From Aquiflexum gelatinilyticum (lineage in GTDB: Bacteria > Bacteroidota > Bacteroidia > Cytophagales > Cyclobacteriaceae), in NCBI RefSeq assembly GCF_024741135.1, contig NZ_JANSUY010000001.1, positions 744,001 through 808,000 on the forward strand: a DNA stretch of 64,000 nt, read 5' to 3'. The notes below the pieces were generated by a model that made no database searches, was not told where the DNA came from, and worked only from the letters and a program-made list of their open reading frames with translations. Positions within the stretch are counted from its first letter, which is position 1, and every line of letters starts with the position of its first letter. The position numbers and the translations under genes are program-made. Below are positions 1 through 64,000 of this stretch, in pieces.

Positions 1-1156
1 CAGCTACTACAGCCCAGTTTTCCTCCAAATCCGCGTCGATAGCAGCACGGTTTAGCTCGAGTTTGCCTAATCCTTTCTCCAAAGATTCCAGGGCAATCAA
101 CATGTGTCCCAATGGAACTCCGATTATGCGCAGCACTGTGCTGTCAGTAAGGTCTCTTTGTAAGCGGCTGATGGGGAGTTTGGCTGCAAGATGCTCCAAT
201 AATGCATTGGCAATCCCAAGATTTCCTTCCGCATTTTCAAAATCGATCGGGTTGACTTTATGAGGCATGGCAGAAGACCCGATTTCGCCAGCCTTGATTT
301 TTTGCTTGAAATAATTCATTGCCACATACTGCCAGATATCTTTTGAAAGGTCCAAAAGGATCGTGTTGATCCTTTTTAGCCCATCAAAAAGGGCCGCCAG
401 ATTATCATAATGCTCGATTTGGGTTGTTGGATAACTTCTTTCCAAACCCAGATAATTTGACACAAAATTATTTGCAAACCCATGCCAATCAGTAGTAGGG
501 TAGGCTATAAAATGGGCATTCAGATTCCCGGTAGCACCACCAAATTTTGCTGAATAAGGAACTTGACCAAGTAATTCCAATTGTTTTTCCAGTCTCACTG
601 TAAATACCCTGATCTCTTTACCCAATCTCGTCGGAGATGCAGGCTGACCATGGGTTTTGGCAAGCATCGGGATATCTTTCCAATCCTCCGCCTGTGCAAC
701 CAATTTCGCCATAACCCGATCCAAAGAAGGTAAAATGACTTCATTGAGTCCGTTTTTTAGCATCAAAGGCGTTGCTGTATTATTGATATCCTGGGAGGTC
801 AAGCCAAAGTGAATGAATTCTTTGAATTCCTGCAGTTGCAGATTGTCAAACTTTTCTTTGATAAAATACTCCACGGCTTTTACATCGTGGTTGGTGGTCT
901 TTTCTGTTTCTTTGATGACTTCAGCATCTTCCATCTGAAATCCTGAAACAATATTTCTTAAGGCAGGAAAAAGTGATTTGTCAAAATCTTTCAGTTGGGG
1001 CAGGGGCAGTTCACATAGCGCGATGAAGTACTCTATTTCCACATGAACTCTATATTTTATCAAAGCAAACTCAGAAAAATAAGGACGCAAGGTTGCAGTT
1101 TTGTTTCCATACCTTCCGTCAATAGAGCTTACAGCTGTCAGATTTGTCAATTCCAT
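1..1156 (-). CDS. purB: Adenylosuccinate lyase, 3' end cut off by window edge
   Basis: Catalyses two fumarate-releasing steps in purine synthesis: SAICAR to AICAR, and adenylosuccinate to AMP. Translating the minus strand from the ATG at 1154-1156 gives 385 codons before the window ends, starting MELTNLTAVSSIDGRY, a typical PurB N-terminus. The fumarase/aspartase-superfamily signature GSSAMPHKVNPIDFEN is plain near positions 240-290, and the NHDVKAVEYF and HFGLTSQDINNTA segments are also present. About 60-70 residues of the usual ~450 are missing only because of the window boundary. It is divergent from the reductase gene at 1448; the 291-bp spacer holds no other gene. Confidence 0.96.
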   Translation of the reverse strand, partial: MELTNLTAVSSIDGRYGNKTATLRPYFSEFALIKYRVHVEIEYFIALCELPLPQLKDFDKSLFPALRNIVSGFQMEDAEVIKETEKTTNHDVKAVEYFIKEKFDNLQLQEFKEFIHFGLTSQDINNTATPLMLKNGLNEVILPSLDRVMAKLVAQAEDWKDIPMLAKTHGQPASPTRLGKEIRVFTVRLEKQLELLGQVPYSAKFGGATGNLNAHFIAYPTTDWHGFANNFVSNYLGLERSYPTTQIEHYDNLAALFDGLKRINTILLDLSKDIWQYVAMNYFKQKIKAGEIGSSAMPHKVNPIDFENAEGNLGIANALLEHLAAKLPISRLQRDLTDSTVLRIIGVPLGHMLIALESLEKGLGKLELNRAAIDADLEENWAVVA

Positions 1157-1447
1157 AAGAGTTGTTTTTGAATTAGGCTTGCAATTTAGGTTTTCAGCAT
1201 GAAATACTCTTTTTATTTTTCAATTATTGGTTTTACATCAGCATCAAAGGCCGGATTTTGCTATATAAATTCACTTTATTTTGAAGTAATTTAAATTCTT
1301 TTCAAAATCCAGCTGGCAGAATCGAACCTGTTTCCCATTAATTTGTTGTGATGTTGGTGATTATTCAGTCATAGAGTTACATTAATACCAAACAGTAGCT
1401 TAATTTTGACCGAGCCAAAATATTACGTTTTTAAACAGATTTAGAGA

Positions 1448-2554
1448 ATGTTTAATTTATTTAAGAAAAAGAAAGAGGATAATAAAAGGGGGGACCATTA
1501 TTTATCTTTGAAAGTAAGGGAAGTAGTCAAAGAAACCCCTGATACTGTCACTATCTATTTTGAGCAGCCTGAGCCTTATTTGGACTATAAGCCTGGTCAG
1601 TACCTCACAGTGATTTTGGAGTTGGGGGGTAAAGAAGTCAGAAGGTCATATAGCCTTTGTACCTCTCCGTTTACAGATCCGCATCCGGGAATTACTGTCA
1701 AACGAGTCAATGGTGGCTTGGTATCCAATTACCTCAATGACCAAATCAGACCGGGAAAAACCATTGAAATTATGAAGCCTTTGGGGAATTTCACCACTGA
1801 GTTTCATTCCAAAAATAAAAACCACTTCGTAATGGTGGCAGGTGGTAGTGGCATAACCCCGATCATGGGCATCGCCAAATCGGTTTTTGTCAATGAACCT
1901 GACTCAAAAGTTACCCTGATTTATTGCAGCAGGTCCGAAGAGCAGATTATATTCAAAAAAGAACTCGATGCGTTGAAAGGAAAGTATGGAGAGAAATTGA
2001 ATCTGATCCATAACCTTAGCCAACCGTCTCCTCTTTGGACCGGATTAAAGGGACGTTTAAATGTAGAAATAGTCAAAACTATCCTTTCTGAATCAAATTT
2101 CTCCGAGTTGGCAAATACTAAATATTTTGTCTGTGGGCCTGATGGCGTGATGGAAACAGCTCTCTTGGCCTTGGAAGAAATTGGTGTTGATCAAAAAGCT
2201 ATCCATAAGGAAAGTTTCTACCTAGACTTGGAGGCAAAGGAAGAAGATCTCAAATCTAAAGGCAAATTATCTCCCGAATTAACAAGGGAAATTGAAGTTG
2301 TTGTAGAAGGCCAATCATATTCTTTTGAAGTACCCGCCGGTAAAACCATATTAGAAGCAGGTCTTGACAAAGACATCAACATGCCATATAGCTGCCAAAG
2401 TGGACTTTGTACCGCTTGTAGGGGAAAACTGATCTCCGGTAAAGTGGATATGATTGAAGATGCAGGTTTGAGTGCGAGCGAAATAGAATCAGGATACATT
2501 CTCTGTTGCTCTTCAAAACCTGCAAGTTCTGATATCAAAATTGTAATCGAATAG
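1448..2554 (+). CDS. Ferredoxin-NAD(P)H reductase with C-terminal 2Fe-2S domain (PaaE-like)
   Basis: A 368-residue cytoplasmic electron-transfer protein. It has an FAD-binding reductase barrel (about residues 18-125, with the flavin motif RRSYSLCTSP), an NAD(P)-binding domain (about 125-260, VAGGSGITPIMGI and FVCGPDGVM) and a plant-type 2Fe-2S ferredoxin domain (about 280-368, CQSGLCTACRGK plus a later CC). This order matches subunit E of phenylacetyl-CoA epoxidase and related hydroxylase reductases. No paaABCD oxygenase genes are nearby, so the partner enzyme is unknown and PaaE is only the nearest family name. A TAnnTTTG-type -10 element (TAATTTTG, 1401-1408) lies upstream without a clear TTG box. 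The next gene follows 4 bp downstream. Confidence 0.87.
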   Translation: MFNLFKKKKEDNKRGDHYLSLKVREVVKETPDTVTIYFEQPEPYLDYKPGQYLTVILELGGKEVRRSYSLCTSPFTDPHPGITVKRVNGGLVSNYLNDQIRPGKTIEIMKPLGNFTTEFHSKNKNHFVMVAGGSGITPIMGIAKSVFVNEPDSKVTLIYCSRSEEQIIFKKELDALKGKYGEKLNLIHNLSQPSPLWTGLKGRLNVEIVKTILSESNFSELANTKYFVCGPDGVMETALLALEEIGVDQKAIHKESFYLDLEAKEEDLKSKGKLSPELTREIEVVVEGQSYSFEVPAGKTILEAGLDKDINMPYSCQSGLCTACRGKLISGKVDMIEDAGLSASEIESGYILCCSSKPASSDIKIVIE

Positions 2555-2558
2555 GCTC

Positions 2559-3050
2559 TTGGAAAATTCCCAAATAAGAAAAATATATGATAAAATGGAG
2601 CGGAATGTTCTGATAATGATCGCCATTCCGATTCCATTTTTTGGTTTTGTTTACTTAAATACCGAGAATCCCATCTTTTTTTTTGAAGTGCCTCAGTTAA
2701 CGGGTTTTTGGGAATACTTCGGACTGGGCTTGGTTTTTACTTTTTTGATTGCCCAATATTTTGCTTTTCAAAAAGATTCAAAAAATATCGAAAAATCTTC
2801 CTTTGGTCTTGAAAAAAAGCTTGAAGCTTACTCCAAAGCTTCATTTAATAGGTTTAGGATTTTATTTGTTTCTGGATTGGTCGCTGCAGCAGGTTTGTTT
2901 TTGTTTGGCAATGCAGGTTATACGATTGCTTTTGCGGTGACTTTGGTGTTTTTTTCATCAGCCAAACCTACACCTGAAAGGATAATCAGGGCTTTGAAAC
3001 TGAAAGGAGATGAAAAAAACCAAGTGATGGGTTTAAAAAGAAGGGAATAA
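2559..3050 (+). CDS. Small polytopic membrane protein, unknown function
   Basis: 163 residues from a TTG codon 4 bp after the reductase stop; an ATG at 2595 would give a 151-residue product beginning MERNVLIMI and may be the true start. Four hydrophobic segments are visible: about 19-36, 55-68, 95-113 and 118-133. These are joined by a basic, charged middle region (QKDSKNIEKSSFGLEKKLEAY) and followed by a basic tail. I recognise no named family. The tight spacing suggests cotranscription with the flavo-iron-sulfur reductase, so a membrane anchoring or accessory role is possible but unproven. Confidence 0.7.
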   Translation: MENSQIRKIYDKMERNVLIMIAIPIPFFGFVYLNTENPIFFFEVPQLTGFWEYFGLGLVFTFLIAQYFAFQKDSKNIEKSSFGLEKKLEAYSKASFNRFRILFVSGLVAAAGLFLFGNAGYTIAFAVTLVFFSSAKPTPERIIRALKLKGDEKNQVMGLKRRE

Positions 3051-3067
3051 GAATTTTTTAACAAAAG

Positions 3068-3391
3068 TTATTTATTGTCCGCATCGTGTCTTTTGGGGAT
3101 ATCCGGATTGACAAAAGTAAAACCCCTTGCTTCATCCCCCTCAAAAAAATCAACCTGCATTCCCATCAAAAACATGTAATGCTTTTTTTCAATCAATACC
3201 CTAATTCCATCCAACTCAAATTGTTGGTCTCCTTCCTTAGGCTTATCAAATCCTAAAAGAAAGGACATGCCGCCGCATCCGCCCCCTTTGACACCCACTC
3301 GGAGAGAATAATCTATGGGTATGTTCTTATTGGCAATGATATCTTTGATCTCAGCTTGAGCTTTTTCAGTGATTTGTATGGGAATCAACAT
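3068..3391 (-). CDS. IscA/HesB-family iron-sulfur assembly-like protein lacking the CGC motif
   Basis: 107 residues with the HesB/IscA fold signature: LRVGVKGGGCGGMSFLLGF around residues 30-48 and a C-terminal GFTFVNPDIP. In A-type carriers three cysteines bind the cluster, one in the first motif (here C39) and two in a C-terminal CGC. Here the C-terminus reads NPDIPKRHDADNK and the CGC pair is absent. The family normally carries Fe-S clusters or iron to target proteins; with one cysteine this member may bind differently or act as a structural variant. It is convergent with the membrane protein gene, with a 17-bp spacer. Confidence 0.82.
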   Translation of the reverse strand: MLIPIQITEKAQAEIKDIIANKNIPIDYSLRVGVKGGGCGGMSFLLGFDKPKEGDQQFELDGIRVLIEKKHYMFLMGMQVDFFEGDEARGFTFVNPDIPKRHDADNK

Positions 3392-3508
3392 TCCTATTTA
3401 ATCCGAATTTTGATTGGGAAGTTCAAATTTAAGTTTTAAAAATATCAATTGTCAATGTTTTATTGCGTCTATTAATTTCTGATATTCGAATCAAATTATT
3501 GTAATTAT

Positions 3509-4030
3509 ATGGCGTATCTCGCAGATTTATTAAAAATAGTATTGCCGGCTGGTTTGGTTATTTATGGCATGTACCTGACGATCATGTCTTTTATGAAAAA
3601 AGAGAGAGAAAAAATGCTCTTGGATTTAAAAACCCAAAATACCAATACGGTTCTTCCCATCAGGCTTCAAGCCGGGGAAAGATTATGTCTTTTATTGGAA
3701 AGAATCACTCCAAACAACCTGGTCAGAAGGATGAATAATCCTGAATATTCTGCCAAAGAATTTTACAGCCAACTGCTTCATGAGGTTAGAGAGGAGTTTA
3801 ACCATAACTTATCGCAGCAGGTTTACTTCTCTGATGAGACTTGGGAAAGTGTCCGCCGGGCAGCTGAAAGCGTCGTGACTATTATCAATACAGCCATGCA
3901 GGATATGCCGGATGAGGCGAGAAGCATTGATCTTGCCAAGCGTGTCTTTCAGCTTACCCTTGACCAAAAGAATGATGCCATCCAATCGGCATTAAAATCC
4001 GTTAAGTCTGAAATAAGAATATTCTTCTAA
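3509..4030 (+). CDS. Membrane-anchored hypothetical protein (DUF7935-like)
   Basis: 173 residues: one N-terminal membrane segment (about 8-30), a basic stop-transfer (KKEREK), then a soluble helical domain containing LPIRLQAGERLCLLLERI and a long amphipathic C-terminal half. I associate this arrangement with a Bacteroidota-restricted family of unknown function (DUF7935, from memory). It ends 4 bp before the DUF1232 gene, and the next genes follow on the same strand, so it probably heads a small housekeeping operon running to dtd. No catalytic motif is visible. Confidence 0.7.
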   Translation: MAYLADLLKIVLPAGLVIYGMYLTIMSFMKKEREKMLLDLKTQNTNTVLPIRLQAGERLCLLLERITPNNLVRRMNNPEYSAKEFYSQLLHEVREEFNHNLSQQVYFSDETWESVRRAAESVVTIINTAMQDMPDEARSIDLAKRVFQLTLDQKNDAIQSALKSVKSEIRIFF

Positions 4031-4034
4031 AAAT

Positions 4035-4448
4035 ATGGCTTCACTCAGGGAAAAGACAGTTGATTTTTTTGGTAAAGCCAAACTGCTTTACCTGGAGAAA
4101 GCAAATGATATTGCGGGGGAAGACGGTAAGCTCCAAAAGCTCCTGAAAAATGTCGGCGAAAGATTGAATGCTGTTTCCCAAAACCCTAAAGTTCAGACAG
4201 CCTTGGAACCGATCATGATTTTCAAAAGGATGATCCAGGCCCACAGAAGTGGAAAGTTTAAAGTTTCATCCAAAACCCTAGGTCTCATTGTTTTGGGTTT
4301 GGTGTATTTTGTCACCCCAATAGATATTATTCCTGACTTTATGCCGATTTTGGGTTTTACCGATGACCTTTCAGTGATTTTAGCTGTTTTTAATTCGGTA
4401 AAGCACGAAGTGGAAGATTTTTTGAATTGGGAAAAGACGAAGCCTTAA
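4035..4448 (+). CDS. YkvA-family (DUF1232) membrane protein
   Basis: 137 residues. The C-terminal 60 residues carry the DUF1232 signature: a hydrophobic helix LGLIVLGLVYFVTPIDIIPDF, then GFTDDLSVILAVFNSVKHEVE. The PxDxIPDxxPxxGxxDD pattern defines the family. The N-terminal half is helical and charged. Function is unknown; members are small membrane-associated proteins. It sits 4 bp after the preceding gene and 48 bp before the next one on the same strand, consistent with an operon. Confidence 0.83.
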   Translation: MASLREKTVDFFGKAKLLYLEKANDIAGEDGKLQKLLKNVGERLNAVSQNPKVQTALEPIMIFKRMIQAHRSGKFKVSSKTLGLIVLGLVYFVTPIDIIPDFMPILGFTDDLSVILAVFNSVKHEVEDFLNWEKTKP

Positions 4449-4496
4449 TGACCTTGAACTTTTGCTTTTCATCTTTTTGGGCGTACTTTACCTGAT

Positions 4497-5213
4497 ATGA
4501 AAAAAATAGCATTTCTCGCAGGTACATCGGGTTTGATCGGCATGCAGCTGCTTCACCAATTACTACAAGATAATTCTTACGATTACCTCATTTCGGTTGG
4601 TCGACGCAAGCTTGCTTTAAAGCATCACAAGTTGGTCCAGGTGGAAGGCGATTTCAGCAAAATTCAGAGTTGGGACATAGAATCCAAACTCCGGGAGGAG
4701 GACTTGGGAGGGTTGTTTTTTCCCATTGTAGATGCCATCAATAAAAAATCCTGCGAAATGCATGCTTTCTGTTCCTTGGGAACCACCATCAAAGTTGCCG
4801 GATCAAAGGATAAATTCTACGAAATTGACCATGATTATGTCATAGGATTTGCGAAATGGACCTATGGTTTGGGGGCGAATAAATTTTTGTATGTGAGTGC
4901 CATGGGGGCCAATCCCCAATCTTCGGTTTTTTACAACAAAGTGAAAGGAGAAGTGGAGGAAGATCTGAAAGTCATCCCTTTTGATTATTTAGGTCTGTTT
5001 CAGCCATCCTTATTGGTTGGAAACAGGAAGGAATTCCGGTTTGGGGAAGAAGTTGCTAAAATATTGACAAAGCCTTTGGTATGGCTAAAGATTGGAAAAT
5101 CTTTCCGACCCATCAATGACAATCAGGTTTCGAAGGCAATGATTCATCATGCCAACCAAACCAAACCGGTAAAAGTTGAGGTTATTTCCTCTAAGAAAAT
5201 GCAGGATTTTTGA
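4497..5213 (+). CDS. NAD(P)-binding Rossmann protein, HTATIP2/TIP30-like short-chain dehydrogenase
   Basis: 238 residues with an N-terminal nucleotide-binding loop AGTSGLIGMQLL (residues 8-19) and the segments FCSLGTTIKVAGSKDKFYEID and FLYVSAMGANPQSSVFYNKVKGEVE, typical of atypical short-chain dehydrogenases related to HTATIP2. The YNKVKGE stretch supplies the expected Tyr and Lys. The substrate is unknown. It ends 3 bp before dtd, so the two are probably translated from one message. The pathway link to dtd is not obvious. Confidence 0.78.
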   Translation: MKKIAFLAGTSGLIGMQLLHQLLQDNSYDYLISVGRRKLALKHHKLVQVEGDFSKIQSWDIESKLREEDLGGLFFPIVDAINKKSCEMHAFCSLGTTIKVAGSKDKFYEIDHDYVIGFAKWTYGLGANKFLYVSAMGANPQSSVFYNKVKGEVEEDLKVIPFDYLGLFQPSLLVGNRKEFRFGEEVAKILTKPLVWLKIGKSFRPINDNQVSKAMIHHANQTKPVKVEVISSKKMQDF

Positions 5214-5216
5214 GGT

Positions 5217-5669
5217 ATGATAGCAGTGATTCAACGGGTATCTGAGTCCACAGTCAAAATAGAAGGACAGATCAAAGGCCAAATCGGGACAGGATTGATG
5301 GTCTTATTGGGAATAGAAGAGGCGGATGGCAGTGAGGATATAGAATGGCTGAGTAAAAAAATCGTTAACCTCAGAATTTTCCCTGATGAAAATGAGGTGA
5401 TGAACAGAAGCATTCTTGAGGCCTTAGGAGATATTTTGCTTATCAGCCAATTCACACTCCATGCAAGTACCAAAAAGGGCAACAGACCCTCTTATATCAA
5501 AGCCGCAAAACCTGACATCGCCATTCCGCTTTACGAGAAGTTTATCAGTTACCTTGAAAAGGATTTGGGAAAACCTATCCAAACAGGGGAATTCGGTGCC
5601 GATATGAAAGTAGCCTTGGTCAATGACGGTCCGGTCACGATCATTATGGACAGCAAAAATAAAGTTTGA
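5217..5669 (+). CDS. dtd: D-aminoacyl-tRNA deacylase
   Basis: 150 residues, full length for DTD. It removes D-amino acids (and glycine from tRNA-Ala) from mischarged tRNAs, a cytoplasmic proofreading step. Diagnostic motifs are SQFTLHA (residues 77-83) and NDGPVTI near the C-terminus, which supplies the cross-subunit Gly-cisPro element, with NRPSYIKAAKPD between them. It is the last gene of the 3509-5669 run. The spacer after it is filled with repeat words, and the ABC ATPase gene begins 115 bp downstream. Confidence 0.95.
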   Translation: MIAVIQRVSESTVKIEGQIKGQIGTGLMVLLGIEEADGSEDIEWLSKKIVNLRIFPDENEVMNRSILEALGDILLISQFTLHASTKKGNRPSYIKAAKPDIAIPLYEKFISYLEKDLGKPIQTGEFGADMKVALVNDGPVTIIMDSKNKV

Positions 5670-5680
5670 AGAAGTAAGAA

Positions 5681-5712
5681 TTAACGGTTAACAGTCGCGG
5701 TAGGCAGTTTGG
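5681..5712 (+). repeat. Post-stop dispersed repeat word (CAGTCGC / GGCAGT family), copy 1
   Basis: Twelve bases after the dtd stop is an AT- and G-rich stretch containing TTAACGGTTAACAGTCGCGG followed by TAGGCAGTTTGGC. Related words follow the stop codons of the XRE regulator gene (30653-30681) and, on the other strand, the penicillin-acylase gene (57824-57860). The order TTA..., then CAG/GCAG words, then GGCAGT is similar and the orientation relative to the upstream gene is the same. No function is known to me. Confidence 0.5.
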
Positions 5713-5745
5713 CAAAACCCAAAAACTCGACAACGTGATAACTTG

Positions 5746-5781
5746 ACAACAATTACAACCACTACAACCAACACAACCCCC
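5746..5781 (+). repeat. Four tandem 9-bp units ACAAC-rich, directly before the ABC ATPase gene
   Basis: Four consecutive 9-mers read ACAACAATT, ACAACCACT, ACAACCAAC and ACAACCCCC, ending 3 bp before the ATG at 5785. The same 9-bp design occurs six times upstream of trpD (19374-19427). A TTG at 5743 is in frame and would translate the array as a Thr/Asn-rich leader, but that looks like a by-product of the repeat. Confidence 0.75.
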
Positions 5782-5784
5782 TTC

Positions 5785-7278
5785 ATGTCCTCGCTAATTT
5801 CCATCCAAAAAGCCACTGTCAGACAATTTGATAAAGTAGTTTTTGAAAACCTGGACTTTGAATGGGAGAGGGGGCAACATTGGGCAATTTTGGGTCAATC
5901 TGGTGTAGAACTCACAGCATTTTTGGATACGATATTAGGCAAAACCATGGTGACATCTGGTATTATCCAAAGGGCCTTTGCCAAAGAATACCAAGAGCAA
6001 AAGTCAGAAGCAGGCGAAGTTAACTCATTTAGGGATTTGATAGCGACTGTTTCTCAGCAATACAGTTTCAAGAATAAGTCCAATATTCAGAATTTTTATT
6101 ATCAGCAACGCTTCAATTCCATGGAGTCGGATGAGGCCCTGACTGTGAAAGATTATCTTAAAAACATAGAAGTAAAAGTGCCTGGTCCCTGGAGCTTATC
6201 AAAAGTAATCAGGTTCATGAATTTGGAGCATCTCAAAGACAAATCGCTGATCAAATTGTCTAATGGGGAAACACGCCGTCTGTCTTTTGCCTCTGCGCTG
6301 ATCAAAAATCCAAAAATTTTGCTGATGGACCAACCTCTGACAGGATTGGATAAAGGGACTAGGGATGATTTTGGGTCAATGGTTTCCGATATCATTGCCT
6401 CGGGAATTCACGTCCTGATGAGTACACACCATGATGAAATTCCGTCTTCGATTAGCCATGTAGGTTTTCTATCAGACAAGAATATTTCCATTGTAAGCAA
6501 TTTTGAAAATCTCAATTCAAGTCATCAAAATTGGCTTTCGGAAAATCAAATTGATACTGGAACAATAAATAGCCTTTTGGTAAAAGAGGAGGATCAAAAC
6601 TTTCAGAAAATAGTTGAATTAAGGAATGTTTCTATTCAGTATGGTAATAAACAGATCCTTGAAGGTGTCGATTGGACCATTTTGCCCAATGAAAAGTGGG
6701 CACTTAAAGGCCAAAACGGTGCAGGAAAATCTACCCTTCTCAGCTTGATTTTGGCAGAAAATCCACAAGCATATAGTAATGAGATCTACCTTTTTGACAA
6801 GAAAAGAGGTTCCGGTGAAAGTATTTGGGATATCAAAAAGCAAATCGGATTTGTTGCACCGGAGCTTTCAAGATTTTTTCCTTCCAATCAGACCTGTCTT
6901 AAGGTTATTCTTTCTGGGCTCTTTGATACAATGGGATTGTTTAAGAAAGTTTCTCCGGAACAGGAAAAATCAGCCATAGATTGGTTGGTTTTGTTTGGTC
7001 TTGAAAATGTCGCCCACATTTTGTTTAACAGAGTTCCATTGGAAAACCAAAGGTTTATTTTGCTTGCAAGGGCATTGATCAAAAGACCGAAATTATTGGT
7101 AATGGATGAGGCTTCGCAAGGTATGGACGATTTGCAAAGGGTCAGGTTCCGGGAGACCATAGATATTGTAAGCAAGATCTTTCCCCTAGCTATGGTTTAT
7201 GTCAGCCACTATGAGGAAGACATTCCAAAATGCGTTGATAAAATTCTTAGGTTAAGTAATGGGAAAGTGGTTTTTTGA
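5785..7278 (+). CDS. ModF-type double ABC ATPase with one degenerate half
   Basis: 497 residues from the ATG at 5785, with two ABC ATPase domains and no membrane segments. The C-terminal half matches E. coli ModF closely (SNEIYLFDKKRGSGESIWDI). NBD1 has a broken Walker A (GQSGVELT, residues 37-44: no Lys) and MDQP instead of MDEP, but a good signature (LSNGE). NBD2 has intact Walker A (GQNGAGKST) and Walker B (LLVMDEAS), but its signature is degenerate (PLENQR). Because active sites are shared across the NBD interface, one consensus site and one dead site are expected. ModF is linked to molybdate uptake in E. coli; no molybdate genes are nearby, so the role here is open. A TTG at 5743 would add 14 low-complexity residues. 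Confidence 0.86.
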   Translation: MSSLISIQKATVRQFDKVVFENLDFEWERGQHWAILGQSGVELTAFLDTILGKTMVTSGIIQRAFAKEYQEQKSEAGEVNSFRDLIATVSQQYSFKNKSNIQNFYYQQRFNSMESDEALTVKDYLKNIEVKVPGPWSLSKVIRFMNLEHLKDKSLIKLSNGETRRLSFASALIKNPKILLMDQPLTGLDKGTRDDFGSMVSDIIASGIHVLMSTHHDEIPSSISHVGFLSDKNISIVSNFENLNSSHQNWLSENQIDTGTINSLLVKEEDQNFQKIVELRNVSIQYGNKQILEGVDWTILPNEKWALKGQNGAGKSTLLSLILAENPQAYSNEIYLFDKKRGSGESIWDIKKQIGFVAPELSRFFPSNQTCLKVILSGLFDTMGLFKKVSPEQEKSAIDWLVLFGLENVAHILFNRVPLENQRFILLARALIKRPKLLVMDEASQGMDDLQRVRFRETIDIVSKIFPLAMVYVSHYEEDIPKCVDKILRLSNGKVVF

Positions 7279-7281
7279 TAA

Positions 7282-7935
7282 TTAGAGGATATCATCTGTT
7301 TCTGTGGGAATCGAAACTGTTTCGATAAAAGTCCCGTCGTCTGCGAGCCTGATACCTGTCAGACAAATACCCCCATAAGCTCCTGTATCAATGTTCCAAG
7401 AATTGGATTCTTGACTGTATTTCGGAATACCATCCCACCTTGGAGTATGTCCAATCACCTGTAACTTCCCCGTGTTGATCAGGGGATTTCTATTCCACAA
7501 AAGGCCGTTTGTATTGGATTGGTCGTAGGGATCCCCAAGTCCTGAAAATCCCGCATGACTTACCTGGACAAAATCATTTTCCCAAAGTAAAGGCAAATCT
7601 GTCAACCAAGTGGAGTAGTTGTCCGGATCTATTTGGTCTACTTCAAATTGTCTAAGTGTTTTGCCACCTCCGTTGGAAAGCCAAATACCCTTCGGATCTT
7701 CTCCCTTCATATGGTTGATCATCAGCTGCTCGTGATTTCCTCTCAAAAAGTGAGCTTCTTTTTTAAAATTCATCTACAACTCAAAAGCCAGATGAATGAC
7801 TGAGGGAGAAAATGCCCCTCTATCTACTAGATCGCCTACCTGAACTAAGGTTTCAGATTTTGGATCCCAATGGTCCAAAAGGTTTAAAAATGTATTGAGA
7901 CACCCGTGGACATCTCCAACAATAAATATTCCCAT
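7282..7935 (-). pseudogene. PPP-family serine/threonine phosphatase interrupted by one in-frame TAG
   Basis: A single minus-strand frame runs 218 codons from the ATG at 7933-7935. It contains the metallophosphatase motifs GDVHG (residues 7-11), GDLVDRG (34-40), GNHE just after the break, VSHAG and VIGHTP. The frame is broken only by a TAG at 7774-7776, between the second motif and GNHE, and the TAG is followed immediately by an in-frame ATG. Joined, the product would be ~217 residues, normal for bacterial PPP phosphatases. The downstream piece alone (163 residues from 7773) lacks two metal-ligand motifs. Options are a recent nonsense mutation, a sequencing error, suppression, or stop-restart producing two fragments. 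The stop codon lies just after the ABC ATPase gene (convergent). Confidence 0.85.
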
Positions 7936-8172
7936 ATACTTAGAACGATTAAAAACTAACGGACATTTTAAAATTGTAAAAAAACCAATAAATGATTCAA
8001 TTATTTACTTGTTCTGTTCAATAAATTTAATTATAATCACTTCATAATCAATTTTATATCTAATAAACATTCTTGACCAAATTAAGTTTTAATGTGACCT
8101 CATATAAATCAAAAATTGATTCCCATCCAATAAATATTTAAACGATTTCAATTCCCCTAAAGGTTGTTTGTT

Positions 8173-8751
8173 ATGAAAAAATCCGTTTTTATGCTCTTCC
8201 TCCTTGCATTGGCGTTTTCCGCATGCATGAGCCAAAAAGATTACCTTGCAGAATATGATTTTAATTATGCGGGAAATTTCAAAAAATACAAAACTTTTGG
8301 TTTTGTAAACAATCCGTTTCCGGATACGACATCCCATCATTTAGCGATTGAAAGGACAATTACCAATAGACTCGGATCTCAGGGCTTTAAATTACAGGCC
8401 GACAAACCTGATATTTTGATCAATTATAAACTTTTCTTGGACGAGGTAAAATACAGGGGGTATGAGCAGCCAAATTTTGATTATTGGGTGCAGAGAAGAA
8501 GTGCCGACTTTGAACTCACAGAGGAGGAAGAAAAGAAAAACCGGGAAAAAGATGAGAATTACAATCAGGTCAAATTCACTGAAAATAACGGGATGTTGGT
8601 CATATTTGTAATTGACAACAAAAGAGGAAACACCATTTGGCAGGGATATACTGCAGCAAGCTTTGATTTGTTTTCACCTGAAGTCAATACAGAATTGACC
8701 AAAGCCACTTACCGTGTCATGGACCAATTTAAGTTATTGACAAGAAATTAG
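8173..8751 (+). CDS. DUF4136 lipoprotein
   Basis: 192 residues from the ATG at 8173 (a TTG 9 bp upstream is less likely). A lipoprotein signal peptide ends in LALAFSAC with Cys18 as the lipidation site. The mature part shows the DUF4136 pattern: YDFNYAGNFKKYKTFGF near the start, PDILINYKL in the middle and GNTIWQGYTAASF near the end. This is a periplasmic or outer-membrane family of unknown function, common in Bacteroidota. It is convergent with the muropeptide unit (6 bp between the ends). Upstream, 7936-8172 is AT-rich with no gene. Confidence 0.84.
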   Translation: MKKSVFMLFLLALAFSACMSQKDYLAEYDFNYAGNFKKYKTFGFVNNPFPDTTSHHLAIERTITNRLGSQGFKLQADKPDILINYKLFLDEVKYRGYEQPNFDYWVQRRSADFELTEEEEKKNREKDENYNQVKFTENNGMLVIFVIDNKRGNTIWQGYTAASFDLFSPEVNTELTKATYRVMDQFKLLTRN

Positions 8752-8757
8752 ACTTTC

Positions 8758-10317
8758 TCAATCCAATTTGCCCTTTGCTTCCATTTTTCCAAGGAAGTGG
8801 AGGGCACTTGCTTTTTGAGCAGTATCGAAAGCTTGGAAAGCACAGATGATCCTGTTGAATTTTTCAGAATTTCCGATTTCATTCAATGAAAGTGGAGAAC
8901 CGAAAAGGTAAAGCTGACAGTTTTTGTTTTCTATCAATTCCTGAAGTTTGTCAAGCACCTCTTTTTCCATCCCAAAATGGTTGATAGGTTTGGCGGAAGG
9001 CACAAAAAGAGCAATCAAAATGTTGTCAAAACCATTTAATTTTCCCCAATTCCCATCCGACTTAGATTGAATGTCAAATGAGACTGAACCTAATTCTTTA
9101 TCCAACTCTCTAAAAAAGGTATTTTCTTTAGGTTGAAAAATAGATACTTTGGCAAAATTGGAATCTGTGAATTTTGTTTTTGATTTAGGTTTATTGGAAA
9201 TCTCCGTAATATATTTCAATGAAAGCAATTCATTGAATGACTGATATCCTGACCAATCAAATCCGGATTCTTTAGGAAGGTGATCTCCAAATATGCCAAG
9301 CCTTTCTTTGAATTTGTTTACTTTTTGAAAACTTTCCTCAATCATTTCCTCAGATCCATTCCTGAGGATCATTTCAATTCCTGCTGCCACATTTTCAGAA
9401 AAGCAAAGCAGGTCATTTCCTGCCTTAAATGCTTCCCATTCCAATCGCCCAGGTTCGGGAAAAAGGTCCGAGACACTTTTCATATTCAAAGCATCAGAAA
9501 CTACAATTCCTTTAAATCCCATTTCCTCTTTCAATAAGTCGGTAATGATTTCTTTGGAAATGGATGCGGGAATGGTTTTTCCGTTTGAAAGCGCCGGTGC
9601 AGCCAAGTGCCCAACCATGATCATGTCGATGCCCGCTTTGATCCCGTTGGCAAATGGATAAAGTTCTTCGGAAATCAATTCTTCTTTTGTTTTATTAATC
9701 ACAGGAAGTCCAAGATGGGAATCAGTGTCAGTATCTCCATGTCCCGGAAAATGCTTGTAACATGCCCCAATTCCGGCTTTCTCCATACCTTGATACATAG
9801 CCAAGGCAAATCTGCTCACCTTCTCTTTGTCAGGACCAAATGACCTGTATCCGATCACAGGATTTTTGGGATTGGTGTTGATATCCGCAACAGGGGCAAA
9901 ATTCAAGTGAATACCTGTTTGCTTGAGGTCTTTGCCGATGCGGTAACCTGTTTCAAAGACCAAATCCTCATGTTCAAGCGAAAGTGCTCCCAATGTAATG
10001 GCAAATGGATATTGAGGCGTTTTTTCTATCCGCATGGCCAATCCAAACTCTGCATCGATACTGATCAGAAGTGGATATTTTGAAATGGATTGATATCGCA
10101 CGATCAATGCCCGAAGTTTTTCAAGCGTATTTTCATAAGTCAGTTTTTCCTGTCTCTTCTCAAAATTGGCTGCAGCACTGTGGCGGCTATGGAAAAAAGT
10201 CAGTCCACCGATATATTGGTTTTTGATCAACGACTCGATCTTCAAATAATTCTCCTCCGTGTCATGGATAAATGCTGCCGGCGAAAAAAGCTGACCAATT
10301 TTTTCTTTTAAAGTCAT
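8758..10317 (-). CDS. nagZ: Glycoside hydrolase family 3 beta-N-acetylhexosaminidase (NagZ-like)
   Basis: 519 residues, no signal peptide, so probably cytoplasmic. Removes GlcNAc from GlcNAc-anhydroMurNAc-peptides during murein recycling. The catalytic dyad loop KHFPGHGDTDTDSH spans residues 188-201, and the nucleophile motif SDALNM puts the nucleophile at about Asp275. The TIM barrel is followed by a ~170-residue C-terminal domain, making it longer than the one-domain enterobacterial NagZ and closer to two-domain forms. It is the last gene of a minus-strand run with an AmpG-like permease and an amidase, which supports the recycling role. Confidence 0.88.
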   Translation of the reverse strand: MTLKEKIGQLFSPAAFIHDTEENYLKIESLIKNQYIGGLTFFHSRHSAAANFEKRQEKLTYENTLEKLRALIVRYQSISKYPLLISIDAEFGLAMRIEKTPQYPFAITLGALSLEHEDLVFETGYRIGKDLKQTGIHLNFAPVADINTNPKNPVIGYRSFGPDKEKVSRFALAMYQGMEKAGIGACYKHFPGHGDTDTDSHLGLPVINKTKEELISEELYPFANGIKAGIDMIMVGHLAAPALSNGKTIPASISKEIITDLLKEEMGFKGIVVSDALNMKSVSDLFPEPGRLEWEAFKAGNDLLCFSENVAAGIEMILRNGSEEMIEESFQKVNKFKERLGIFGDHLPKESGFDWSGYQSFNELLSLKYITEISNKPKSKTKFTDSNFAKVSIFQPKENTFFRELDKELGSVSFDIQSKSDGNWGKLNGFDNILIALFVPSAKPINHFGMEKEVLDKLQELIENKNCQLYLFGSPLSLNEIGNSEKFNRIICAFQAFDTAQKASALHFLGKMEAKGKLD

Positions 10318-10343
10318 TTTTGAGATAATTTCTAATTAATTCA

Positions 10344-11630
10344 TCATTTTTCATTCTGAATTTCCTCAACCTTCTTCTTCCCATATTCCTTCGGAAATTT
10401 AACATATCGGATCATCAGAATTCCAGGTAAAGCAGCCGCAACAACCCAAAGGAAAAACCCTTCATAACCCAACCATTCCTGAACAAAGCCACTCGCCATA
10501 CCGGGAAGCATCATTCCCATGGCCATAAATCCAGTTGCGATGGCATAATGGGAAGTTTTGGAAGGACCTTCGGAAACATAAATCAAATACATCATAAAAG
10601 CCGCAAATCCAAACCCATAGCCCAATTGCTCCACGACAACCACCGATCCAGCCCAAAAGGCGGATTCAGGTTGGAAATAAGCCAAAAGGTAATAGAAGAA
10701 GTTGGGCACGTTCAATGCCAAAATCATAGGCAACATCCATTTTCCCAAGCCATCTTTAGAGATAACGACACCTCCGATGATGCCTCCAAGAGAAAGTGCG
10801 ATAATCCCAAATGTCCCATATATCAAACCTACATCCGTGGTGCTGAGTCCGAGTCCGCCTTCAGGTCTACTGTCCAAAAGAAAAGGGGAGGCCATTTTTA
10901 CAAGTTGTGATTCTCCCAAGCGGTAAAAGAGGATAAAGGCCAATGCTGCCCAGATTTCTTTTTTCTTAAAAAAAGAGCTGAAGACTTTCCAAAATGTCAA
11001 CTGCACCTCTTTGACATAAGTACTGCTTTTTTCAATATTGGGAGTGGTCAAGAGGTTGATCAGCGTCAATACGAACATCAAAGCGGCAACCATCACCATT
11101 GTCAGAGACCAAGCTTTGGCATTGTCTCCGTATTTGACTTCAAGATATCCTGCTACGATGACAAACAATCCTTGCCCTGTAACCATTGCCACGCGATAGA
11201 ATGTGCTTCTCAGACCGATGAAGAACGATTGTTGTTCTTCCTTCAAAGCCAAGAGATAAAACCCATCTGAAGCAATGTCATTCGTCGCAGATGCAAAAGA
11301 GGCCAACCAGAAAAAAGCCAGAGTCAGTACAAAAAATTGACTCGTAGGTACGCTGAGGCCTATGCATAGAAAGGCAAAAGACAAAACCAGCTGCATGGCC
11401 AAAAACCATTTCCGTTTGGTTCCATAAAGGTCTACCAATGGACTCCAAAGGGGTTTGATGACCCAGGGCAGATAAAGGAAACTGGTGTAAAGTCCGATGT
11501 CTGAATTGTCCACTCCGAGTTTTTTGTACATGATGACAGAAACCGTAATGATCAATACATAGGGAATTCCTTCGGTTAGGTATAGTGGCGGAATCCAGTA
11601 CCATGGATTGTTTTTAAGGGTTTTGCTCAT
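10344..11630 (-). CDS. ampG: AmpG-like muropeptide permease (MFS)
   Basis: 428 residues with about twelve hydrophobic segments. The N-terminal WIPPLYLTEGIPYVLI and the loop WSPLVDLYGTKRKW are characteristic of the AmpG subgroup of the major facilitator superfamily. AmpG imports GlcNAc-anhydroMurNAc-peptides across the inner membrane. The start codon overlaps the stop of the upstream GNAT gene by 4 bp (ATGA), indicating translational coupling. Its position between an amidase/GH10-like pair and the hexosaminidase fits import of murein fragments followed by cytoplasmic cleavage. Confidence 0.87.
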   Translation of the reverse strand: MSKTLKNNPWYWIPPLYLTEGIPYVLIITVSVIMYKKLGVDNSDIGLYTSFLYLPWVIKPLWSPLVDLYGTKRKWFLAMQLVLSFAFLCIGLSVPTSQFFVLTLAFFWLASFASATNDIASDGFYLLALKEEQQSFFIGLRSTFYRVAMVTGQGLFVIVAGYLEVKYGDNAKAWSLTMVMVAALMFVLTLINLLTTPNIEKSSTYVKEVQLTFWKVFSSFFKKKEIWAALAFILFYRLGESQLVKMASPFLLDSRPEGGLGLSTTDVGLIYGTFGIIALSLGGIIGGVVISKDGLGKWMLPMILALNVPNFFYYLLAYFQPESAFWAGSVVVVEQLGYGFGFAAFMMYLIYVSEGPSKTSHYAIATGFMAMGMMLPGMASGFVQEWLGYEGFFLWVVAAALPGILMIRYVKFPKEYGKKKVEEIQNEK

Positions 11631-12106
11631 GGCTTCTTTCTGATGAGGTTTTGGTAAATGCTGATTTCAGAACTTTCAATGATACTTGCCCCAACAGTAT
11701 TTTTATAAAAATCAGCAGGTCCCACACCACCTATGATGGCATAGGCATATCCCATTTCTTTCATGGATTGAAGGCTTTTGACCAAAAGGACTTTTCCTAT
11801 TCCTTTTCCCCTCATAGCTTCCAGAGTTCCTGTTGGCCCAAAAAAGTTCTTTGCAGTAGATTCAAAACATGCAAAACCCAAAATCTCATTTCCTTTTTGC
11901 GCAATCCAACAGTTTACCGGAAGATGACTAAAGGCTGACTCCACTTCATTTGCCCAGTAAATACCGAAATTTTCAAACACCCATTCCCTGACAAATGACT
12001 TTTCAGGAGGTATCGGTTTTCGAAACACGATATTCTCCTTAGCCAAAATGGCTTCATTCTCAGAAATATCCGGGAGTTCCATCAAGCGGACAAGCATGTC
12101 TTTCAT
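11627..12106 (-). CDS. GNAT-family N-acetyltransferase
   Basis: 159 residues with the GNAT acetyl-CoA pattern: GPTGTLEAMRGKGIGKVLLV (motif A with R-G-K-G-I-G) and a C-terminal GPADFYKNTVGASII. It presumably acetylates an amine with acetyl-CoA; the substrate is not deducible. It overlaps by 4 bp with both neighbours (GH10-like lipoprotein upstream, AmpG-like permease downstream), so it is firmly embedded in the muropeptide unit. An amino-sugar or muropeptide substrate is an attractive inference, but there is no direct evidence. Confidence 0.83.
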   Translation of the reverse strand: MKDMLVRLMELPDISENEAILAKENIVFRKPIPPEKSFVREWVFENFGIYWANEVESAFSHLPVNCWIAQKGNEILGFACFESTAKNFFGPTGTLEAMRGKGIGKVLLVKSLQSMKEMGYAYAIIGGVGPADFYKNTVGASIIESSEISIYQNLIRKKP

Positions 12107-13782
12107 GGGATTTGGGTTTTTGGGTTGGCCTGAATTTCGAAAACCTTTGGTTTTGTTTCTTTACCAAATCGATCCAAGAAACTGATGGCAATGTATTTTT
12201 GACTGATGGAATTCAAAACAGGAAGCAACATCCTATTGCTTTCATCCAGATATATCCTTTGGGAGGAAACATTTTCTTTGCGTTTTTGGAGATCAGGGAG
12301 GGTCGGCGCGGTGTAGATCAATGCAAACCGAAAATCCGGCTGTATACCCCGCTCAAACTGAAAAGCAAATCCGTCGCCATGTGGGATCAGAATGGGAGTT
12401 TGGCCTGTTGGATTGCCATTGGGATTTGGAAGTACATCAGGAGGCAATGCTGCGAAGTGGTAATGGTTTTTGTGCAGCAAATCGGCGACATCTTTATTTT
12501 TTACATACATCGATTTGGCGCTGAAGTAAGCGTTGCCGGATATGTTTGGAGTGATCTTGGACAGTCCCACCTGATTGGAGATTTCCATTGGGTTTTCCCA
12601 GGCTTTGTCCGCATTGTCCCGGATTTTGTAGGGGCCGTTTCCGATATAAATTTTGGTGTTGTAGTGGTTTTTGGACCACCAGTTTACCAATTCCCTGTGT
12701 GAAGCAAGGTTATAATCCATGCTCCAGTACAATTGGGGAATGAGGTAGTCAATCCATCCGTTTTTCATCCATGTCAGGACATCGGCATAAAGATCGTCGA
12801 AGTTGGTCTGTCCGGCTCTGGTTTTGGATCCTGACGGGTCTTTGTCGATGTTTCTCCATACGCCAAAAGGACTGATTCCGAATTGAACCCAAGGCTTTTC
12901 GGCTTTGATGGTTTCATTTACTTCTTTGACCAAAAGATTGACATTTTCTCTTCGCCAATCATCGAGTTTTTGTCCGGGTTTTCCATACTTTTTAAAAGAT
13001 GCTGCGTCATTAAAAACTTCCTTTTCCACTTTGTAAGGATAAAAATAGTCATCAAAGTGGATGGCATCAATATTGTAATTTTGGACTACTTCTTTGATGA
13101 TTTCTACCAGATGAGCCCTTACTTCGGGCAAACCGGGATTGTAATAATACTTCGTGGCATACTTGATCATCCAATTGGGATGCTTGACAAAATCATGGTT
13201 TGGGCTGAGGTCTTTGGTTTCCATAGTCATGGTAGCCCGGTAAGGATTAAACCATGCATGGAATTCTAATCCCCGTTTGTGCGATTCCAATATCATCCAA
13301 GAAAGAGGATCTTCCATGGTATTTGGTTTTTGGCCTTGTTTCCCTGTCAGGTATTTGGACCAAGGGGAATATTTGGATGGATAAAATGCATCGCCTGATG
13401 TCCTTACTTGAACAATCACCGCATTAAAATTGAGGGATTTGTAATAATCCAGCAGTTTGATGAATTCTTCTTTTTGCTTTGAATACGGGTCTGTAGAAGA
13501 TGTTGGCCAATCAATATTGGCGACTGTCGCGATCCAAACTCCTCTGAATTCCCTCGGACTCGGTCCCAATTCGATCTCCAATGGTTTATAAAATGGAGGT
13601 TGATTTGGAACTGTTGCAGTTTTGGAAGGATACTCGTTGTTTCCGTTTGGTTTGGTAGGATCCGTTACTTGAGGGTTAGGTCTTGTTCTTGTGTTGGTAA
13701 TTGGTGTCATTGTCTTGCAGGACTGAACACCAATGACCATAGATAATAGGAATGCGAAATAATATATTCTTGAATTTTTCAA
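12103..13782 (-). CDS. GH10-like (GHL10, DUF187) lipoprotein, predicted glycosidase
   Basis: 559 residues. The signal peptide ends in a lipobox (GVQSC, Cys22). A proline-rich linker follows, then the GHL10 barrel beginning EFRGVWIATVANIDWPT, with FHAWFNPYR and DAIHFDDYFYPY further on. These segments define the predicted glycosidases related to YngK. A 100-residue C-terminal beta-rich region follows. Biochemically characterised relatives of this superfamily are few; one related family cleaves denuded peptidoglycan glycan strands. Location is the cell envelope. Its ATGA overlap with the GNAT gene and proximity to an amidase suggest murein processing. Confidence 0.84.
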   Translation of the reverse strand: MKNSRIYYFAFLLSMVIGVQSCKTMTPITNTRTRPNPQVTDPTKPNGNNEYPSKTATVPNQPPFYKPLEIELGPSPREFRGVWIATVANIDWPTSSTDPYSKQKEEFIKLLDYYKSLNFNAVIVQVRTSGDAFYPSKYSPWSKYLTGKQGQKPNTMEDPLSWMILESHKRGLEFHAWFNPYRATMTMETKDLSPNHDFVKHPNWMIKYATKYYYNPGLPEVRAHLVEIIKEVVQNYNIDAIHFDDYFYPYKVEKEVFNDAASFKKYGKPGQKLDDWRRENVNLLVKEVNETIKAEKPWVQFGISPFGVWRNIDKDPSGSKTRAGQTNFDDLYADVLTWMKNGWIDYLIPQLYWSMDYNLASHRELVNWWSKNHYNTKIYIGNGPYKIRDNADKAWENPMEISNQVGLSKITPNISGNAYFSAKSMYVKNKDVADLLHKNHYHFAALPPDVLPNPNGNPTGQTPILIPHGDGFAFQFERGIQPDFRFALIYTAPTLPDLQKRKENVSSQRIYLDESNRMLLPVLNSISQKYIAISFLDRFGKETKPKVFEIQANPKTQIP

Positions 13783-13806
13783 TTTAAAGTAAGGGTTAGT
13801 CTTTGG

Positions 13807-14472
13807 TTAAGGTTTGCTTTTGAAATTCAGGTCTGACAACCTTTTTCTCAATTTTCTCATGAATTTTGGACCGGGATCCTGTTTTTGGGTCAGGTAGTTA
13901 GGGTCAGTTTCTTTCCAAATTGGTGTCCCTTGAAATGCATAATATTCGTGGTGGCCTATCACATAAGTAAGTTTATACTTTTTGTTAAGATACCTTATCA
14001 AATCAGCGTTTGCTTTGACCTGTGCTTTGGTCAGTGGCGCATCCGGGCCCCCGATATTTTCGATACCTATTGCAGTATAGTTGAGTCCAATGGTATGTCT
14101 TGCAAAGGTCGTGTCAGGAAGTAACCTGAAGATAGTTCCGTCCCTGTCAACCAAAAAATGCGCCGAAACATTGAGGTTGCTCGCGGCAGTCAGTTCGGGT
14201 CTGCCTCCGAGATGAACGGGATTGAATACCTCAAAAGTCGATTCCAATGAATAGACCGCCGTCCAATGCACCACGACCATAGTGGGTTCAATGGTTGCAG
14301 TTTCTTTCTCAATGCCATGCCTGCTTTTAAGATATTGAAGAGAAAGGTTTTCCCTTTCTTGGTCAAAAACTATTGGCTTGTCAAATATTCGGAAAGTTTG
14401 CGCCTTGGACTTTAGGATTGCGAAAGCACAAAAAAAAGTAAACATTAAGAAAATGTGGGTGGTTTTTTTCAT
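13807..14472 (-). CDS. N-acetylmuramoyl-L-alanine amidase (Amidase_2, AmpD fold), secreted
   Basis: 221 residues with a signal peptide (about residues 1-24) and an AmpD-type zinc amidase domain. Predicted zinc ligands are His69 (VVVHWTA), His174 or His175 (VIGHHEY) and Asp199 (QDPGPKF). It cleaves the lactyl-amide bond between MurNAc and the stem peptide. Unlike cytoplasmic AmpD, the signal peptide places it in the periplasm or outside. It is the first gene of the 14472-8758 minus-strand unit, so the promoter should lie just upstream of 14472. Confidence 0.9.
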   Translation of the reverse strand: MKKTTHIFLMFTFFCAFAILKSKAQTFRIFDKPIVFDQERENLSLQYLKSRHGIEKETATIEPTMVVVHWTAVYSLESTFEVFNPVHLGGRPELTAASNLNVSAHFLVDRDGTIFRLLPDTTFARHTIGLNYTAIGIENIGGPDAPLTKAQVKANADLIRYLNKKYKLTYVIGHHEYYAFQGTPIWKETDPNYLTQKQDPGPKFMRKLRKRLSDLNFKSKP

Positions 14473-14591
14473 TTCATCATTAAATACGAATGTCCAGAGT
14501 CAAATTTTACTCAAAATAAAGGAATTTATTCTATAGCTGAATTCCAAACACTAAAACTTTGGAGGAGATTGAAATTAAATAAAAACAAAAA

Positions 14592-14615
14592 GCCCCAATC
14601 TCAATAGACTGGGGA
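14592..14615 (-). terminator. Rho-independent terminator of the hsp20 gene
   Basis: On the minus strand, the inverted repeat formed by CCCCAGTCT and AGATTGGGG (one mismatch, short loop) is followed at once by a T-rich run (CTTTTTGTTTTTATTT). It lies 22 bp past the hsp20 stop codon, in the correct orientation. Confidence 0.85.
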
Positions 14616-14637
14616 CTTGCATACGTAGGAAAAAATC

Positions 14638-15084
14638 TCAACCTACCGAAATGGCTTTTTTGGGTTTGTCACTTTCAATAACCTTCTTTGGGAGGACTAC
14701 ATTCAAAATGCCATTATCATATTTGGCATCTATTTTTTCGTCCATCACGTTCTCGGGAAGGCTGAATGAACGCCTGATACTTGAATACGAGAATTCTTTC
14801 TTACGGTAATTTTCTTTCTTCTCCTCTTTCTTCTCTTCTTTTTCGGCGCTGATATTCAGCATTCCGTCTACAACTTCGACTTTAAAATCTTTTTTGTCAA
14901 AGCCCGGTGCAGAAAGTTCAAGTTTGAACTCTTTGTCATTTTCAATCACATTGGTGGAAGGAATTTCCACGCCTTTTTCAGGAAGCCAGAATTTTTCGTC
15001 CCAATCAAATGGGTTTTCTGTCCCAAAGAAATCCTGAACCAATTTTGGCCAGGCGCTTCCGTTTTGCTTAGTTAGTAATCCCAT
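14638..15084 (-). CDS. Small heat-shock protein, Hsp20/alpha-crystallin family
   Basis: 148 residues. An alpha-crystallin domain occupies about residues 38-140. It begins STNVIENDKEFKLELSAPGF and ends with DAKYDNGILNVVLPKK, the G-x-L motif strand of the family. The inserted loop is very rich in Lys and Glu (EKEEKKEEKKE). The protein is an ATP-independent holdase that prevents aggregation in the cytoplasm. It is monocistronic, with its own terminator downstream and 118 bp to the next gene. Confidence 0.93.
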   Translation of the reverse strand: MGLLTKQNGSAWPKLVQDFFGTENPFDWDEKFWLPEKGVEIPSTNVIENDKEFKLELSAPGFDKKDFKVEVVDGMLNISAEKEEKKEEKKENYRKKEFSYSSIRRSFSLPENVMDEKIDAKYDNGILNVVLPKKVIESDKPKKAISVG

Positions 15085-15202
15085 GGCTTTTAGAATTTAG
15101 AGGTTAATTGGATTTTTTTAACGACGCTAAGTTAATATCATCCAAATAAAAATCACATGATAATAGTCACATAACCAACTGATTATGCTCAAAAAATGCA
15201 AG

Positions 15203-16162
15203 TCAAAAAAGCTTCCTTACAATATTTTCAATGCATTTGGAGGAAAGTCTTGCGGTAATATTGTCGTTATCAAAAACCGGATTTAGTTCAACAATGTCCA
15301 TGCTTATCAGCTTACCTGTTTTGGCCAAATAATGGAATATCCTGAAAGCCAACTCAGGTGAAAATCCCAAAGGAGAAGGCGCACTCACCCCGGGAGCATA
15401 TGCTGATGAAAAACCATCAAGGTCTACACTGAGGTATATTTTATTGACTTGAAGACAAAAATCATCCAAAGTTTGTGCAATGGTTTCCCAATTGGCCAAA
15501 GTGAATTCCTCCATTTCCAACCATCGGACTTTGTGTTTTAAGGCAGTTTCAAAAAGTACTTTTGGATTGGATGATTGTTGGATACCAAGGCATAGGTAAT
15601 GGAAGTTGCTTTGGTAATCATTGGCCAACTGAAAAAATGGTGACCCCGAATGTCCTTTGCCGCTGTTCAATTCCCTGAGGTCAAAATGGGCGTCCAGATT
15701 GATGATGCCTAATTTTTCGCTTTTGGGAATCAAATACTCCAGTATCCCGCGACCATGGGCAAAAGCAAGGTCGTGTCCACCGCCCAATAAAACAGGGAAA
15801 TAGTTGTTTTGGAGTAATTCGGTTACGGTTTTGGAGATAAGCGAATGACTCGATTCCATGTCTTCACCTTCTGTGATAATATCCCCCATATCATAAATCC
15901 CAACATCCTCAGGCAGGTGAAAGGCCATCGGGCCCATCATTTTCCTGATAGCTTCCGGGCCTTTGGCTGCACCCGTTCTCCCAAGATTTCTACGGACTCC
16001 TTCGTCTCCTGCATAACCTAGGATTGCAACCCCTTTTCCATTTGCAGGTTGATCGATATGCAGATTATCCACACAGGTCACAGCCTGATGCCAATATTGA
16101 ATGGATTCAGATGGACGACCTGTCCAGATATGGGGTGGTGTTGGATGGTGAAGAAGAGCCAT
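15203..16162 (-). CDS. hutG: Formimidoylglutamase (arginase/ureohydrolase family)
   Basis: 319 residues with the binuclear-manganese motifs of ureohydrolases: GGGHDLAFAHG, NLDAHFDLR and SVDLDGFSSAYAPG. The APGVSAPSPLGF continuation favours formimidoylglutamase, the last step of histidine degradation to glutamate and formamide, over arginase or agmatinase. Arginase-like alternatives cannot be fully excluded, since no other hut genes are in the window. Two palindromic AACCGGTT boxes lie just upstream of the start (16176-16211) and could be operators. Confidence 0.8.
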   Translation of the reverse strand: MALLHHPTPPHIWTGRPSESIQYWHQAVTCVDNLHIDQPANGKGVAILGYAGDEGVRRNLGRTGAAKGPEAIRKMMGPMAFHLPEDVGIYDMGDIITEGEDMESSHSLISKTVTELLQNNYFPVLLGGGHDLAFAHGRGILEYLIPKSEKLGIINLDAHFDLRELNSGKGHSGSPFFQLANDYQSNFHYLCLGIQQSSNPKVLFETALKHKVRWLEMEEFTLANWETIAQTLDDFCLQVNKIYLSVDLDGFSSAYAPGVSAPSPLGFSPELAFRIFHYLAKTGKLISMDIVELNPVFDNDNITARLSSKCIENIVRKLF

Positions 16163-16175
16163 TTTTAAAGATTGA

Positions 16176-16211
16176 AACCGGTTTTTCTTTTTTGTAATAA
16201 TAAAACCGGTT
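16176..16211. promoter_or_regulatory. Paired AACCGGTT palindromes upstream of hutG
   Basis: The 8-bp palindrome AACCGGTT occurs at 16176-16183 and again at 16204-16211, 28 bp apart centre to centre; together they also form a 10-bp inverted repeat. They lie 14-49 bp upstream of hutG, and the second overlaps the stop codon of the 74-residue gene. No T-run follows, so this does not look like a terminator. An operator for a dimeric regulator is the simplest reading. Confidence 0.45.
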
Positions 16212-16434
16212 ATGATTTGGCAAGATAAAGGTTGAATTCCAAGGCATTGCCGGCTACAAATTCATCCACAGCGAGGTCTTCCATGATTTCATCATCAAAC
16301 TCCATTTCGGTTTTTTCCACTTTCCCGTCGGGATGGATAATCAGTTCAGTCCCAGTCCAATCCTCAGGATTGACCTTGACCAAAACCTGGTAATCGTCAA
16401 ACACCCTTTTGAAATATTTTGGCATCGTACCCAT
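16210..16434 (-). CDS. Conserved-looking small hypothetical protein
   Basis: 74 residues, acidic overall, with the N-terminal MPKYFKRVFDDYQVLVKV and a central TELIIHPDGKVEKTEMEFDD that suggests a small beta-rich fold. No signal peptide, membrane segment or catalytic motif is visible, and I recognise no family. It is divergent from the trp operon, sharing a 92-bp upstream region with the trp leader. Its position upstream of hutG on the same strand, 47 bp away, would allow cotranscription. Confidence 0.55.
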   Translation of the reverse strand: MGTMPKYFKRVFDDYQVLVKVNPEDWTGTELIIHPDGKVEKTEMEFDDEIMEDLAVDEFVAGNALEFNLYLAKS

Positions 16435-16483
16435 AGCGTCAATTTTTTATTCAAAATTACCCATAATTTTATTCAATATCTTT

Positions 16484-16512
16484 TTGATAAGCAAAATGCA
16501 TTTTTAACTTTG
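16484..16512 (+). promoter_or_regulatory. Predicted Bacteroidota sigma-A promoter of the trp operon
   Basis: TTG at 16484-16486, an 18-nt spacer and TAACTTTG at 16505-16512 match the phylum consensus TTG / TAnnTTTG. Transcription should begin near 16517, about 10 nt before the leader-peptide ATG at 16527, giving a very short 5' end ahead of the attenuator. Confidence 0.65.
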
Positions 16513-16526
16513 TCCCACTGAAAAAA

Positions 16527-16601
16527 ATGAAAACAACTCAAAACACATATTGGTGGTGGCATTGGACTTCTAAAATAGAAGAACCAGTTGTTGTTGCCTG
16601 A
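16527..16601 (+). CDS. trpL: trp leader peptide (24 residues, four Trp codons)
   Basis: ATG at 16527 and TGA at 16599-16601 enclose a 24-residue peptide whose middle reads TYWWWHWTSK. The four TGG codons (16551-16559 and 16563-16565) are a density that is essentially diagnostic of a tryptophan attenuator leader. The peptide lies between the predicted promoter and an intrinsic terminator upstream of trpE. Ribosome stalling at the TGG codons under Trp starvation would cover the first stem segment of the attenuator (16561-16571). The peptide itself is not expected to have a function. Confidence 0.93.
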   Translation: MKTTQNTYWWWHWTSKIEEPVVVA

Positions 16602-16661
16602 ATTTTGTGTTTCTATAACATATCGAAAGGGCTTACTGGTTTTTCCAGTAAGCCCTTTTTT
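16561..16661 (+). promoter_or_regulatory. trp attenuator with mutually exclusive 1:2, 2:3 and 3:4 stems
   Basis: Segment 1 (16561-16571, containing the last Trp codon) pairs with segment 2 (16577-16588): five pairs, a small internal loop, then CTTCT/AGAAG. Segment 2 (16578-16588, GAAGAACCAGT) pairs with segment 3 (16635-16645): eleven pairs, one G-U. Segment 3 (16626-16639) pairs with segment 4 (16645-16658) as the terminator. A ribosome stalled at the Trp codons masks segment 1 and frees 2:3, giving read-through. One that reaches the TGA at 16599 covers segment 2, giving 3:4 and termination. This is the classical E. coli logic, here in Bacteroidota. Pairings were worked out by hand. Confidence 0.9.
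16626..16661 (+). terminator. Intrinsic terminator of the trp attenuator (3:4 stem)
   Basis: GGGCTTACTGG (16629-16639) and CCAGTAAGCCC (16645-16655) form a perfect 11-bp stem with a T5 loop, extended by three A-U pairs and followed by a T-run to 16661. It ends 19 bp before the trpE ATG, so it must be bypassed for operon expression. Confidence 0.94.
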
Positions 16662-16680
16662 ATTTCTTAAACCTATTGAT

Positions 16681-18087
16681 ATGGAAAAGTTCAAAATCAT
16701 TACCCATCATAAAAAGCGCTTGGCTGATACCATCACGCCAGTCAGCATTTACCTTCAGATTAGGGACAGGTTTGCCAATCCCATTTTGTTGGAGAGTTCT
16801 GATTACCATGGGCAAGAGGACAGTTTCTCCTATATCTGTTTCAATCCGATTGCTTCATTCTCATTTAATGGAGGGTTGGTAAAAGAAAGACTTCCTTTTG
16901 GCGAGTCCATTTCCTATCCTGTTGGGCCTGAATTGAACCTTGTTGATGCATTGAGAAAGTTCTCGGGGAGATTTCAGGATGACAACGGGAAGCACAAATT
17001 CATCAGCAATGGCCTTTTTGGGTATATGCAGTATGATACTTTGGCTTATTTTGAAGATATCAAGCTGGAAAATTCCTCTCCGGATTCGAGTCCGATGCTA
17101 CATTATGCGGTGTACCAAAATGTGATCGTAGTCGACCATTTCAAAAATGAGATGCATCTCTTTGAACATCAGGTGGAGGGAATCGAAACAGAAGTGCAGC
17201 TTCCGCTTTTGGAAACCCTTCTCAACAATAAAAACCTTCCTTCTTATTCTTTCAAATTGGTAGGAGAGGAGTCTTCCAACTATACCGATTCGGAATTTTT
17301 GGATATCCTCAAAAAGGGTCAGGAGCATTGCTTCCGTGGCGATGTTTTCCAAATTGTGCTTTCGAGGAACTTCTCCACCCAATTCAAAGGAGATGAGTTC
17401 AATGTCTACCGTGCACTCCGTTCGGTCAATCCTTCGCCTTACCTCTTCTATTTTGACTATGGATCCTATAAGGTTTTTGGGAGTTCACCCGAGGCACAGA
17501 TTGTGGTCAAAAACAACAAAGCCACGATTTATCCTATTGCCGGAACTTTCAAGCGGACAGGAAATGACATGGCTGACGCAGACTTGGCAAGGAAACTTTA
17601 TGACGATCCAAAGGAAAACTCCGAACATGTCATGTTGGTAGACCTTGCGAGAAATGACCTCAGCCGGTCCTCCGAAAAAGTGGAAGTAGAGGTTTTTAAA
17701 GAAATCCAATACTATTCCCACGTAATCCATTTGGTGTCCAAAGTGACCGGTATCCTTCCCGAAGGCACAAACCCACTGCAGTTGGTGGCCGATACATTCC
17801 CTGCAGGCACACTGTCCGGTGCTCCTAAGTACCGAGCGATGGAGCTCATTGACCAACTCGAAAATACTTCCCGAAAATTCTATGGAGGCGCTATCGGATT
17901 CCTAGGATTCAACGGTGACTTCAACCATGCCATTTTGATCCGGTCATTTGTCTCCCAAAACAACAGACTGCGGTTCCAAGCCGGTGCCGGAGTCGTAGCC
18001 AAATCTTCCATTCCTTCTGAACTTCAGGAAGTCGCCAACAAACTCGAAGCACTCAGGGTGGCGCTGAAAGCAGCGGAGGGGATCTAG
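16681..18087 (+). CDS. trpE: Anthranilate synthase component I
   Basis: 468 residues from the ATG at 16681, placed after the attenuator. Converts chorismate and ammonia (from TrpG) to anthranilate. The N-terminal LLESS (residues 36-40) is the tryptophan-binding feedback motif. The chorismate-binding core shows GSSPEAQIVV, IYPIAGTFKRTG, DLARNDLSR and AGTLSGAPKYRAMELID. The Trp-site motif distinguishes it from aminodeoxychorismate synthase PabB. So the enzyme is feedback-inhibited while transcription is attenuated. The TAG stop is followed after 3 nt by the left arm of the IVS-like module. Confidence 0.97.
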   Translation: MEKFKIITHHKKRLADTITPVSIYLQIRDRFANPILLESSDYHGQEDSFSYICFNPIASFSFNGGLVKERLPFGESISYPVGPELNLVDALRKFSGRFQDDNGKHKFISNGLFGYMQYDTLAYFEDIKLENSSPDSSPMLHYAVYQNVIVVDHFKNEMHLFEHQVEGIETEVQLPLLETLLNNKNLPSYSFKLVGEESSNYTDSEFLDILKKGQEHCFRGDVFQIVLSRNFSTQFKGDEFNVYRALRSVNPSPYLFYFDYGSYKVFGSSPEAQIVVKNNKATIYPIAGTFKRTGNDMADADLARKLYDDPKENSEHVMLVDLARNDLSRSSEKVEVEVFKEIQYYSHVIHLVSKVTGILPEGTNPLQLVADTFPAGTLSGAPKYRAMELIDQLENTSRKFYGGAIGFLGFNGDFNHAILIRSFVSQNNRLRFQAGAGVVAKSSIPSELQEVANKLEALRVALKAAEGI

Positions 18088-18090
18088 GGT

Positions 18091-18123
18091 ATTGAAAAAT
18101 TGGAAGATTGGAAAATTACAAAA
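18091..18123 (+). repeat. Left arm of 33-nt inverted repeat around the S23 gene
   Basis: The stretch ATTGAAAAATTGGAAGATTG (18091-18110) and its continuation to 18123 match the reverse complement of 18641-18673 at 29 of 33 positions. Two of the four differences still allow G-U pairs in RNA. It begins 3 nt after the trpE stop. Further similar AT-rich repeats run to about 18141. A close relative lies directly after the hisH stop (26981). Confidence 0.8.
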
Positions 18124-18187
18124 TTGAAAAATTGTAAAATTCATATACTAAAGACTGATTCAATGATCTTTAAATAAAACATTAGAT

Positions 18188-18601
18188 ATGGGTAAAATAG
18201 AAAGGTTTGAAGATCTGGGGATTTGGAAAAAGGGGGTTGAAATCGCTGTCCAAGTATATGAATTGGCAGATAAAGGAATTTTAGCCTCTGATTATCGGTC
18301 AAGAAGTCAAATTATAGCTGCAGCACTATCCATTTCAAACAATATTGCTGAAGGATTTGAATATAACAGTAACCGTGCTTTTATGAAATATTTGACTTAT
18401 GCCAAAGGTTCAGCAGGAGAGGTGAGAAGTGAAGCTTATGTCCTGATGCTCACAAAAAGGATAACAAAAGAAGACTATGACAAACTCTATCCTCAATTAG
18501 TAGAATTGTCCAAAGAGATTAAGGGGTTTATCAAATACCTGAGCGATTTTGAAAAGAACAAAGATCCAAAACAAGTAAAAGATCAAAATCCAAAAAGTTG
18601 A
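18188..18601 (+). CDS. Four-helix bundle protein, 23S rRNA-intervening-sequence (S23) family
   Basis: 137 residues. The characteristic family segments are FEDLGIWKKGVEIAVQVYEL, SRSQIIAAALSISNNIAEGF and the C-terminal LSKEIKGFIKYL. These proteins were first found encoded in intervening sequences of fragmented 23S rRNA and are structurally related to the Avd protein of diversity-generating retroelements; their biochemical role is unclear. Here the gene lies between trpE and trpG and is enclosed by 33-nt inverted repeats at 18091-18123 and 18641-18673, as in rRNA IVSs. It has no evident role in tryptophan synthesis. A basic, Lys-rich tail follows the bundle. Confidence 0.92.
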   Translation: MGKIERFEDLGIWKKGVEIAVQVYELADKGILASDYRSRSQIIAAALSISNNIAEGFEYNSNRAFMKYLTYAKGSAGEVRSEAYVLMLTKRITKEDYDKLYPQLVELSKEIKGFIKYLSDFEKNKDPKQVKDQNPKS

Positions 18602-18640
18602 AATTTAACCAAGGAAAGCTTAGAATAAACGGAATTTAAA

Positions 18641-18673
18641 TTTTCTAATTTTTCAATCTTTCAATTTTCCAAT
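18641..18673 (+). repeat. Right arm of 33-nt inverted repeat around the S23 gene
   Basis: A pyrimidine-rich stretch containing TTTTTCAATCTTTCAATTTT, ending 7 bp before the trpG ATG. Its reverse complement matches the left arm (18091-18123) at 29 of 33 positions. The shared word CAATTTTCCAA also occurs just before rfbB (34431-34453). Confidence 0.8.
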
Positions 18674-18680
18674 CAAAAAA

Positions 18681-19247
18681 ATGAAAATCCTCGTCCTCGA
18701 TAATTACGATTCATTTACATATAACCTGGTGTACATCATCAGAGCTTTGGGCTATGGTCCACAGATGGATATTTTCCGGAATGATAAAATCAGTCTTGAA
18801 GAAGTCTCCAATTATGATAAAATACTCCTTTCACCCGGCCCGGGAGTTCCTGCTGAAGCGGGGATAATGCCGGAATTGCTGAGAACATATTCCGCTACCA
18901 AGGATATCCTCGGAATCTGTCTTGGACATCAAGCGATCGGAGAGGCATTTGGAGGGACTTTGATCAACCTTTCGGAGGTGGTTCACGGACTTGCTTCTGA
19001 AGTGAAAGTCACAGATGATCTGATTTTCAAAGGGCTTCCCGAAAAATTCAAAATAGGCCGATATCATTCTTGGGTGATCAATGAACAGACACTCTCCCCT
19101 GATTTGGAAGTCACCGCCAGAACACCCGATGGTCAAATTATGGGTGTTAGACACAAAGAATTTAAAGTCCGCGGTCTCCAGTTCCATCCTGAATCTGTGT
19201 TGACAGAACATGGCGTAGCCATGATGAAAAATTGGCTGGAAAGCTGA
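18681..19247 (+). CDS. trpG: Anthranilate synthase component II (glutamine amidotransferase)
   Basis: 188 residues, a class I glutamine amidotransferase. It hydrolyses glutamine to supply ammonia to TrpE. The nucleophile Cys80 is in LGICLGHQAIGEAFGG, and the catalytic His-Glu pair is in FHPESVL near residue 170. It starts MKILVLDNYDSFTYNLV, typical of TrpG/PabA; it may also serve folate synthesis as in many bacteria, since no separate pabA is visible. The IVS-like module separates it from trpE, and a 232-bp spacer full of repeat words separates it from trpD. Confidence 0.96.
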   Translation: MKILVLDNYDSFTYNLVYIIRALGYGPQMDIFRNDKISLEEVSNYDKILLSPGPGVPAEAGIMPELLRTYSATKDILGICLGHQAIGEAFGGTLINLSEVVHGLASEVKVTDDLIFKGLPEKFKIGRYHSWVINEQTLSPDLEVTARTPDGQIMGVRHKEFKVRGLQFHPESVLTEHGVAMMKNWLES

Positions 19248-19325
19248 GGGAGGTGGGAAGGATGGAAGTTTGGAAGTTTGGAAGTCGGGAAGTAGGAAGT
19301 ACCAAGTACCAAGTACGAAGTGTCC
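19248..19325 (+). repeat. GGAAGT/GAAGT purine-rich word tract after the trpG stop
   Basis: Immediately after the trpG TGA, repeated words GGAAGTTT, GGAAGTCG, GGAAGTA, then three close variants of CAAGTAC, run to 19325. Related purine-rich tracts follow the trpB stop (23187-23250). The complementary ACTTCCC form precedes hisA (27148-27180). Confidence 0.7.
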
Positions 19326-19344
19326 AAAAATTAGACCCAGCCAG

Positions 19345-19479
19345 ATAACCATTAACCAATAACCATTAACCTGACAACAACTACAACCATTACAACAACT
19401 ACAACAACTACAACCAATACAACAACTAAAACCGCTTCACCAATTAACCAAATAACCTATAAACCATTAACCAACATCC
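19345..19479 (+). repeat. TAACCATTAACC words and six tandem 9-bp ACAAC units before trpD
   Basis: 19345-19371 repeats ATAACCATTAACCAATAACC-type words. 19374-19427 is an exact 9-bp register of six units (ACAACAACT four times, ACAACCATT and ACAACCAAT). 19437-19479 returns to TTAACC words up to the trpD ATG. The strand carries almost no G here. The 9-bp unit is shared with 5746-5781. Confidence 0.8.
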
Positions 19480-20493
19480 ATGAAAGACATACTCAACCAC
19501 CTGATAGAACACCGGAGCCTTTCGAAAGACCAGGCAAAGGAAGTTTTGAAAAAAATCACATCAGGTTCATACAACTCCAGTCAGATCGCGGCTTTTCTGA
19601 CAGTGTACCTGATGAGAAGCATTACTGTAGAGGAATTGGGAGGATTTAGAGAAGCGATGTTGGAGTTGTGCATTCCGGTGGAGATATCCGAATACGATGC
19701 CATGGACCTTTGCGGCACAGGCGGTGACGGAAAGGATACTTTCAATATCTCTACCCTTGCCTCCTTTATCGTAGCAGGTGCAGGACAAAATGTAGCCAAA
19801 CATGGAAACACCGGAGTGTCTTCGATCTGTGGTTCTTCAAACCTTTTGGCGCACTTTGGATATGAGTTTACCAATGACATCGGCAAGATCAGAAAGAGCC
19901 TTGATGAAGCAGGAATCTGTTTTTTGCATGCGCCGCTTTTCCACCCTGCCATGAAAAATGTCGGTTCAATCAGAAAAGAATTGGGGGTAAAAACATTTTT
20001 CAATATGTTGGGTCCGATGGTCAATCCAAGTTTCCCTAAAAAACAATTGGTAGGGGTTTTCAGTCTTGAGTTGGCGAGACTCTATGCCTACCTCTATCAG
20101 GAGCACGATGGCAACTTCAGTATTTTGCATGCCTTGGACGGCTATGATGAGATTTCCCTCACTGGGGATTTCAAAATGATTTCCAATTCGGGAGAAAAAC
20201 TCCTCAGTCCGGAGAGCATTGGTTTGCCCAAAATCTCTCCAGATTCCATCTTGGGGGGAGAAACCGTCGAAGAGTCCGCCAGAATATTTGACAATATATT
20301 GAAAGGAAAAGGTACAGTTCCACAAAATTCTGTTGTCCTGGCCAATGCCGCTGCGGCGCTGGTAACGGCAGATCCTGAATTGGGATTTGAATCTGCTTTG
20401 GAAAAAGCAAAGGATTCCCTTTATGGAGGTAGTGCGCTGAAAGTTTTCAATGCCTTGGTCAATCCAAAAACAACTGTTTCATTTTCAAACTGA
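19480..20493 (+). CDS. trpD: Anthranilate phosphoribosyltransferase
   Basis: 337 residues. Transfers phosphoribose from PRPP to anthranilate. The PRPP-binding GTGGDGKDTFNIST and the KHGNTGVSS motif (anthranilate/PRPP site) are intact, and the N-terminal helical domain starts MKDILNHLIEHRSLS. It is a single-function enzyme, not fused to TrpG. The next gene, trpC, begins 2 bp after its stop, so the pair is probably translationally linked, in contrast to the long repeat-filled gap upstream. Confidence 0.97.
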   Translation: MKDILNHLIEHRSLSKDQAKEVLKKITSGSYNSSQIAAFLTVYLMRSITVEELGGFREAMLELCIPVEISEYDAMDLCGTGGDGKDTFNISTLASFIVAGAGQNVAKHGNTGVSSICGSSNLLAHFGYEFTNDIGKIRKSLDEAGICFLHAPLFHPAMKNVGSIRKELGVKTFFNMLGPMVNPSFPKKQLVGVFSLELARLYAYLYQEHDGNFSILHALDGYDEISLTGDFKMISNSGEKLLSPESIGLPKISPDSILGGETVEESARIFDNILKGKGTVPQNSVVLANAAAALVTADPELGFESALEKAKDSLYGGSALKVFNALVNPKTTVSFSN

Positions 20494-20495
20494 TC

Positions 20496-21317
20496 ATGAT
20501 GAATATTTTAGATAAAATAATTGCCCACAAAAAATTAGAAGTTGCTGAAAAAAGCAGTTTGGTACCTGTAAAGTTGCTTGAACAAAGTGTCTACTTTGAC
20601 AGCAATGTCGTGTCGATGAAAAAGTATATCAAGCACGAAGACAAAACAGGCATCATCGCAGAATTCAAAAGGAAATCCCCTTCCAAAGGAGCCATCAATA
20701 CCAATGCCTCGGTGGAGACAGTCAGTATTGGTTATATGCAGGCAGGTGCTTCTGCATTGTCAATTTTGACCGACAAAGAGTTTTTTGGCGGAAAAAATGA
20801 GGATTTGACCACAGCCAGGAAATTCAATTTCTGTCCCATCCTTCGGAAGGATTTTATCATCGATGAATACCAAATCATCGAAGCCAAGTCAATTGGAGCA
20901 GATTGCATCTTGTTGATTGCAGCGGCATTGGAGTCAAAAAGGCTTAAGGAATTGGCGGTTTTTGCGCATTCTTTGGGATTGGAAGTGTTGATGGAAGTTC
21001 ATGATATTGAGGAATTGGATGCTTCAATCAACGAGCATTTGGATCTGATCGGAGTCAACAACCGAAGCCTGAAGACTTTCGAAGTTTCTTTGGAAACATC
21101 CTTTGGTCTTGTGGATAGGATTCCCGCAGAATTTATCAAAATCTCAGAATCGGGCATTTCCCGGCCCGAGACCTTGATATCACTGAAAAATGCAGGATTT
21201 GATGGATTTCTTATCGGGGAAAATTTTATGAAATCCGCGCGTCCTGAGCAGGCTGCATATAATTTTATGCATGAATACAGAAGATTATTGGTAGAAAATC
21301 AAGCAATTTCTCAATAA
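20496..21317 (+). CDS. trpC: Indole-3-glycerol phosphate synthase
   Basis: 273 residues (two consecutive ATGs at 20496 and 20499). Ring closure of CdRP to indole-3-glycerol phosphate. TIM-barrel motifs: IIAEFKRKSPSKG (catalytic Lys), LRKDFIIDEYQI, LIGVNNRSLKTF and ISESGISRPETL. Unfused to TrpF, unlike E. coli. Packed tightly between trpD (2 bp) and trpF (1 bp). Confidence 0.97.
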   Translation: MMNILDKIIAHKKLEVAEKSSLVPVKLLEQSVYFDSNVVSMKKYIKHEDKTGIIAEFKRKSPSKGAINTNASVETVSIGYMQAGASALSILTDKEFFGGKNEDLTTARKFNFCPILRKDFIIDEYQIIEAKSIGADCILLIAAALESKRLKELAVFAHSLGLEVLMEVHDIEELDASINEHLDLIGVNNRSLKTFEVSLETSFGLVDRIPAEFIKISESGISRPETLISLKNAGFDGFLIGENFMKSARPEQAAYNFMHEYRRLLVENQAISQ

Positions 21318-21318
21318 A

Positions 21319-21945
21319 ATGAAGCTAAAAGTCTGTGGCATGCGAGAATCCGCCAACGTCCGAAATCTGTTGGACCAAGTCCAACCGGATTGGATGGGGT
21401 TGATTTTCTACCCGGCTTCCCCAAGGTTTGTGGACGATATCCAAGCAGATTGGATCAGAGATACAAAGATCAGGAAAGTAGGCGTATTTGTTGATGCGTC
21501 TCTTACAGATATTGCTGAGAAAATTCAAAAGTTTGGGCTTTCTACAATCCAGCTTCACGGAAATGAAAGTGTCGAGGAAGTAAGAGAAATCAAGGAAAAA
21601 ACCGGTTTAGAGGTTTTCAAGGTATTCTCCATTGACAAAAATATCGATTGGAAGCATTTGGAGGGTTATCTTCCACATGTGGATTATTTCCTCTTCGATA
21701 CCTTCACCCATACCTACGGTGGCAGCGGCAAAACCTTTAACTGGCAAATCCTCCTAGATTACCCATTCGACAAACCCTTTTTGCTCAGCGGTGGTTTAAC
21801 CTTAGGACACCTGGATGCCATTGGGGATATGAAGTCCAAAGTTCCCCAATTGCAGGGTTTAGATATCAACTCCAAATTTGAAATCGAACCAGGACTAAAG
21901 GACATCGACTTGGTCTCTGAATTCAAAAAGTCATTAAAATTTTAA
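21319..21945 (+). CDS. trpF: Phosphoribosylanthranilate isomerase
   Basis: 208 residues. Amadori rearrangement of PRA to CdRP. The start MKLKVCGMRESANVR carries the family's KxCG motif with the catalytic Cys at residue 6. The catalytic Asp lies in FLFDTF, and the phosphate site in LSGGLT. Because a dedicated TrpF is present, the downstream HisA need not be bifunctional. It starts 1 bp after trpC, and 62 bp of repeat-like sequence separate it from trpB. Confidence 0.96.
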   Translation: MKLKVCGMRESANVRNLLDQVQPDWMGLIFYPASPRFVDDIQADWIRDTKIRKVGVFVDASLTDIAEKIQKFGLSTIQLHGNESVEEVREIKEKTGLEVFKVFSIDKNIDWKHLEGYLPHVDYFLFDTFTHTYGGSGKTFNWQILLDYPFDKPFLLSGGLTLGHLDAIGDMKSKVPQLQGLDINSKFEIEPGLKDIDLVSEFKKSLKF

Positions 21946-22007
21946 AATGAATCGCAAGCTTGGATTGTCTTGAATCTTGTGTCTTGTGTCTAAAATCTGA
22001 ACAAAAA

Positions 22008-23186
22008 ATGATCAAAATCGACGAAAAAGGCTTTTATGGAAAATTCGGCGGGGCGTATATCCCGGAGATGCTCCATCCCAATATTGAGGAACTCAGAGAA
22101 AACTATGAGCAAATTATGGCCACACCGGAATTTCAAAAGGAATTCAGAGGCTTGCTCAAAGACTTTGTCGGAAGACCGACTCCATTGTATTTTGCCTCTA
22201 GGCTTTCCGAGAAGTATGGCGCCAAAATCTATCTCAAAAGAGAAGACCTTTGCCACACCGGTGCACATAAAGTGAACAATACAGTGGGTCAGATTATCAT
22301 GGCCAAAAAACTTGGAAAGAAGCGCATCATTGCAGAAACCGGTGCCGGACAACATGGAGTCGCTACAGCTACAGTCTGTGCGTTGATGGGGATGGACTGT
22401 ACGATCTATATGGGTGCAGTGGATATCCAAAGACAGCGGCCCAATGTCGAGCGAATGAAAATCCTTGGTGCTAAGGTTGTTCCTGCGACTTCCGGTAGCC
22501 AAACCCTCAAGGATGCTACCAATGAAGCGATGCGCCAATGGATCAATAATCCTGTCGATACACATTATATCATCGGTTCGGTAGTCGGTCCACATCCATA
22601 CCCTGAAATGGTGGCAAGGTTCCAATCTGTTATATCCGAGGAAATTAAATGGCAGCTCAAAGAAAAAGAGGGAACCGAAAATCCTGATGTGGTCATCGCA
22701 TGCGTGGGTGGAGGTAGTAATGCTGCGGGAGCTTTTTTCCATTATTATAATGTTCCCCAAGTAAGATTGGTGGCTGCAGAGGCCGCAGGTTTGGGAGTGA
22801 CATCAGGAAAATCTGCTGCTACGACTGTTTTGGGAACTTCAGGAATCCTGCATGGCAGCAAGACTTTGTTGATGCAGACAGAAGATGGGCAGGTGGTAGA
22901 ACCCCATTCTATTTCAGCAGGATTGGATTACCCCGGAATCGGACCAGTTCATGCGCACCTGTTCGATATTGGAAGAGCGGAATTTGTGGCTGTGGAGGAT
23001 GAGGATGCCATGAAGGCCGGAATCGAACTCAGCCGTACTGAAGGAATCATTCCCGCGATCGAAACTGCACATGCGATCCATGCTTTGAACCTGATAGAAT
23101 ACAGCAAAGATGACATCATTGTAATTAATCTATCAGGAAGAGGAGACAAGGATTTGGATACGTATATCAAATGGGGAGGATATTAG
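22008..23186 (+). CDS. trpB: Tryptophan synthase beta chain
   Basis: 392 residues from the ATG at 22008; an in-frame TTG at 21960 would add 16 residues from the repeat-like spacer and is unlikely. Condenses indole with serine using PLP. Lys88 in HTGAHKVNN forms the Schiff base. [18 protein letters not shown] and the PLP-phosphate loop [10 protein letters not shown] are also intact. N-terminal [12 protein letters not shown] is typical of TrpB1, the form that partners with TrpA. The spacer before it contains CTTGTGTCTTGTGTCT words, and a long purine-rich tract follows its stop. Confidence 0.97.
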
Positions 23187-23346
23187 GAAGGATGAAGGAG
23201 GAAGTGTGAAGTACGAAGAAGACAGAAGTCGGAAGACAGAAGACAGAAGTTTTTAAACCCTCTTCTCAATCCTTTGTCCTTTTCACTTAATTTCCAACTT
23301 TTAACAAAAACCAATCTCATGTCTTTTGTCTCACGTCTCACGTCTT
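23187..23346 (+). repeat. trpB-trpA spacer with complementary repeat tracts
   Basis: The 5' half (to about 23250) is built of GGAAG/GAAGACAGAAG words and starts right after the trpB stop. The 3' half (23315-23346) is built of TGTCTTTTGTCTCACGTCT words and ends 4 bp before the trpA ATG. AGACAGAAGACA (23234-23245) can pair with TGTCTTTTGTCT (23320-23331) over 12 nt with one G-U, folding the spacer back. Confidence 0.65.
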
Positions 23347-23350
23347 AACT

Positions 23351-24124
23351 ATGAATCGGATAGATAAATTATTTCAAACCAAAAAAGAGCGGGTGCTCTC
23401 TATATATTTTACTGCAGGTTTTCCAAAACTCGAGGATACGCTTCTTATCATGCAAGCCATTGAGTCGGCCGGTGCTGACATTATCGAAGTTGGAGTTCCC
23501 TATTCTGATCCGATCGCAGATGGCCCTACCATTCAGGACAGCAATCAGATTGCCTTGGACAATGGCATGAGCCTAAAAAAGCTTTTTGAGCAATTGCAGG
23601 ACATGCGACAAACTGTTTCTTTGCCGGTGGTCTTGATGGGATATTTGAACCCGATCATCCAATACGGGATGGAGGCTTTTTGTAAAAAATGTCAGGAAAT
23701 CGGCGTAGATGGGCTGATTCTCCCTGATCTGCCCATGCAGCAATACTTAGATGAATTCAAGGAAATCTTTGACAGGTATGACCTTCGCAATACCTTTTTG
23801 ATTTCTCCGCAAACAAGTGAAAAGAGAATCCGGGAAATTGATACCCACTCCAATGGGTTCATTTACATGGTTTCTGCGCATAGCATTACCGGCGCAAGGA
23901 CAGGGATTTCAGAAGAACAGATTGCCTATTTCCAAAGATTGGAGGCCATGAACCTTAAAAATCCGAGATTGATCGGGTTTGGGATTTCCGAATCAGAAAC
24001 TTTCACCACCGCCTCCAAATATGGAAACGGAGCCATCATTGGCAGTGCTTTTATCAAAAAAATCAAAGAAAGTCAGGACCTAAAATCTGACATTGAATCT
24101 TACATACAGTCCGTAATCCATTGA
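23351..24124 (+). CDS. trpA: Tryptophan synthase alpha chain
   Basis: 257 residues. Aldol cleavage of indole-3-glycerol phosphate to indole, channelled to TrpB. The catalytic Glu is in IIEVGVPYSDPIADGPTIQ and the catalytic Asp in GLILPDLPMQQ. The phosphate-binding GFGISESET and GAIIGSAF are near the end. Full length for the family. The DAHP synthase gene follows after 4 bp, indicating that the entry step of the shikimate pathway is coexpressed with the trp genes. Confidence 0.97.
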   Translation: MNRIDKLFQTKKERVLSIYFTAGFPKLEDTLLIMQAIESAGADIIEVGVPYSDPIADGPTIQDSNQIALDNGMSLKKLFEQLQDMRQTVSLPVVLMGYLNPIIQYGMEAFCKKCQEIGVDGLILPDLPMQQYLDEFKEIFDRYDLRNTFLISPQTSEKRIREIDTHSNGFIYMVSAHSITGARTGISEEQIAYFQRLEAMNLKNPRLIGFGISESETFTTASKYGNGAIIGSAFIKKIKESQDLKSDIESYIQSVIH

Positions 24125-24128
24125 AATT

Positions 24129-25148
24129 ATGATTGTCCAGTTAAAAGAAGAAATTACAGATTTGCAAAAAGACAAACTGATCAACGAGATCAGTCAGATC
24201 GGCTATAAGATCACAGAAGTCAAAACCCAATTGGGAGATTACCTGATCGGGATCGGTAAGAATGATTTTGACATCCGCAAAATCGGTCAGCAGGAGGGTA
24301 TCAAAGACATTCATATCGTTTCGGACGAGTACAAACTTGTCTCCAAAAAGTGGAAAGTTAAACCGACTTCGATTGACCTTGGCGATGGCATTTTCATCAA
24401 AGATGGCGATATGGCGATCATGGCAGGACCTTGTTCTATTGAGTCTGAGGACCAAATTGTCAAAATCATCAACCACCTCAAGGCCACCGGCATCACCATG
24501 ATGCGTGGCGGTGTCTTCAAACCACGATCAAGTCCTTATGCCTTTCGGGGATTGGGAATTGACGGTTTGAAATTATGGTTTGGTTTGGCCAAAGAAGCCT
24601 GTATCAAAATCGTCACCGAAGTCATGCAGGTTTCACAGATCGAGGAAATGTACCCTTATGTGGATGTGTATCAGGTAGGGGCGAGAAATACCCAAAACTT
24701 CAATCTATTGGATGAATTGGGAAAAGTGGACAAAGCCGTAATGATCAAAAGAGGTATTTCCGGTACCATCGAGGAATTGCTCCAATCTGCGGAGTATGTT
24801 TTTTCGGGAGGAAATGAGAAATTGATTCTCTGCGAAAGAGGAATCCGTACCTACGAAAGGGCAAGCCGAAATACATTGGACCTGAATGCAGTTCCGATCT
24901 TGAAGGCAAAATCTCATTTACCTGTGATAGTGGATCCTTCGCACGGGATTGGGATCAGGGAATATGTACCCCAAATGGCACTTGCAGGTGTGATGGCAGG
25001 AGCAGACGGGATCATTTATGAAACACACGAGATTCCTGAAAAAGCCTATTCAGATGGGCAGCAAACCTTGGATTTTGCACAAAGTGCCTTGTTGGCGGAT
25101 TGGATCAGGAAGACTTTTGCTATGCGCAAATCCTTCACTTTAATTTAA
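24129..25148 (+). CDS. aroF: 3-deoxy-7-phosphoheptulonate synthase, type I-beta with N-terminal regulatory domain
   Basis: 339 residues. Condenses PEP and erythrose-4-phosphate, the first shikimate step. Residues 1-70 resemble the ferredoxin-like regulatory domain of Thermotoga-type enzymes, which binds aromatic amino acids for feedback inhibition. The catalytic barrel shows MAGPCSIES, MMRGGVFKPRSSPYAFRGLG, QVGARNTQNF, LCERGIRTYE and VDPSHGIGIR. No chorismate mutase domain is fused. Located 4 bp after trpA and therefore probably under the trp attenuator. Confidence 0.93.
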   Translation: MIVQLKEEITDLQKDKLINEISQIGYKITEVKTQLGDYLIGIGKNDFDIRKIGQQEGIKDIHIVSDEYKLVSKKWKVKPTSIDLGDGIFIKDGDMAIMAGPCSIESEDQIVKIINHLKATGITMMRGGVFKPRSSPYAFRGLGIDGLKLWFGLAKEACIKIVTEVMQVSQIEEMYPYVDVYQVGARNTQNFNLLDELGKVDKAVMIKRGISGTIEELLQSAEYVFSGGNEKLILCERGIRTYERASRNTLDLNAVPILKAKSHLPVIVDPSHGIGIREYVPQMALAGVMAGADGIIYETHEIPEKAYSDGQQTLDFAQSALLADWIRKTFAMRKSFTLI

Positions 25149-25166
25149 TTGGCCATCATTCTGCTT

Positions 25167-25197
25167 TTGGGTAAGGTTACAGGTTTTGTTAATTTTG
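25167..25197 (+). promoter_or_regulatory. Predicted internal promoter for the phenylalanine hydroxylase gene
   Basis: TTG at 25167-25169, a 20-nt spacer and TAATTTTG at 25190-25197 match the Bacteroidota consensus. Transcription would start near 25203, leaving a leader of about 140 nt before the ATG at 25345. This would let the hydroxylase be expressed without the trp promoter. Confidence 0.5.
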
Positions 25198-25344
25198 AAA
25201 AGGAATCAAGTTAGATTGAATAGTGAATTGTTTGAAGTTCGAAATAGGTTCCTATGGACTATTGACTGAAAGCTATGGGCAATTATTGGATTTCAGAATT
25301 GCGGATTATCTTACAAAAAGAATATACAACCCAAATATAGAATA

Positions 25345-26127
25345 ATGAATAAACCCAAAGACTGGGTCTTTTCAGACCCGAGATTACAAAAGTTGGAGCA
25401 GGATTATGCTGCTTACAGAAAGGAGGATTTTGAAGTATGGCGGATTCTTTTCGAAAGACAGATTGTCAATCTTCCCAAAGCGGCTTCGGAAGCCTATTTG
25501 GAAGGAATCAAAGAAATCAACTTCACTGCAGACAAGATTGCGGATTTTGAAGACGTCAACAGGAGACTGGCCAACACCACAGGCTGGCAAATCCAAGTGG
25601 TTCCTGGTTTGATTGACGATGACCTTTTCTTTGGCCTGATGAACAACAAAAGATTTTGTTCTTCTACATGGTTGAGAAAAATGGAGCAGTTGGATTACCT
25701 CGAAGAGCCTGACATGTTTCATGATGCCTTTGCCCACATGCCGATGTTGACCAACCAACCATATGTGGATTTTCTTGAAAATCTCAGCGGATTGGCACTC
25801 AAGCATATCGATAACAAATGGGCGATCGAATTGCTATCGAGGATCTATTGGTTTACGATTGAGTTTGGATTGATCCGCGAAGTAGGCCAAATCAAAATCT
25901 ATGGGGCAGGAATCCTGAGTTCCGCAGGAGAAACCAAATACAGCCTATCCGATGAACCCGCCCACTATGAGTATGATGTCAAAAAGATTTTGAACACCCC
26001 TTATTGGAAGGACAAATTCCAGGACAAATACTTTATCATTGAAAGCTATGAGCAGTTGTTCGAATCATTGCCTGAGATTGAAGAAGTCTTAGAGGAAATG
26101 GTGTCAGAAGAAATGAATAAAAATTAA
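25345..26127 (+). CDS. phhA: Phenylalanine 4-monooxygenase (pterin-dependent aromatic amino acid hydroxylase)
   Basis: 260 residues, the size of bacterial single-domain enzymes without the N-terminal ACT domain. Iron ligands are His126 and His131 (FHDAFAHMPML) and Glu173 (WFTIEFGLIRE), and the pterin-site segment VPGLIDDDLFF precedes them. Uses tetrahydropterin and O2 to convert Phe to Tyr. No pterin-carbinolamine dehydratase (phhB) is in the window. Its position after DAHP synthase in a trp cluster suggests supply or balance of aromatic amino acids. A Trp-hydroxylase activity cannot be excluded from sequence alone, though Phe is the usual bacterial substrate. Confidence 0.9.
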   Translation: MNKPKDWVFSDPRLQKLEQDYAAYRKEDFEVWRILFERQIVNLPKAASEAYLEGIKEINFTADKIADFEDVNRRLANTTGWQIQVVPGLIDDDLFFGLMNNKRFCSSTWLRKMEQLDYLEEPDMFHDAFAHMPMLTNQPYVDFLENLSGLALKHIDNKWAIELLSRIYWFTIEFGLIREVGQIKIYGAGILSSAGETKYSLSDEPAHYEYDVKKILNTPYWKDKFQDKYFIIESYEQLFESLPEIEEVLEEMVSEEMNKN

Positions 26128-26346
26128 GAATGATGAATTCTGAATTTTGGAAAGAAGTGAAAAGTACGACGAAATAAGTAAAATGGTAAGAGGTGGAAGG
26201 TACTAGGAATTGATTCGGTGGAAGTTAAGAATTCGCCTATCAATGAAAAAAACCAGTCCTTGTCACTTTAAACGCAGAGTAAATTCTTTGGTGTTTTCCT
26301 CAAGAATATAAATCTAATAAAATTAAAATTTAGGCTCAGTTTAGGG

Positions 26347-26383
26347 ATGTCTCACATCTCAAATCTTATGTCTCACATCTCAA
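26347..26383 (+). repeat. TGTCTCACATCTC words directly before hisH
   Basis: GATGTCTCACATCTCAAATC followed by TTATGTCTCACATCTCAAC, i.e. two copies of TGTCTCACATCTCAA about 20 bp apart, ending at the hisH ATG. The word resembles GTCTCACGTCTCACGTCTT before trpA and CTTGTGTCTTGTGTCT before trpB. Confidence 0.7.
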
Positions 26384-26384
26384 C

Positions 26385-26978
26385 ATGAAAGTAGCAGTCA
26401 TCAAGTACAATGCAGGTAATGTGCAGTCCGTCCTTTATGCTTTGGAGCGGTTAGGGGCGGAGGCTGTTCTTACCGATAATTTGGAAGAAATAGCCAAAGC
26501 TGACAAAGTGATTTTTCCAGGACAGGGAGAGGCGAGTACTGCCATGCGCTACCTAAAGGAAAAGCAGTTGGACAAACTTATTCCAAACCTTACCCAACCA
26601 TTCTTTGGCGTTTGTCTTGGACAGCAGTTGCTTTGTGATTATTCAGAAGAAAATGACACGCCTTGTTTGGGAGTATTTCCCGTTAAAGTCAAAAAGTTTA
26701 TCCCCGAAAGCTACGTAGACTTCAAAGTTCCTCATGTTGGCTGGAACAACCTTTTTGATTTGAAAACCCCATTGTTGGAGGGTTTGAATGACGAATCTTT
26801 TGTCTATTATGTCCACAGCTATTACTGCGAATTGAGCGATTTTACCATTGCCAAAACCCACTATGTGCTTGATTTTGCGGGATTGATGCACAAGGATAAT
26901 TTCTACGCCATGCAAGCCCACCCCGAGAAAAGCGGTAAAGTAGGGGAAAGGATCTTGGAGAATTTCTTGAGGATTTGA
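26385..26978 (+). CDS. hisH: Imidazole glycerol phosphate synthase subunit HisH
   Basis: 197 residues, a class I glutamine amidotransferase. Supplies ammonia to HisF in histidine and purine-linked synthesis. Nucleophile Cys77 in FFGVCLGQQLL; His-Glu pair in AMQAHPEKSG near residue 179; oxyanion strand FPGQGEA. The partner hisF is not in the window; only hisA follows. The spacer upstream (26128-26384) shows no gene and ends in repeat words. Confidence 0.95.
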   Translation: MKVAVIKYNAGNVQSVLYALERLGAEAVLTDNLEEIAKADKVIFPGQGEASTAMRYLKEKQLDKLIPNLTQPFFGVCLGQQLLCDYSEENDTPCLGVFPVKVKKFIPESYVDFKVPHVGWNNLFDLKTPLLEGLNDESFVYYVHSYYCELSDFTIAKTHYVLDFAGLMHKDNFYAMQAHPEKSGKVGERILENFLRI

Positions 26979-27047
26979 AAATTGAAAAATTGCAAGATTG
27001 AAAAATTGCAAGATTGAAAAATTTGAAAATTTAAAAATTAGAAAATT
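26979..27047 (+). repeat. Post-stop copy of the IVS left-arm repeat after hisH
   Basis: Two bases after the hisH TGA the sequence reads ATTGAAAAATTGCAAGATTG and repeats the AAAATTGCAAGATTG word before grading into AAAATT runs. It closely matches the left arm after trpE (18091), in the same orientation and at nearly the same distance from a stop codon. No S23 gene or right arm follows. Confidence 0.7.
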
Positions 27048-27147
27048 CTGTAAACCTATATATCCGAATTTGTGAAATACTATTTCCATTATTCTTTCCT
27101 CGACTAAAACAACATCACCGCTGCGACTGAAAACTGGCTACTGAAAA

Positions 27148-27180
27148 CTTACTTCCCACTTCCCACTTCCCAACTTCCCC
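27148..27180 (+). repeat. ACTTCCC words directly before hisA
   Basis: ACTTCCCACTTCCCACTTCC followed by CAACTTCCCC abuts the hisA ATG. This is the reverse complement type of the GGAAGT tract found after trpG and trpB stops. Confidence 0.75.
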
Positions 27181-27900
27181 ATGAAAATCATCCCAGCCAT
27201 AGACATCATCGGCGGCAAATGCGTCCGGTTAACCCAAGGAGATTACAGCCAAAAAAAAGAGTACCATGACAGTCCTTTGGAGATGGCAAAGCGTTTTGAG
27301 GGAGTCGGAATCGAACATCTTCATTTGGTGGATCTTGACGGTGCAAAGGCGAAGAAAATCGTCAACCTTGAAGTCTTGAAAAGTATTGCCGAAGGAACTT
27401 CCCTGAAAGTGGATTTCGGTGGGGGTATCCAATCCGATTTTGATATCAATCTGGCATTTGAATCCGGTGCAAATCAGGTTACAGGTGGAAGCATAGCTGT
27501 CAAAAATCCTACTTTGTTCGAATCCTGGATGGCAAACTTTGGTGGAGAAAAAATCATTTTGGGTGCAGATGCCAAGGACCGGAAAATAGCAATCTCAGGT
27601 TGGGAGGAAACCACAGCGATGGACCTGATCGAGTTTATCAAATCTTACCACGCCAAAGGAATCCAATATGTAATCTGCACTGACGTGGCAAAAGACGGAT
27701 TATTACAGGGTCCCTCAGTGGAATTGTATCTGGATATTTTGGCTGAAATTCCTAGTATCAAACTGATAGCAAGTGGTGGAGTTGCAGGAATAAGGGATTT
27801 GGAAGAACTTCAAAAAATCGGAGTTTATGGGGCTATTGTCGGGAAAGCTTATTATGAAGGAAGAATAACTCTTGAGCAATTAGGGAATTTTGGCAGATGA
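27181..27900 (+). CDS. hisA: Phosphoribosylformimino-5-aminoimidazole carboxamide ribotide isomerase
   Basis: 239 residues, half-barrel-repeat TIM fold. Starts [20 protein letters not shown] with catalytic Asp8; the second catalytic Asp is in [14 protein letters not shown]; phosphate loops VDFGGGI and IASGGV. Performs the Amadori isomerisation preceding HisF/HisH. With hisH it forms a two-gene his remnant attached to the aromatic cluster. The ACTTCCC tract immediately precedes its start. Confidence 0.96.
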
Positions 27901-27992
27901 AACTGAAGAATTTAGAATTTTTTACCAAATTTAGGTGCCTGATTATTAAATATTCTTTTAAATCCTCTAATCCTCTATCCCTAAAAAATTCT

Positions 27993-28412
27993 ATGAAATC
28001 CAGACTCTTAGCTTTTCTCTTTTTAATATCCCTACACAATGCATTTGCACAGACAGATGTCAGTTTCCATGCCAAAGGAATAGAGGGTTGTTATACAGAT
28101 TATAACATTGCCTTCACCGAAAGAGGCGCCAACCCTGTAACAGATGGACAGCATGATGTGGTCATATCTGTCATCCACCAAGGAAAGAGTGAATGCTATC
28201 TTGGTAAAGCAACAGTCAAAGGAGGAAAATTTACAAATCCGGTGATGATCCAAAAAGATGATATGACTTTTGTACCCTTAAATACCATATTCAAAAGTCT
28301 GGATCAAAACTGGCTTGAAGAACAGGACATGTCAACCATCAATGATATTACTGATGGCATGAGTAATGTTTTTGTTACAAAAGATAATTATGAGTTGAGG
28401 ATGTTCTTTTAA
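27993..28412 (+). CDS. Secreted hypothetical protein
   Basis: 139 residues from the ATG at 27993, chosen because it gives a clean signal peptide (MKSRLLAFLFLISLHNAFAQ). An upstream in-frame ATG at 27897 overlapping the hisA stop would bury it. The mature part (about 119 residues) starts TDVSFHAKGIEGCYTDYNIA. I recall similar Bacteroidota proteins mislabelled as 6-phosphogluconate dehydrogenase, but no Rossmann motif or other catalytic signature is present, so function is unknown. It is followed by a bidirectional terminator. Confidence 0.65.
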   Translation: MKSRLLAFLFLISLHNAFAQTDVSFHAKGIEGCYTDYNIAFTERGANPVTDGQHDVVISVIHQGKSECYLGKATVKGGKFTNPVMIQKDDMTFVPLNTIFKSLDQNWLEEQDMSTINDITDGMSNVFVTKDNYELRMFF

Positions 28413-28510
28413 ACATTCGTTCATCCCAATGTCAGGGCAAACAGGAAAGCACCTCCTGCTGATGTATTATTGAAAAAGTAAACCTAGGAGAATGCTCAGC
28501 TTTTAAAACA

Positions 28511-28544
28511 AATTCCCTGCTTCTAAAATAAGAGGCAGGGAATT
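28511..28544. terminator. Bidirectional terminator between the secreted protein gene and proC
   Basis: AATTCCCTGC (28511-28520) and GCAGGGAATT (28535-28544) form a perfect 10-bp stem extended partly into the loop. T-rich flanks exist on both strands, and the flanking genes converge; the hairpin is 6 bp from the proC stop. Confidence 0.8.
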
Positions 28545-28550
28545 TTAGTA

Positions 28551-29354
28551 TTATTTCTTTTCAATTTTTTCATAGGAAGCCAAAACCCCCCTGACCATTG
28601 CTGCTGAAAAACCCTGGTGCTCCATTTCATTCAGCCCGACGATCGTACAACCTTTAGGGGTAGTGACTTTGTCGATGGCTTCTTCGGGATGGATGTTTTT
28701 TTGGATCATTAATTCTGCCGCTCCCTTTACCGTTTGGTTTACGATTTTGCTAGCGGTATTGGCATCAAATCCAATCTGAATTCCTCCCTGAATCATCGCC
28801 CTCATAAATCTCAGTACATAAGCAATTCCACAGGCACCAAGCACAGTCGCCGCTTCCATTAGACTTTCGTCAATGGTGATGCTAAATCCTACACTGTTGA
28901 ATAAATCCTTTACTTGAGCTTCAGTCGATTCGGTGATATTCCTTCCGCATATGCAGGTGACAGATTCACGGATATCCGCTGCGATATTGGGCATGGCTCT
29001 GAATGCCACAGTTGTTGCATCAATTTCTCCAAATATTTCATCCAAAGTGATTCCTGTCGCGACAGACACGATAATCTGTTTCTTGGGATCAAGAACGGGA
29101 TTTATTTCTTTTAAAATAGCCGAGACATTATATGGTTTCACGCCAAGAATAACGATGTCCGCTTCTTTGGCAGCGATCAAATTGTCCGAATGAACGCGGA
29201 TGCCTTTGTCTTGGAGATAAAGTAAGTTGGCCGGGTTTCTTTTTGTGACGTGGAGGTTTTGTGGCAAAAAATCAGCCTGTTCCAACAGGCCATTTGCGAT
29301 GGAAGTTCCGAGATTTCCGCAACCTATGATTGCGATTCTGATATCTTTCAACAT
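28551..29354 (-). CDS. proC: Pyrroline-5-carboxylate reductase
   Basis: 267 residues from the ATG at 29352-29354, which places the Rossmann motif IAIIGCGNLGTSIANGLL right at the N-terminus; a longer form starting at 29429 is in frame but improbable. Last step of proline synthesis, NAD(P)H-dependent. Further segments: VILGVKPYNV, VSVATGITLDEI, FRAMPNIAA and the C-terminal helix LMIQKNIHPEEAIDKVTTPKG. Monocistronic, with a hairpin terminator downstream. Confidence 0.94.
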   Translation of the reverse strand: MLKDIRIAIIGCGNLGTSIANGLLEQADFLPQNLHVTKRNPANLLYLQDKGIRVHSDNLIAAKEADIVILGVKPYNVSAILKEINPVLDPKKQIIVSVATGITLDEIFGEIDATTVAFRAMPNIAADIRESVTCICGRNITESTEAQVKDLFNSVGFSITIDESLMEAATVLGACGIAYVLRFMRAMIQGGIQIGFDANTASKIVNQTVKGAAELMIQKNIHPEEAIDKVTTPKGCTIVGLNEMEHQGFSAAMVRGVLASYEKIEKK

Positions 29355-29507
29355 GTGGCTTTTCCGGTGTTTAGGTTTGAAGACTAAAGGTAAATAGGAA
29401 TGGGTATTTTTTTGGTGTTTTCCATTCATTTATAAAAATGATCACTAAAAAGCCTTAAGTCTAATTATTCGCATAAAGGATAATTTTAAAAAATTTATCA
29501 AATTTAT

Positions 29508-29538
29508 TTGACTATATGTAAAACAAACTTTACATTTG
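29508..29538 (+). promoter_or_regulatory. Predicted Bacteroidota promoter for the membrane/XRE unit
   Basis: TTG at 29508-29510, a 20-nt spacer and TACATTTG at 29531-29538 fit the TTG / TAnnTTTG consensus. Two direct CTTTACA copies (29528-29534, overlapping the -10 region, and 29550-29556) could be binding sites for the XRE regulator encoded at the end of the unit. Confidence 0.6.
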
Positions 29539-29558
29539 GTAAAAATATCTTTACAAAT

Positions 29559-29978
29559 ATGAAAAATGATGATTTATTGTATGTGCCGATGTTGGAAAGG
29601 AAATGGAGACCCTTGTCGTTTCTGTTTTTTCCATTGCCGGTGGTTATCGTGATTGTCTTGGCTTTGTTGCAAGTGGGATTGAGTCCTGACAATGCAGCCG
29701 AAATTATCTATGGAAGTTGGGCGGTAGGTTTCACGCTTTTGAACCTTACCAAAGAAAAAATAGAGGATGAGATGGTCAAGACCTTTCGGTTACAGGCATT
29801 TCAAACCGGATTTTTTTGGTTGATGTGCGGCTTGGTGGCTATCATGGTGGTCAATTACCTTCGTTTTGAAGATATTAGACAAGAAATATTTTCAGCGCCA
29901 TTGGTCTTGTTTCTTCTCAACGGCTATGTATTTGCAGCATTTGAATATCAAAAATGGAAAGCATCTAAAGAACTTTAA
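29559..29978 (+). CDS. Small polytopic membrane protein, unknown
   Basis: 139 residues from the ATG at 29559 (MKNDDLLYVPMLERKWRP). Four hydrophobic stretches are visible, including FLFFPLPVVIVIVLALLQVG and LMCGLVAIMVVNYL. The short charged loop LTKEKIEDEMVKTFRLQAF between helices 2 and 3 is echoed in the next protein (SKEKQEDEYIQKIRLDSLL), so the two are probably paralogues. The family is unnamed to me. Together with the small XRE regulator they form a three-gene unit 14 and 10 bp apart. Confidence 0.72.
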   Translation: MKNDDLLYVPMLERKWRPLSFLFFPLPVVIVIVLALLQVGLSPDNAAEIIYGSWAVGFTLLNLTKEKIEDEMVKTFRLQAFQTGFFWLMCGLVAIMVVNYLRFEDIRQEIFSAPLVLFLLNGYVFAAFEYQKWKASKEL

Positions 29979-29991
29979 AAACCTTAAGAAC

Positions 29992-30441
29992 ATGTTGACG
30001 AAAATATTATTGCCTCATAAATTTCAGATGATAGGATGGATTCTCTTTTTCCCTTTGGCTATTTTATTGGTTTTAAATGGATTTTATGATTACGAAATAA
30101 ATTGGCTTACATGGAATAATTTCCGTTCGGGAGATATTTTAAATTCCTCAAACGAAAATTTCACAAATGAAATATCTATTGTCGGAACTTTCCTGTCCTT
30201 GTTTTTTATTGCCTTTTCCAAAGAAAAACAAGAGGATGAATACATTCAGAAGATTAGGCTGGATAGTTTGTTGATCGCATTTTATGTTTATGGACTGCTT
30301 ACAGTATTTGGAACTTTGGTTTTTTACAGTGTAGGCTACCTCGAATTCATGGGATTCAATATGTTTTCAATTCAGTTGGTGTTTATCATCAGGTTCAGAT
30401 GGGTGATGTATAGACAACAGGAAACCCTTACTTTGATTTAA
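29992..30441 (+). CDS. Small polytopic membrane protein, paralogue of the preceding one
   Basis: 149 residues from the ATG at 29992. Four predicted membrane helices (about 14-32, 58-76, 97-115, 122-140) and the loop AFSKEKQEDEYIQKIRLDSL, which aligns with the loop of the upstream protein. It may form a hetero-oligomer with it. The XRE gene starts 10 bp downstream. Pairing of such membrane proteins with a tiny Cro/CI-type regulator is common in bacteria, but the signal they respond to is not known. Confidence 0.72.
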   Translation: MLTKILLPHKFQMIGWILFFPLAILLVLNGFYDYEINWLTWNNFRSGDILNSSNENFTNEISIVGTFLSLFFIAFSKEKQEDEYIQKIRLDSLLIAFYVYGLLTVFGTLVFYSVGYLEFMGFNMFSIQLVFIIRFRWVMYRQQETLTLI

Positions 30442-30451
30442 CCTTGGCAAT

Positions 30452-30652
30452 ATGAAAAACACAGTCAAAGTAGAACGTGCCAAGAAAGACATGACCCAAC
30501 AGGACCTTGCGGATAAGATCGGTGTCTCCCGGCAGACGATCAATTCTATTGAAGCGGGAAAGTATGTTCCGTCTACTGTCCTTGCGCTCAAAATAGGGCG
30601 TGTGTTTCAGACGCCATTGGAATTGATTTTTGAATTGGAGGAAGGGGATTAA
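30452..30652 (+). CDS. XRE/Cro-CI-type small transcriptional regulator
   Basis: 66 residues, essentially one helix-turn-helix domain: MTQQDLADKIGVSRQTINSI then EAGKYVPSTVLALKIGRVF. The short C-terminal ELIFELEEGD matches the YozG-like group of minimal regulators. Probably binds near the promoter at 29508-29538. The gene is last in the unit, and repeat words begin directly after its stop codon. Confidence 0.9.
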   Translation: MKNTVKVERAKKDMTQQDLADKIGVSRQTINSIEAGKYVPSTVLALKIGRVFQTPLELIFELEEGD

Positions 30653-30681
30653 TTAGTTGATAGTTGGCAGTCGCAGTATGG
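30653..30681 (+). repeat. Post-stop dispersed repeat word (GTTGGCAGTCGCAGT), copy 2
   Basis: Starting at the base after the XRE stop: TTAGTTGATAGTTGGCAGTC then GCAGTATGG. Shares TTGGCAGT and GCAGT words with 5681-5712 and with the reverse strand of 57824-57860. Confidence 0.55.
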
Positions 30682-30777
30682 AGAAATTGGTATTTGAATC
30701 TCCCCTCTGACTAAAAAATAGTGAGAAAACAGGAAAGTTTATATTGCGGATTTAGGTGATTTTTATAATTTAGTTTT

Positions 30778-31959
30778 ATGAAAGAAAACAAAGCCATCAC
30801 TTTTTTCCTATTGACCTTCCTGCTGATTCCGATCTTGATTTCTTGTGAATCAGAAACCAAAGGGGATGCTAAGATTATACAAGTGGATGTGGATGCTGCT
30901 CAAAAAGGAAAAATATCAGATCATTTCGAATCCATTGAATATATCCTCTTGGATTACCCAGACAGCCTTCCGATTGTCAATCTTTTCAAAATGAAATTGG
31001 CAAATGATCGGATTTTGGTCGAAAGCAGGGAAACCGCAGCGGTTTTTGTTTTTGACAGAAAAGGGAATCTTCAGAATGTTATCAGGAATTATGGTGAAGG
31101 GCCAGGCCAATTCCGGTTGATTGATGACATGTTTTTGGAAGGGAATTTGGTAAGAATTCATTGTACATATTTGAAAAAGTATTTGATTTTCAATTTAGAG
31201 GGAGAATTAATTGAGGAAGGAAAATTGGACGAAATTGCCGATCGAAGTTATATAGGGAAGGATTTTTCACTCTTCCAATTTCAAAAAGGGGAAGGGCCTG
31301 AGAAATATACAATTATAAGGAAGGGCAAAGAGAATGAGGTAGATGGTTTTGTACCATTAAAACAAGGAAATGAGGATTTTTTGAGATATAACAATATTCA
31401 AGGATTTCAATATGATCCTTTCCGTGATTCCTTTTATCTCACAAGTATGAATACTTATGAAATACCGTTGATGGATGGAGATGGATTTTTAAAACAAAAA
31501 CTCAATTTTGATTTTGGTAAAAACAACTTTGAAACTAAAAGAAGGATTCAATTCACAAAAGATCCAAATGGGGAAAATACCTACTTGATTGAAAATAAAA
31601 TTGTTCAATCTATCAATTCATTCTTTCCCTTCAAGAATAAAATTTTTGTACACTTTTTTTCAGGCATCAGAAATTCTCATTTCCTGTTTTTGGATAACAA
31701 CTTTGAAATTATCTATCATGTCAATGAACTTGAAAATGATTTTGATGGAATGAAGCTTAAAATGTGGTCTTGGGCTTATTCAGAAAATGAGATCGTTTAT
31801 GCCCTGGATTCTAAGCAGTTATATAACGATTACGTCGAAACCTTCAATGATAAGAAAGTCACAGTAAAAAAAGGCGATATTCATGATTTTTTTAGGAACA
31901 ATAAAGAAAAACTGAAGGAGGAAAAATATGTGTTGGTGGTAATGAAAGTCAAAGAATAA
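30778..31959 (+). CDS. 6-bladed beta-propeller lipoprotein
   Basis: 393 residues. Lipoprotein signal with Cys23 (PILISCES). The mature region shows the Bacteroidota 6-bladed propeller pattern: SIEYILLDYP near the start, then VFVFDRKGNLQNVIRNYGEGPGQF and later blade-like repeats (FNLEGELIEEG). Members are cell-envelope proteins of unknown ligand, often near transport or sensing genes. No such partner is adjacent here. Base composition is more AT-rich than neighbours, with many AAA/GAA codons. Confidence 0.78.
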   Translation: MKENKAITFFLLTFLLIPILISCESETKGDAKIIQVDVDAAQKGKISDHFESIEYILLDYPDSLPIVNLFKMKLANDRILVESRETAAVFVFDRKGNLQNVIRNYGEGPGQFRLIDDMFLEGNLVRIHCTYLKKYLIFNLEGELIEEGKLDEIADRSYIGKDFSLFQFQKGEGPEKYTIIRKGKENEVDGFVPLKQGNEDFLRYNNIQGFQYDPFRDSFYLTSMNTYEIPLMDGDGFLKQKLNFDFGKNNFETKRRIQFTKDPNGENTYLIENKIVQSINSFFPFKNKIFVHFFSGIRNSHFLFLDNNFEIIYHVNELENDFDGMKLKMWSWAYSENEIVYALDSKQLYNDYVETFNDKKVTVKKGDIHDFFRNNKEKLKEEKYVLVVMKVKE

Positions 31960-32059
31960 ACACTTTGATTTTGAAACAATCCTTTTGACTTTTTTGAGAT
32001 TTTTTCCTGTCCCAAAGCAATAAAAAGTTATATTTGGCATTTTAAACGCAAAAAACTGA

Positions 32060-33223
32060 ATGTCAAAAATCATCCGAATCACCACAGTACCTATTTCATT
32101 AAAGCTTTTACTTTCAGGACAAATGAAGTTCATGAAGGATGCCGGATGGGAGGTATTGATGGTCAGTGCTGATGGCAAAGAAATAAATGAGGTAGTCAAA
32201 AAGGAAGGATGCCAGCATGTTGTGATTCCTTTTACACGAAAAATCACTCCGTTTCATGACCTCGTCTGCTTGTGGCAGCTCTACAATCTGATCAAAAAAG
32301 AAAAGCCTGATATTGTCCATACCCATACTCCAAAAGCTGGGTTGTTGGGAATGTTGGCAGCTAAAATGGCAGGGGTCAAAACAAGGATTCATACTGTAGC
32401 CGGCTTGCCGTATATGGTGGCCGAAAAGCAGAAAAAGAGCCTTCTTGTCAATATCGAAAAGCTTACCTATTCATGGGCAACCCAAGTGTGGCCTAATTCC
32501 CCTTCTTTGAAAAAATTCATTGTCGAAGAAGAATTGGTCGGACAGGAAAAATTGAAGGTAATTGGATTTGGTTCCTCTAATGGCATTGATTTGGAGAAAT
32601 TTAACCGTGGGGTCTTGAAAGAAAACCACCTCGTAGCAGCTACCATGAGAATCATGCCCGGAGACAATGAATATATCATCCTTGCCGTTGGAAGGCTGGT
32701 GAAGGACAAAGGAATAGAGGAACTCGTCACTGCGTTTTTGGAATCAAAAATCTCCGAAAGGTCTAAGCTTGTATTACTCGGTTCTTTTGAACAGGATCTA
32801 AATCCAATAGATGAGGAAATAGTCCGAAAGATCAAAGACCATCCAAGAATTGTCCAAATCGAATGGACAGATCATGTCGCGCATTACCTTGCATTGGCTG
32901 ATGTTTTGGTTCACCCGTCGCACAGAGAAGGATTTCCCAATGTGCTTTTGGAAGCCGGTGCCATGCAGGTTCCGATTATTTGTTCGGACATCATCGGAAA
33001 TACCGACATCGTGACCAACAAAAAAACAGGATTGGTATTTCCTGTTAAAAACAAAGAGGTTTTAAAAGACGCTTTGGAATTTGCCTATGTCAAGCGTGAT
33101 TTTATGCAGCAATTGGCAGATAATTTGTACGCTGAAGTGGAGGAAAAGTATCAGAGGAAGAAAATGCATCAGTTGATTTTGAAGGAATATCAATATTCTT
33201 TGCACTTAATCGAAGGAAATTAA
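32060..33223 (+). CDS. Family 4 glycosyltransferase
   Basis: 387 residues, GT-B fold. N-terminal acceptor domain to about residue 190; the C-terminal donor domain begins IILAVGRLVKDKGIEELV and contains HPSHREGFPNVLLEAGAMQVP, whose two Glu residues form the EX7E-type motif of retaining GT4 enzymes. Likely transfers a sugar to a lipid-linked or surface polysaccharide precursor at the inner membrane. A TATATTTG -10-like box is at 32029-32036 without a clear TTG. It precedes two sugar-nucleotide genes on the same strand. Confidence 0.88.
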   Translation: MSKIIRITTVPISLKLLLSGQMKFMKDAGWEVLMVSADGKEINEVVKKEGCQHVVIPFTRKITPFHDLVCLWQLYNLIKKEKPDIVHTHTPKAGLLGMLAAKMAGVKTRIHTVAGLPYMVAEKQKKSLLVNIEKLTYSWATQVWPNSPSLKKFIVEEELVGQEKLKVIGFGSSNGIDLEKFNRGVLKENHLVAATMRIMPGDNEYIILAVGRLVKDKGIEELVTAFLESKISERSKLVLLGSFEQDLNPIDEEIVRKIKDHPRIVQIEWTDHVAHYLALADVLVHPSHREGFPNVLLEAGAMQVPIICSDIIGNTDIVTNKKTGLVFPVKNKEVLKDALEFAYVKRDFMQQLADNLYAEVEEKYQRKKMHQLILKEYQYSLHLIEGN

Positions 33224-33319
33224 ATTTGTTAAAAGTAAAAATCCTTAGAAATAAAGAGGACTTAGGTAAATTAATTTAAATTTTATTCGTTTTTTAGCAA
33301 TTAAATTAAGCAAAAGGAA

Positions 33320-34372
33320 ATGAAATATCTTGTTACAGGTACTGCAGGTTTTATCGGCTTCCATGTCGCGTTGTATCTTCTTAATAGGGGAGAGTCTGTA
33401 GTAGGGGTTGATAATATCAATGATTATTATGATGTCAACCTGAAGTATCAAAGGCTTGCCGAATGTGGAATCGACAGGGGAAATGTTTCTGATAACAAGA
33501 AAGCAGTCTCTTCTAAATATCCTGAATATTCATTTTATAAAATGGACCTTGCAGATAAGGCTGTTTTGATGGATATTTTTGAAAAGGAAAAAATTGATGT
33601 AGTCATCAATCTTGCTGCACAAGCTGGAGTAAGATATTCACTGACCAATCCTGATGCCTATATCACTGCCAACATTCAATCATTTTTGAACATACTTGAA
33701 GCTTGCAGGGCATATCCTGTCAAACATTTGGTCTATGCTTCTTCCAGTTCGGTATATGGGGCCAATACCAAGATGCCTTTTTCAACTTCTGACAACATTG
33801 ACCATCCTGTAAGTTTGTATGCCGCTACCAAAAAATCAAACGAATTGATGGCGCATACCTATAGCCATTTGTTCAATATTCCGACTACAGGACTGAGGTT
33901 CTTTACGGTTTATGGACCTTGGGGAAGACCGGATATGGCTTTGTTTTTGTTTATACAAGCCATAGAAAAAGGACAACCGATTCAGGTCTTTAACCATGGA
34001 AAAATGAAAAGGGATTTCACCTATATTGATGATATAGTAGAAGGAATTATCAGGGTAGCTGATAGACCTGCCAAGCCAAATCCGGAATGGACAGGCCAAG
34101 ATCCTGATCCGGGATCATCTTATGCCCCTTTTAAAGTATATAATATTGGCAATTCCCAACCTGTGGAATTGATGGATTATATCGGTGCCCTTGAAAAAGC
34201 CATGGGAAAAGAAGCCATCAAAAACATGCTTCCTTTGCAGCCGGGAGATGTGCCTTCTACTTATGCTGATGTCACCGATCTTAAACGTGATACCGGATAT
34301 CAGCCACAGACCTCGGTAGAAGATGGCGTTGCAAAATTTGTAGCTTGGTATAAAAAATCCTACGGGAAATAA
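33320..34372 (+). CDS. Nucleotide-sugar epimerase, UDP-glucuronate 4-epimerase-like
   Basis: 350 residues, extended short-chain dehydrogenase. NAD-binding GTAGFIGFH at residues 7-15, catalytic SSSSVYG and YAATKKSNE (Tyr and Lys). The C-terminal TVYGPWGRPDMALFLFIQAI and MKRDFTYIDDIVEGI are hallmarks of UDP-glucuronate to UDP-galacturonate 4-epimerases. It probably provides UDP-GalA for capsule or lipopolysaccharide. The spacer before rfbB carries a right-arm-like repeat. Confidence 0.88.
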   Translation: MKYLVTGTAGFIGFHVALYLLNRGESVVGVDNINDYYDVNLKYQRLAECGIDRGNVSDNKKAVSSKYPEYSFYKMDLADKAVLMDIFEKEKIDVVINLAAQAGVRYSLTNPDAYITANIQSFLNILEACRAYPVKHLVYASSSSVYGANTKMPFSTSDNIDHPVSLYAATKKSNELMAHTYSHLFNIPTTGLRFFTVYGPWGRPDMALFLFIQAIEKGQPIQVFNHGKMKRDFTYIDDIVEGIIRVADRPAKPNPEWTGQDPDPGSSYAPFKVYNIGNSQPVELMDYIGALEKAMGKEAIKNMLPLQPGDVPSTYADVTDLKRDTGYQPQTSVEDGVAKFVAWYKKSYGK

Positions 34373-34430
34373 ACCTGTTCAAGTAATTCGCTGTTAATCA
34401 ATAAGCTTTGGAGAAAGGAATTGTCTCTAC

Positions 34431-34453
34431 TCCAATTTTCCAACTTTTCAATT
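34431..34453 (+). repeat. Right-arm-like repeat just before rfbB
   Basis: A 23-nt pyrimidine-rich stretch containing CCAATTTTCCAACTTTTCAA ends 7 bp before the rfbB ATG. It shares CAATTTTCCAA with the right arm of the S23 module (18641-18673), also located 7 bp before a start codon. Confidence 0.5.
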
Positions 34454-34460
34454 CGCAAGT

Positions 34461-35510
34461 ATGAAAAAGAACATCCTCATCACTGGAGGCGCAGGATTTA
34501 TTGGCTGTCATGTTGTGCAGCTTTTTGTCCAAAAATACCCTGAGTATCATATCATCAACCTCGATTGTCTGACTTATGCCGGCAATCTTGAAAATCTTAG
34601 CGAGATTGAAAATTCTAAAAATTACACTTTTGAGAAAGTGAATATTTTGGATGTGGAGGCCTTGACTTCGGTTTTTGAAAAACATCAAATCACAGACGTG
34701 ATCCATTTGGCAGCAGAGTCCCATGTGGACAGGTCTATTACCGATCCTTTGGCATTTGTCAAAACAAATATCATCGGCACCGTAAATCTACTGAATGTCG
34801 CCAAGTCATATTGGAAAAATCTGGAAAACCACCTTTTCTACCATGTCTCTACAGATGAGGTTTATGGGTCCTTGGATCATGGCGGATTCTTTACTGAAAC
34901 TACACCTTACGATCCTCAATCTCCTTATTCAGCTTCAAAAGCAGCCTCGGATCATTTTGTAAGGGCTTACAGCAATACTTACAAATTAAAAACAGTCATT
35001 ACCAACTGTTCCAATAATTACGGGCCAAACCAATTTCCCGAAAAGTTGATACCGCTTTGTATCAACAATATAAAAAATAACCGACCTCTCCCGGTGTATG
35101 GAAAGGGTGAAAATATCAGAGATTGGCTATATGTCGTCGACCACGCCAGAGCCATTGACATGGTATTTCACAATGGTAAGAGTGGAGAAACTTACAATAT
35201 CGGCGGCTTTAATGAGTGGATGAATATTGACATTGTGAAGCTTCTCTGTCAAAAGATGGATGGAAAACTCGGAAGGGAAAAAGGAACCTCCGAAAAACTC
35301 ATCACTTATGTCAAAGACCGGGCAGGACATGACCTGAGGTATGCCATAGATGCTTCCAAAATTCAGAAAGAACTAGGATGGGAGCCAAGTCTTCAGTTTG
35401 AGGAAGGAATCAGTAAAACCATAGAATGGTATTTGGAGAATGAAACTTGGCTTGATAATGTGACCTCGGGGAATTACCAAAAATATTATCAGGACCATTA
35501 TGGCAAATGA
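34461..35510 (+). CDS. rfbB: dTDP-glucose 4,6-dehydratase
   Basis: 349 residues. Converts dTDP-glucose to dTDP-4-keto-6-deoxyglucose, committed step to dTDP-rhamnose and related sugars. NAD-binding ITGGAGFIGCH, HLAAESHVDRS, catalytic STDEVYGSL (Thr-Asp-Glu triad) and YSASKAASDHFVRAY (Tyr/Lys), with NCSNNYGPNQFPEKLIP. The other rfb genes (A, C, D) are not adjacent. A strong bidirectional terminator follows. Confidence 0.95.
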   Translation: MKKNILITGGAGFIGCHVVQLFVQKYPEYHIINLDCLTYAGNLENLSEIENSKNYTFEKVNILDVEALTSVFEKHQITDVIHLAAESHVDRSITDPLAFVKTNIIGTVNLLNVAKSYWKNLENHLFYHVSTDEVYGSLDHGGFFTETTPYDPQSPYSASKAASDHFVRAYSNTYKLKTVITNCSNNYGPNQFPEKLIPLCINNIKNNRPLPVYGKGENIRDWLYVVDHARAIDMVFHNGKSGETYNIGGFNEWMNIDIVKLLCQKMDGKLGREKGTSEKLITYVKDRAGHDLRYAIDASKIQKELGWEPSLQFEEGISKTIEWYLENETWLDNVTSGNYQKYYQDHYGK

Positions 35511-35527
35511 TTTTCCCATTTGACTAT

Positions 35528-35569
35528 AAACGAAAAACACCCGGCCATTTGGCCGGGTGTTTTTCGTTT
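35528..35569. terminator. Strong bidirectional terminator
   Basis: A perfect 19-bp stem (35528-35546 with 35551-35569, loop ATTT) with core ACACCCGGCC/GGCCGGGTGT and A/T runs on the flanks gives a terminator on both strands between the convergent rfbB and the Asp-box protein gene. Confidence 0.93.
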
Positions 35570-35585
35570 TAAGGATAAGTTGCTT

Positions 35586-38500
35586 TTACTTTATCTCAAC
35601 TTTTTCGATTTCCTTGAAGATATCAATCTGAGTGGCTTTTGCTTTTTCCTCAAATTGCTTCCAGTCATTTTCGAAGAAATCAGTCCAGACTTTCATTGCG
35701 GACTCTGCACTTTCTTTAGCCTGTTGCAATAACCTCATTTCAGTTGGTCCAGGAGCAGAGTTTGAAGAATTGGCATAACTCCTTGGGGCATACAGCCTAG
35801 TCATGGTGCTTGGATAAAGGTTTCGCACAATTCCCTGGCCTTCTCTTGTTGGTCCGTAGAATTCTTCCCTTGTAGAATCCACTTTCTTTTTCGTTTCATT
35901 GGCTAATTTGACCAAAGCTTTCACTTCCTCATTATCCACATCTTTGGCATAAGCCAATAGCTTGTCTATAGTTTTTTTGGCATCATCCAATTGTCTGGTT
36001 GCTTTCATGACCTCTCCAGTAAGGGCCTCGGTCTGTTTGATAAATTCCTCTCTTGCTTTCAGGTCCGCCAAGTTTGGTTGGATTCTAGGGTCTGAATACA
36101 CCATGATAGAAGTTTCGGCCGTGTCTTCTCCATATTTGAATACTATTTTATATTTGCCGGGTAATGCATCGCCGGCACTGGCTTCATAGAATCCACGGGA
36201 CCTACCACCTTGGCCTCCGCCACCGCCACCAAATGAAGGTGTTTCAACTGAGGACTTTCTGTCAAGATTCCAAGAAACCCTATTTACTCCTTGATTTGGA
36301 AGTCGCTTGATTGTTCGGATCTGTTCACCTTGTTCATTGAAAATAGATACTACTACTGAATCAAGTTTTTCTTTGCCGGGATCATTGAGAATAAAACTCA
36401 ACCTTCCGCCAAAATCCCTGTTTTCAGCTGCATATTTACCATCAGCAGGAAATCTTTCACCATGAGGTTGATGGATTTCTGCTTGGTAGGCATCAGGTGA
36501 GGAGATAGCGGTAAGCTTATTTGTAGGGGTTTTTCCCATATTTTTCGCAAATTCCCTTAAAGGTCTGATATCATCAAGGACATAAATTGACCTTCCAAAG
36601 GTTCCGATCACCAAGTCTGCTTCTCTTTCCTGAATGACCATATCATAGGTAGAAACAGCATTTGGATAACCATGTCGCCATTGGTTCCATGTTTTGGCAT
36701 TGTCAAAACTCACATAAAGACCATATTCTGTTCCCAAGAAAACCAGATTTGGTTCAACAGGGTCTTGAACAATGGATAATGTATAACCCCAGACTTTGCT
36801 GTCATCAGCAATCCTTTCATAAGACGTACCATAGTTTTTGGTTCTATAGGCATATGCGGAGAAATCATTGTTCCTGTAGTTATTCGCAATGATCCAAGCT
36901 TCGCCTGCATCGTATTTGGAGGCTTGGATTTGAGGAATCCAGCTTGCTTTTGGAAGTCCGGTAAGCTTGGCTGCTGTATTGGTCCAGGTTTTTCCACCGT
37001 CTTTGGTTACCTGTACATTTCCGTCATCTGTACCAACCCATATCACATTTGGATCCACCGGGCTTGGAGCAATGGCAATGATGGTGGTATGATTTTCTGC
37101 GCCAGTCACATCAAAGGTTAAACCGCCTGTTTCTTGTTGCTTTTGTTTTTCAGGATCATTGGTAGTCAAATCTGGAGAAATAACCTCCCAGGTTTCGCCA
37201 CGGTTACTGCTTTTGTGCAAAAACTGACTTCCATAATAAACCGTGGTGTTGCTATGGGGATCTTGCGCAATTGCCGCATTCCAGTTGAATCTCAAAAAGA
37301 CATCCTTGTCAGGATGGGTCGGTCTGACAGTTCTTGTATGCCCTGTTTCTTTGTCATATCGTCCTACATTTCCTCCTTGGGACATGGCGTATCCGTATCT
37401 TGAATCAGCAGGATCTGGTACTACATCGAATCCATCGCCAAACATGATTTCTTGCCAGTAAGTGTTTCTGATCCCATCTCTTCTCCAAACATATGCTGGA
37501 CCAACCCAGCTGCCATTGTCTTGAAGTCCGCCATAAATATTGTAAGGTACTTCATTGTCTACATTGACATGGTACCATTGCCCAACGGGAATATTTTCAG
37601 CAAAATACCAGGTTTTCCCTCCGTCACGGGTAATATTCAATCCCCCATCATTTCCATCAATCATCAATTTTGGATCGTTCGGATTGATATACCAAGCGTG
37701 GTGATCTGGATGAACACCCTCATAGGATAGCATTTGTGTAAATGAACGACCACCATCCTCACTTATTCCTACTCTTGAATATAGCGTATAGATACGGTCA
37801 GCATTCTTTGGATCTGCATGGATTTCAAAATAATAAAAAGGCCTGTCTCCGATCTCGGCTTTGTCATTGACCAACTTAAAGTTGCTTCCACCGTCCTCAG
37901 ATACATATAATGCATTTTTGGAAGACTCAATCAAAGCATAAACCTTTTGACTGTTGGCTTTGGACATGGCCAGTCCCATTCTGCCAAGATCACCTTTTGG
38001 CAAACCATTTTTGTCATCCAGTTTTTTCCAGGTTTCTCCTCCGTCGATGGTAACATGAAGTCCTGAAGAAGGACCTCCTGATTTGAAAAACCAAGGATAT
38101 CTTCTGTGTTCCCACATATTGACAAAAATCTTGTTGGGATTATTCGGATCCATGATCATTTCACCAACACCTGTTTTGGTATCTATGTAAAGGATTTTTT
38201 TCCAGGTTTTACCACCATCGGTGGTTTTGTACAGGCCACGGTCCTCCTGTTCTCCCCATGGAGAACCTATTGCCCCGACGTATACTGTATTGGGGTCATC
38301 AGGGTGCACGATGATCCTGTGGATAGCTTTGGTCTTCTCAAGTCCCATAGCCTGCCAAGTCTGTCCTGCATCCATGGATCGGTAAACACCAAGACCCATG
38401 TTGAGAGAGTTTCTTGGATTTCCTTCACCTGTTCCAACCCAAATGATGTTTGGGTTTTTTTGATAAATGGAAATTGCGCCAATAGAATGTACTTTTTCTT

Positions 38501-38771
38501 CATCAAATATCGGAGTCCAGGTGATTCCACCGGATGTGGATTTCCAAAGCCCACCTGACGCTGAACCGGCATAAATAATTTGAGGATTTTCATCAACCGC
38601 ATCTATGGCTGTGATCCTACCGCTCATGGCAGCAGGCCCCACACTTCTGGCTTTCATGGATTTGAACTGATCCATGTCCACCTTCTGGGCAAACAACGCC
38701 GGTTGAAAGGGGAACATCAGCAGTATCAACAAACTCAGAAAGCCCATTTGGGTTAGTATTCTTTTTTTCAT
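35586..38771 (-). CDS. Large secreted Asp-box/sortilin-like beta-propeller protein
   Basis: 1061 residues with a Sec signal peptide (about 1-29, ending ALFAQ). About the first 750 residues are many BNR/Asp-box repeats of the form S-x-D-G-G-x-T-W (TTDGGKTWKKI, TIDGGETWKKL, TKDGGKTWTN), as in VPS10/sortilin-type propellers. The C-terminal 300 residues include a beta region, a Gly-rich stretch (GGGGGGQGGRSRGF) and a helical end. Such proteins are abundant in Bacteroidota and are labelled glycosyl hydrolases without biochemical proof; no catalytic residues are evident. Probably periplasmic or outer-surface. No Por secretion C-terminal domain is obvious. Confidence 0.82.
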   Translation of the reverse strand: MKKRILTQMGFLSLLILLMFPFQPALFAQKVDMDQFKSMKARSVGPAAMSGRITAIDAVDENPQIIYAGSASGGLWKSTSGGITWTPIFDEEKVHSIGAISIYQKNPNIIWVGTGEGNPRNSLNMGLGVYRSMDAGQTWQAMGLEKTKAIHRIIVHPDDPNTVYVGAIGSPWGEQEDRGLYKTTDGGKTWKKILYIDTKTGVGEMIMDPNNPNKIFVNMWEHRRYPWFFKSGGPSSGLHVTIDGGETWKKLDDKNGLPKGDLGRMGLAMSKANSQKVYALIESSKNALYVSEDGGSNFKLVNDKAEIGDRPFYYFEIHADPKNADRIYTLYSRVGISEDGGRSFTQMLSYEGVHPDHHAWYINPNDPKLMIDGNDGGLNITRDGGKTWYFAENIPVGQWYHVNVDNEVPYNIYGGLQDNGSWVGPAYVWRRDGIRNTYWQEIMFGDGFDVVPDPADSRYGYAMSQGGNVGRYDKETGHTRTVRPTHPDKDVFLRFNWNAAIAQDPHSNTTVYYGSQFLHKSSNRGETWEVISPDLTTNDPEKQKQQETGGLTFDVTGAENHTTIIAIAPSPVDPNVIWVGTDDGNVQVTKDGGKTWTNTAAKLTGLPKASWIPQIQASKYDAGEAWIIANNYRNNDFSAYAYRTKNYGTSYERIADDSKVWGYTLSIVQDPVEPNLVFLGTEYGLYVSFDNAKTWNQWRHGYPNAVSTYDMVIQEREADLVIGTFGRSIYVLDDIRPLREFAKNMGKTPTNKLTAISSPDAYQAEIHQPHGERFPADGKYAAENRDFGGRLSFILNDPGKEKLDSVVVSIFNEQGEQIRTIKRLPNQGVNRVSWNLDRKSSVETPSFGGGGGGQGGRSRGFYEASAGDALPGKYKIVFKYGEDTAETSIMVYSDPRIQPNLADLKAREEFIKQTEALTGEVMKATRQLDDAKKTIDKLLAYAKDVDNEEVKALVKLANETKKKVDSTREEFYGPTREGQGIVRNLYPSTMTRLYAPRSYANSSNSAPGPTEMRLLQQAKESAESAMKVWTDFFENDWKQFEEKAKATQIDIFKEIEKVEIK

Positions 38772-39138
38772 AGGGACAAATTTTGTTTTCTAGATATTAA
38801 ATAAATCCAAATCATTCAGGTAAAATATTCTTTTGATACAAGGGGGGTAATGGTTTGATGGATGGAGGATTGATTTTTCCGTTGCCAAAATAATTACCGG
38901 CGGATTTCTTTATTCAAGGATCATATACAAGGAAATTGAATTTTGAAGGATTCCTAAACAAGTTTTTATTGAAGGAAAAAGATATTCCATTTTCATTTTT
39001 TTTGCCTTTATTCCTATAATAAACCTAAGTTTAACCGTTGATGATCCATGGGAAAGATTGTCCTTGGCAAGTGTAAGTTTCCTTGCAAATGAAAAAATAA
39101 ATCTGAACTTTGTACGCAAATAAGTAGGTTACACATAC
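38772..39138. other. Divergent intergenic region, no gene seen
   Basis: 367 bp between the Asp-box protein gene (minus) and the LysM gene (plus). It contains short runs (GGGGGG at 38842, T8 near 38995) but no convincing coding frame: a possible 69-codon minus-strand frame has no plausible features. A promoter for the LysM gene is predicted at its right end. Confidence 0.6.
39083..39112 (+). promoter_or_regulatory. Predicted promoter of the LysM protein gene
   Basis: TTG at 39083-39085, a 19-nt spacer and GAACTTTG at 39105-39112, one base off the TAnnTTTG consensus. Start of transcription would be near 39118, about 20 nt before the ATG. Confidence 0.45.
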
Positions 39139-40299
39139 ATGAAGAAGATTGCAATTTTAGGATTTTGTCTGGCTTTTGGGTTTCAGGTCAATGCAAAAGA
39201 ATTAGTATCAAGGGACTCAGTAGGGATCGAAAAGGTAGGGGATAAGACATTTATCATCCACTTGGTTGAGGAAAAGGAAACACTTTTTGGGATATCAAGA
39301 AGGTATCAAGTAGCAGTCAACGATGTTGTCGAAAGCAACCCGCTTCTTTCTGAAGGAATAAAAATAGGTCAACGTATCAGAATTCCTTTTATCACAAAAT
39401 CAGCAATTCCTTCGGGTTCAACACTTCATAAAGTAATTCCCGGAGAAACAATGTTTTCTATTTCAAAAAAATATGGGGTATCTGTAAATGATATTTTGAG
39501 CTGGAACAGCCTCCAAGGAGCTGACCTGAGTGTGGGACAATCTCTTGTAATCAAAGGTGTAGAGCCAAAACCAGCGCCTATGCAGGCGGAAACTTTACCT
39601 GCTGCACTACCCAAGGAGCAAAAAACAACTCCTGCTGTAACCACGACTCCTGCTCCGGCAAAAACAATAACAGAAGCCAAGCCTGAAATAAAAAAAGAGC
39701 CTATACCTGCGTCGACAAACTCAACAGCTCCTGTAAAGACGAATATTAATACAAATTTGCCAGGTGATTGGATAACCCATACAGTGGTTCAGGGAGAAAC
39801 ACTTTTTTCCATTTCTCAAAAATATAATGCTAACGTAAAAGATATCCAATCTTGGAATGGATTGGGCTCAAACAGCATTTCGATAGGGCAAAAACTCAAA
39901 GTAGGGAGAGAAGCAAATTCAAACGTTCCGGTGGTCACTTCCTCCGTTCCTGTTATCATCAACAATGAGAAAACCAATGCCACATTGAGTACTACAAAAT
40001 CAGCGGAAAGTAACTCTGAGGCAAGTACTGCTTATAAAAACATCAAAGAAACAGGATTAGCTGAAGTCATAGAGGGAACAGCCAACCATAAAAAATACCT
40101 TGTCTTACACAAGGAAGCTCCTGTGGGTACCATCATGAGAGTAAGGAACGAGGAAAATGACATCACTATTTTTGCAAGGGTGGTGGGAAAACTTCCGGAT
40201 ACAGGCGACAACAGCAAGCTAGTGGTGAAGTTGTCAAAAGCAGCATATGACCAACTTAGAGCGGTTAATCCAAGATTTCCGGTTGAGGTTTCTTATTGA
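39139..40299 (+). CDS. Secreted triple-LysM protein with RlpA-like C-terminal domain
   Basis: 386 residues with a signal peptide (1-19). Three LysM domains bind peptidoglycan: about 34-82, 92-137 (HKVIPGETMFSISKKYGVSV) and 211-255 (HTVVQGETLFSISQKYNANV). Domains 2 and 3 are separated by a Pro/Thr/Lys-rich linker. The C-terminal 80 residues (from about 305) look like a double-psi beta-barrel of the RlpA type (FARVVGKLPDTGDNSKLVVK), but the usual catalytic region is not evident. Likely a periplasmic cell-wall binding or remodelling protein. The next genes follow within 6 bp. Confidence 0.88.
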   Translation: MKKIAILGFCLAFGFQVNAKELVSRDSVGIEKVGDKTFIIHLVEEKETLFGISRRYQVAVNDVVESNPLLSEGIKIGQRIRIPFITKSAIPSGSTLHKVIPGETMFSISKKYGVSVNDILSWNSLQGADLSVGQSLVIKGVEPKPAPMQAETLPAALPKEQKTTPAVTTTPAPAKTITEAKPEIKKEPIPASTNSTAPVKTNINTNLPGDWITHTVVQGETLFSISQKYNANVKDIQSWNGLGSNSISIGQKLKVGREANSNVPVVTSSVPVIINNEKTNATLSTTKSAESNSEASTAYKNIKETGLAEVIEGTANHKKYLVLHKEAPVGTIMRVRNEENDITIFARVVGKLPDTGDNSKLVVKLSKAAYDQLRAVNPRFPVEVSY

Positions 40300-40305
40300 T
40301 ATTGC

Positions 40306-40860
40306 ATGAACAAATTCCAACTGATATTCCATCATTTTTTCAGGTTCATATGGAACACAATATTTGTGTTGACATATCCCATTTTGGCTTCATTTGGATT
40401 GGTCTTTATCGGGATAACATACATTTTTTCCTTATTGTCGCGTATTCTTGCCGGAATTAGAAAAGGTAAAAAAACTGAAATTCTAATGAACTCTGATTGG
40501 CTTGTTTTGCCTCAGACAGATGGTTTGTTGGAGGCTAAAATGTATAAACAAATCATGTTTGGACCATCTTGCTTTCAGTTAAGAAGGATAGACGGAGTGC
40601 CCTCAGTCCTTCAGGACCATTATTTTGGGAATAAGGTCAGGTTCATCGAAGAGGGTATTATACTTGAGAAATGGAACAGCACTGATTCCAAGGAATTGCC
40701 TGATTTTGATATCTGCCTTTATAATCCTGATGAAGACAGCCTTACTTCCCTGACCAACATTAAATGTTTTGATTGGCATCTATCCGAAAAAGAAAACAAT
40801 AATCTTTCTTTTAAATGGTTTGATGGTATTCAGGGCGGAGAGGTCAAAGTGGCACTCTAA
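40306..40860 (+). CDS. Hypothetical protein with N-terminal membrane segments
   Basis: 184 residues. One or two hydrophobic segments near the N-terminus (FRFIWNTIFVLTYPILASFG and the following FIGITYIFSLLSRIL), a basic stretch (RKGKK), then a soluble domain of about 125 residues ending with a beta-rich region. No recognised domain. It is 6 bp after the LysM gene and its stop codon is followed by 1 bp and the next ATG, so it is almost certainly cotranscribed with both. Confidence 0.62.
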   Translation: MNKFQLIFHHFFRFIWNTIFVLTYPILASFGLVFIGITYIFSLLSRILAGIRKGKKTEILMNSDWLVLPQTDGLLEAKMYKQIMFGPSCFQLRRIDGVPSVLQDHYFGNKVRFIEEGIILEKWNSTDSKELPDFDICLYNPDEDSLTSLTNIKCFDWHLSEKENNNLSFKWFDGIQGGEVKVAL

Positions 40861-40861
40861 G

Positions 40862-41626
40862 ATGGATCTAAAATCTTTTTTGGATCAAAAAACAGATCAA
40901 TACAATAGGTTGGGATTTATTGAGCTCGACCCTATTTCTATCCCACACCGATATACTGGCAAACAGGACATTGAAATAGCGGGATTTTTTGCAGCCACCT
41001 TGGCTTGGGGCCAGCGAAAAACCATCATCAGCAAATGCCTTCAGTTATTGGAAATGATGGATCATTCGCCATATCAATTCATGATTCATCATTCTGAATC
41101 AGACCTGAAGCCTTTTTTGAATTTCAAGCACCGAACTTTCAATGATCTGGATACGCTGTATTTTATTCAGTTTTTCTCTTCGTTTTACAAAGAACATCAA
41201 TCATTAGAAAGTGCTTTTGTCATTGGATGGAATGAAGATGTAGAAATCATGTCAATTCTTTTGAAGAATTTTCATCAGTATTTCTTCCGGCATCCATTTG
41301 CTCCAAACAGAACCAAAAAGCATGTCGCCACTCCTGATCGAAATTCTGCTTGTAAGCGGTTGAATATGTTTTTAAGATGGATGGTGAGAAAAGATGAGAA
41401 AAGGGTGGATTTTGGACTTTGGAATACCATCCAACCCTATCAGCTGATTTGCCCTTGCGATCTACATGTAGATAGGGTAGCAAGAAAATTGGGATTGATT
41501 ACCAGAAAGCAGACGGATTGGGGTACTGCCTTGGAACTTACCAAAAAGCTCAGAGAGTTTGATCCCGTTGATCCTGTAAAATATGACTTTGCCTTGTTTG
41601 GATTGGGAGTAGAGGAGAAGTTTTAA
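40862..41626 (+). CDS. TIGR02757/DUF2400 family protein
   Basis: 254 residues from the ATG at 40862; an in-frame start at 40769 would overlap the upstream gene extensively. Recognisable family segments are FAATLAWGQRKTIISKC, RMFLRWMV-like MFLRWMVRKD, and the C-terminal CPCDLHVDRVARKLGL. The all-helical fold is reminiscent of HhH-type proteins, and the function is unknown. Present widely in Bacteroidota. It starts 1 bp after the preceding stop codon. Confidence 0.85.
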   Translation: MDLKSFLDQKTDQYNRLGFIELDPISIPHRYTGKQDIEIAGFFAATLAWGQRKTIISKCLQLLEMMDHSPYQFMIHHSESDLKPFLNFKHRTFNDLDTLYFIQFFSSFYKEHQSLESAFVIGWNEDVEIMSILLKNFHQYFFRHPFAPNRTKKHVATPDRNSACKRLNMFLRWMVRKDEKRVDFGLWNTIQPYQLICPCDLHVDRVARKLGLITRKQTDWGTALELTKKLREFDPVDPVKYDFALFGLGVEEKF

Positions 41627-41649
41627 AAATCTTCCCCTCAAATCTATTT

Positions 41650-42294
41650 TTATTTAGGCCATTCAGCCGGATTTTTTCTCCATTCTACAAGAGAGGCTAA
41701 TGTATAGTCATCAATAAAATCATCTGCAAGAGCCTGGGGAAGCATTGAAGAATAATCACTTAGACAAACCAATTTCACTCCTGCCTCCTCAAAGTTTTGC
41801 TTGGCTACATCAAATCCATATGTGAAAATCGCCATCATTCCCAAAACCTCAAAACCGGCAGCTTTCAAGTCTGCCACAGCCTTCAAAGAGCTTCCGCCGG
41901 TGGATACCAGGTCTTCGATGACTACTACTTTTTGACCGGGAGTGACTTTTCCCTCAATCATATTTTCCATTCCGTGTCCTTTGGCCTTGGATCTTACATA
42001 CAAAAAAGGAAGATCCATTTTGTCGGCAAGAAGGGCACCTTGTGGTATGCCGGCTGTTGCTACTCCTGCAATGGCTTCCACATTGGGGAAATATTCCTGT
42101 ATCGCTTCAATGAGCTTGTTTTTGATGAATTTCCTGACTTTTGGATAGGATAAGGCTAACCTGTTGTCACAATAGATCGGAGATTTCCATCCCGAAGCCC
42201 ATGTAAAGGGATTGTTTGGCTGAAGTCTGATTGCCTCAATTTCCAAAAGCTTTGCAGCCACTTCTGAGGCTGTTTTTTTGTCAAATATTTCCAT
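41650..42294 (-). CDS. pyrE: Orotate phosphoribosyltransferase
   Basis: 214 residues. Adds phosphoribose to orotate in pyrimidine synthesis. The PRPP-binding loop VVVIEDLVSTGGSSLKAV and the flexible loop region YVRSKAKGHGMENMIEG are intact. N-terminal FTWASGWKSPIYCDNR is typical for bacterial PyrE. Convergent with the DUF2400 gene and divergent from the NUDIX gene at 42402. Confidence 0.95.
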   Translation of the reverse strand: MEIFDKKTASEVAAKLLEIEAIRLQPNNPFTWASGWKSPIYCDNRLALSYPKVRKFIKNKLIEAIQEYFPNVEAIAGVATAGIPQGALLADKMDLPFLYVRSKAKGHGMENMIEGKVTPGQKVVVIEDLVSTGGSSLKAVADLKAAGFEVLGMMAIFTYGFDVAKQNFEEAGVKLVCLSDYSSMLPQALADDFIDDYTLASLVEWRKNPAEWPK

Positions 42295-42401
42295 GGTCTA
42301 AAATTAAGGTATAAATTCCAAGCGGGGATTGTGCAGGCTTAAAAATTTTATGCATTTTTGGCCAACTTACATTCAAAACCGAGGAACAGGATTTTCATCA
42401 A

Positions 42402-43085
42402 ATGAGAATTTTCATCAACGACAAACCACTTGAGCTTTTTACTCCTGAGGAACTTCCAAAAGACAGAACTTTTGAAGTAGTATATGACCACCCCGCTGAT
42501 ATTCCCGGTACAGGAGAATTTCACGATGATGTGTTGATAGTCGAACCATCCAAAGATGTGATCATCAAATTACTTTATCTGCTAAGAACAAGAAAACTCA
42601 AAAACCTCGATTCTGTCAGCCTTGTCTGTAATGATAAACCCGCGATGAAATCATTTATCAAAAGCAGGTTTACTGTCATTAAGGCTGCAGGAGGTATCGT
42701 GGTCAAAGATGATAAGGCACTTTTCATTTTCAGGTTGGGCAAATGGGATTTGCCAAAAGGAAAATTTGACAAAGGAGAAACTCCCGCTCAATGCGCTCTC
42801 AGAGAAGTAGAAGAGGAGTGTGGTATCAAAGTCAAACTTGGACCCAAAATCATCAATACTTGGCATACCTATACCCAAGACAGGAAAAGTATCTTGAAAA
42901 AGACATATTGGTATGTTATGGAAAGTACCAATGATTCAGGCATGAAACCTCAGAAAGAAGAGGGAATCGTTGACATAAGATGGATGGGACATCAGGAAGC
43001 AAAAACAGCCTTAGTCAATTCCTATCCTTCTATGCGGTATTTATATAAGCAATTTTTGAAAATTATCCCTAAAATTCACAATTGA
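42402..43085 (+). CDS. NUDIX hydrolase
   Basis: 227 residues. N-terminal domain of about 85 residues unique to the group, then a NUDIX domain with a complete box GKFDKGETPAQCALREVEEE followed by CGI. Hydrolyses a nucleoside diphosphate linked to another moiety, substrate unknown. Its 3' end overlaps the convergent coaD gene by 10 bp. Confidence 0.9.
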   Translation: MRIFINDKPLELFTPEELPKDRTFEVVYDHPADIPGTGEFHDDVLIVEPSKDVIIKLLYLLRTRKLKNLDSVSLVCNDKPAMKSFIKSRFTVIKAAGGIVVKDDKALFIFRLGKWDLPKGKFDKGETPAQCALREVEEECGIKVKLGPKIINTWHTYTQDRKSILKKTYWYVMESTNDSGMKPQKEEGIVDIRWMGHQEAKTALVNSYPSMRYLYKQFLKIIPKIHN

Positions 43086-43531
43086 TAGGGAAGATATTCT
43101 GATACATCCCCATTGTATCGGTGGACTTCACGGATGATGGTAGAACTCACAGCAGCATACTTGGATGAAGTGATCAGAAAAACAGTCTCCAAATCAGGAT
43201 TGAGGTTGCGGTTCATCTGGCTGATAGTATTTTCATATTCAAAATCAATTATATTTCTTAATCCTCTGACCAAAAAATTTGCTCCTTGGGTTTTTGCAAG
43301 TGATGAGGTGAGTTCATTATATACCAAAACTTTTACCCTATCATTTCCAACATAAAGACTGCTGATTTTTTCCACCATTATGTCAATTTCGAAATACCTG
43401 TTTTTTTTGGCAGAATTGTAACCGATAGCAACGATTACCTCATCAAAAAGCTTCAGACTCCTTAAAACAATATCATGGTGGCCTTTGGTAAAAGGATCAA
43501 ATGAACCTGGAAACAGGGCAATTTTTTTCAT
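43076..43531 (-). CDS. coaD: Pantetheine-phosphate adenylyltransferase
   Basis: 151 residues. Adds AMP to 4'-phosphopantetheine in coenzyme A synthesis. The nucleotidyltransferase motif GSFDPFTKGHHDIV and the C-terminal SSTIIREV segment (ISSTxIR motif) are present. Located 11 bp after the DUF3822 gene on the minus strand, an arrangement typical of Bacteroidota. Confidence 0.95.
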   Translation of the reverse strand: MKKIALFPGSFDPFTKGHHDIVLRSLKLFDEVIVAIGYNSAKKNRYFEIDIMVEKISSLYVGNDRVKVLVYNELTSSLAKTQGANFLVRGLRNIIDFEYENTISQMNRNLNPDLETVFLITSSKYAAVSSTIIREVHRYNGDVSEYLPYQL

Positions 43532-43542
43532 CTGTTGTTAGT

Positions 43543-44376
43543 TTAGGGTAATTCCCAATAGGATTCAAATATCTCAGGTTTTTGAAAAATCTCGGCACCT
43601 TCATGGTACTGGATATTTGAAAATGGGGTAGAGATTTTAAAATTTTTGAAATATAAATTCCCCCAAAGTTCATCAATGCCATAACGCATAGAATCACCAA
43701 ACACTGAAATCCGACAAAAAGCCCTATTGAAATTGAGTTGATGTACCACTCCAAATAAGTATTTTAAAAAATCTTCTTTGTTTTGAATTTCAAATTTATT
43801 GAATAACGATAGTTCTTGATTGGTGAAAGCTATTAGGTAGAAAAATCCTTTTTGTACCAAAACCATGATTTCTTGGTTAAGTAAGTTGAATTTTTCTTTT
43901 ACTGCAAAGGAAAGGAAGGAGGAAGCACCGTGGTGGAAAGTGATATCTGATTTGTCTTGAGACAATATATCAGCCAAGTCTTTATGAATGCTACCTACTA
44001 AATGGAGGTTATTGCTCGAAAGTGTGGTTTCGAATACATGGGTGTTTTCCTTTGGTTTTTCGGCAAAAAAAAGAAAAATCGAAGACAAAGAACTTTCAAA
44101 CACTACTCCAGGTACCAAAGAAAATGAGGCAAGGTGATTAAAAACTTTGATTGGAACGTCAAGTTTAAGTAGTTTTTCGTCCTTTAGTTTGAAAGCCAAA
44201 AGCCTTGGACTCTCGAAAGATTGGCTATGAATGGCTAAAATCTTCCCGTTTTGGTCTTTGGCAAAATAAAAATAAAAACCATCAAATAAGAAAAGCGATA
44301 AACTTGACACCGCTTGGGCATCAAATTTATCGCATTGAATTTTTTGTTGGATACTATATTCAGTCTGGATGGCCAA
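43543..44376 (-). CDS. DUF3822 family protein
   Basis: 277 residues, no signal peptide or membrane helix. The fold is probably actin/ASKHA-like in two halves, judged by repeated beta-rich segments (LSLFLFDGFYFYFAKD, LLNQEIMVLVQKGFFYLIAF), but this is inference. DUF3822 proteins commonly precede coaD in Bacteroidota; function is unknown. Stop-start spacing is 2 bp to the upstream gene and 11 bp to coaD, so they probably form one operon. Confidence 0.8.
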   Translation of the reverse strand: MAIQTEYSIQQKIQCDKFDAQAVSSLSLFLFDGFYFYFAKDQNGKILAIHSQSFESPRLLAFKLKDEKLLKLDVPIKVFNHLASFSLVPGVVFESSLSSIFLFFAEKPKENTHVFETTLSSNNLHLVGSIHKDLADILSQDKSDITFHHGASSFLSFAVKEKFNLLNQEIMVLVQKGFFYLIAFTNQELSLFNKFEIQNKEDFLKYLFGVVHQLNFNRAFCRISVFGDSMRYGIDELWGNLYFKNFKISTPFSNIQYHEGAEIFQKPEIFESYWELP

Positions 44377-44378
44377 AA

Positions 44379-44960
44379 TTACTCCCAGTTACCTGAAGTA
44401 GAAGAATCAGTTCTAGATCCAACTCGAAGTGCTTTTTCTTTGTTGTTCAGTCTTCTTTTGGGGTTGATTGGATCAGGATCCCTAATTTCGAATACAGGGA
44501 TTTCTCTTTGGGTTCTTTCTACTTTGTCAGCAAAAAACTCGAACTGCTTTCCGCCTGAACCCGGCACAATATGCATGTTATCAATATTGAAATTCGGATA
44601 TTTCCTTTCATTGAACAAGGAATCAATTACTTCCACGGATCCTAGGGTGTCATATTGAACCGAAATTTCTTCTTTACCGTATTCAAGAAGTTTGGTTGTT
44701 TCGGTTCTTTGAACAAGCCAGATTTTACCCTCTTCGATAAATTTCTTTAAATCATTCCAGTTTCCGGCATATACGCCGTTTGATGCCAAATATGCGACTT
44801 GGGCATCTCTGAGCATCTGAAGTTTTTCGATAATCCTAGCTTCGGTAGCTATGATCAGTTTTTCTTGCTGCATTACATCGTCCACACTTTTGTAGAGGAA
44901 ATACCCAAGGGCAAGAGCGGAAATTAAGAAGACAATCGATAAAATTCTGGATAGTGTCAT
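44379..44960 (-). CDS. Single-span membrane protein with coiled-coil start, unknown
   Basis: 193 residues. One N-terminal membrane helix (about 6-23), then a helical stretch EKLIIATEARIIEKLQMLRDAQVAYLASNGVYAGNWNDLKKFIEEG, resembling type IV pilin-like periplasmic segments in layout (long helix then G-rich loop) but without a prepilin cleavage site. The C-terminus is rich in Pro, Arg and Lys. I recognise no family. Transcribed ahead of DUF3822-coaD. Confidence 0.65.
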   Translation of the reverse strand: MTLSRILSIVFLISALALGYFLYKSVDDVMQQEKLIIATEARIIEKLQMLRDAQVAYLASNGVYAGNWNDLKKFIEEGKIWLVQRTETTKLLEYGKEEISVQYDTLGSVEVIDSLFNERKYPNFNIDNMHIVPGSGGKQFEFFADKVERTQREIPVFEIRDPDPINPKRRLNNKEKALRVGSRTDSSTSGNWE

Positions 44961-45012
44961 TTTTTGGATTGATTAGAACTTTTAATTAGGTTGATGGTGT
45001 ATAATCAAGATG

Positions 45013-45516
45013 CTATTTTATAGAATTATTTTCAAAATTAAAATAACCTTTCCATAATCTCGCATCATTCACGGATTTTATTCCCCAAAAAAGGCGGTGT
45101 TTCTCCTCATTTTTGATGGATGACAATATATCGATGTCGAGAAACTGTATTTCAGTGATCAACTGCTTGTCATTTGGCAGCTCCGGATCTTTGCCAATTA
45201 TCAGTTTTCCTCCTGTTTGCCTCACTTCAAAATAAAGTTCAACCGCATGGAGTGGTGGATTTAAATATTCGTAATTGCATAAAAAATTTTCAACAGATAT
45301 TTCAATACCTGTTTCTTCAAGAAATTCCCGCTTTAAGTTTTCGCTGCTTGAGCTACCATATTTCATTCCTCCTCCAGGGACATTCCAAAAGTACTTTCCG
45401 TTACCCATGTCATGTTTGATCATCAGGATTTTTTCATCATGTATCAAAACCCCATTGACTCTTGTCCTCAACCTGCCCCCAAATTTCTCATGAACTTCCT
45501 TTTCCGAAATTGTCAT
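45013..45516 (-). CDS. NUDIX domain protein
   Basis: 167 residues. NUDIX box GGGMKYGSSSSENLKREFLE followed by ETGI retains the catalytic REFLEE core, but the first conserved Glu (G-x5-E) is Ser here. Preceding WNVPGGGMKYG is typical of small-molecule NUDIX hydrolases. Substrate unknown. It is divergent from the helicase gene with 22 bp between starts. Confidence 0.85.
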   Translation of the reverse strand: MTISEKEVHEKFGGRLRTRVNGVLIHDEKILMIKHDMGNGKYFWNVPGGGMKYGSSSSENLKREFLEETGIEISVENFLCNYEYLNPPLHAVELYFEVRQTGGKLIIGKDPELPNDKQLITEIQFLDIDILSSIKNEEKHRLFWGIKSVNDARLWKGYFNFENNSIK

Positions 45517-45538
45517 ATTAGCCTTAGCTTCGTCTCTG

Positions 45539-46987
45539 ATGATGGGTAAAGATAATCAAGACACTTTAAAGCCTTCCGCCTTATTAAAAAGAAATTTTCC
45601 TTTTGAGCCTACATCGGGTCAAATGGATTTTTTCATGCATATGGATGGATTTTTAACCCTAAAGTCTGCCGGAAGTAAGACTTTTTTGCTAAGGGGATAT
45701 GCCGGTACGGGAAAAACATCCCTTGTTTCTGCCTTGGTCAAAACCCTCCCTAGGATCAAACTCAAATCACTTTTGCTTGCACCCACAGGAAGGGCAGCCA
45801 AAGTTATGGGAAACTACAGCAATAAAGCAGCATTTACCATCCACAAAATCATCTATAAGCCTAAAGGGGAGGCGGGTGATTTGGGACAGGGATTTTTGCT
45901 TCAGAAAAATTATTTCAAAGATACGCTGTTTATTGTCGATGAGGCTTCCATGCTTTCCGATGATTCCACCTCAGGGCGGAGTTTGTTGCGGGATTTGATC
46001 CAATTTATATTTCAGGAATCAAGCAATCTTTTAATATTGGTTGGAGACATTGCCCAATTGCCCCCTGTGGGAAGTTCATCAAGTCCTGGATTGGATAAAG
46101 ATTACTTAGTCAGAAACTTCAGACTAGAGGTAAATGAAGTGGAGTTGAAGGAGGTAATGCGGCAGCAGTTGACTTCGGGGATTCTATATAATGCCACACA
46201 ACTTAGACAAACACTCACCAAAGAAACACCTTCTGTTGAAATGGTGACTTCAGGGTTCAGGGATTTTTATAGGATGACCGGGGAAAGATTGGAAGATGGT
46301 CTTCGGTATGCCTATGAAAAATACGGGATCGAAAATACAACGATCATTACCAGATCAAATAAATCTGCCGTCCAATACAATCAATATATAAGAAGGACCA
46401 TTCACTTTTACGAGGATGAAATAGCTGCCGGAGACATGCTCATGATAGTCAAAAACAATTACGTGTACATGGCAGAATCCGAGAAAGTGAACTTTCTTGC
46501 AAACGGCGATTTTGCTGAGGTAGTCAAAATCAGGTCATTTGAAGAAATGTATGGTCTGAGATTTGCTACCTTGGAATTGAGGCTTATCGATTATCCCGAT
46601 GAACCTTATTTTGAAGCAAAAGTAGTCCTTGATACCTTGTATAGCCCACATCCCGCTTTGAGTCCGGACCAATACAGGGAATTGTACAGACAGGTTTCGG
46701 AAGATTATGCAGATGTTGCAAACAAGACTGAAAGAATGGAATTGATAAAAAAAGATTCTTATCTTTCGGCCTTACAGGTCAAGTTTGCGTATGCATTGAC
46801 GTGTCATAAAGCACAGGGTGGACAGTGGGATGCCGTATTTGTAGATCAGGGTTATCTGACCGAAGACATGGTAAATCAAGACTATATCCGATGGCTTTAT
46901 ACAGCAATGACGAGGGCAAAGAAAGAGCTGTTTATGGTGAACTTTCATCCGAAATTTTACCTTAATGTAAATGATTTAGAAGTATAA
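45539..46987 (+). CDS. RecD-like ATP-dependent DNA helicase (AAA/UvrD C-terminal type)
   Basis: 482 residues. SF1 helicase motifs: Walker A RGYAGTGKTSLVSAL (residues about 47-61), Walker B FIVDEASMLSD, motif III ILVGDIAQLPPVGSSS, motif V ALTCHKAQGGQW and motif VI VRWLYTAMTRAKKE-type IRWLYTAMTRAKKE. Resembles the RecD2/Pif1-like group of 5'-3' helicases, without recB/recC nearby. Probably a genome maintenance enzyme in the cytoplasm. The DUF1573 gene follows 20 bp later. Confidence 0.9.
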   Translation: MMGKDNQDTLKPSALLKRNFPFEPTSGQMDFFMHMDGFLTLKSAGSKTFLLRGYAGTGKTSLVSALVKTLPRIKLKSLLLAPTGRAAKVMGNYSNKAAFTIHKIIYKPKGEAGDLGQGFLLQKNYFKDTLFIVDEASMLSDDSTSGRSLLRDLIQFIFQESSNLLILVGDIAQLPPVGSSSSPGLDKDYLVRNFRLEVNEVELKEVMRQQLTSGILYNATQLRQTLTKETPSVEMVTSGFRDFYRMTGERLEDGLRYAYEKYGIENTTIITRSNKSAVQYNQYIRRTIHFYEDEIAAGDMLMIVKNNYVYMAESEKVNFLANGDFAEVVKIRSFEEMYGLRFATLELRLIDYPDEPYFEAKVVLDTLYSPHPALSPDQYRELYRQVSEDYADVANKTERMELIKKDSYLSALQVKFAYALTCHKAQGGQWDAVFVDQGYLTEDMVNQDYIRWLYTAMTRAKKELFMVNFHPKFYLNVNDLEV

Positions 46988-47006
46988 CAACTAAATACAA
47001 TTAAAA

Positions 47007-47393
47007 ATGAAAAAGACCCTTTTATTCGTGGTGGCTGTCCTGATGACATTCACCGTTTACTCGCAAGATCAAAAAGGACCCGTAATCGAGTTCCAAGTCA
47101 AAGAAAAAGACTTTGGCAGCATTACCCAAGGTGACAAAGTGGAGCATGTCTTTACTTTTAAGAACACGGGGGATTCACCTCTCAAAATCCAAAATGTGGC
47201 AGTTACATGTGGTTGTACCGCTCCAAACTGGCCTAAGGATGCCATTGCTCCCGGAGCAACGGGAGAGCTGAAAGTAGTCTATAACTCTGCAGGAAAAATG
47301 GGAACACAAAATCCTATTATCAGGATCTATTCCAATGCTTCAGAACCTATCGAAAAGGTATCTTTGAAAGTAAATGTGCTTCCTAAAACCTAA
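47007..47393 (+). CDS. Secreted DUF1573 protein
   Basis: 128 residues with a signal peptide ending about residue 19. One immunoglobulin-like DUF1573 domain: DFGSITQGDKVEHVFTFKNTGDSPL, then VAVTCGCTAPNWP containing the conserved CGC and GELKVVYNSAGKMG. Members are common secreted proteins of Bacteroidota, function unknown. Followed by an intrinsic terminator. Confidence 0.92.
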   Translation: MKKTLLFVVAVLMTFTVYSQDQKGPVIEFQVKEKDFGSITQGDKVEHVFTFKNTGDSPLKIQNVAVTCGCTAPNWPKDAIAPGATGELKVVYNSAGKMGTQNPIIRIYSNASEPIEKVSLKVNVLPKT

Positions 47394-47414
47394 GTGATTT
47401 TAAATATCAAATGT

Positions 47415-47445
47415 AAAGCCGATAGCAAAGAATGCTATCGGCTTT
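47415..47445 (+). terminator. Intrinsic terminator after the DUF1573 gene
   Basis: AAAGCCGATAGCA (47415-47427) and TGCTATCGGCTTT (47433-47445) form a perfect 13-bp stem with loop AAGAA followed by a T-run. An A-rich left flank could also serve the convergent META-domain gene. Confidence 0.92.
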
Positions 47446-47457
47446 TTTTATGATTTT

Positions 47458-48159
47458 TTAATCCGCTTTTCGTAATATCATCAAACGAGTGCCGTCACTT
47501 GTGTTTAAATAAAGCCTGTTGTTTTCAATCTTGTATTTTTTGACCTTTTCCAGTGCCTGAGTCACCCCCCTTTCCAAAATCATTTCTGTTTGGGAACATG
47601 CCATCATGGTACTCAACAGGTTTCCAAATTCAATCTCTGTCTCTGTCAATTTGGAAATAAAGCCTCTTATGGTATTGCAGCCTGAAAATCCTAAAACACC
47701 TCTTTCCGCGGCATTTAACTCTATGGTCAACGCTTTCCCCATTCCCTTTGGGTTTTGGATTTCGCCAAGACTTTCCACTTTCCAGATACCAGTAATGCTT
47801 AAAGTAAGGTCTGGTTTCTCAGAAATTACCTCTATCAAAGTGTACCTGAGACTTGATGCATCTGCTGGAATGGGGGGAGGGAGTTGCTCTACCCTAACTT
47901 TGATGCGGTATATGTTACCTGGCTTGTACTCAAAACCTTCAATATTGCTGTAGAAATTATTCCATTTTCCATCTTCAATTTCCGGACTTTCCTGTATCTG
48001 AAGGCAAGTCATCGGGCCAACTCCCTGACAAGGAAGTTTTGTGCTGTTTATCCAAAATACTTTTTCTTCTGTATTTTGGTTTTCAGATAATTTAGTGGAT
48101 TTGCAGGAATATATTGTAATGAGAAATATTCCAAAAGAGAAGATCAGAAGACGTTTCAT
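47458..48159 (-). CDS. DUF4377 plus META domain lipoprotein
   Basis: 233 residues. Lipoprotein signal with Cys19 (TIYSCKS). First domain: DUF4377-like (LPCQGVGPMTCLQIQESPE, FYSNIEGFEYKPGNIYRIKV). Second domain: META/HslJ-like (GIWKVESLGE, LGFSGCNTIRGFI, MMACSQTEMILERGVTQALE). HslJ relatives are linked to heat-stress or novobiocin tolerance in E. coli. Likely an envelope-anchored stress or binding protein. Confidence 0.87.
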   Translation of the reverse strand: MKRLLIFSFGIFLITIYSCKSTKLSENQNTEEKVFWINSTKLPCQGVGPMTCLQIQESPEIEDGKWNNFYSNIEGFEYKPGNIYRIKVRVEQLPPPIPADASSLRYTLIEVISEKPDLTLSITGIWKVESLGEIQNPKGMGKALTIELNAAERGVLGFSGCNTIRGFISKLTETEIEFGNLLSTMMACSQTEMILERGVTQALEKVKKYKIENNRLYLNTSDGTRLMILRKAD

Positions 48160-48263
48160 TTTTATGCTATTTGGTTTGTTCTTGATCCAAGACGAAGGTT
48201 ACCACTCTTTTAATTGAAGATTTTACCCTTCAGAAAGTTAAAAAGTCCTAAATGCGATTTTCC

Positions 48264-48965
48264 TTAGAAGGTCATATCAGTGAGAATCACTTTTGCCAGT
48301 TTCTCTGCCCAAGATTTGTAAACCAATTCACTTGGATGGAGCTTGTCTTCGACGACCATTTCGGGCAAAGCGCCTATTTTTCTATATTCTTCCGTGATAT
48401 TGATGTAATACACGCCCAATTCTTTGGAAATTCGTTCTTTGGCCATATTGTAAGCATCAATTTCCTTGGCTACTTTTTCCCTGTCTGTACCCCTGTCAGT
48501 TGCAAAAGGAGTAACTCCCCAATCGGGAATGGAAATAACCACGACATGCTTTGGGTTTCCTTTGGCAAATCGAATGGCTTTGGTCAGCATTTTCCTGAAT
48601 TCAGTCTCGTAATCAGAGACAGGTCGCCCCCTGTATTGGTTGTTGACTCCGATCAAAAGCGTGACCAAATCATAGGTTTTTCCTTGGATCCCTCCTGCCT
48701 CAATACCTTGGTCCAATTCGTCTGTCGTCCACCCGGTTTTTGCTATGATGGTTGGTTTATCAAAAATCAGACCTTTTGATTTCAGGATTTCTACAGCTTG
48801 GTTTGGGTATCTTCCTGATTCTTCGACTCCCTCACCTATTGTATAGGAATCCCCCAAAGCCAGATAGGTGTATGTTTTTTCTTCCATTATATCTGTTTTT
48901 TCTTTTTCTATGCAGCCTAGATAAAGGCCTGAAATCATTAAAATAATGAGTGCGAATGGTTTCAT
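48264..48965 (-). CDS. SGNH/GDSL hydrolase lipoprotein
   Basis: 233 residues. Lipobox YLGC (Cys18). Block I ALGDSYTIGEG gives catalytic Ser40; block III LLIGVNNQYRG has the Gly/Asn; block V DKLHPSE supplies Asp/His. Esterase or acetylhydrolase of the cell envelope; the substrate could be a polysaccharide or peptidoglycan O-acetyl group. It is 8 bp after the LD-carboxypeptidase gene, so they are likely coexpressed. Confidence 0.9.
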   Translation of the reverse strand: MKPFALIILMISGLYLGCIEKEKTDIMEEKTYTYLALGDSYTIGEGVEESGRYPNQAVEILKSKGLIFDKPTIIAKTGWTTDELDQGIEAGGIQGKTYDLVTLLIGVNNQYRGRPVSDYETEFRKMLTKAIRFAKGNPKHVVVISIPDWGVTPFATDRGTDREKVAKEIDAYNMAKERISKELGVYYINITEEYRKIGALPEMVVEDKLHPSELVYKSWAEKLAKVILTDMTF

Positions 48966-48972
48966 GTAAAGA

Positions 48973-50016
48973 TTATTTAGATTTAAAAATACCTTCAGTC
49001 AAGGTAAATGTCCCAGCATCAGCATCCATTTCAACATTTGCGCCGCAGGGAACAATAAACTGCTTCGCAACATGCCCGATCATCGCACCTCGGTAGGATG
49101 GAATATTCAAAGGAAGGATATAGTCATCCAAAATATCATCCAAAGTCAGCGAACCATATCCTCCTCCGGGATTGCAATCCGTACATTGCCCAAAAATGAA
49201 TCCTTTGATCTTGGACAATGTCCCGTTGAGTTTTAATGTGCTAAACATCCTGTCGATCTTATATGGATCTTCTCCGATATCTTCAACAAAAAGGATAGCA
49301 TCTTTGAAATCAGGATAATAAGGTGTCCCGGACAAGGAACTCAACACGGTGAGGTTTCCACCCATGATCTTTCCCGAAGCTTTACCTCCCATTAGGGTTT
49401 GGATTCTGTTTTGCTTCACGATTAAGTCGTCACCTTTTATTTGTTCATTTTGAAAAACAGGCAGTGTTTTTTCAAAAAATATTTGATCGAATTGGGTGAC
49501 ATTAAAATTGTTCCAGCTTCCGGTACCGTTAGGTCCATGGAAAGTGATCAAACCTGTCTGTGAATGGATGGCACAATGCAAGGCCGTGATATCAGAGTAA
49601 CCCATTATAGGTTTTGGGTTCTTTTTGATCACTTCATAATCGATCAGGTCCAGGATTCTCGCAGCGCCCGAACCTCCCCGAATGCAGATGATGGCTTTGA
49701 CTTCCGGATTGGCAAACATTCCGTTGAGGTCATCCGCGCGCTCCTGATCTGAACCTGCAAGGTGGCCTCTCCGGTTTTTGAGGTTTTCCCCAAGTTTAAC
49801 CTGAAGGCCTAAAGCTTCCAAAGACTCTTTTGCAAATTCAAACTGAATACGCTCTGAGGTAGCGGCAGAAGGACTGATCAAACCGACCAAATCACCTTTA
49901 CCAAATGGCATTGGATGAAGACTTTTTTTCGGGTCCTCAGATTTGGGAAGGAAAGAAACAAGAGGTAAAGTACCGACACCAAGGAGGGCTGATTTTATAA
50001 AGTGGCGTTTGTTCAT
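48973..50016 (-). CDS. Exported LD-carboxypeptidase-like peptidase (family S66)
   Basis: 347 residues. N-terminal NKRHFIKSALLGVGTLPLVS resembles a signal peptide (weak twin-arginine-like, KR rather than RR). S66 motifs: ICIRGGSGAARIL, IMGYSDITALH with probable nucleophile Ser141, FVEDIGEDPYKIDRMF and GHVAKQFIVPCG with the likely Glu and His of the triad. LdcA cleaves the L,D bond in muropeptides; MccF relatives hydrolyse microcin. Export would act on periplasmic murein fragments, unlike cytoplasmic LdcA. Confidence 0.87.
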   Translation of the reverse strand: MNKRHFIKSALLGVGTLPLVSFLPKSEDPKKSLHPMPFGKGDLVGLISPSAATSERIQFEFAKESLEALGLQVKLGENLKNRRGHLAGSDQERADDLNGMFANPEVKAIICIRGGSGAARILDLIDYEVIKKNPKPIMGYSDITALHCAIHSQTGLITFHGPNGTGSWNNFNVTQFDQIFFEKTLPVFQNEQIKGDDLIVKQNRIQTLMGGKASGKIMGGNLTVLSSLSGTPYYPDFKDAILFVEDIGEDPYKIDRMFSTLKLNGTLSKIKGFIFGQCTDCNPGGGYGSLTLDDILDDYILPLNIPSYRGAMIGHVAKQFIVPCGANVEMDADAGTFTLTEGIFKSK

Positions 50017-50126
50017 TGAATTGAGGTTATTTTGTTTGAGATTAAATCTCTTTATTCTAAGCTATTGATAAGTAACTTTTTTTCCAAAATGAGAAATATC
50101 TAGAAAACGAAATTGGATGTAAGAGT

Positions 50127-51431
50127 TTAGAATTTCTCCTTGATATACAACATGACCTTTTCCATCTCTCTCCGTACTTCCGGGGCTTTGTTGAGGTAGT
50201 TGTTATTCATAAAGGCAAATGCATACACCTTTCCTGAGTCAACTTTGATATAGCCCACAAGGGCATGGTTGTTGGCCACGGTACCTGTCTTTGCAAAGAT
50301 GTAAGGAGTTCGTGCTTTGTAATTGTTTTTCAATGTGCCGCTGATACCACCCTGAGGGAGGAGTTGCATGACCTGATTTCTCGACATCTCTTTTTCTATT
50401 TTGACCAAAAGGGAAACCATCGAACGCGGCGTAATCAGGTTATGCCGGGAAAGACCCGAACCATCCACCCATTTTGGTCTGTCAGCAAGATCCGACAAAT
50501 AAGTTTTCTGAATATATTCAATAATTCTTTCCGAATTAAGGTCCAAAAACTGTTTGTCAGACATCATCAAGAGCAGCTGCTCGGCAATGAAATTGTCACT
50601 TTCCTGAAGCATTTCTATCCAAAGCGGTTCAAGGGCTGCTCCATAAAACACCTGATGATCCATTGGGAGACTTTCACCCGCAACAGTGATGCTTTTTTTC
50701 AGTCCTTCCCCAGCTAAAAATGCAAATGTCTCAGCCGAAGTGATAAAAGGGATTTCAGACTTGGTTTCTGTATAAGTGTCGGGATTGAAATAAAAGGCAT
50801 TCTCATGCAATTGCCTTTCTACGCCTTTGTTTGTTTTATCCGGGTTGATGGAGACTTTCCCAAAAGAGGGGATATTGGCCTTGGGGACCCTTTTTTGATT
50901 CAAGAAAGTGACAAAATTTCCATAGATGGGAAATGGGGATTTCTCGACAGAATAGGAATAATAATAATCGTCCCATTGCCAACCGTAGCCAAAAGCTTCG
51001 TCTTTCCAGTTTTTGTCAGAGAAATTGATGGTATCAAATTTTGTAAGAAATTCATCGATATCAGGTTGTGGGAGTTTACTGTATTTCCATCCCGGATAGC
51101 CTGTTCCCCAAATTGTAATTTTCTTTCCGTTTTCTACATAGCGGAATGCAGGTAGGCTGTCATTCAGCAGCATGATACTTCCATAGAAAGTCAGGAGTTT
51201 CGTGGTGGAAGCCGGGATGAAATTCATATGGCTGTTTTTTTCAAAAATGACCCTTTGGCTGTCCGGTTCAAAAAGAATGAATCCTGTCAGGTGATTTCCA
51301 AAAAATGATTTCTCATTGAGAAGACTATCCAAGCCAGCGTATTTAGCCCTGAAATCAGCTTCTTGTCCCCAAAGAGGGGAGAGGAAGAACAATGCGATGA
51401 ATAACGGGAGGATGGTTTTTTTAATTTCCAT
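50127..51431 (-). CDS. D-Ala-D-Ala carboxypeptidase/endopeptidase, PBP4-like (S13)
   Basis: 434 residues from the ATG at 51429-51431 (the longer frame to 51641 overlaps the DUF423 gene and lacks a signal sequence). Signal peptide ends about residue 22. Active-site motifs: SxxK (PASTTK, Ser75/Lys78), SxN (SDNFIAEQ) and KTG (FAKTGTVANNHALVGYI). Cleaves D-Ala or crosslinks in peptidoglycan in the periplasm. Slightly shorter than E. coli DacB, so domain II or III may be reduced. Confidence 0.9.
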   Translation of the reverse strand: MEIKKTILPLFIALFFLSPLWGQEADFRAKYAGLDSLLNEKSFFGNHLTGFILFEPDSQRVIFEKNSHMNFIPASTTKLLTFYGSIMLLNDSLPAFRYVENGKKITIWGTGYPGWKYSKLPQPDIDEFLTKFDTINFSDKNWKDEAFGYGWQWDDYYYSYSVEKSPFPIYGNFVTFLNQKRVPKANIPSFGKVSINPDKTNKGVERQLHENAFYFNPDTYTETKSEIPFITSAETFAFLAGEGLKKSITVAGESLPMDHQVFYGAALEPLWIEMLQESDNFIAEQLLLMMSDKQFLDLNSERIIEYIQKTYLSDLADRPKWVDGSGLSRHNLITPRSMVSLLVKIEKEMSRNQVMQLLPQGGISGTLKNNYKARTPYIFAKTGTVANNHALVGYIKVDSGKVYAFAFMNNNYLNKAPEVRREMEKVMLYIKEKF

Positions 51432-51436
51432 TGAAA

Positions 51437-51817
51437 TCAGATTCCTTGTTTTTTTCCTGCCCAAAACAAAAACAACCAACCCACAATAAACGCAACTCCG
51501 CCCAAAGGCGTAATGGCGCCAAGCCAAGTGATTCCGGTCAGTGAAAGGACATACAGCGAACCTGAAAAAATGAGGATTCCTAATAGAAAGGACCACATGG
51601 CTTTCACTAATATTTTTCTTTCTGGTTGAAAATGATACCAAACAGCTACTGCCAATATGGTCAAGGCGTGGTAAAAATGATATTTGACGGCCGTTTCAAA
51701 GGTGTCCGACCTTCCATTGTATTCCAAAATCGGCTCCAAACCATGTGCACCAAATGCCCCAATGCCAACTGCAAGTGCTCCAACTATAGCAGCTATCTGA
51801 ATAAAATTAACTTTCAT
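51437..51817 (-). CDS. DUF423 (YgdD-like) membrane protein
   Basis: 126 residues, four predicted membrane helices. The DUF423 signature is clear: AIVGALAVGIGAFGAHGLEP at the N-terminus, then VKYHFYHALTILAVA and GITWLGAITPLGGVAFIVGW. Function unknown in all bacteria. Start 2 bp after the YggS gene stop and 5 bp before the PBP4-like gene start, consistent with an operon YggS-DUF423-PBP4. Confidence 0.92.
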   Translation of the reverse strand: MKVNFIQIAAIVGALAVGIGAFGAHGLEPILEYNGRSDTFETAVKYHFYHALTILAVAVWYHFQPERKILVKAMWSFLLGILIFSGSLYVLSLTGITWLGAITPLGGVAFIVGWLFLFWAGKKQGI

Positions 51818-51819
51818 CT

Positions 51820-52494
51820 TTATTTGTATTCTCTTTCGCCAAAAATGGCAGTTCCGATCCTGACCATGGTACTCCCTTCTTCCTGCGCAATGATATAATC
51901 CCCGCTCATACCCATGGAGATTTCCTTCAAATCAAAGTTTGACGGAAGCTCCTTGGATTTTAATTTGTCGAATATTGATTTCAAAAACCGGAATTCCTGC
52001 CTTATAACATCCTCCTTGTCTGTAAAAGTTGCCATGCCCATTAATCCGATTATTTTCACATTGGAAAGGGATTTTATTTCCTCACTTTGGACGAGTTGCT
52101 CCAGTTCATTTTCGTCAAGGCCAAACTTGCTATCTTCCTTTGCGATGTAAACCTGTAGTAGACAATGGATAACCCTGTCTGCTTTTTCAGCCTGTTTGTT
52201 GATTTCTGTGAGGAGCTTCAGGGAATCCACGCCATGGATCAGATATATGAACGGGGCAATGTACTTTACTTTATTGCTCTGAAGGTGTCCGATAAAGTGC
52301 CAACGGATATCCTTGGGAAGCACAGCTTGTTTTTCTTCCAGTTCCTGTACTTTGTTTTCCCCAAAATCCCTAACTCCAAGGTCATATGCTACCCTGATGG
52401 CATCTACGGGATGGGTCTTACTGACTGCCACCAAAAGACAATGTGGATTGACAAATGTATTTTTTAATGATAGGAGGTTTTCTTTGATACTCAT
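51820..52494 (-). CDS. YggS-family PLP homeostasis protein
   Basis: 224 residues. Binds pyridoxal 5'-phosphate through the Lys in LVAVSKTHPVDAIRVAYDLG, followed by DFGENKVQELEEK; C-terminal SMGMSGDYIIAQEEGSTMVR and GTAIFGERE are invariant family parts. It regulates free PLP and amino or keto acid pools rather than catalysing a reaction. Heads the minus-strand unit ending with the PBP4-like gene. Divergent from the GH3 gene. Confidence 0.93.
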   Translation of the reverse strand: MSIKENLLSLKNTFVNPHCLLVAVSKTHPVDAIRVAYDLGVRDFGENKVQELEEKQAVLPKDIRWHFIGHLQSNKVKYIAPFIYLIHGVDSLKLLTEINKQAEKADRVIHCLLQVYIAKEDSKFGLDENELEQLVQSEEIKSLSNVKIIGLMGMATFTDKEDVIRQEFRFLKSIFDKLKSKELPSNFDLKEISMGMSGDYIIAQEEGSTMVRIGTAIFGEREYK

Positions 52495-52529
52495 TCTGTA
52501 TTTTTGGACTATTCAACTCAAACAAAGAT

Positions 52530-54080
52530 ATGGCGATATTGGGTACATTGCTAAAAAAAGGTATCAGATTAAGGGAATCTTTGGTTCAGGAATACAGCTC
52601 TCCTCTTGACCTTCAAAAAGAAGAACTGAAAAAGTTACTGATCAAAGCCAAGGATACCGAATTTGGACAAAAACAAAATTTTGATCTCATTTTGAGGGAG
52701 TTTAAAAAAGGGGATACTGATTTCTACAGCGTATTTTCCAAGCAGATTCCTATTTACAGTTATAATACAATATACAATGAATGGTGGTACAGGCTCAAAG
52801 GAGGGGAGAAGAATATCACCTGGCCTGGAGCAATCCGTCATTTTGCGTTGACTTCAGGAACCTCGGGTGCTGCCTCCAAATATATCCCGATTACCAAGGA
52901 TATGGTAAAAGCCATCAGGAAAACCGGAGTCCGGCAGATTTTATCCCTTTCCAAATATGACCTTCCTGACAAATTGTTTACCAAAGGGATTTTGATGTTG
53001 GGTGGCAGTACTGACCTGGAGTTTAACGGCACTTACTTTTCGGGAGACCTCAGCGGAATCACGACAGGCAGGTTGCCGATATGGTTTCAGCGCTTTTATA
53101 AACCCGGAAAAAAAATTTCCAAAAATAAAAACTGGGGTGATAAGCTCGATCAAATAGTAGAAAAAGCGCCTGATTGGGATATTGGTATCATCGTAGGTGT
53201 GCCAGCTTGGCTTCAGATTTTACTGGAAAAAATCATCAAGCGGTATAAGCTCAAGACCATACATGACCTATGGCCAAACCTCAAAATCTTTGTTCATGGC
53301 GGGGTTTCCTTTGAGCCATACAAACACGGGTTTGAAAGACTTCTTGAGAAACCTTTGATATACATGGAGACCTATCTGGCTTCTGAAGGTTTTTTGGCTT
53401 TTCAGGCTTTACCCGACAGGAGAACAATGAGGCTGGTCCTGAACAATGGGATTTTCCATGAATTTATACCCTTCAACGAAGATAATTTTGATGCTGACGG
53501 AGAAATACTTCCAAATGCCAAAACACTTAAAATCGATGAAGTAGAAGAGGAAGTCGATTATGCTTTGCTCATCAGCACATGCGCCGGTGCATGGCGTTAT
53601 TTGATCGGTGATGTCATCCGCTTCGCGTCCAAAGATGAATGTGAAATTTATATCACAGGTAGGACCAAGCATTTTTTGAGCCTTTGTGGGGAGCACCTTT
53701 CGATGGACAATATGAACAGGGCCGTAGAATTGGTCTCCGAAGAACTCAACTTGAATATCAGAGAATTTACCGTGATCGGTCTGCCACATGGTTCGCTCTT
53801 TATGCACCATTGGTTTGTGGGGACTGATGACCTGATAGATAAGGCATTGCTTCTCCAAAAGATTGATGATAGCCTCAAGCAACTTAACGATGACTATGTG
53901 GTGGAGCGGAAGCATGCATTGAAGGATGTAAAGCTGACGGTGCTTTCTCCTTCTGTTTTTTACAACTGGCTCAAATCCAAAGGAAAAGAAGGAGGACAGA
54001 ATAAATTTCCGAGAGTATTGAAAGGGGAGAAGGCGGAGCAATGGATGGGTTTCTTAAAAGAAAACGGCATCATAAAATGA
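52530..54080 (+). CDS. GH3 (auxin-responsive promoter family) acyl-amido synthetase
   Basis: 516 residues, full length for the adenylate-forming GH3 family. Motif I LTSGTSGAASKYIPITKDM (about residues 109-127) binds ATP phosphates, with ETYLASEGFLAFQ in the acyl-binding region and CAGAWRYLIGDVIRF matching the ATP-sugar motif. Plant members and IaaL-like bacterial enzymes join amino acids to jasmonate, auxin or benzoates. Bacteroidota substrates are unknown. Its stop codon overlaps the LysE exporter start (ATGA), implying coupled translation. A TATTTTTG box (52499-52506) is a possible -10 element. Confidence 0.88.
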   Translation: MAILGTLLKKGIRLRESLVQEYSSPLDLQKEELKKLLIKAKDTEFGQKQNFDLILREFKKGDTDFYSVFSKQIPIYSYNTIYNEWWYRLKGGEKNITWPGAIRHFALTSGTSGAASKYIPITKDMVKAIRKTGVRQILSLSKYDLPDKLFTKGILMLGGSTDLEFNGTYFSGDLSGITTGRLPIWFQRFYKPGKKISKNKNWGDKLDQIVEKAPDWDIGIIVGVPAWLQILLEKIIKRYKLKTIHDLWPNLKIFVHGGVSFEPYKHGFERLLEKPLIYMETYLASEGFLAFQALPDRRTMRLVLNNGIFHEFIPFNEDNFDADGEILPNAKTLKIDEVEEEVDYALLISTCAGAWRYLIGDVIRFASKDECEIYITGRTKHFLSLCGEHLSMDNMNRAVELVSEELNLNIREFTVIGLPHGSLFMHHWFVGTDDLIDKALLLQKIDDSLKQLNDDYVVERKHALKDVKLTVLSPSVFYNWLKSKGKEGGQNKFPRVLKGEKAEQWMGFLKENGIIK

Positions 54081-54715
54081 GTCAGGCGCTTTGGGAAGGC
54101 ATCAGCATGGGGCTGGTATTGTCGGCAATGATAGGTCCGGTATTTTTTGCTTTGGTCCAAAAAAGCCTTGAAAACGGCTTTAGGTATGCAGCTATCATGG
54201 CGCTGGGAATTCTGCTTTCAGATTTGATTTATGTGTTGATTACCTATTTCAGTGTTTCTTTTTTTGCGCAATATCCTTACTTCGAAATCATCCTCGGTTA
54301 TGCCGGTGGGACGGTGTTGATAGGCTTTGGAATTTCCAGTATCCTGAAAAAAAACCAAAACCGGCCCAATACAGGAGGCATTCCATTGCCCAAAGCCAAA
54401 AAAAGAAACGGATTTATGAAGGGTTTTGGCATCAACGGCATCAATCCTTTTGTGTTACTTTTCTGGGTCTCGATTGCCAGTCTTGTCAACCTCAAACAGG
54501 AGTATAGGAGGATTGATATTTGGTTCTACTATGCAGGGATCTTACTTACGGTATTCAGCATTGACCTGCTAAAATCCTTTATTGCCAAGCAGCTTTCCGG
54601 TTTTGTCACCCCAAAACTGATGTTCAGGCTCAATATCTTGGTAGGATTTATCCTGATTTTCTTCGGAAGTAAATTGGTAAAGTTTGCTTGGGACAAACAG
54701 GTTTTGATGGGTTGA
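54077..54715 (+). CDS. LysE-family amino acid exporter
   Basis: 212 residues from the ATG at 54077 that overlaps the GH3 stop by 4 bp. Six hydrophobic segments; the LysE signature is GISMGLVLSAMIGPVFFALV at the start, then the charged loop KKNQNRPNTGG...KAKKRNGF, and GINGINPFVLLFWVSIASLV. Exports amino acids or derivatives by proton antiport across the inner membrane. Because it is translationally coupled to a GH3 enzyme, the exported species may be an amino acid conjugate or one of its precursors; this is inference. Confidence 0.88.
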   Translation: MSQALWEGISMGLVLSAMIGPVFFALVQKSLENGFRYAAIMALGILLSDLIYVLITYFSVSFFAQYPYFEIILGYAGGTVLIGFGISSILKKNQNRPNTGGIPLPKAKKRNGFMKGFGINGINPFVLLFWVSIASLVNLKQEYRRIDIWFYYAGILLTVFSIDLLKSFIAKQLSGFVTPKLMFRLNILVGFILIFFGSKLVKFAWDKQVLMG

Positions 54716-54733
54716 GCTGGATTTTTAAATTTC

Positions 54734-56374
54734 TCAATCCACTTCCACATCAAAAGCCCCGTTGACGATTTTTCCATCGATTTTTACCTGTACCCAGATC
54801 CTGTAATTGCCGGGTTGGGGAAAGGCATAGGGGAAGCTTACCATGCTGTGTTCGATATGTTCAGGATCGGTAGGGTCAAGGTGGACCATATTTCCCATCA
54901 GAAGACTGTCACGTTCCTGTTCAGGCAATTGGTTCAAAACCTTGATTACGCCGTCAATGCTGTCCTTAAAGCTTAGCCCTGTCGGCAAGTTTTGGAAGCC
55001 TATTTTGCCTGATTCAAATCTATCGAGCAACATCTGCTGCGAACCCATGGAATAATTACCGGTGGGATGGAGATGGATATAAACAGATCCGTCGTGTTTC
55101 AAAACCACAGCATGACCCATCATCCCAAGGTAAGGCTCAAGTAAGGCCGGATTTCCTTCGGCATCAAAAAGTGCAAAATCAAGGTTGTAGAGGGTGCCGG
55201 TTTCAAAATTTTCTCCATCAGTTTCCCAAACTGCCGAGTATCCTTCAGGCAAATCGGTTTTGATTCCCGGCTTGCCACAGATCATGATATCTCCATCCAA
55301 GGAGGTCTTTTTGCCCGAAATAGGATTGGAAAAGGTATAGGTATCGTCCCGTCCCAATGCGACATCTGTATTGGATATGAGCTGGAAATTTGAATTTTCA
55401 GGAATGGTAAAATCTGAGATGATCGTCTCTGAAAAACCTGTGTAGCGAGTAATGTCTGCATACACATGGTAATCCCCGGCAGGGATGGAAGGCAATTTTA
55501 CCTTGAAGTTTAGGGAGTCAATCCGCTCCGGATGCAGGTGTGCAAACACATCCAAATCTCCCTTTCTGATCAAAAACAAATGCATCAACTTGCCATGGTC
55601 AGGCACGATAAAGCTGAGTTTTCGTGTTGTTTGACCTTGGCTGAGTGTATTGGTATCTATTTCGAGGTGAAGGTAATTTCCATCGGATTCAGGTTTAAGG
55701 CGTGATTTGGCTTCGATCGGTTTAAACAGGAAATTGTTGTACTGCTCGGATTCTGTGTCCCACCAGGTTTTTCCGCCCCAAAGGATCAATAGCATGATTG
55801 TGGATCCGATGATAATGCCAATTTTTCTTCTTTTGTCAGCTGCAGGGTTTCTTTCTTTACCAGGATCATTGATGCTGTCACTCATGGCGGAAGAGATGAT
55901 GGTCACCATCAGGATGACCAAAAATATTCCCAGGATTGTCAGCGGAATGCCCAATTCGGAGGTCATGGAATTCTTGGCTGTAGGCCAAGCCATAACCGGA
56001 ACGATTGCTTCAAAAATTTGCCCATTGGCCTGCATCATCACCTGAACACTCGAAGTTCCCGAATTCATAAACCACAATTCGCCTTCATATTTTCCGGGTT
56101 CACCAGGTACGGCAAACATCGGATCTGCTTTGGGGGTACCTTTTAGGCCTGCGGACCAATAAACAGGACGGACTTCCAAAGTGATGTTTTCAGGGTTTTC
56201 GGGAAGGATGATGGTCACCTTTGCTATTCCTGGGACAACTTCAGCCGGGATGATATTGGCAAGAATTCTGTAGGGTCCCAAAAGACCTTCATAGATGACT
56301 CCGGGACTTCCTATATGGCTGCTCGAAGTAAACCAAAGTAGCAATAAAAAAGGCAAAAGGATTCTTTTTTTCAT
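54734..56374 (-). CDS. YtkA-like beta-domain protein with membrane helices
   Basis: 546 residues: N-terminal signal-type helix, a ~115-residue beta domain (VTIILPENPENITLEVRPVY, GKYEGELWFMNSG), two membrane helices (about 141-163 and 187-203), then two beta domains. The region HLFLIRKGDLDVFAHLHPER and GMMGHAVVLKHDGSVYIHLHP are YtkA-like, with His-rich HLHP motifs that could bind metal such as copper. Directly followed, on the same strand, by a gene for a polytopic protein with paired His motifs (its start lies 3 bp upstream), so they probably work together. Function unknown. Confidence 0.72.
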   Translation of the reverse strand: MKKRILLPFLLLLWFTSSSHIGSPGVIYEGLLGPYRILANIIPAEVVPGIAKVTIILPENPENITLEVRPVYWSAGLKGTPKADPMFAVPGEPGKYEGELWFMNSGTSSVQVMMQANGQIFEAIVPVMAWPTAKNSMTSELGIPLTILGIFLVILMVTIISSAMSDSINDPGKERNPAADKRRKIGIIIGSTIMLLILWGGKTWWDTESEQYNNFLFKPIEAKSRLKPESDGNYLHLEIDTNTLSQGQTTRKLSFIVPDHGKLMHLFLIRKGDLDVFAHLHPERIDSLNFKVKLPSIPAGDYHVYADITRYTGFSETIISDFTIPENSNFQLISNTDVALGRDDTYTFSNPISGKKTSLDGDIMICGKPGIKTDLPEGYSAVWETDGENFETGTLYNLDFALFDAEGNPALLEPYLGMMGHAVVLKHDGSVYIHLHPTGNYSMGSQQMLLDRFESGKIGFQNLPTGLSFKDSIDGVIKVLNQLPEQERDSLLMGNMVHLDPTDPEHIEHSMVSFPYAFPQPGNYRIWVQVKIDGKIVNGAFDVEVD

Positions 56375-56377
56375 ATC

Positions 56378-57580
56378 TTATCGCTTGACCTGCTTCATCC
56401 AATTTCCCCATGAAAGTCCAACCCTTGAAGTCAACGTTCCTATCCCTACCGCTATCAACAAACCTTTGATCAAATCCCAACCCTGAGATATGGAATCGGG
56501 ATGAAACCGGAACCTGAATTCATAATCCGGATTGGCAAAATAAGGCCAAGAGAACCTCCCAAAGAACCAACCTCTACCGATCTCAGAAATCAAAACTTCA
56601 GAAAAGTACCATTGTACAGGGGTGAAACTGACCACGAAGATCAGGGAAAGCAGGACTGCCAAAAGCCACTTGTTGGAATTCCGCCACTTTTCAATGGCAA
56701 AGTCGATTGCCACAGCAGGAACAATCAGGAGGATAGGAAAATGAAAAGGCTGGAACCGTGTGATGTAATTGAAGACCGGACTGAGTTTGGGTTCGGCAGG
56801 AAACAAAGGCATAATCCATACCATAGCAGCCATGACCAAAGTATAAATCAATGACATTTTGGTTGCTGCAAATCGATAAGGGGAAGCAAATGATATAGAA
56901 ATCAAAAAAAGCGGAAACATCAAAGCGGCGATCTGATACGGCAAGACCCCATGCAGCATATTCAAAAAGTAATACTCAGACACCAAGGTATAGACCATCA
57001 CCAACAAAAACCCTGCGGACAAGGCGTACATCCATTGGAGGTGGGATTTGGTGCGGGCATCCATTTTTTCTCCCAATTTGTTTTGGGCTGCAATCACTGA
57101 AATCATGGCGCCGAATTGAATCATCATCATCCCGAGTCCCAACAAAGCATGGGGAGGAGAGAGAATTTTTACATCAAGACCATAGGTATTGTGCCACCAA
57201 TCGTCAAAAGGAGCGGAGGTCAACATCGCAAATGCCCCCCATTTGCAAAACATCGCTCCCAAGGATCCATGGAATATCCCCCAAAATCTGATGCTTTGGG
57301 ACTTTTCTTCTTTGGAACCCCAAAAGCTGGTTTTCAACACTTTGATCCCCGAAAACACCCCCGCAATCACTGCACCCAAATAAATCAGGATATGTGGCGG
57401 AGAAAACAAGCCATCCCGGCCCACACTCATGTGCCATGAAATGTCCCACTGCAATCCCACCGCGATGCACAGGGAAGCAAAAACGGTCGCATAGACATAA
57501 GTCGGAATCACTCGGGTGACCGTGGCGGTGTCAAATGCCGCCGACTCCGTCAGGGTGGTGGAGGTGAAGTTTTGGTTCAT
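56378..57580 (-). CDS. Polytopic membrane protein with duplicated WH...SPPH motif
   Basis: 400 residues, about ten predicted membrane helices. Two similar motifs occur at helix starts: DISWHMSVGRDGLFSPPHIL (residues 46-65) and DDWWHNTYGLDVKILSPPHA (126-145). In each, Trp-His is followed 13-14 residues later by SPPH and then L-x-x-L-G. This looks like an internal duplication placing four His on one side of the membrane, suggesting metal or heme binding. I cannot name a family with confidence. It is first of a two-gene unit with the YtkA-like protein. Confidence 0.72.
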   Translation of the reverse strand: MNQNFTSTTLTESAAFDTATVTRVIPTYVYATVFASLCIAVGLQWDISWHMSVGRDGLFSPPHILIYLGAVIAGVFSGIKVLKTSFWGSKEEKSQSIRFWGIFHGSLGAMFCKWGAFAMLTSAPFDDWWHNTYGLDVKILSPPHALLGLGMMMIQFGAMISVIAAQNKLGEKMDARTKSHLQWMYALSAGFLLVMVYTLVSEYYFLNMLHGVLPYQIAALMFPLFLISISFASPYRFAATKMSLIYTLVMAAMVWIMPLFPAEPKLSPVFNYITRFQPFHFPILLIVPAVAIDFAIEKWRNSNKWLLAVLLSLIFVVSFTPVQWYFSEVLISEIGRGWFFGRFSWPYFANPDYEFRFRFHPDSISQGWDLIKGLLIAVGIGTLTSRVGLSWGNWMKQVKR

Positions 57581-57823
57581 AAAAGTCTGATTTTGTTCTA
57601 AATATAGAATTATTGGTTCCTAGATAGAAATATTCTGATGTTAAATTTTTCATCCAAATTGATAAAGCTGCCTTCTTTAAATACGGGTTTCCAAGACTTT
57701 GATTTGGAAGAATTATTTGACTGACAAAAGATTAATCAAGCACTTGGCGAAATATGAAAATACGCCTTGCTATCTTTTTTAGTTTTAATCCAATTTTTTA
57801 AAGTTAGATGAGGAATTGTCAAG

Positions 57824-57860
57824 ATACTGCCAACTGCAACTGGCAGCTGATAACTGATAA
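57824..57860 (-). repeat. Post-stop dispersed repeat word, copy 3 (minus strand)
   Basis: Reading on the minus strand from the acylase stop: TTATCAGTTATCAGCTGCCA then GTTGCAGTTGGCAGTAT. TGCCA and TGGCA within it can form a small hairpin. It matches the words at 5681-5712 and 30653-30681 in the same position relative to a stop codon. Confidence 0.55.
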
Positions 57861-60035
57861 CTACTCCCTCACACCCGGTCTATACCTTTTCCTTGCATTT
57901 TTCAATACATCTTCCCGATAGAAACTGACGTCTTTGAATTCGCCCCTGCTATATCTTTCGGCTTGGTCTACAAAGTGCGGAGAAAAGGGATTGCCGCTTT
58001 GGCCACCTGCAAGGAGGCTTTTGGCTTTGACTTTAGGTCCGAATTCAACTACTGCCACAAAGCTGTTACCGACATTGCCGTACCATTTCTTGGTATTGGG
58101 ATATGCCCTGCTGCCATACGCCGCCAAGGAACCCCAAAGGGATGAATTGTATCCGATGGGGAGGCTTGGGAGGTTGTCATCGTACCTTCCTTGGATGTCA
58201 TTGGTAACCCGCTGAAACCTGTTGATTTCTCCCCAAGGCGTATTCCATGTTCCAAAATCTTCTGTCAATTTGTCCACGGCTTTTTCAAAAGCAGTGATCT
58301 TCATATTGTCTGAAGTTTCTTTTGCGAGAAAATCAAAAACATAAACATCCCAAGGTCTGTCCATATCTCGGGCTTCCATCAGGAGTTGGTTTCCCCATAA
58401 TACCGCCAAGGATGTTCCCACAGAACTCACTCCGGTATTTCTATCCCAATCGGAAAGGACTTCCATAGGCTTTTTTAGATTTCCCTTTCGGGGATCTGTT
58501 TCCGGCAACTTCCCATAAGCCTGCTCCAACGAAGGAATCAATGGTTCAAATGCCATCAACTTGGGGTCATAGGCAGTGGCTATCAATGATTCTAGGGTAA
58601 AATCCTTTTTGCCAGTCAAAACCCGAACAGCATTCAGTCCCCGTGCATTTTCCACATCCCATGCCATGTAGGCAGGAAAGCTTTCCCTCTTTGGAGAAAA
58701 GGGCCCTGCGGCAGTAAAAGGATCTGAGTTACAGTTTTGGATCCATCCGTTTTCAGGATTTTCAATCAAAAGCATTTCGTCGACTTCATGCAGGCCTTTC
58801 CAATCTGTGGCCGGATTGCTGCCGTCCACTGTGTTTCTCCAATCAAATTTAGGGTCTCTTTCTGGGATGAAATTGCCGTGGTAGTAGACGATATTTCCAT
58901 CCTTATCGGCATAGACCGTGTTGTTGGAAGAGTTGGTTTTAAGTGCCATGGTAGCTTTGAACTCCCGGTGGTTTTTGGTTTTTGTTCTTGAAAATGATTG
59001 AATCAGGGCCTTTTGCCTTTCTACCATCAGGGCGATGGCGATCCACTTTCCGTTTTCTTCCCGAATGACAGGACCGTGATGACTATAGTAAGCGGTGATG
59101 GAATGTTCCTTTATTTGATCACCTTCTTTGTATTTGAGTTTGATTTCTTTCTCAGTCAATGGCAACCACATTTTACCAAACTGATAATGGTATTTTCCTT
59201 TTCTGTTTTCCACCGTTAAAGCGAAATGGTCTATCGCATCTGCTTTGCTGGAAGTATGCATCCAACCGTTGTATTCATTAAATCCCTGGTAGATAAAAAA
59301 CTGTCCCCAAGTCACCGCGCCGTAGGCATTGAGTCCTTCTTCGCTGACCATGTGTATTTCAGGACGGAAATAAAAGGAAGTGTGTGGATTGATCAAAAAC
59401 AGCGCATTTCCGCTTTTCGAAAGCTTTGGTGCGATAGCAAAGCCATTGCTGCCTCTTGGTTCAGTATCCCAATCCCTTTCCTCCAACACAAGGTCGGAAA
59501 GCATTTCTTTCCCGTAAAATGCCTTGAGTTGGTTGGTAGAAATGGTTTCAATATCACCTCCGATACTGCCTTCACTGAATGCCAAAGCCATCCAAGGTTC
59601 AAATTTGGTAAGCAGTTTTGGTTTGACTTCAGGGTGGGTGTGGAGAAAATAATTGATCCCGGCAGCCCATGCATTCATCAATTCCTTAAGCCAATCAGGG
59701 GAGTTTTGGTATTCTGATTTTAATACTTCCTCATCAATATACAGTTTCATCCTAAAATCATTGTAAAGCAGGTTGATTCCTTCCACTTCCGCCATTCTTC
59801 CCATGGCATTGATAAAGTTGACTTCCACCCGGTTGAAATCGTCTTCACATTGGGCATAAACCAACCCAAAAACCGCATCTGCATCTGTTTTTCCATAGAC
59901 ATGCGGAATGCCCCATTGATCCCTGATGATTTCAGTATTTTGGGCCCTAAGCTGCCATTTTGAAATATCGTTTTGGGAGAAAGAATTAAAATAAAGCCCA
60001 AAGAGGGAAATAATCAGTATTGCTTTTTTTATCAT
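57861..60035 (-). CDS. Penicillin acylase family N-terminal nucleophile hydrolase
   Basis: 724 residues from the ATG at 60033-60035, selected because it opens a signal peptide (residues 1-20); upstream in-frame starts would precede it with 37 non-hydrophobic residues. N-terminal EIIRDQWGIPHVYGKTDADAVFGL is the alpha chain of the family. Self-cleavage is predicted before Ser196 in RGSNGFAI, which becomes the nucleophile of the beta chain; INPHTSFY follows. Family members hydrolyse acyl-homoserine lactones, penicillins or aculeacin. Periplasmic. The substrate is unknown; quorum quenching is possible. Confidence 0.9.
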   Translation of the reverse strand: MIKKAILIISLFGLYFNSFSQNDISKWQLRAQNTEIIRDQWGIPHVYGKTDADAVFGLVYAQCEDDFNRVEVNFINAMGRMAEVEGINLLYNDFRMKLYIDEEVLKSEYQNSPDWLKELMNAWAAGINYFLHTHPEVKPKLLTKFEPWMALAFSEGSIGGDIETISTNQLKAFYGKEMLSDLVLEERDWDTEPRGSNGFAIAPKLSKSGNALFLINPHTSFYFRPEIHMVSEEGLNAYGAVTWGQFFIYQGFNEYNGWMHTSSKADAIDHFALTVENRKGKYHYQFGKMWLPLTEKEIKLKYKEGDQIKEHSITAYYSHHGPVIREENGKWIAIALMVERQKALIQSFSRTKTKNHREFKATMALKTNSSNNTVYADKDGNIVYYHGNFIPERDPKFDWRNTVDGSNPATDWKGLHEVDEMLLIENPENGWIQNCNSDPFTAAGPFSPKRESFPAYMAWDVENARGLNAVRVLTGKKDFTLESLIATAYDPKLMAFEPLIPSLEQAYGKLPETDPRKGNLKKPMEVLSDWDRNTGVSSVGTSLAVLWGNQLLMEARDMDRPWDVYVFDFLAKETSDNMKITAFEKAVDKLTEDFGTWNTPWGEINRFQRVTNDIQGRYDDNLPSLPIGYNSSLWGSLAAYGSRAYPNTKKWYGNVGNSFVAVVEFGPKVKAKSLLAGGQSGNPFSPHFVDQAERYSRGEFKDVSFYREDVLKNARKRYRPGVRE

Positions 60036-60308
60036 TTTGGGGTTTATTTTTACAAAAGCTAAAATAGGTAATTGACTTTTTCTATCAATGATAAAATGTA
60101 TGAATGCGAAAAACCTTTTTTTGTTACTTTCAAAATTATTCAACATTTGCGAGAGAAATTTTGAAAAACAATAAATGTTCGATTGATAAAATTAATCTTG
60201 TTAATTTTTTACTTTATATAATCAATTTAATAGTTAAATTATCATTTAAAATCAATGATGATGAGATCGTTTTCTTAAGAGGAAATCAGTTAAAAACGAA
60301 CAAAAAAT

Positions 60309-61325
60309 ATGGCTAAAGCTAAAAAAGGAAGTTCTGATGTGATTCATTTACTGGATAATTTGTCGGGTGGAATTTTGTTGTTGGATAACATAGGGGAAAT
60401 TATTTACATCAATAAAACAGCTGCTTTTTTTCTGGGGATTGATCCAATATCTTCTCGTGGTTTGGATTTTAATACCCTGAAAATAAATGGGTTGATCTAT
60501 AATTTGGTTGAAGAATTTAAAAGAGATTTTTTGCCTTCATGTACTGAGCTTCAGATTGAAATTGATCAAAATCTATTTTGGATTGAGGTTAAAATCCATA
60601 GTCAGGAAGAAGCTTTGATTCTTTATTTAAGGAACATAACAAAAAGAAAGGAAGTTGAGGAAAAGTATAAGGCCTCATACGAATCCATCAGAAATCTGAA
60701 TTCTCATTCCCAAAAAATCAGAGAGGATGAAAGGTCTTTACTTTCGCGTGAGATTCACGATCAATTAGGGCAACGGCTTACGGGGATGAAGATGGAAGTT
60801 GAATATATTTTGAAAAAAAGTAACCATCTGGATGATTTTGCAAAAGAGAAACTTCAGGTAATCCTCAAGCAGATAGAAAGGACCGTCGGAACTATCCGGA
60901 ATATATCAAGAAATTTGCGTCCAGGCATTCTTGATGATTTTGGTATTTTGGCAGCATTGGAATGGCAGGCAGATGAATTTACCAAATCAGCAGGTATTCC
61001 GGTTTTCTTTAAATATAAGGGTGAAGAAAGATCAATGGAAAATCAAAAAGCAACTGCGGTTTTCAGGATTTTTCAGGAATGCATGACCAATATCATGAGA
61101 CATTCAAAAAGTACCCATGTTAATGTCGAGGTGGTATTTGATTCTGAATCGATAATGATCACCATTATAGATGATGGGGCAGGTTTTGATCAAGAAATCC
61201 TAAAAAACACAAAATCACTTGGTATTTTGGGAATGCGGGAAAGAACGGAAAGTTTTGGGGGAAATTTCAATATTCAAAGTGCTCCCGGTAAAGGAACAAC
61301 AACCATTTTAACCATACCTTATTAA
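60309..61325 (+). CDS. Soluble PAS-histidine kinase of the NarL-partner type
   Basis: 338 residues, no membrane segment, so cytoplasmic. PAS domain (about 10-115: LDNIGEIIYINKTAAFFLGI). HisKA_3 dimerisation domain with His150 in SLLSREIHDQLGQRL. HATPase domain with N box FQECMTNIMRHS, G1 IIDDGAGFD and G2 LGILGMRERTESFGGN. The latter segment is typical of NarX/DegS-like kinases. Partner response regulator starts 9 bp downstream. Upstream 60036-60308 is AT-rich with no other gene. Confidence 0.93.
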   Translation: MAKAKKGSSDVIHLLDNLSGGILLLDNIGEIIYINKTAAFFLGIDPISSRGLDFNTLKINGLIYNLVEEFKRDFLPSCTELQIEIDQNLFWIEVKIHSQEEALILYLRNITKRKEVEEKYKASYESIRNLNSHSQKIREDERSLLSREIHDQLGQRLTGMKMEVEYILKKSNHLDDFAKEKLQVILKQIERTVGTIRNISRNLRPGILDDFGILAALEWQADEFTKSAGIPVFFKYKGEERSMENQKATAVFRIFQECMTNIMRHSKSTHVNVEVVFDSESIMITIIDDGAGFDQEILKNTKSLGILGMRERTESFGGNFNIQSAPGKGTTTILTIPY

Positions 61326-61334
61326 TATTCAAAA

Positions 61335-61958
61335 ATGAAAGCATTGATCGCAGACGACCATCCGATAGTAAGAAAAGGAATAGTACAATTGTTGAAAGAT
61401 GCTTTTCCAAAGATAAAAACCGAAGAAGTAAATTCCGGTATTGAAGCTGTCAAAAAGATAAATGGGGAAGTATGGGACCTTATTGTTCTTGATATTTCCA
61501 TGCCGGGAAGAAATGGAATCGAAGTTTTGAAACATGCCAGAAACTCGGGAGTCAAGACTCCAATACTTATTTTGAGTATGCAGGCAGAAGAGCATTATGC
61601 ATTGAGGTCATTAAAAGCCGGAGCTTCAGGATATGTGAGTAAAGAAAGTGCCGGAGATGAATTGGTAAAGGCAGTAGAAAGGGTGATGAAAGGTAAAAAA
61701 TACATCAGCCCAAAAGTAACTGAAATTCTCGCGGAAAACCTGGGGGAGGAGCCTGAAATTATCCATGAAAAATTATCTGATAGGGAAATGGAAGTAATGA
61801 TGCTTATAGCTTCCGGAAAAGCAGTGTCAGATATCGCCAGTGATCTTAATCTAAGTGTCAGTACAGTAAGCACATATAGATTGAGGATTTTGGATAAACT
61901 CCACCTTCATAATAATGCTGAAATTTTGAGGTATGTTTTTGAAAATGGGCTGAAGTAA
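61335..61958 (+). CDS. NarL/FixJ-family response regulator
   Basis: 207 residues. Receiver domain with acid pair DD (LIADDHP, residues 7-8), phosphorylated Asp53 (LIVLDISMPGRNG), Thr/Ser in LILSMQ and Lys in YVSKES. LuxR-type HTH about 140-202 with DIASDLNLSVSTVSTYRLRI. Cognate to the adjacent histidine kinase. An inverted repeat TGTAGT-N7-ACTACA 15 bp after its stop could be its own binding site, controlling the next gene. Confidence 0.94.
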   Translation: MKALIADDHPIVRKGIVQLLKDAFPKIKTEEVNSGIEAVKKINGEVWDLIVLDISMPGRNGIEVLKHARNSGVKTPILILSMQAEEHYALRSLKAGASGYVSKESAGDELVKAVERVMKGKKYISPKVTEILAENLGEEPEIIHEKLSDREMEVMMLIASGKAVSDIASDLNLSVSTVSTYRLRILDKLHLHNNAEILRYVFENGLK

Positions 61959-61973
61959 TTTTTTGTAGTACAA

Positions 61974-61992
61974 ACCACTACATAAGAATAGC
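61974..61992. promoter_or_regulatory. Inverted repeat TGTAGT-N7-ACTACA, possible LuxR-type operator
   Basis: TGTAGT (61974-61979) and ACTACA (61987-61992) are perfect 6-bp arms around ACAAACC. It is 15 bp after the response-regulator stop, 62 bp before the pseudo-receiver ATG, and upstream of a TAATTTTG -10-like box (62027-62034). Length and spacing suit a dimeric regulator; no T-run, so not a terminator. Confidence 0.45.
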
Positions 61993-62053
61993 TTTTTTAA
62001 CTATAATGTAGGCTTAGGTCATGGCGTAATTTTGAGTTCATAAAATAGCTCAT

Positions 62054-62482
62054 ATGTTACAAGCCAACGAATCTCGCATCAAAGCAATTGTTTATGATTT
62101 TGCCCCAAGCAATACGGTAAAAATTTTGGACATGATTAATAATTTGCCTTTTGTGGAAAATCTGGGGACAGTCTACTCTCAGGATTCTATTGAAGAAAAA
62201 ATAATTGAGCATAAAGCCAATCTGGTTTTTGTTAATATATGTTACAAAATGAGATCAGGAAAATTTTCACCGGATCAGGTTATCGAAAGAATTAAAACAC
62301 TGAATCCATTGGCGAAAATCATTCTTTGCAAATCACATATAGGTCCCTTATTGAGGCAACTTTACCTCCACCAAGGATTTGACTTCGTGATAGACAAGGT
62401 AAATGATTTTGATAAAATCCCTGATCTGCTGCATAGTATATCAGCAGAAAAAGAATCACAAAACGCAGCTATGGTTGCTTAA
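62054..62482 (+). CDS. Pseudo-receiver protein with Asn in place of the phosphorylated Asp
   Basis: 142 residues resembling a CheY-like receiver: strand IKAIVYDFAPSN (only one of the acid pair), then ANLVFVNICYKMRSG where Asn61 stands at the phosphoacceptor site, IILCKSH for the switch strand and GFDFVIDKVNDFDKIPDLL, with the conserved Lys115. Without an acceptor Asp it cannot be phosphorylated in the usual way and probably acts by protein contact. Located directly downstream of the NarL-type system. Its 3' end overlaps the convergent esterase gene by 14 bp. Receiver assignment is by pattern and is uncertain. Confidence 0.6.
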   Translation: MLQANESRIKAIVYDFAPSNTVKILDMINNLPFVENLGTVYSQDSIEEKIIEHKANLVFVNICYKMRSGKFSPDQVIERIKTLNPLAKIILCKSHIGPLLRQLYLHQGFDFVIDKVNDFDKIPDLLHSISAEKESQNAAMVA

Positions 62483-63326
62483 TCAATACCCGATTGATGA
62501 ATAATAAGTGGTAAGGTAAGGCCTCGGTCCAATACTGCCAGGTATGTGCGCCAGGTCTCTCGGTATATTCGTGAGGAGTTTGGTTTTGAAGAAGCAATTG
62601 ATGAATCTGTCTGTTAGTTTCCAACAAAAAATCATCCACCCCACAATCGATTATCAAAGAGATCCCATTGTCTTTCATTTTTTCTACCAAGCCTACCACC
62701 GTGTACTCAGTGAAGGGGGAATCATAGTTGATTTCCCCCAACATTGCTTTTTGACCTGAAAGCCTAAGTTTTCTGAATTCATCACTTACCTTCCACATCC
62801 TCGTATCAATATTCATTACACCACTCATACTTCCTGCTGCAATGAATAACTCCGGATGTTTTGCACTCAGCATCAAGGAACCGTGGCCTCCCATAGACAA
62901 GCCGGTAATGGCACGTGAATTCCGGTTATTAATTGTCCTATAGTTTTTGTCGATAAATGGGATCAGTTCCTCAATGAAGTAAGTTTCATATTTGACAGAA
63001 TCAAGAATCGGACTATCATAATAATAGGATGAAGGACCTACACCCGGAGTCACGATAATCACTTCATATTGATTTGCCAGCTTGTTCAAGAGATTGGGCT
63101 CAGTCGTTTTTTTATGCCAATCAGAAAAACTTCCGGAACCTCCATGTAGTAAAAATATTGTTGGATATGATTTGTTATTTTCTGAGTATCCTTCAGGCTT
63201 AACGACAGCAGCTTTAAGTGATTTGTTCATTGCCTGGCTAAAGACCTCAATGGTGTCAACCTGTGAAAAAAGAATGTTTTGGAAAAGGAGAAAGATCCAG
63301 CTTGTCAAAGAAATTTTTTTGATCAT
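62469..63326 (-). CDS. Secreted alpha/beta-hydrolase esterase (esterase D/feruloyl esterase-like)
   Basis: 285 residues with a signal peptide (1-21). Nucleophile elbow GLSMGG with Ser144; oxyanion loop LLHGGSGSFSDW; acid region DCGVDDFLLE; catalytic His in PGAHTWQYW. This is the pattern of the esterase family that includes tributyrin esterases, mycolyl-type esterases and feruloyl esterases. Probably periplasmic; substrate unknown. Monocistronic on the minus strand. Confidence 0.9.
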   Translation of the reverse strand: MIKKISLTSWIFLLFQNILFSQVDTIEVFSQAMNKSLKAAVVKPEGYSENNKSYPTIFLLHGGSGSFSDWHKKTTEPNLLNKLANQYEVIIVTPGVGPSSYYYDSPILDSVKYETYFIEELIPFIDKNYRTINNRNSRAITGLSMGGHGSLMLSAKHPELFIAAGSMSGVMNIDTRMWKVSDEFRKLRLSGQKAMLGEINYDSPFTEYTVVGLVEKMKDNGISLIIDCGVDDFLLETNRQIHQLLLQNQTPHEYTERPGAHTWQYWTEALPYHLLFINRVLIKQP

Positions 63327-63422
63327 GATTATGGGTAGTTTTTCTGAAAAGTACCTTAGAGAACCAAAAAATCAAAAACATTTTACATAAGGAGTAAAAT
63401 CAAAAATAAAAACAAAGAAAAA

Positions 63423-63454
63423 AGCCTCAGGATCTAAAATGGTTTCCTGAGGCT
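63423..63454 (-). terminator. Terminator of the ATP-grasp gene
   Basis: AGCCTCAGGA (63423-63432) and TCCTGAGGCT (63445-63454) form a perfect 10-bp stem; on the minus strand it is followed by a long T-rich run (TTTTTTCTTTGTTTTTA). It lies 12 bp after the stop of the ATP-grasp gene. Confidence 0.88.
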
Positions 63455-63466
63455 GAAGTGAAGTTT

Positions 63467-64000
63467 TTAATGGAATTTTTTGATTTTTTCTTGTTCGGCC
63501 ACCGAAGAAACACCTTTGCTCAACCTTTCTGCATAATCATCCAGCAATTTCCTTATCCGGGCATGTTTTTCTGATTTGACTATCATTCCTGCATGGTAAT
63601 CTAAGGGAACTCTAAAGCAAACTTCCGGATCGTTGAATGAGGAAAGGTCCGGATCCTGAAACTTGGATAATGTCAGTACAATTCCGGCATAACCTTTTTT
63701 CACTTTTGGCAAAGTATATTTTTGACCTTTAACTACAGAATCTTCGATTTTTGCCCATTCAGTCCATAGGTTGATATCGGTAGCTCCTTCTACCATTTCG
63801 GCAAGGTGGGCACCGCCTACTCTTGAAGAGGTCTCTAGAAAGTAAACTTGGCCATCATCCCGCCCTTTGATGAATTCTGTATGGCTTGCTCCATTTTTCA
63901 TCCCAAATGCCTTCATTACTTTTTGATTGGCTTCCCGCATCGAATTGTCATCTTCTGAGCCATAAGGAACATTGGCGCTTCTGAATATTCCTCCTCCCTG
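63467..64000 (-). CDS. ATP-grasp domain protein, 5' part beyond window edge
   Basis: The frame is open to the window edge: 177 residues plus stop, starting at 64000 with QGGGIFRSANVPYGSEDD and continuing through the first internal ATG at 63940. The ATP-grasp metal-binding region reads DDGQVYFLETSSRVGGAHLAEM. N-terminal and central domains are outside the window. ATP-grasp enzymes of this shape join carboxyl groups to amines or thiols (carbamoyl-phosphate-synthase-like, biotin carboxylase-like), but the product cannot be named from this fragment. Downstream terminator present. Confidence 0.83.
   Translation of the reverse strand, partial: QGGGIFRSANVPYGSEDDNSMREANQKVMKAFGMKNGASHTEFIKGRDDGQVYFLETSSRVGGAHLAEMVEGATDINLWTEWAKIEDSVVKGQKYTLPKVKKGYAGIVLTLSKFQDPDLSSFNDPEVCFRVPLDYHAGMIVKSEKHARIRKLLDDYAERLSKGVSSVAEQEKIKKFH

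Follow-up and report, generated by a model that had tools for sequence, protein, structure and literature searches.

The trp operon in the window (i.e. the complete stretch of 64,000 nucleotides that was analyzed) is very probably controlled by a ribosome-mediated transcription attenuator, as judged from the sequence upstream of trpE and from its counterparts in other genomes. An earlier note on this DNA had proposed control of the E. coli type, and both the anatomy of the element and the phylum-wide comparison support that proposal well. The features that carry the assignment are: i) a leader ORF with consecutive Trp codons; ii) an intrinsic terminator between this leader and trpE; and iii) a segment 2 that is complementary to segment 3, as found by pooling 87 units. 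As a Trp-codon leader and a switchable stop signal precede the trp genes, production of the enzymes is most likely restricted to conditions of tryptophan shortage. In this phylum, such a mechanism has been known since 2010, and the value of the present analysis is in the extent of the control, its register and the geometry of the leader start.

Anatomy of the leader region

The features that were identified in and around the element are listed in Table 1.

Table 1. Positions of the putative control elements and the genes of the trp operon within the window.
Feature	Position	Strand	Basis
TTTG, candidate Bacteroidota promoter element at -33, 18 nt before the -7 box	16483..16486	+	sequence
TAACTTTG, matches the Bacteroidota promoter element TAnnTTTG	16505..16512	+	sequence; 14 nt upstream of leader start
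trp leader peptide ORF, MKTTQNTYWWWHWTSKIEEPVVVA*	16527..16601	+	sequence; Trp-run leaders before trpE in relatives
5' arm of predicted outer helix (partner 16606-16612)	16541..16547	+	fold; place of the RF01692 consensus outer stem
Trp codons 9, 10, 11 and 13 (TGG TGG TGG CAT TGG), putative sensing site	16551..16565	+	sequence
Segment 1	16562..16572	+	fold
Segment 2 (antiterminator strand 16578-16588)	16576..16588	+	fold and duplex
3' arm of predicted outer helix (partner 16541-16547)	16606..16612	+	fold
Segment 3: terminator 5' arm and loop (16635-16645 pairs with segment 2)	16625..16645	+	fold; 3:4 covariation
Segment 4: terminator 3' arm and U-rich tail	16645..16663	+	fold; 3:4 covariation
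trpE, anthranilate synthase component I, regulated first gene	16681..18087	+	Pfam PF00425, PF04715
trpG, trpD, trpC, trpF, trpB, trpA, same operon	18681..24124	+	Pfam

The leader ORF is present as the earlier note had described it, with 24 codons, among them four TGG codons (9-11 at 16551-16559 and 13 at 16563-16565), followed by TGA at 16599. The stretch 16517-16665 folds with a predicted energy of -46.4 kcal/mol (z = -4.85), which was equalled by none of 200 shuffled sequences, and no leader-terminator unit besides that of trp was found when the window was scanned from end to end. The three pairings that had been proposed were recovered close to their given limits. Among them are the 2:3 helix, with 11 continuous pairs including one G-U (16578-16588 with 16635-16645), and the 3:4 stem, with 15 pairs (16625-16639 with 16645-16659), a loop of 5 nt and a U-rich tail, i.e. 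an intrinsic terminator. The 2:3 duplex of the window was modestly better than that of shuffled sequences (p = 0.035 and 0.025 in two shuffle tests). The proposed 1:2 stem has slightly different limits (16562-16572 with 16576-16587) and lies within a longer stem of the predicted fold, in which the Trp codons are paired too and which is closed by the outer helix.

The window was then folded with parts of the transcript masked, where the edges of a ribosome stalled at Trp codon 9, 11 or 13 were set by assumption. With segment 1 masked and the transcript extending to 16645, the predicted minimum was the 2:3 pairing in all three cases (-22.4, -22.4 and -22.2 kcal/mol, respectively). For a ribosome positioned on the stop codon, the RNA downstream of it was predicted to be most stable as the 3:4 terminator (-25.2 kcal/mol). 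The earlier idea that a ribosome at the leader stop lies over segment 2 was retained in part: since a ribosome usually covers some 15 nt to either side, the 3' part of segment 2 would be masked but the rest would be left uncovered. When segment 4 was included, the terminator was the predicted minimum (-30.5 kcal/mol) even with segment 1 masked, and the unmasked transcript to 16645 already preferred 2:3 over 1:2. The switch therefore requires that the RNA folds in the order of its transcription, which is assumed for the trp attenuator of E. coli as well.

The window carries a gene for a 23S rRNA intervening-sequence protein (PF05635) at 18188-18601, between trpE and trpG. A wide gap between the two genes with an ORF that looks similar by eye was found in 6 of 14 relatives (L002, L004, L009, L014, L028 and L047); the assignment by Pfam concerns the window copy alone.

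Distribution of the leader-terminator unit

The best 80 of 588 confirmed trpE relatives were taken as closest to the window, the nearest named ones being Cecembia and Belliella. An ORF with at least two Trp codons (ATG, GTG or TTG start) was found within 450 nt before trpE in 79 of these 80; the sole miss, locus L067, has 51 nt of upstream sequence. The combination of an ATG-started ORF and a terminator was recovered 78 times, in 76 of 81 loci (window counted), and no such unit was found at L039, L046, L063, L067 and L069. At two loci (L034, L038) two tandem Trp leader-terminator units lie upstream of a single trpE.

The comparison was extended to the phylum with a sample of 296 genomes, 253 of which encode TrpE at E ≤ 1e-60; the genomes without TrpE at this threshold (at least five of the class) were left out. 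We examined 67 genomes of the class of the window (own genome excluded; the class was taken as Bacteroidia on the basis of the named relatives) and 22 of the 185 genomes outside it, which were hand-picked for family diversity. A Trp leader with terminator precedes trpE in 59 of the 67 class genomes and in 17 of the 22 hand-picked genomes from outside the class. An ORF without a terminator that passed the finder was recovered in 7/67 and 3/22, respectively, and neither of the two in 1/67 and 2/22. As controls, 1470 stretches were taken from both strands of the regions that flank the trpE loci, most of them coding; the full unit was recovered from one of these and the ORF alone from 110. In G238, the class genome in which neither was recovered, the Rfam family RF01692 is matched about 1.25 kb upstream of trpE, as if another gene precedes trpE there. 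At six loci from outside the class (L154, L159, L160, L169, L170 and L172) the Trp leader before trpE comes with a 2:3 duplex at p = 0.005 to 0.010.

Conservation of the alternative pairings

The 153 units that were collected were reduced to 87 by dereplication and each was compared with 200 shuffles. The 2:3 duplex was better than the shuffles at p ≤ 0.05 in 38 units and not in the other 49 (median p 0.065), and the pooled Fisher p over the 87 units was ~1.6e-33, a figure that ignores kinship. The position of segment 2 with respect to the Trp codons is kept: it starts 12-24 nt past the Trp run in 68/87 units versus 27% of the shuffles, most commonly at a distance of 20 nt. As its position varies by 5.7 nt when counted from the Trp run and by 12.3 nt when counted from the stop codon, it is the Trp codons and not the stop codon that set the register of segment 2. 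From the leader ATG up to segment 3, the predicted folds were more stable than those of shuffles (mean z -1.76 over the 87 units; -1.41 for the window), which favours pairing of the 1:2 type. In the simulated 'starved' transcripts segment 3 pairs upstream in 86/87 units, but it does so in 47/87 free leaders too (raw count).

A clade alignment of 35 sequences (33 distinct), in which segment 2 is poorly aligned, was used to look for compensatory changes. TGGTGG is among its invariant columns. For the terminator, 98.3% of the cells were paired, versus 63.9% for the best slid version, both sides had changed in 4 of 11 pairs, and the covariation score was reached by none of 500 shuffles; the number of further pair types was not unusual (95/500 shuffles). 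When the 2:3 pairs of the window were taken in their exact register, 54.5% of the cells were paired and a one-column slide paired better (65.1%), and in these 35 sequences with their badly aligned segment 2 the changes on both sides of a pair were no commoner than in shuffles (268/500). In this clade, the terminator shows compensatory changes.

For some lineages, it seems that segment 2 includes the UGA stop codon itself. This is suggested by the 19 units with an ORF that ends in GTGA: in 12 of these, the arm or the loop of the terminator contains a matching TCAC, versus 11 of the 68 other units (kinship ignored).

Putative promoter and leader start

TAnnTTTG is named as a Bacteroidota promoter motif in a passage of PMC6414381. 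We found the motif within 60 nt from the leader start in 56 of the 70 dereplicated class units with sufficient upstream sequence; among 261 control windows it was present in 7. Of 16 units from outside the class, 2 have it before the leader. The gap between this box and the leader ATG, which was assigned by rule, does not exceed 13 nt in 39 of the 56 class units and is 14 nt in the window. Transcription starts about 4 nt downstream of the promoter box, and if this is also the case here, most of these class units would have a 5' UTR of at most 10 nt. A Shine-Dalgarno-like 4-mer was found before the leader in one of the 87 units. Because the gaps between box and ATG are short, the 5' UTR is in most cases predicted to be at most 10 nt and Shine-Dalgarno-like sequences are rare, the trp leader genes look near-leaderless, given these inferred start sites. 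For Flavobacterium johnsoniae, the relevant part of PMC6847099 gives leaders of more than 10 nt for 87% of the predicted transcripts.

Relation to RF01692 and other known attenuators

The Rfam family RF01692 (Bacteroid-trp) carries the name 'Bacteroidete tryptophan peptide leader RNA' and can be traced to a table row in a survey from 2010 (PMC2864571). The earlier note had supposed that RNA-level control of trp is little described in the Bacteroidota, which is refuted by RF01692 and by passages in PMC6414381 and PMC9723704. Novelty of trp attenuation within the phylum was ruled out, given that the RF01692 element was described in 2010. Another comparative study of attenuation of that year, by Lopatovskaya et al. 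(cited in PMC4833913), may already include Bacteroidota.

On the window, RF01692 was aligned whole (model positions 1-131) and in register at 16498-16637, with a score of 27.8 bits, which is below the gathering cut-off of 49 bits. The match had an E-value of 0.26 for 4227 families and 251 nt, which by division corresponds to ~6e-5 for a single family on a stretch of this length. Lower E-values were obtained for two unrelated families, STnc180 (0.013) and PyrR (0.016), and GibS tied; all were below their own cut-offs, and PyrR, STnc180 and the other Rfam matches were rejected as identity of the element for that reason. In a search of 40 genomes, in which the best 63 candidates per genome were scored, RF01692 matched in 21 at E ≤ 1 and passed the cut-off in 10, all outside the family of the window. 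It recovered none of the eight tested genomes of that family at E ≤ 1 among the best 63 candidates of each, while the window and most of these genomes carry the switch; in the own genome, the element of the window was not among the matches at E ≤ 1 for the best 63 of 1048 candidates.

The element lies directly upstream of trpE, G, D, C, F, B and A in a member of the Bacteroidota, like RF01692, and the two share Trp codons in the first stem, an outer closing stem and the terminator arm GGCUU at the 3' end. In contrast to RF01692, the leader ORF of the window and of many near relatives often continues through segment 2 and does not stop inside it. On these similarities the element is to be regarded as of the same kind as RF01692, and by position and register the two are probably of the same lineage. 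Because the score stayed at 27.8 versus 49 bits and none of the eight family genomes was recovered, we consider the element to be a branch, not listed under RF01692, of an already known type of attenuator.

The trpL leader of E. coli encodes a peptide with Trp codons and forms three alternative stems and an intrinsic terminator, all of which have their equivalents here. The E. coli leader has WW, whereas the window has four Trp codons and WWW occurs in 63 of the 87 units. Further differences with E. coli trpL are: the absence of a Shine-Dalgarno-like 4-mer in 86/87 units, the short inferred 5' UTR, and the UGA stop that seems to lie within segment 2 in some lineages. Flavobacterium psychrophilum belongs to another order of the phylum than the organism of the window. 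The same mechanism has been proposed for this species: a passage of PMC6414381 (2019) places Bacteroid-trp before its trp operon and compares it with the E. coli attenuator, and according to a passage of PMC9723704 there are strong clues that amino-acid operons are preceded by leader-peptide attenuators.

A second candidate attenuator upstream of ilvD

The ilvD gene of the same genome is preceded by a leader (MFQIVTPLSFIILICNKN*) and a terminator (locus L180, G000:C17, ~9918-9802, minus strand). The sequence TGAGGCACT at the stop of this leader is fully complementary to AGTGCCTCA in the terminator arm, and the region is likely to be a second attenuator. A leader rich in Ile, Leu and Val codons, together with a terminator, was found at 8 of 29 PF00920 loci in 16 genomes (raw count; 7 of 28 besides the present one), and leaders of this type occur in 5 of 8 genomes of the family of the window. 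No defensible leader was found in the own genome before hisG or before the homoserine dehydrogenase gene.

Proposed mechanism and alternative explanations

In the proposed mechanism, RNA polymerase would start near 16515-16520 and a ribosome would begin translation of the leader after a very short 5' UTR, which has no Shine-Dalgarno motif. At low levels of Trp-tRNA, the ribosome would stall at codons 9-13 and cover segment 1, and the free segment 2 would pair with segment 3 before segment 4 is synthesized; with 2:3 formed, the terminator would not arise and the trp genes would be transcribed. With ample Trp-tRNA, the ribosome would reach the stop at 16599 and mask the 3' part of segment 2, and segments 3 and 4 would form the terminator, with the transcript ending near 16663. 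In the case that the leader is not translated, an early 1:2 stem could sequester segment 2 and favour termination.

The mechanism predicts that leader RNA and leader peptide are released, and either of these might additionally act in trans, for which peTrpL of Sinorhizobium meliloti provides a precedent (PMC7298713). Within families the peptide is indeed fairly constant beyond the Trp run, e.g. TWWWNNLRQTS in one family and KYWWWHS...KAQKAVA in Algoriphagus. However, part of that constancy concerns codons that belong to paired segments, and apart from the Trp run the peptide diverges widely from family to family, which makes an additional role in trans improbable.

We consider it far less probable still that the terminator is real but responds to another sensor (a T-box, a TRAP-like protein or a riboswitch), with the Trp-rich ORF being incidental. 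T-boxes are used in the trp operons of other phyla, and TRAP is described as serving such operons there, but the Rfam models for the T-box core or a trp riboswitch were not matched at E ≤ 1 on 14000-20000 or at E ≤ 10 on 16450-16700, and both the invariant TGGTGG and the conserved distance of segment 2 from the Trp run argue for sensing by the leader ORF. Control by translation or by reinitiation at trpE in place of termination is just as hard to maintain: leader genes near structural genes may assist reinitiation (according to a passage of PMC4833913), but here 79 nt and a strong terminator separate the leader stop from trpE, and the terminator stem has been preserved with compensating changes.

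Implications for trp control in the Bacteroidota

Ribosome-mediated attenuation may reach well beyond the window, as Trp leaders before trpE extend to genomes outside its class. What the analysis adds to earlier knowledge is modest: the spread beyond the class, the register set by the Trp codons, the stop that in some lineages seems to lie within segment 2, the seemingly near-leaderless starts and the ilvD candidate. We give an even chance to the broader view that such attenuation is the general and ancestral mode of trp control throughout the phylum (and of ilvD in several members), acting on near-leaderless leaders without Shine-Dalgarno sequence, with segment 2 following the Trp codons at an almost constant distance and in some lineages with the UGA included in segment 2. 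According to PMC6847099, Shine-Dalgarno sequences are absent from the mRNAs of the Bacteroidota. If the broader view is true, general attenuation on near-leaderless genes would imply a close coupling of translation and transcription in the Bacteroidota, in which translation must track RNA polymerase closely from the first codons onward without the help of a Shine-Dalgarno sequence. The trp leader constitutes a natural reporter for the question of transcription-translation coupling in this phylum.
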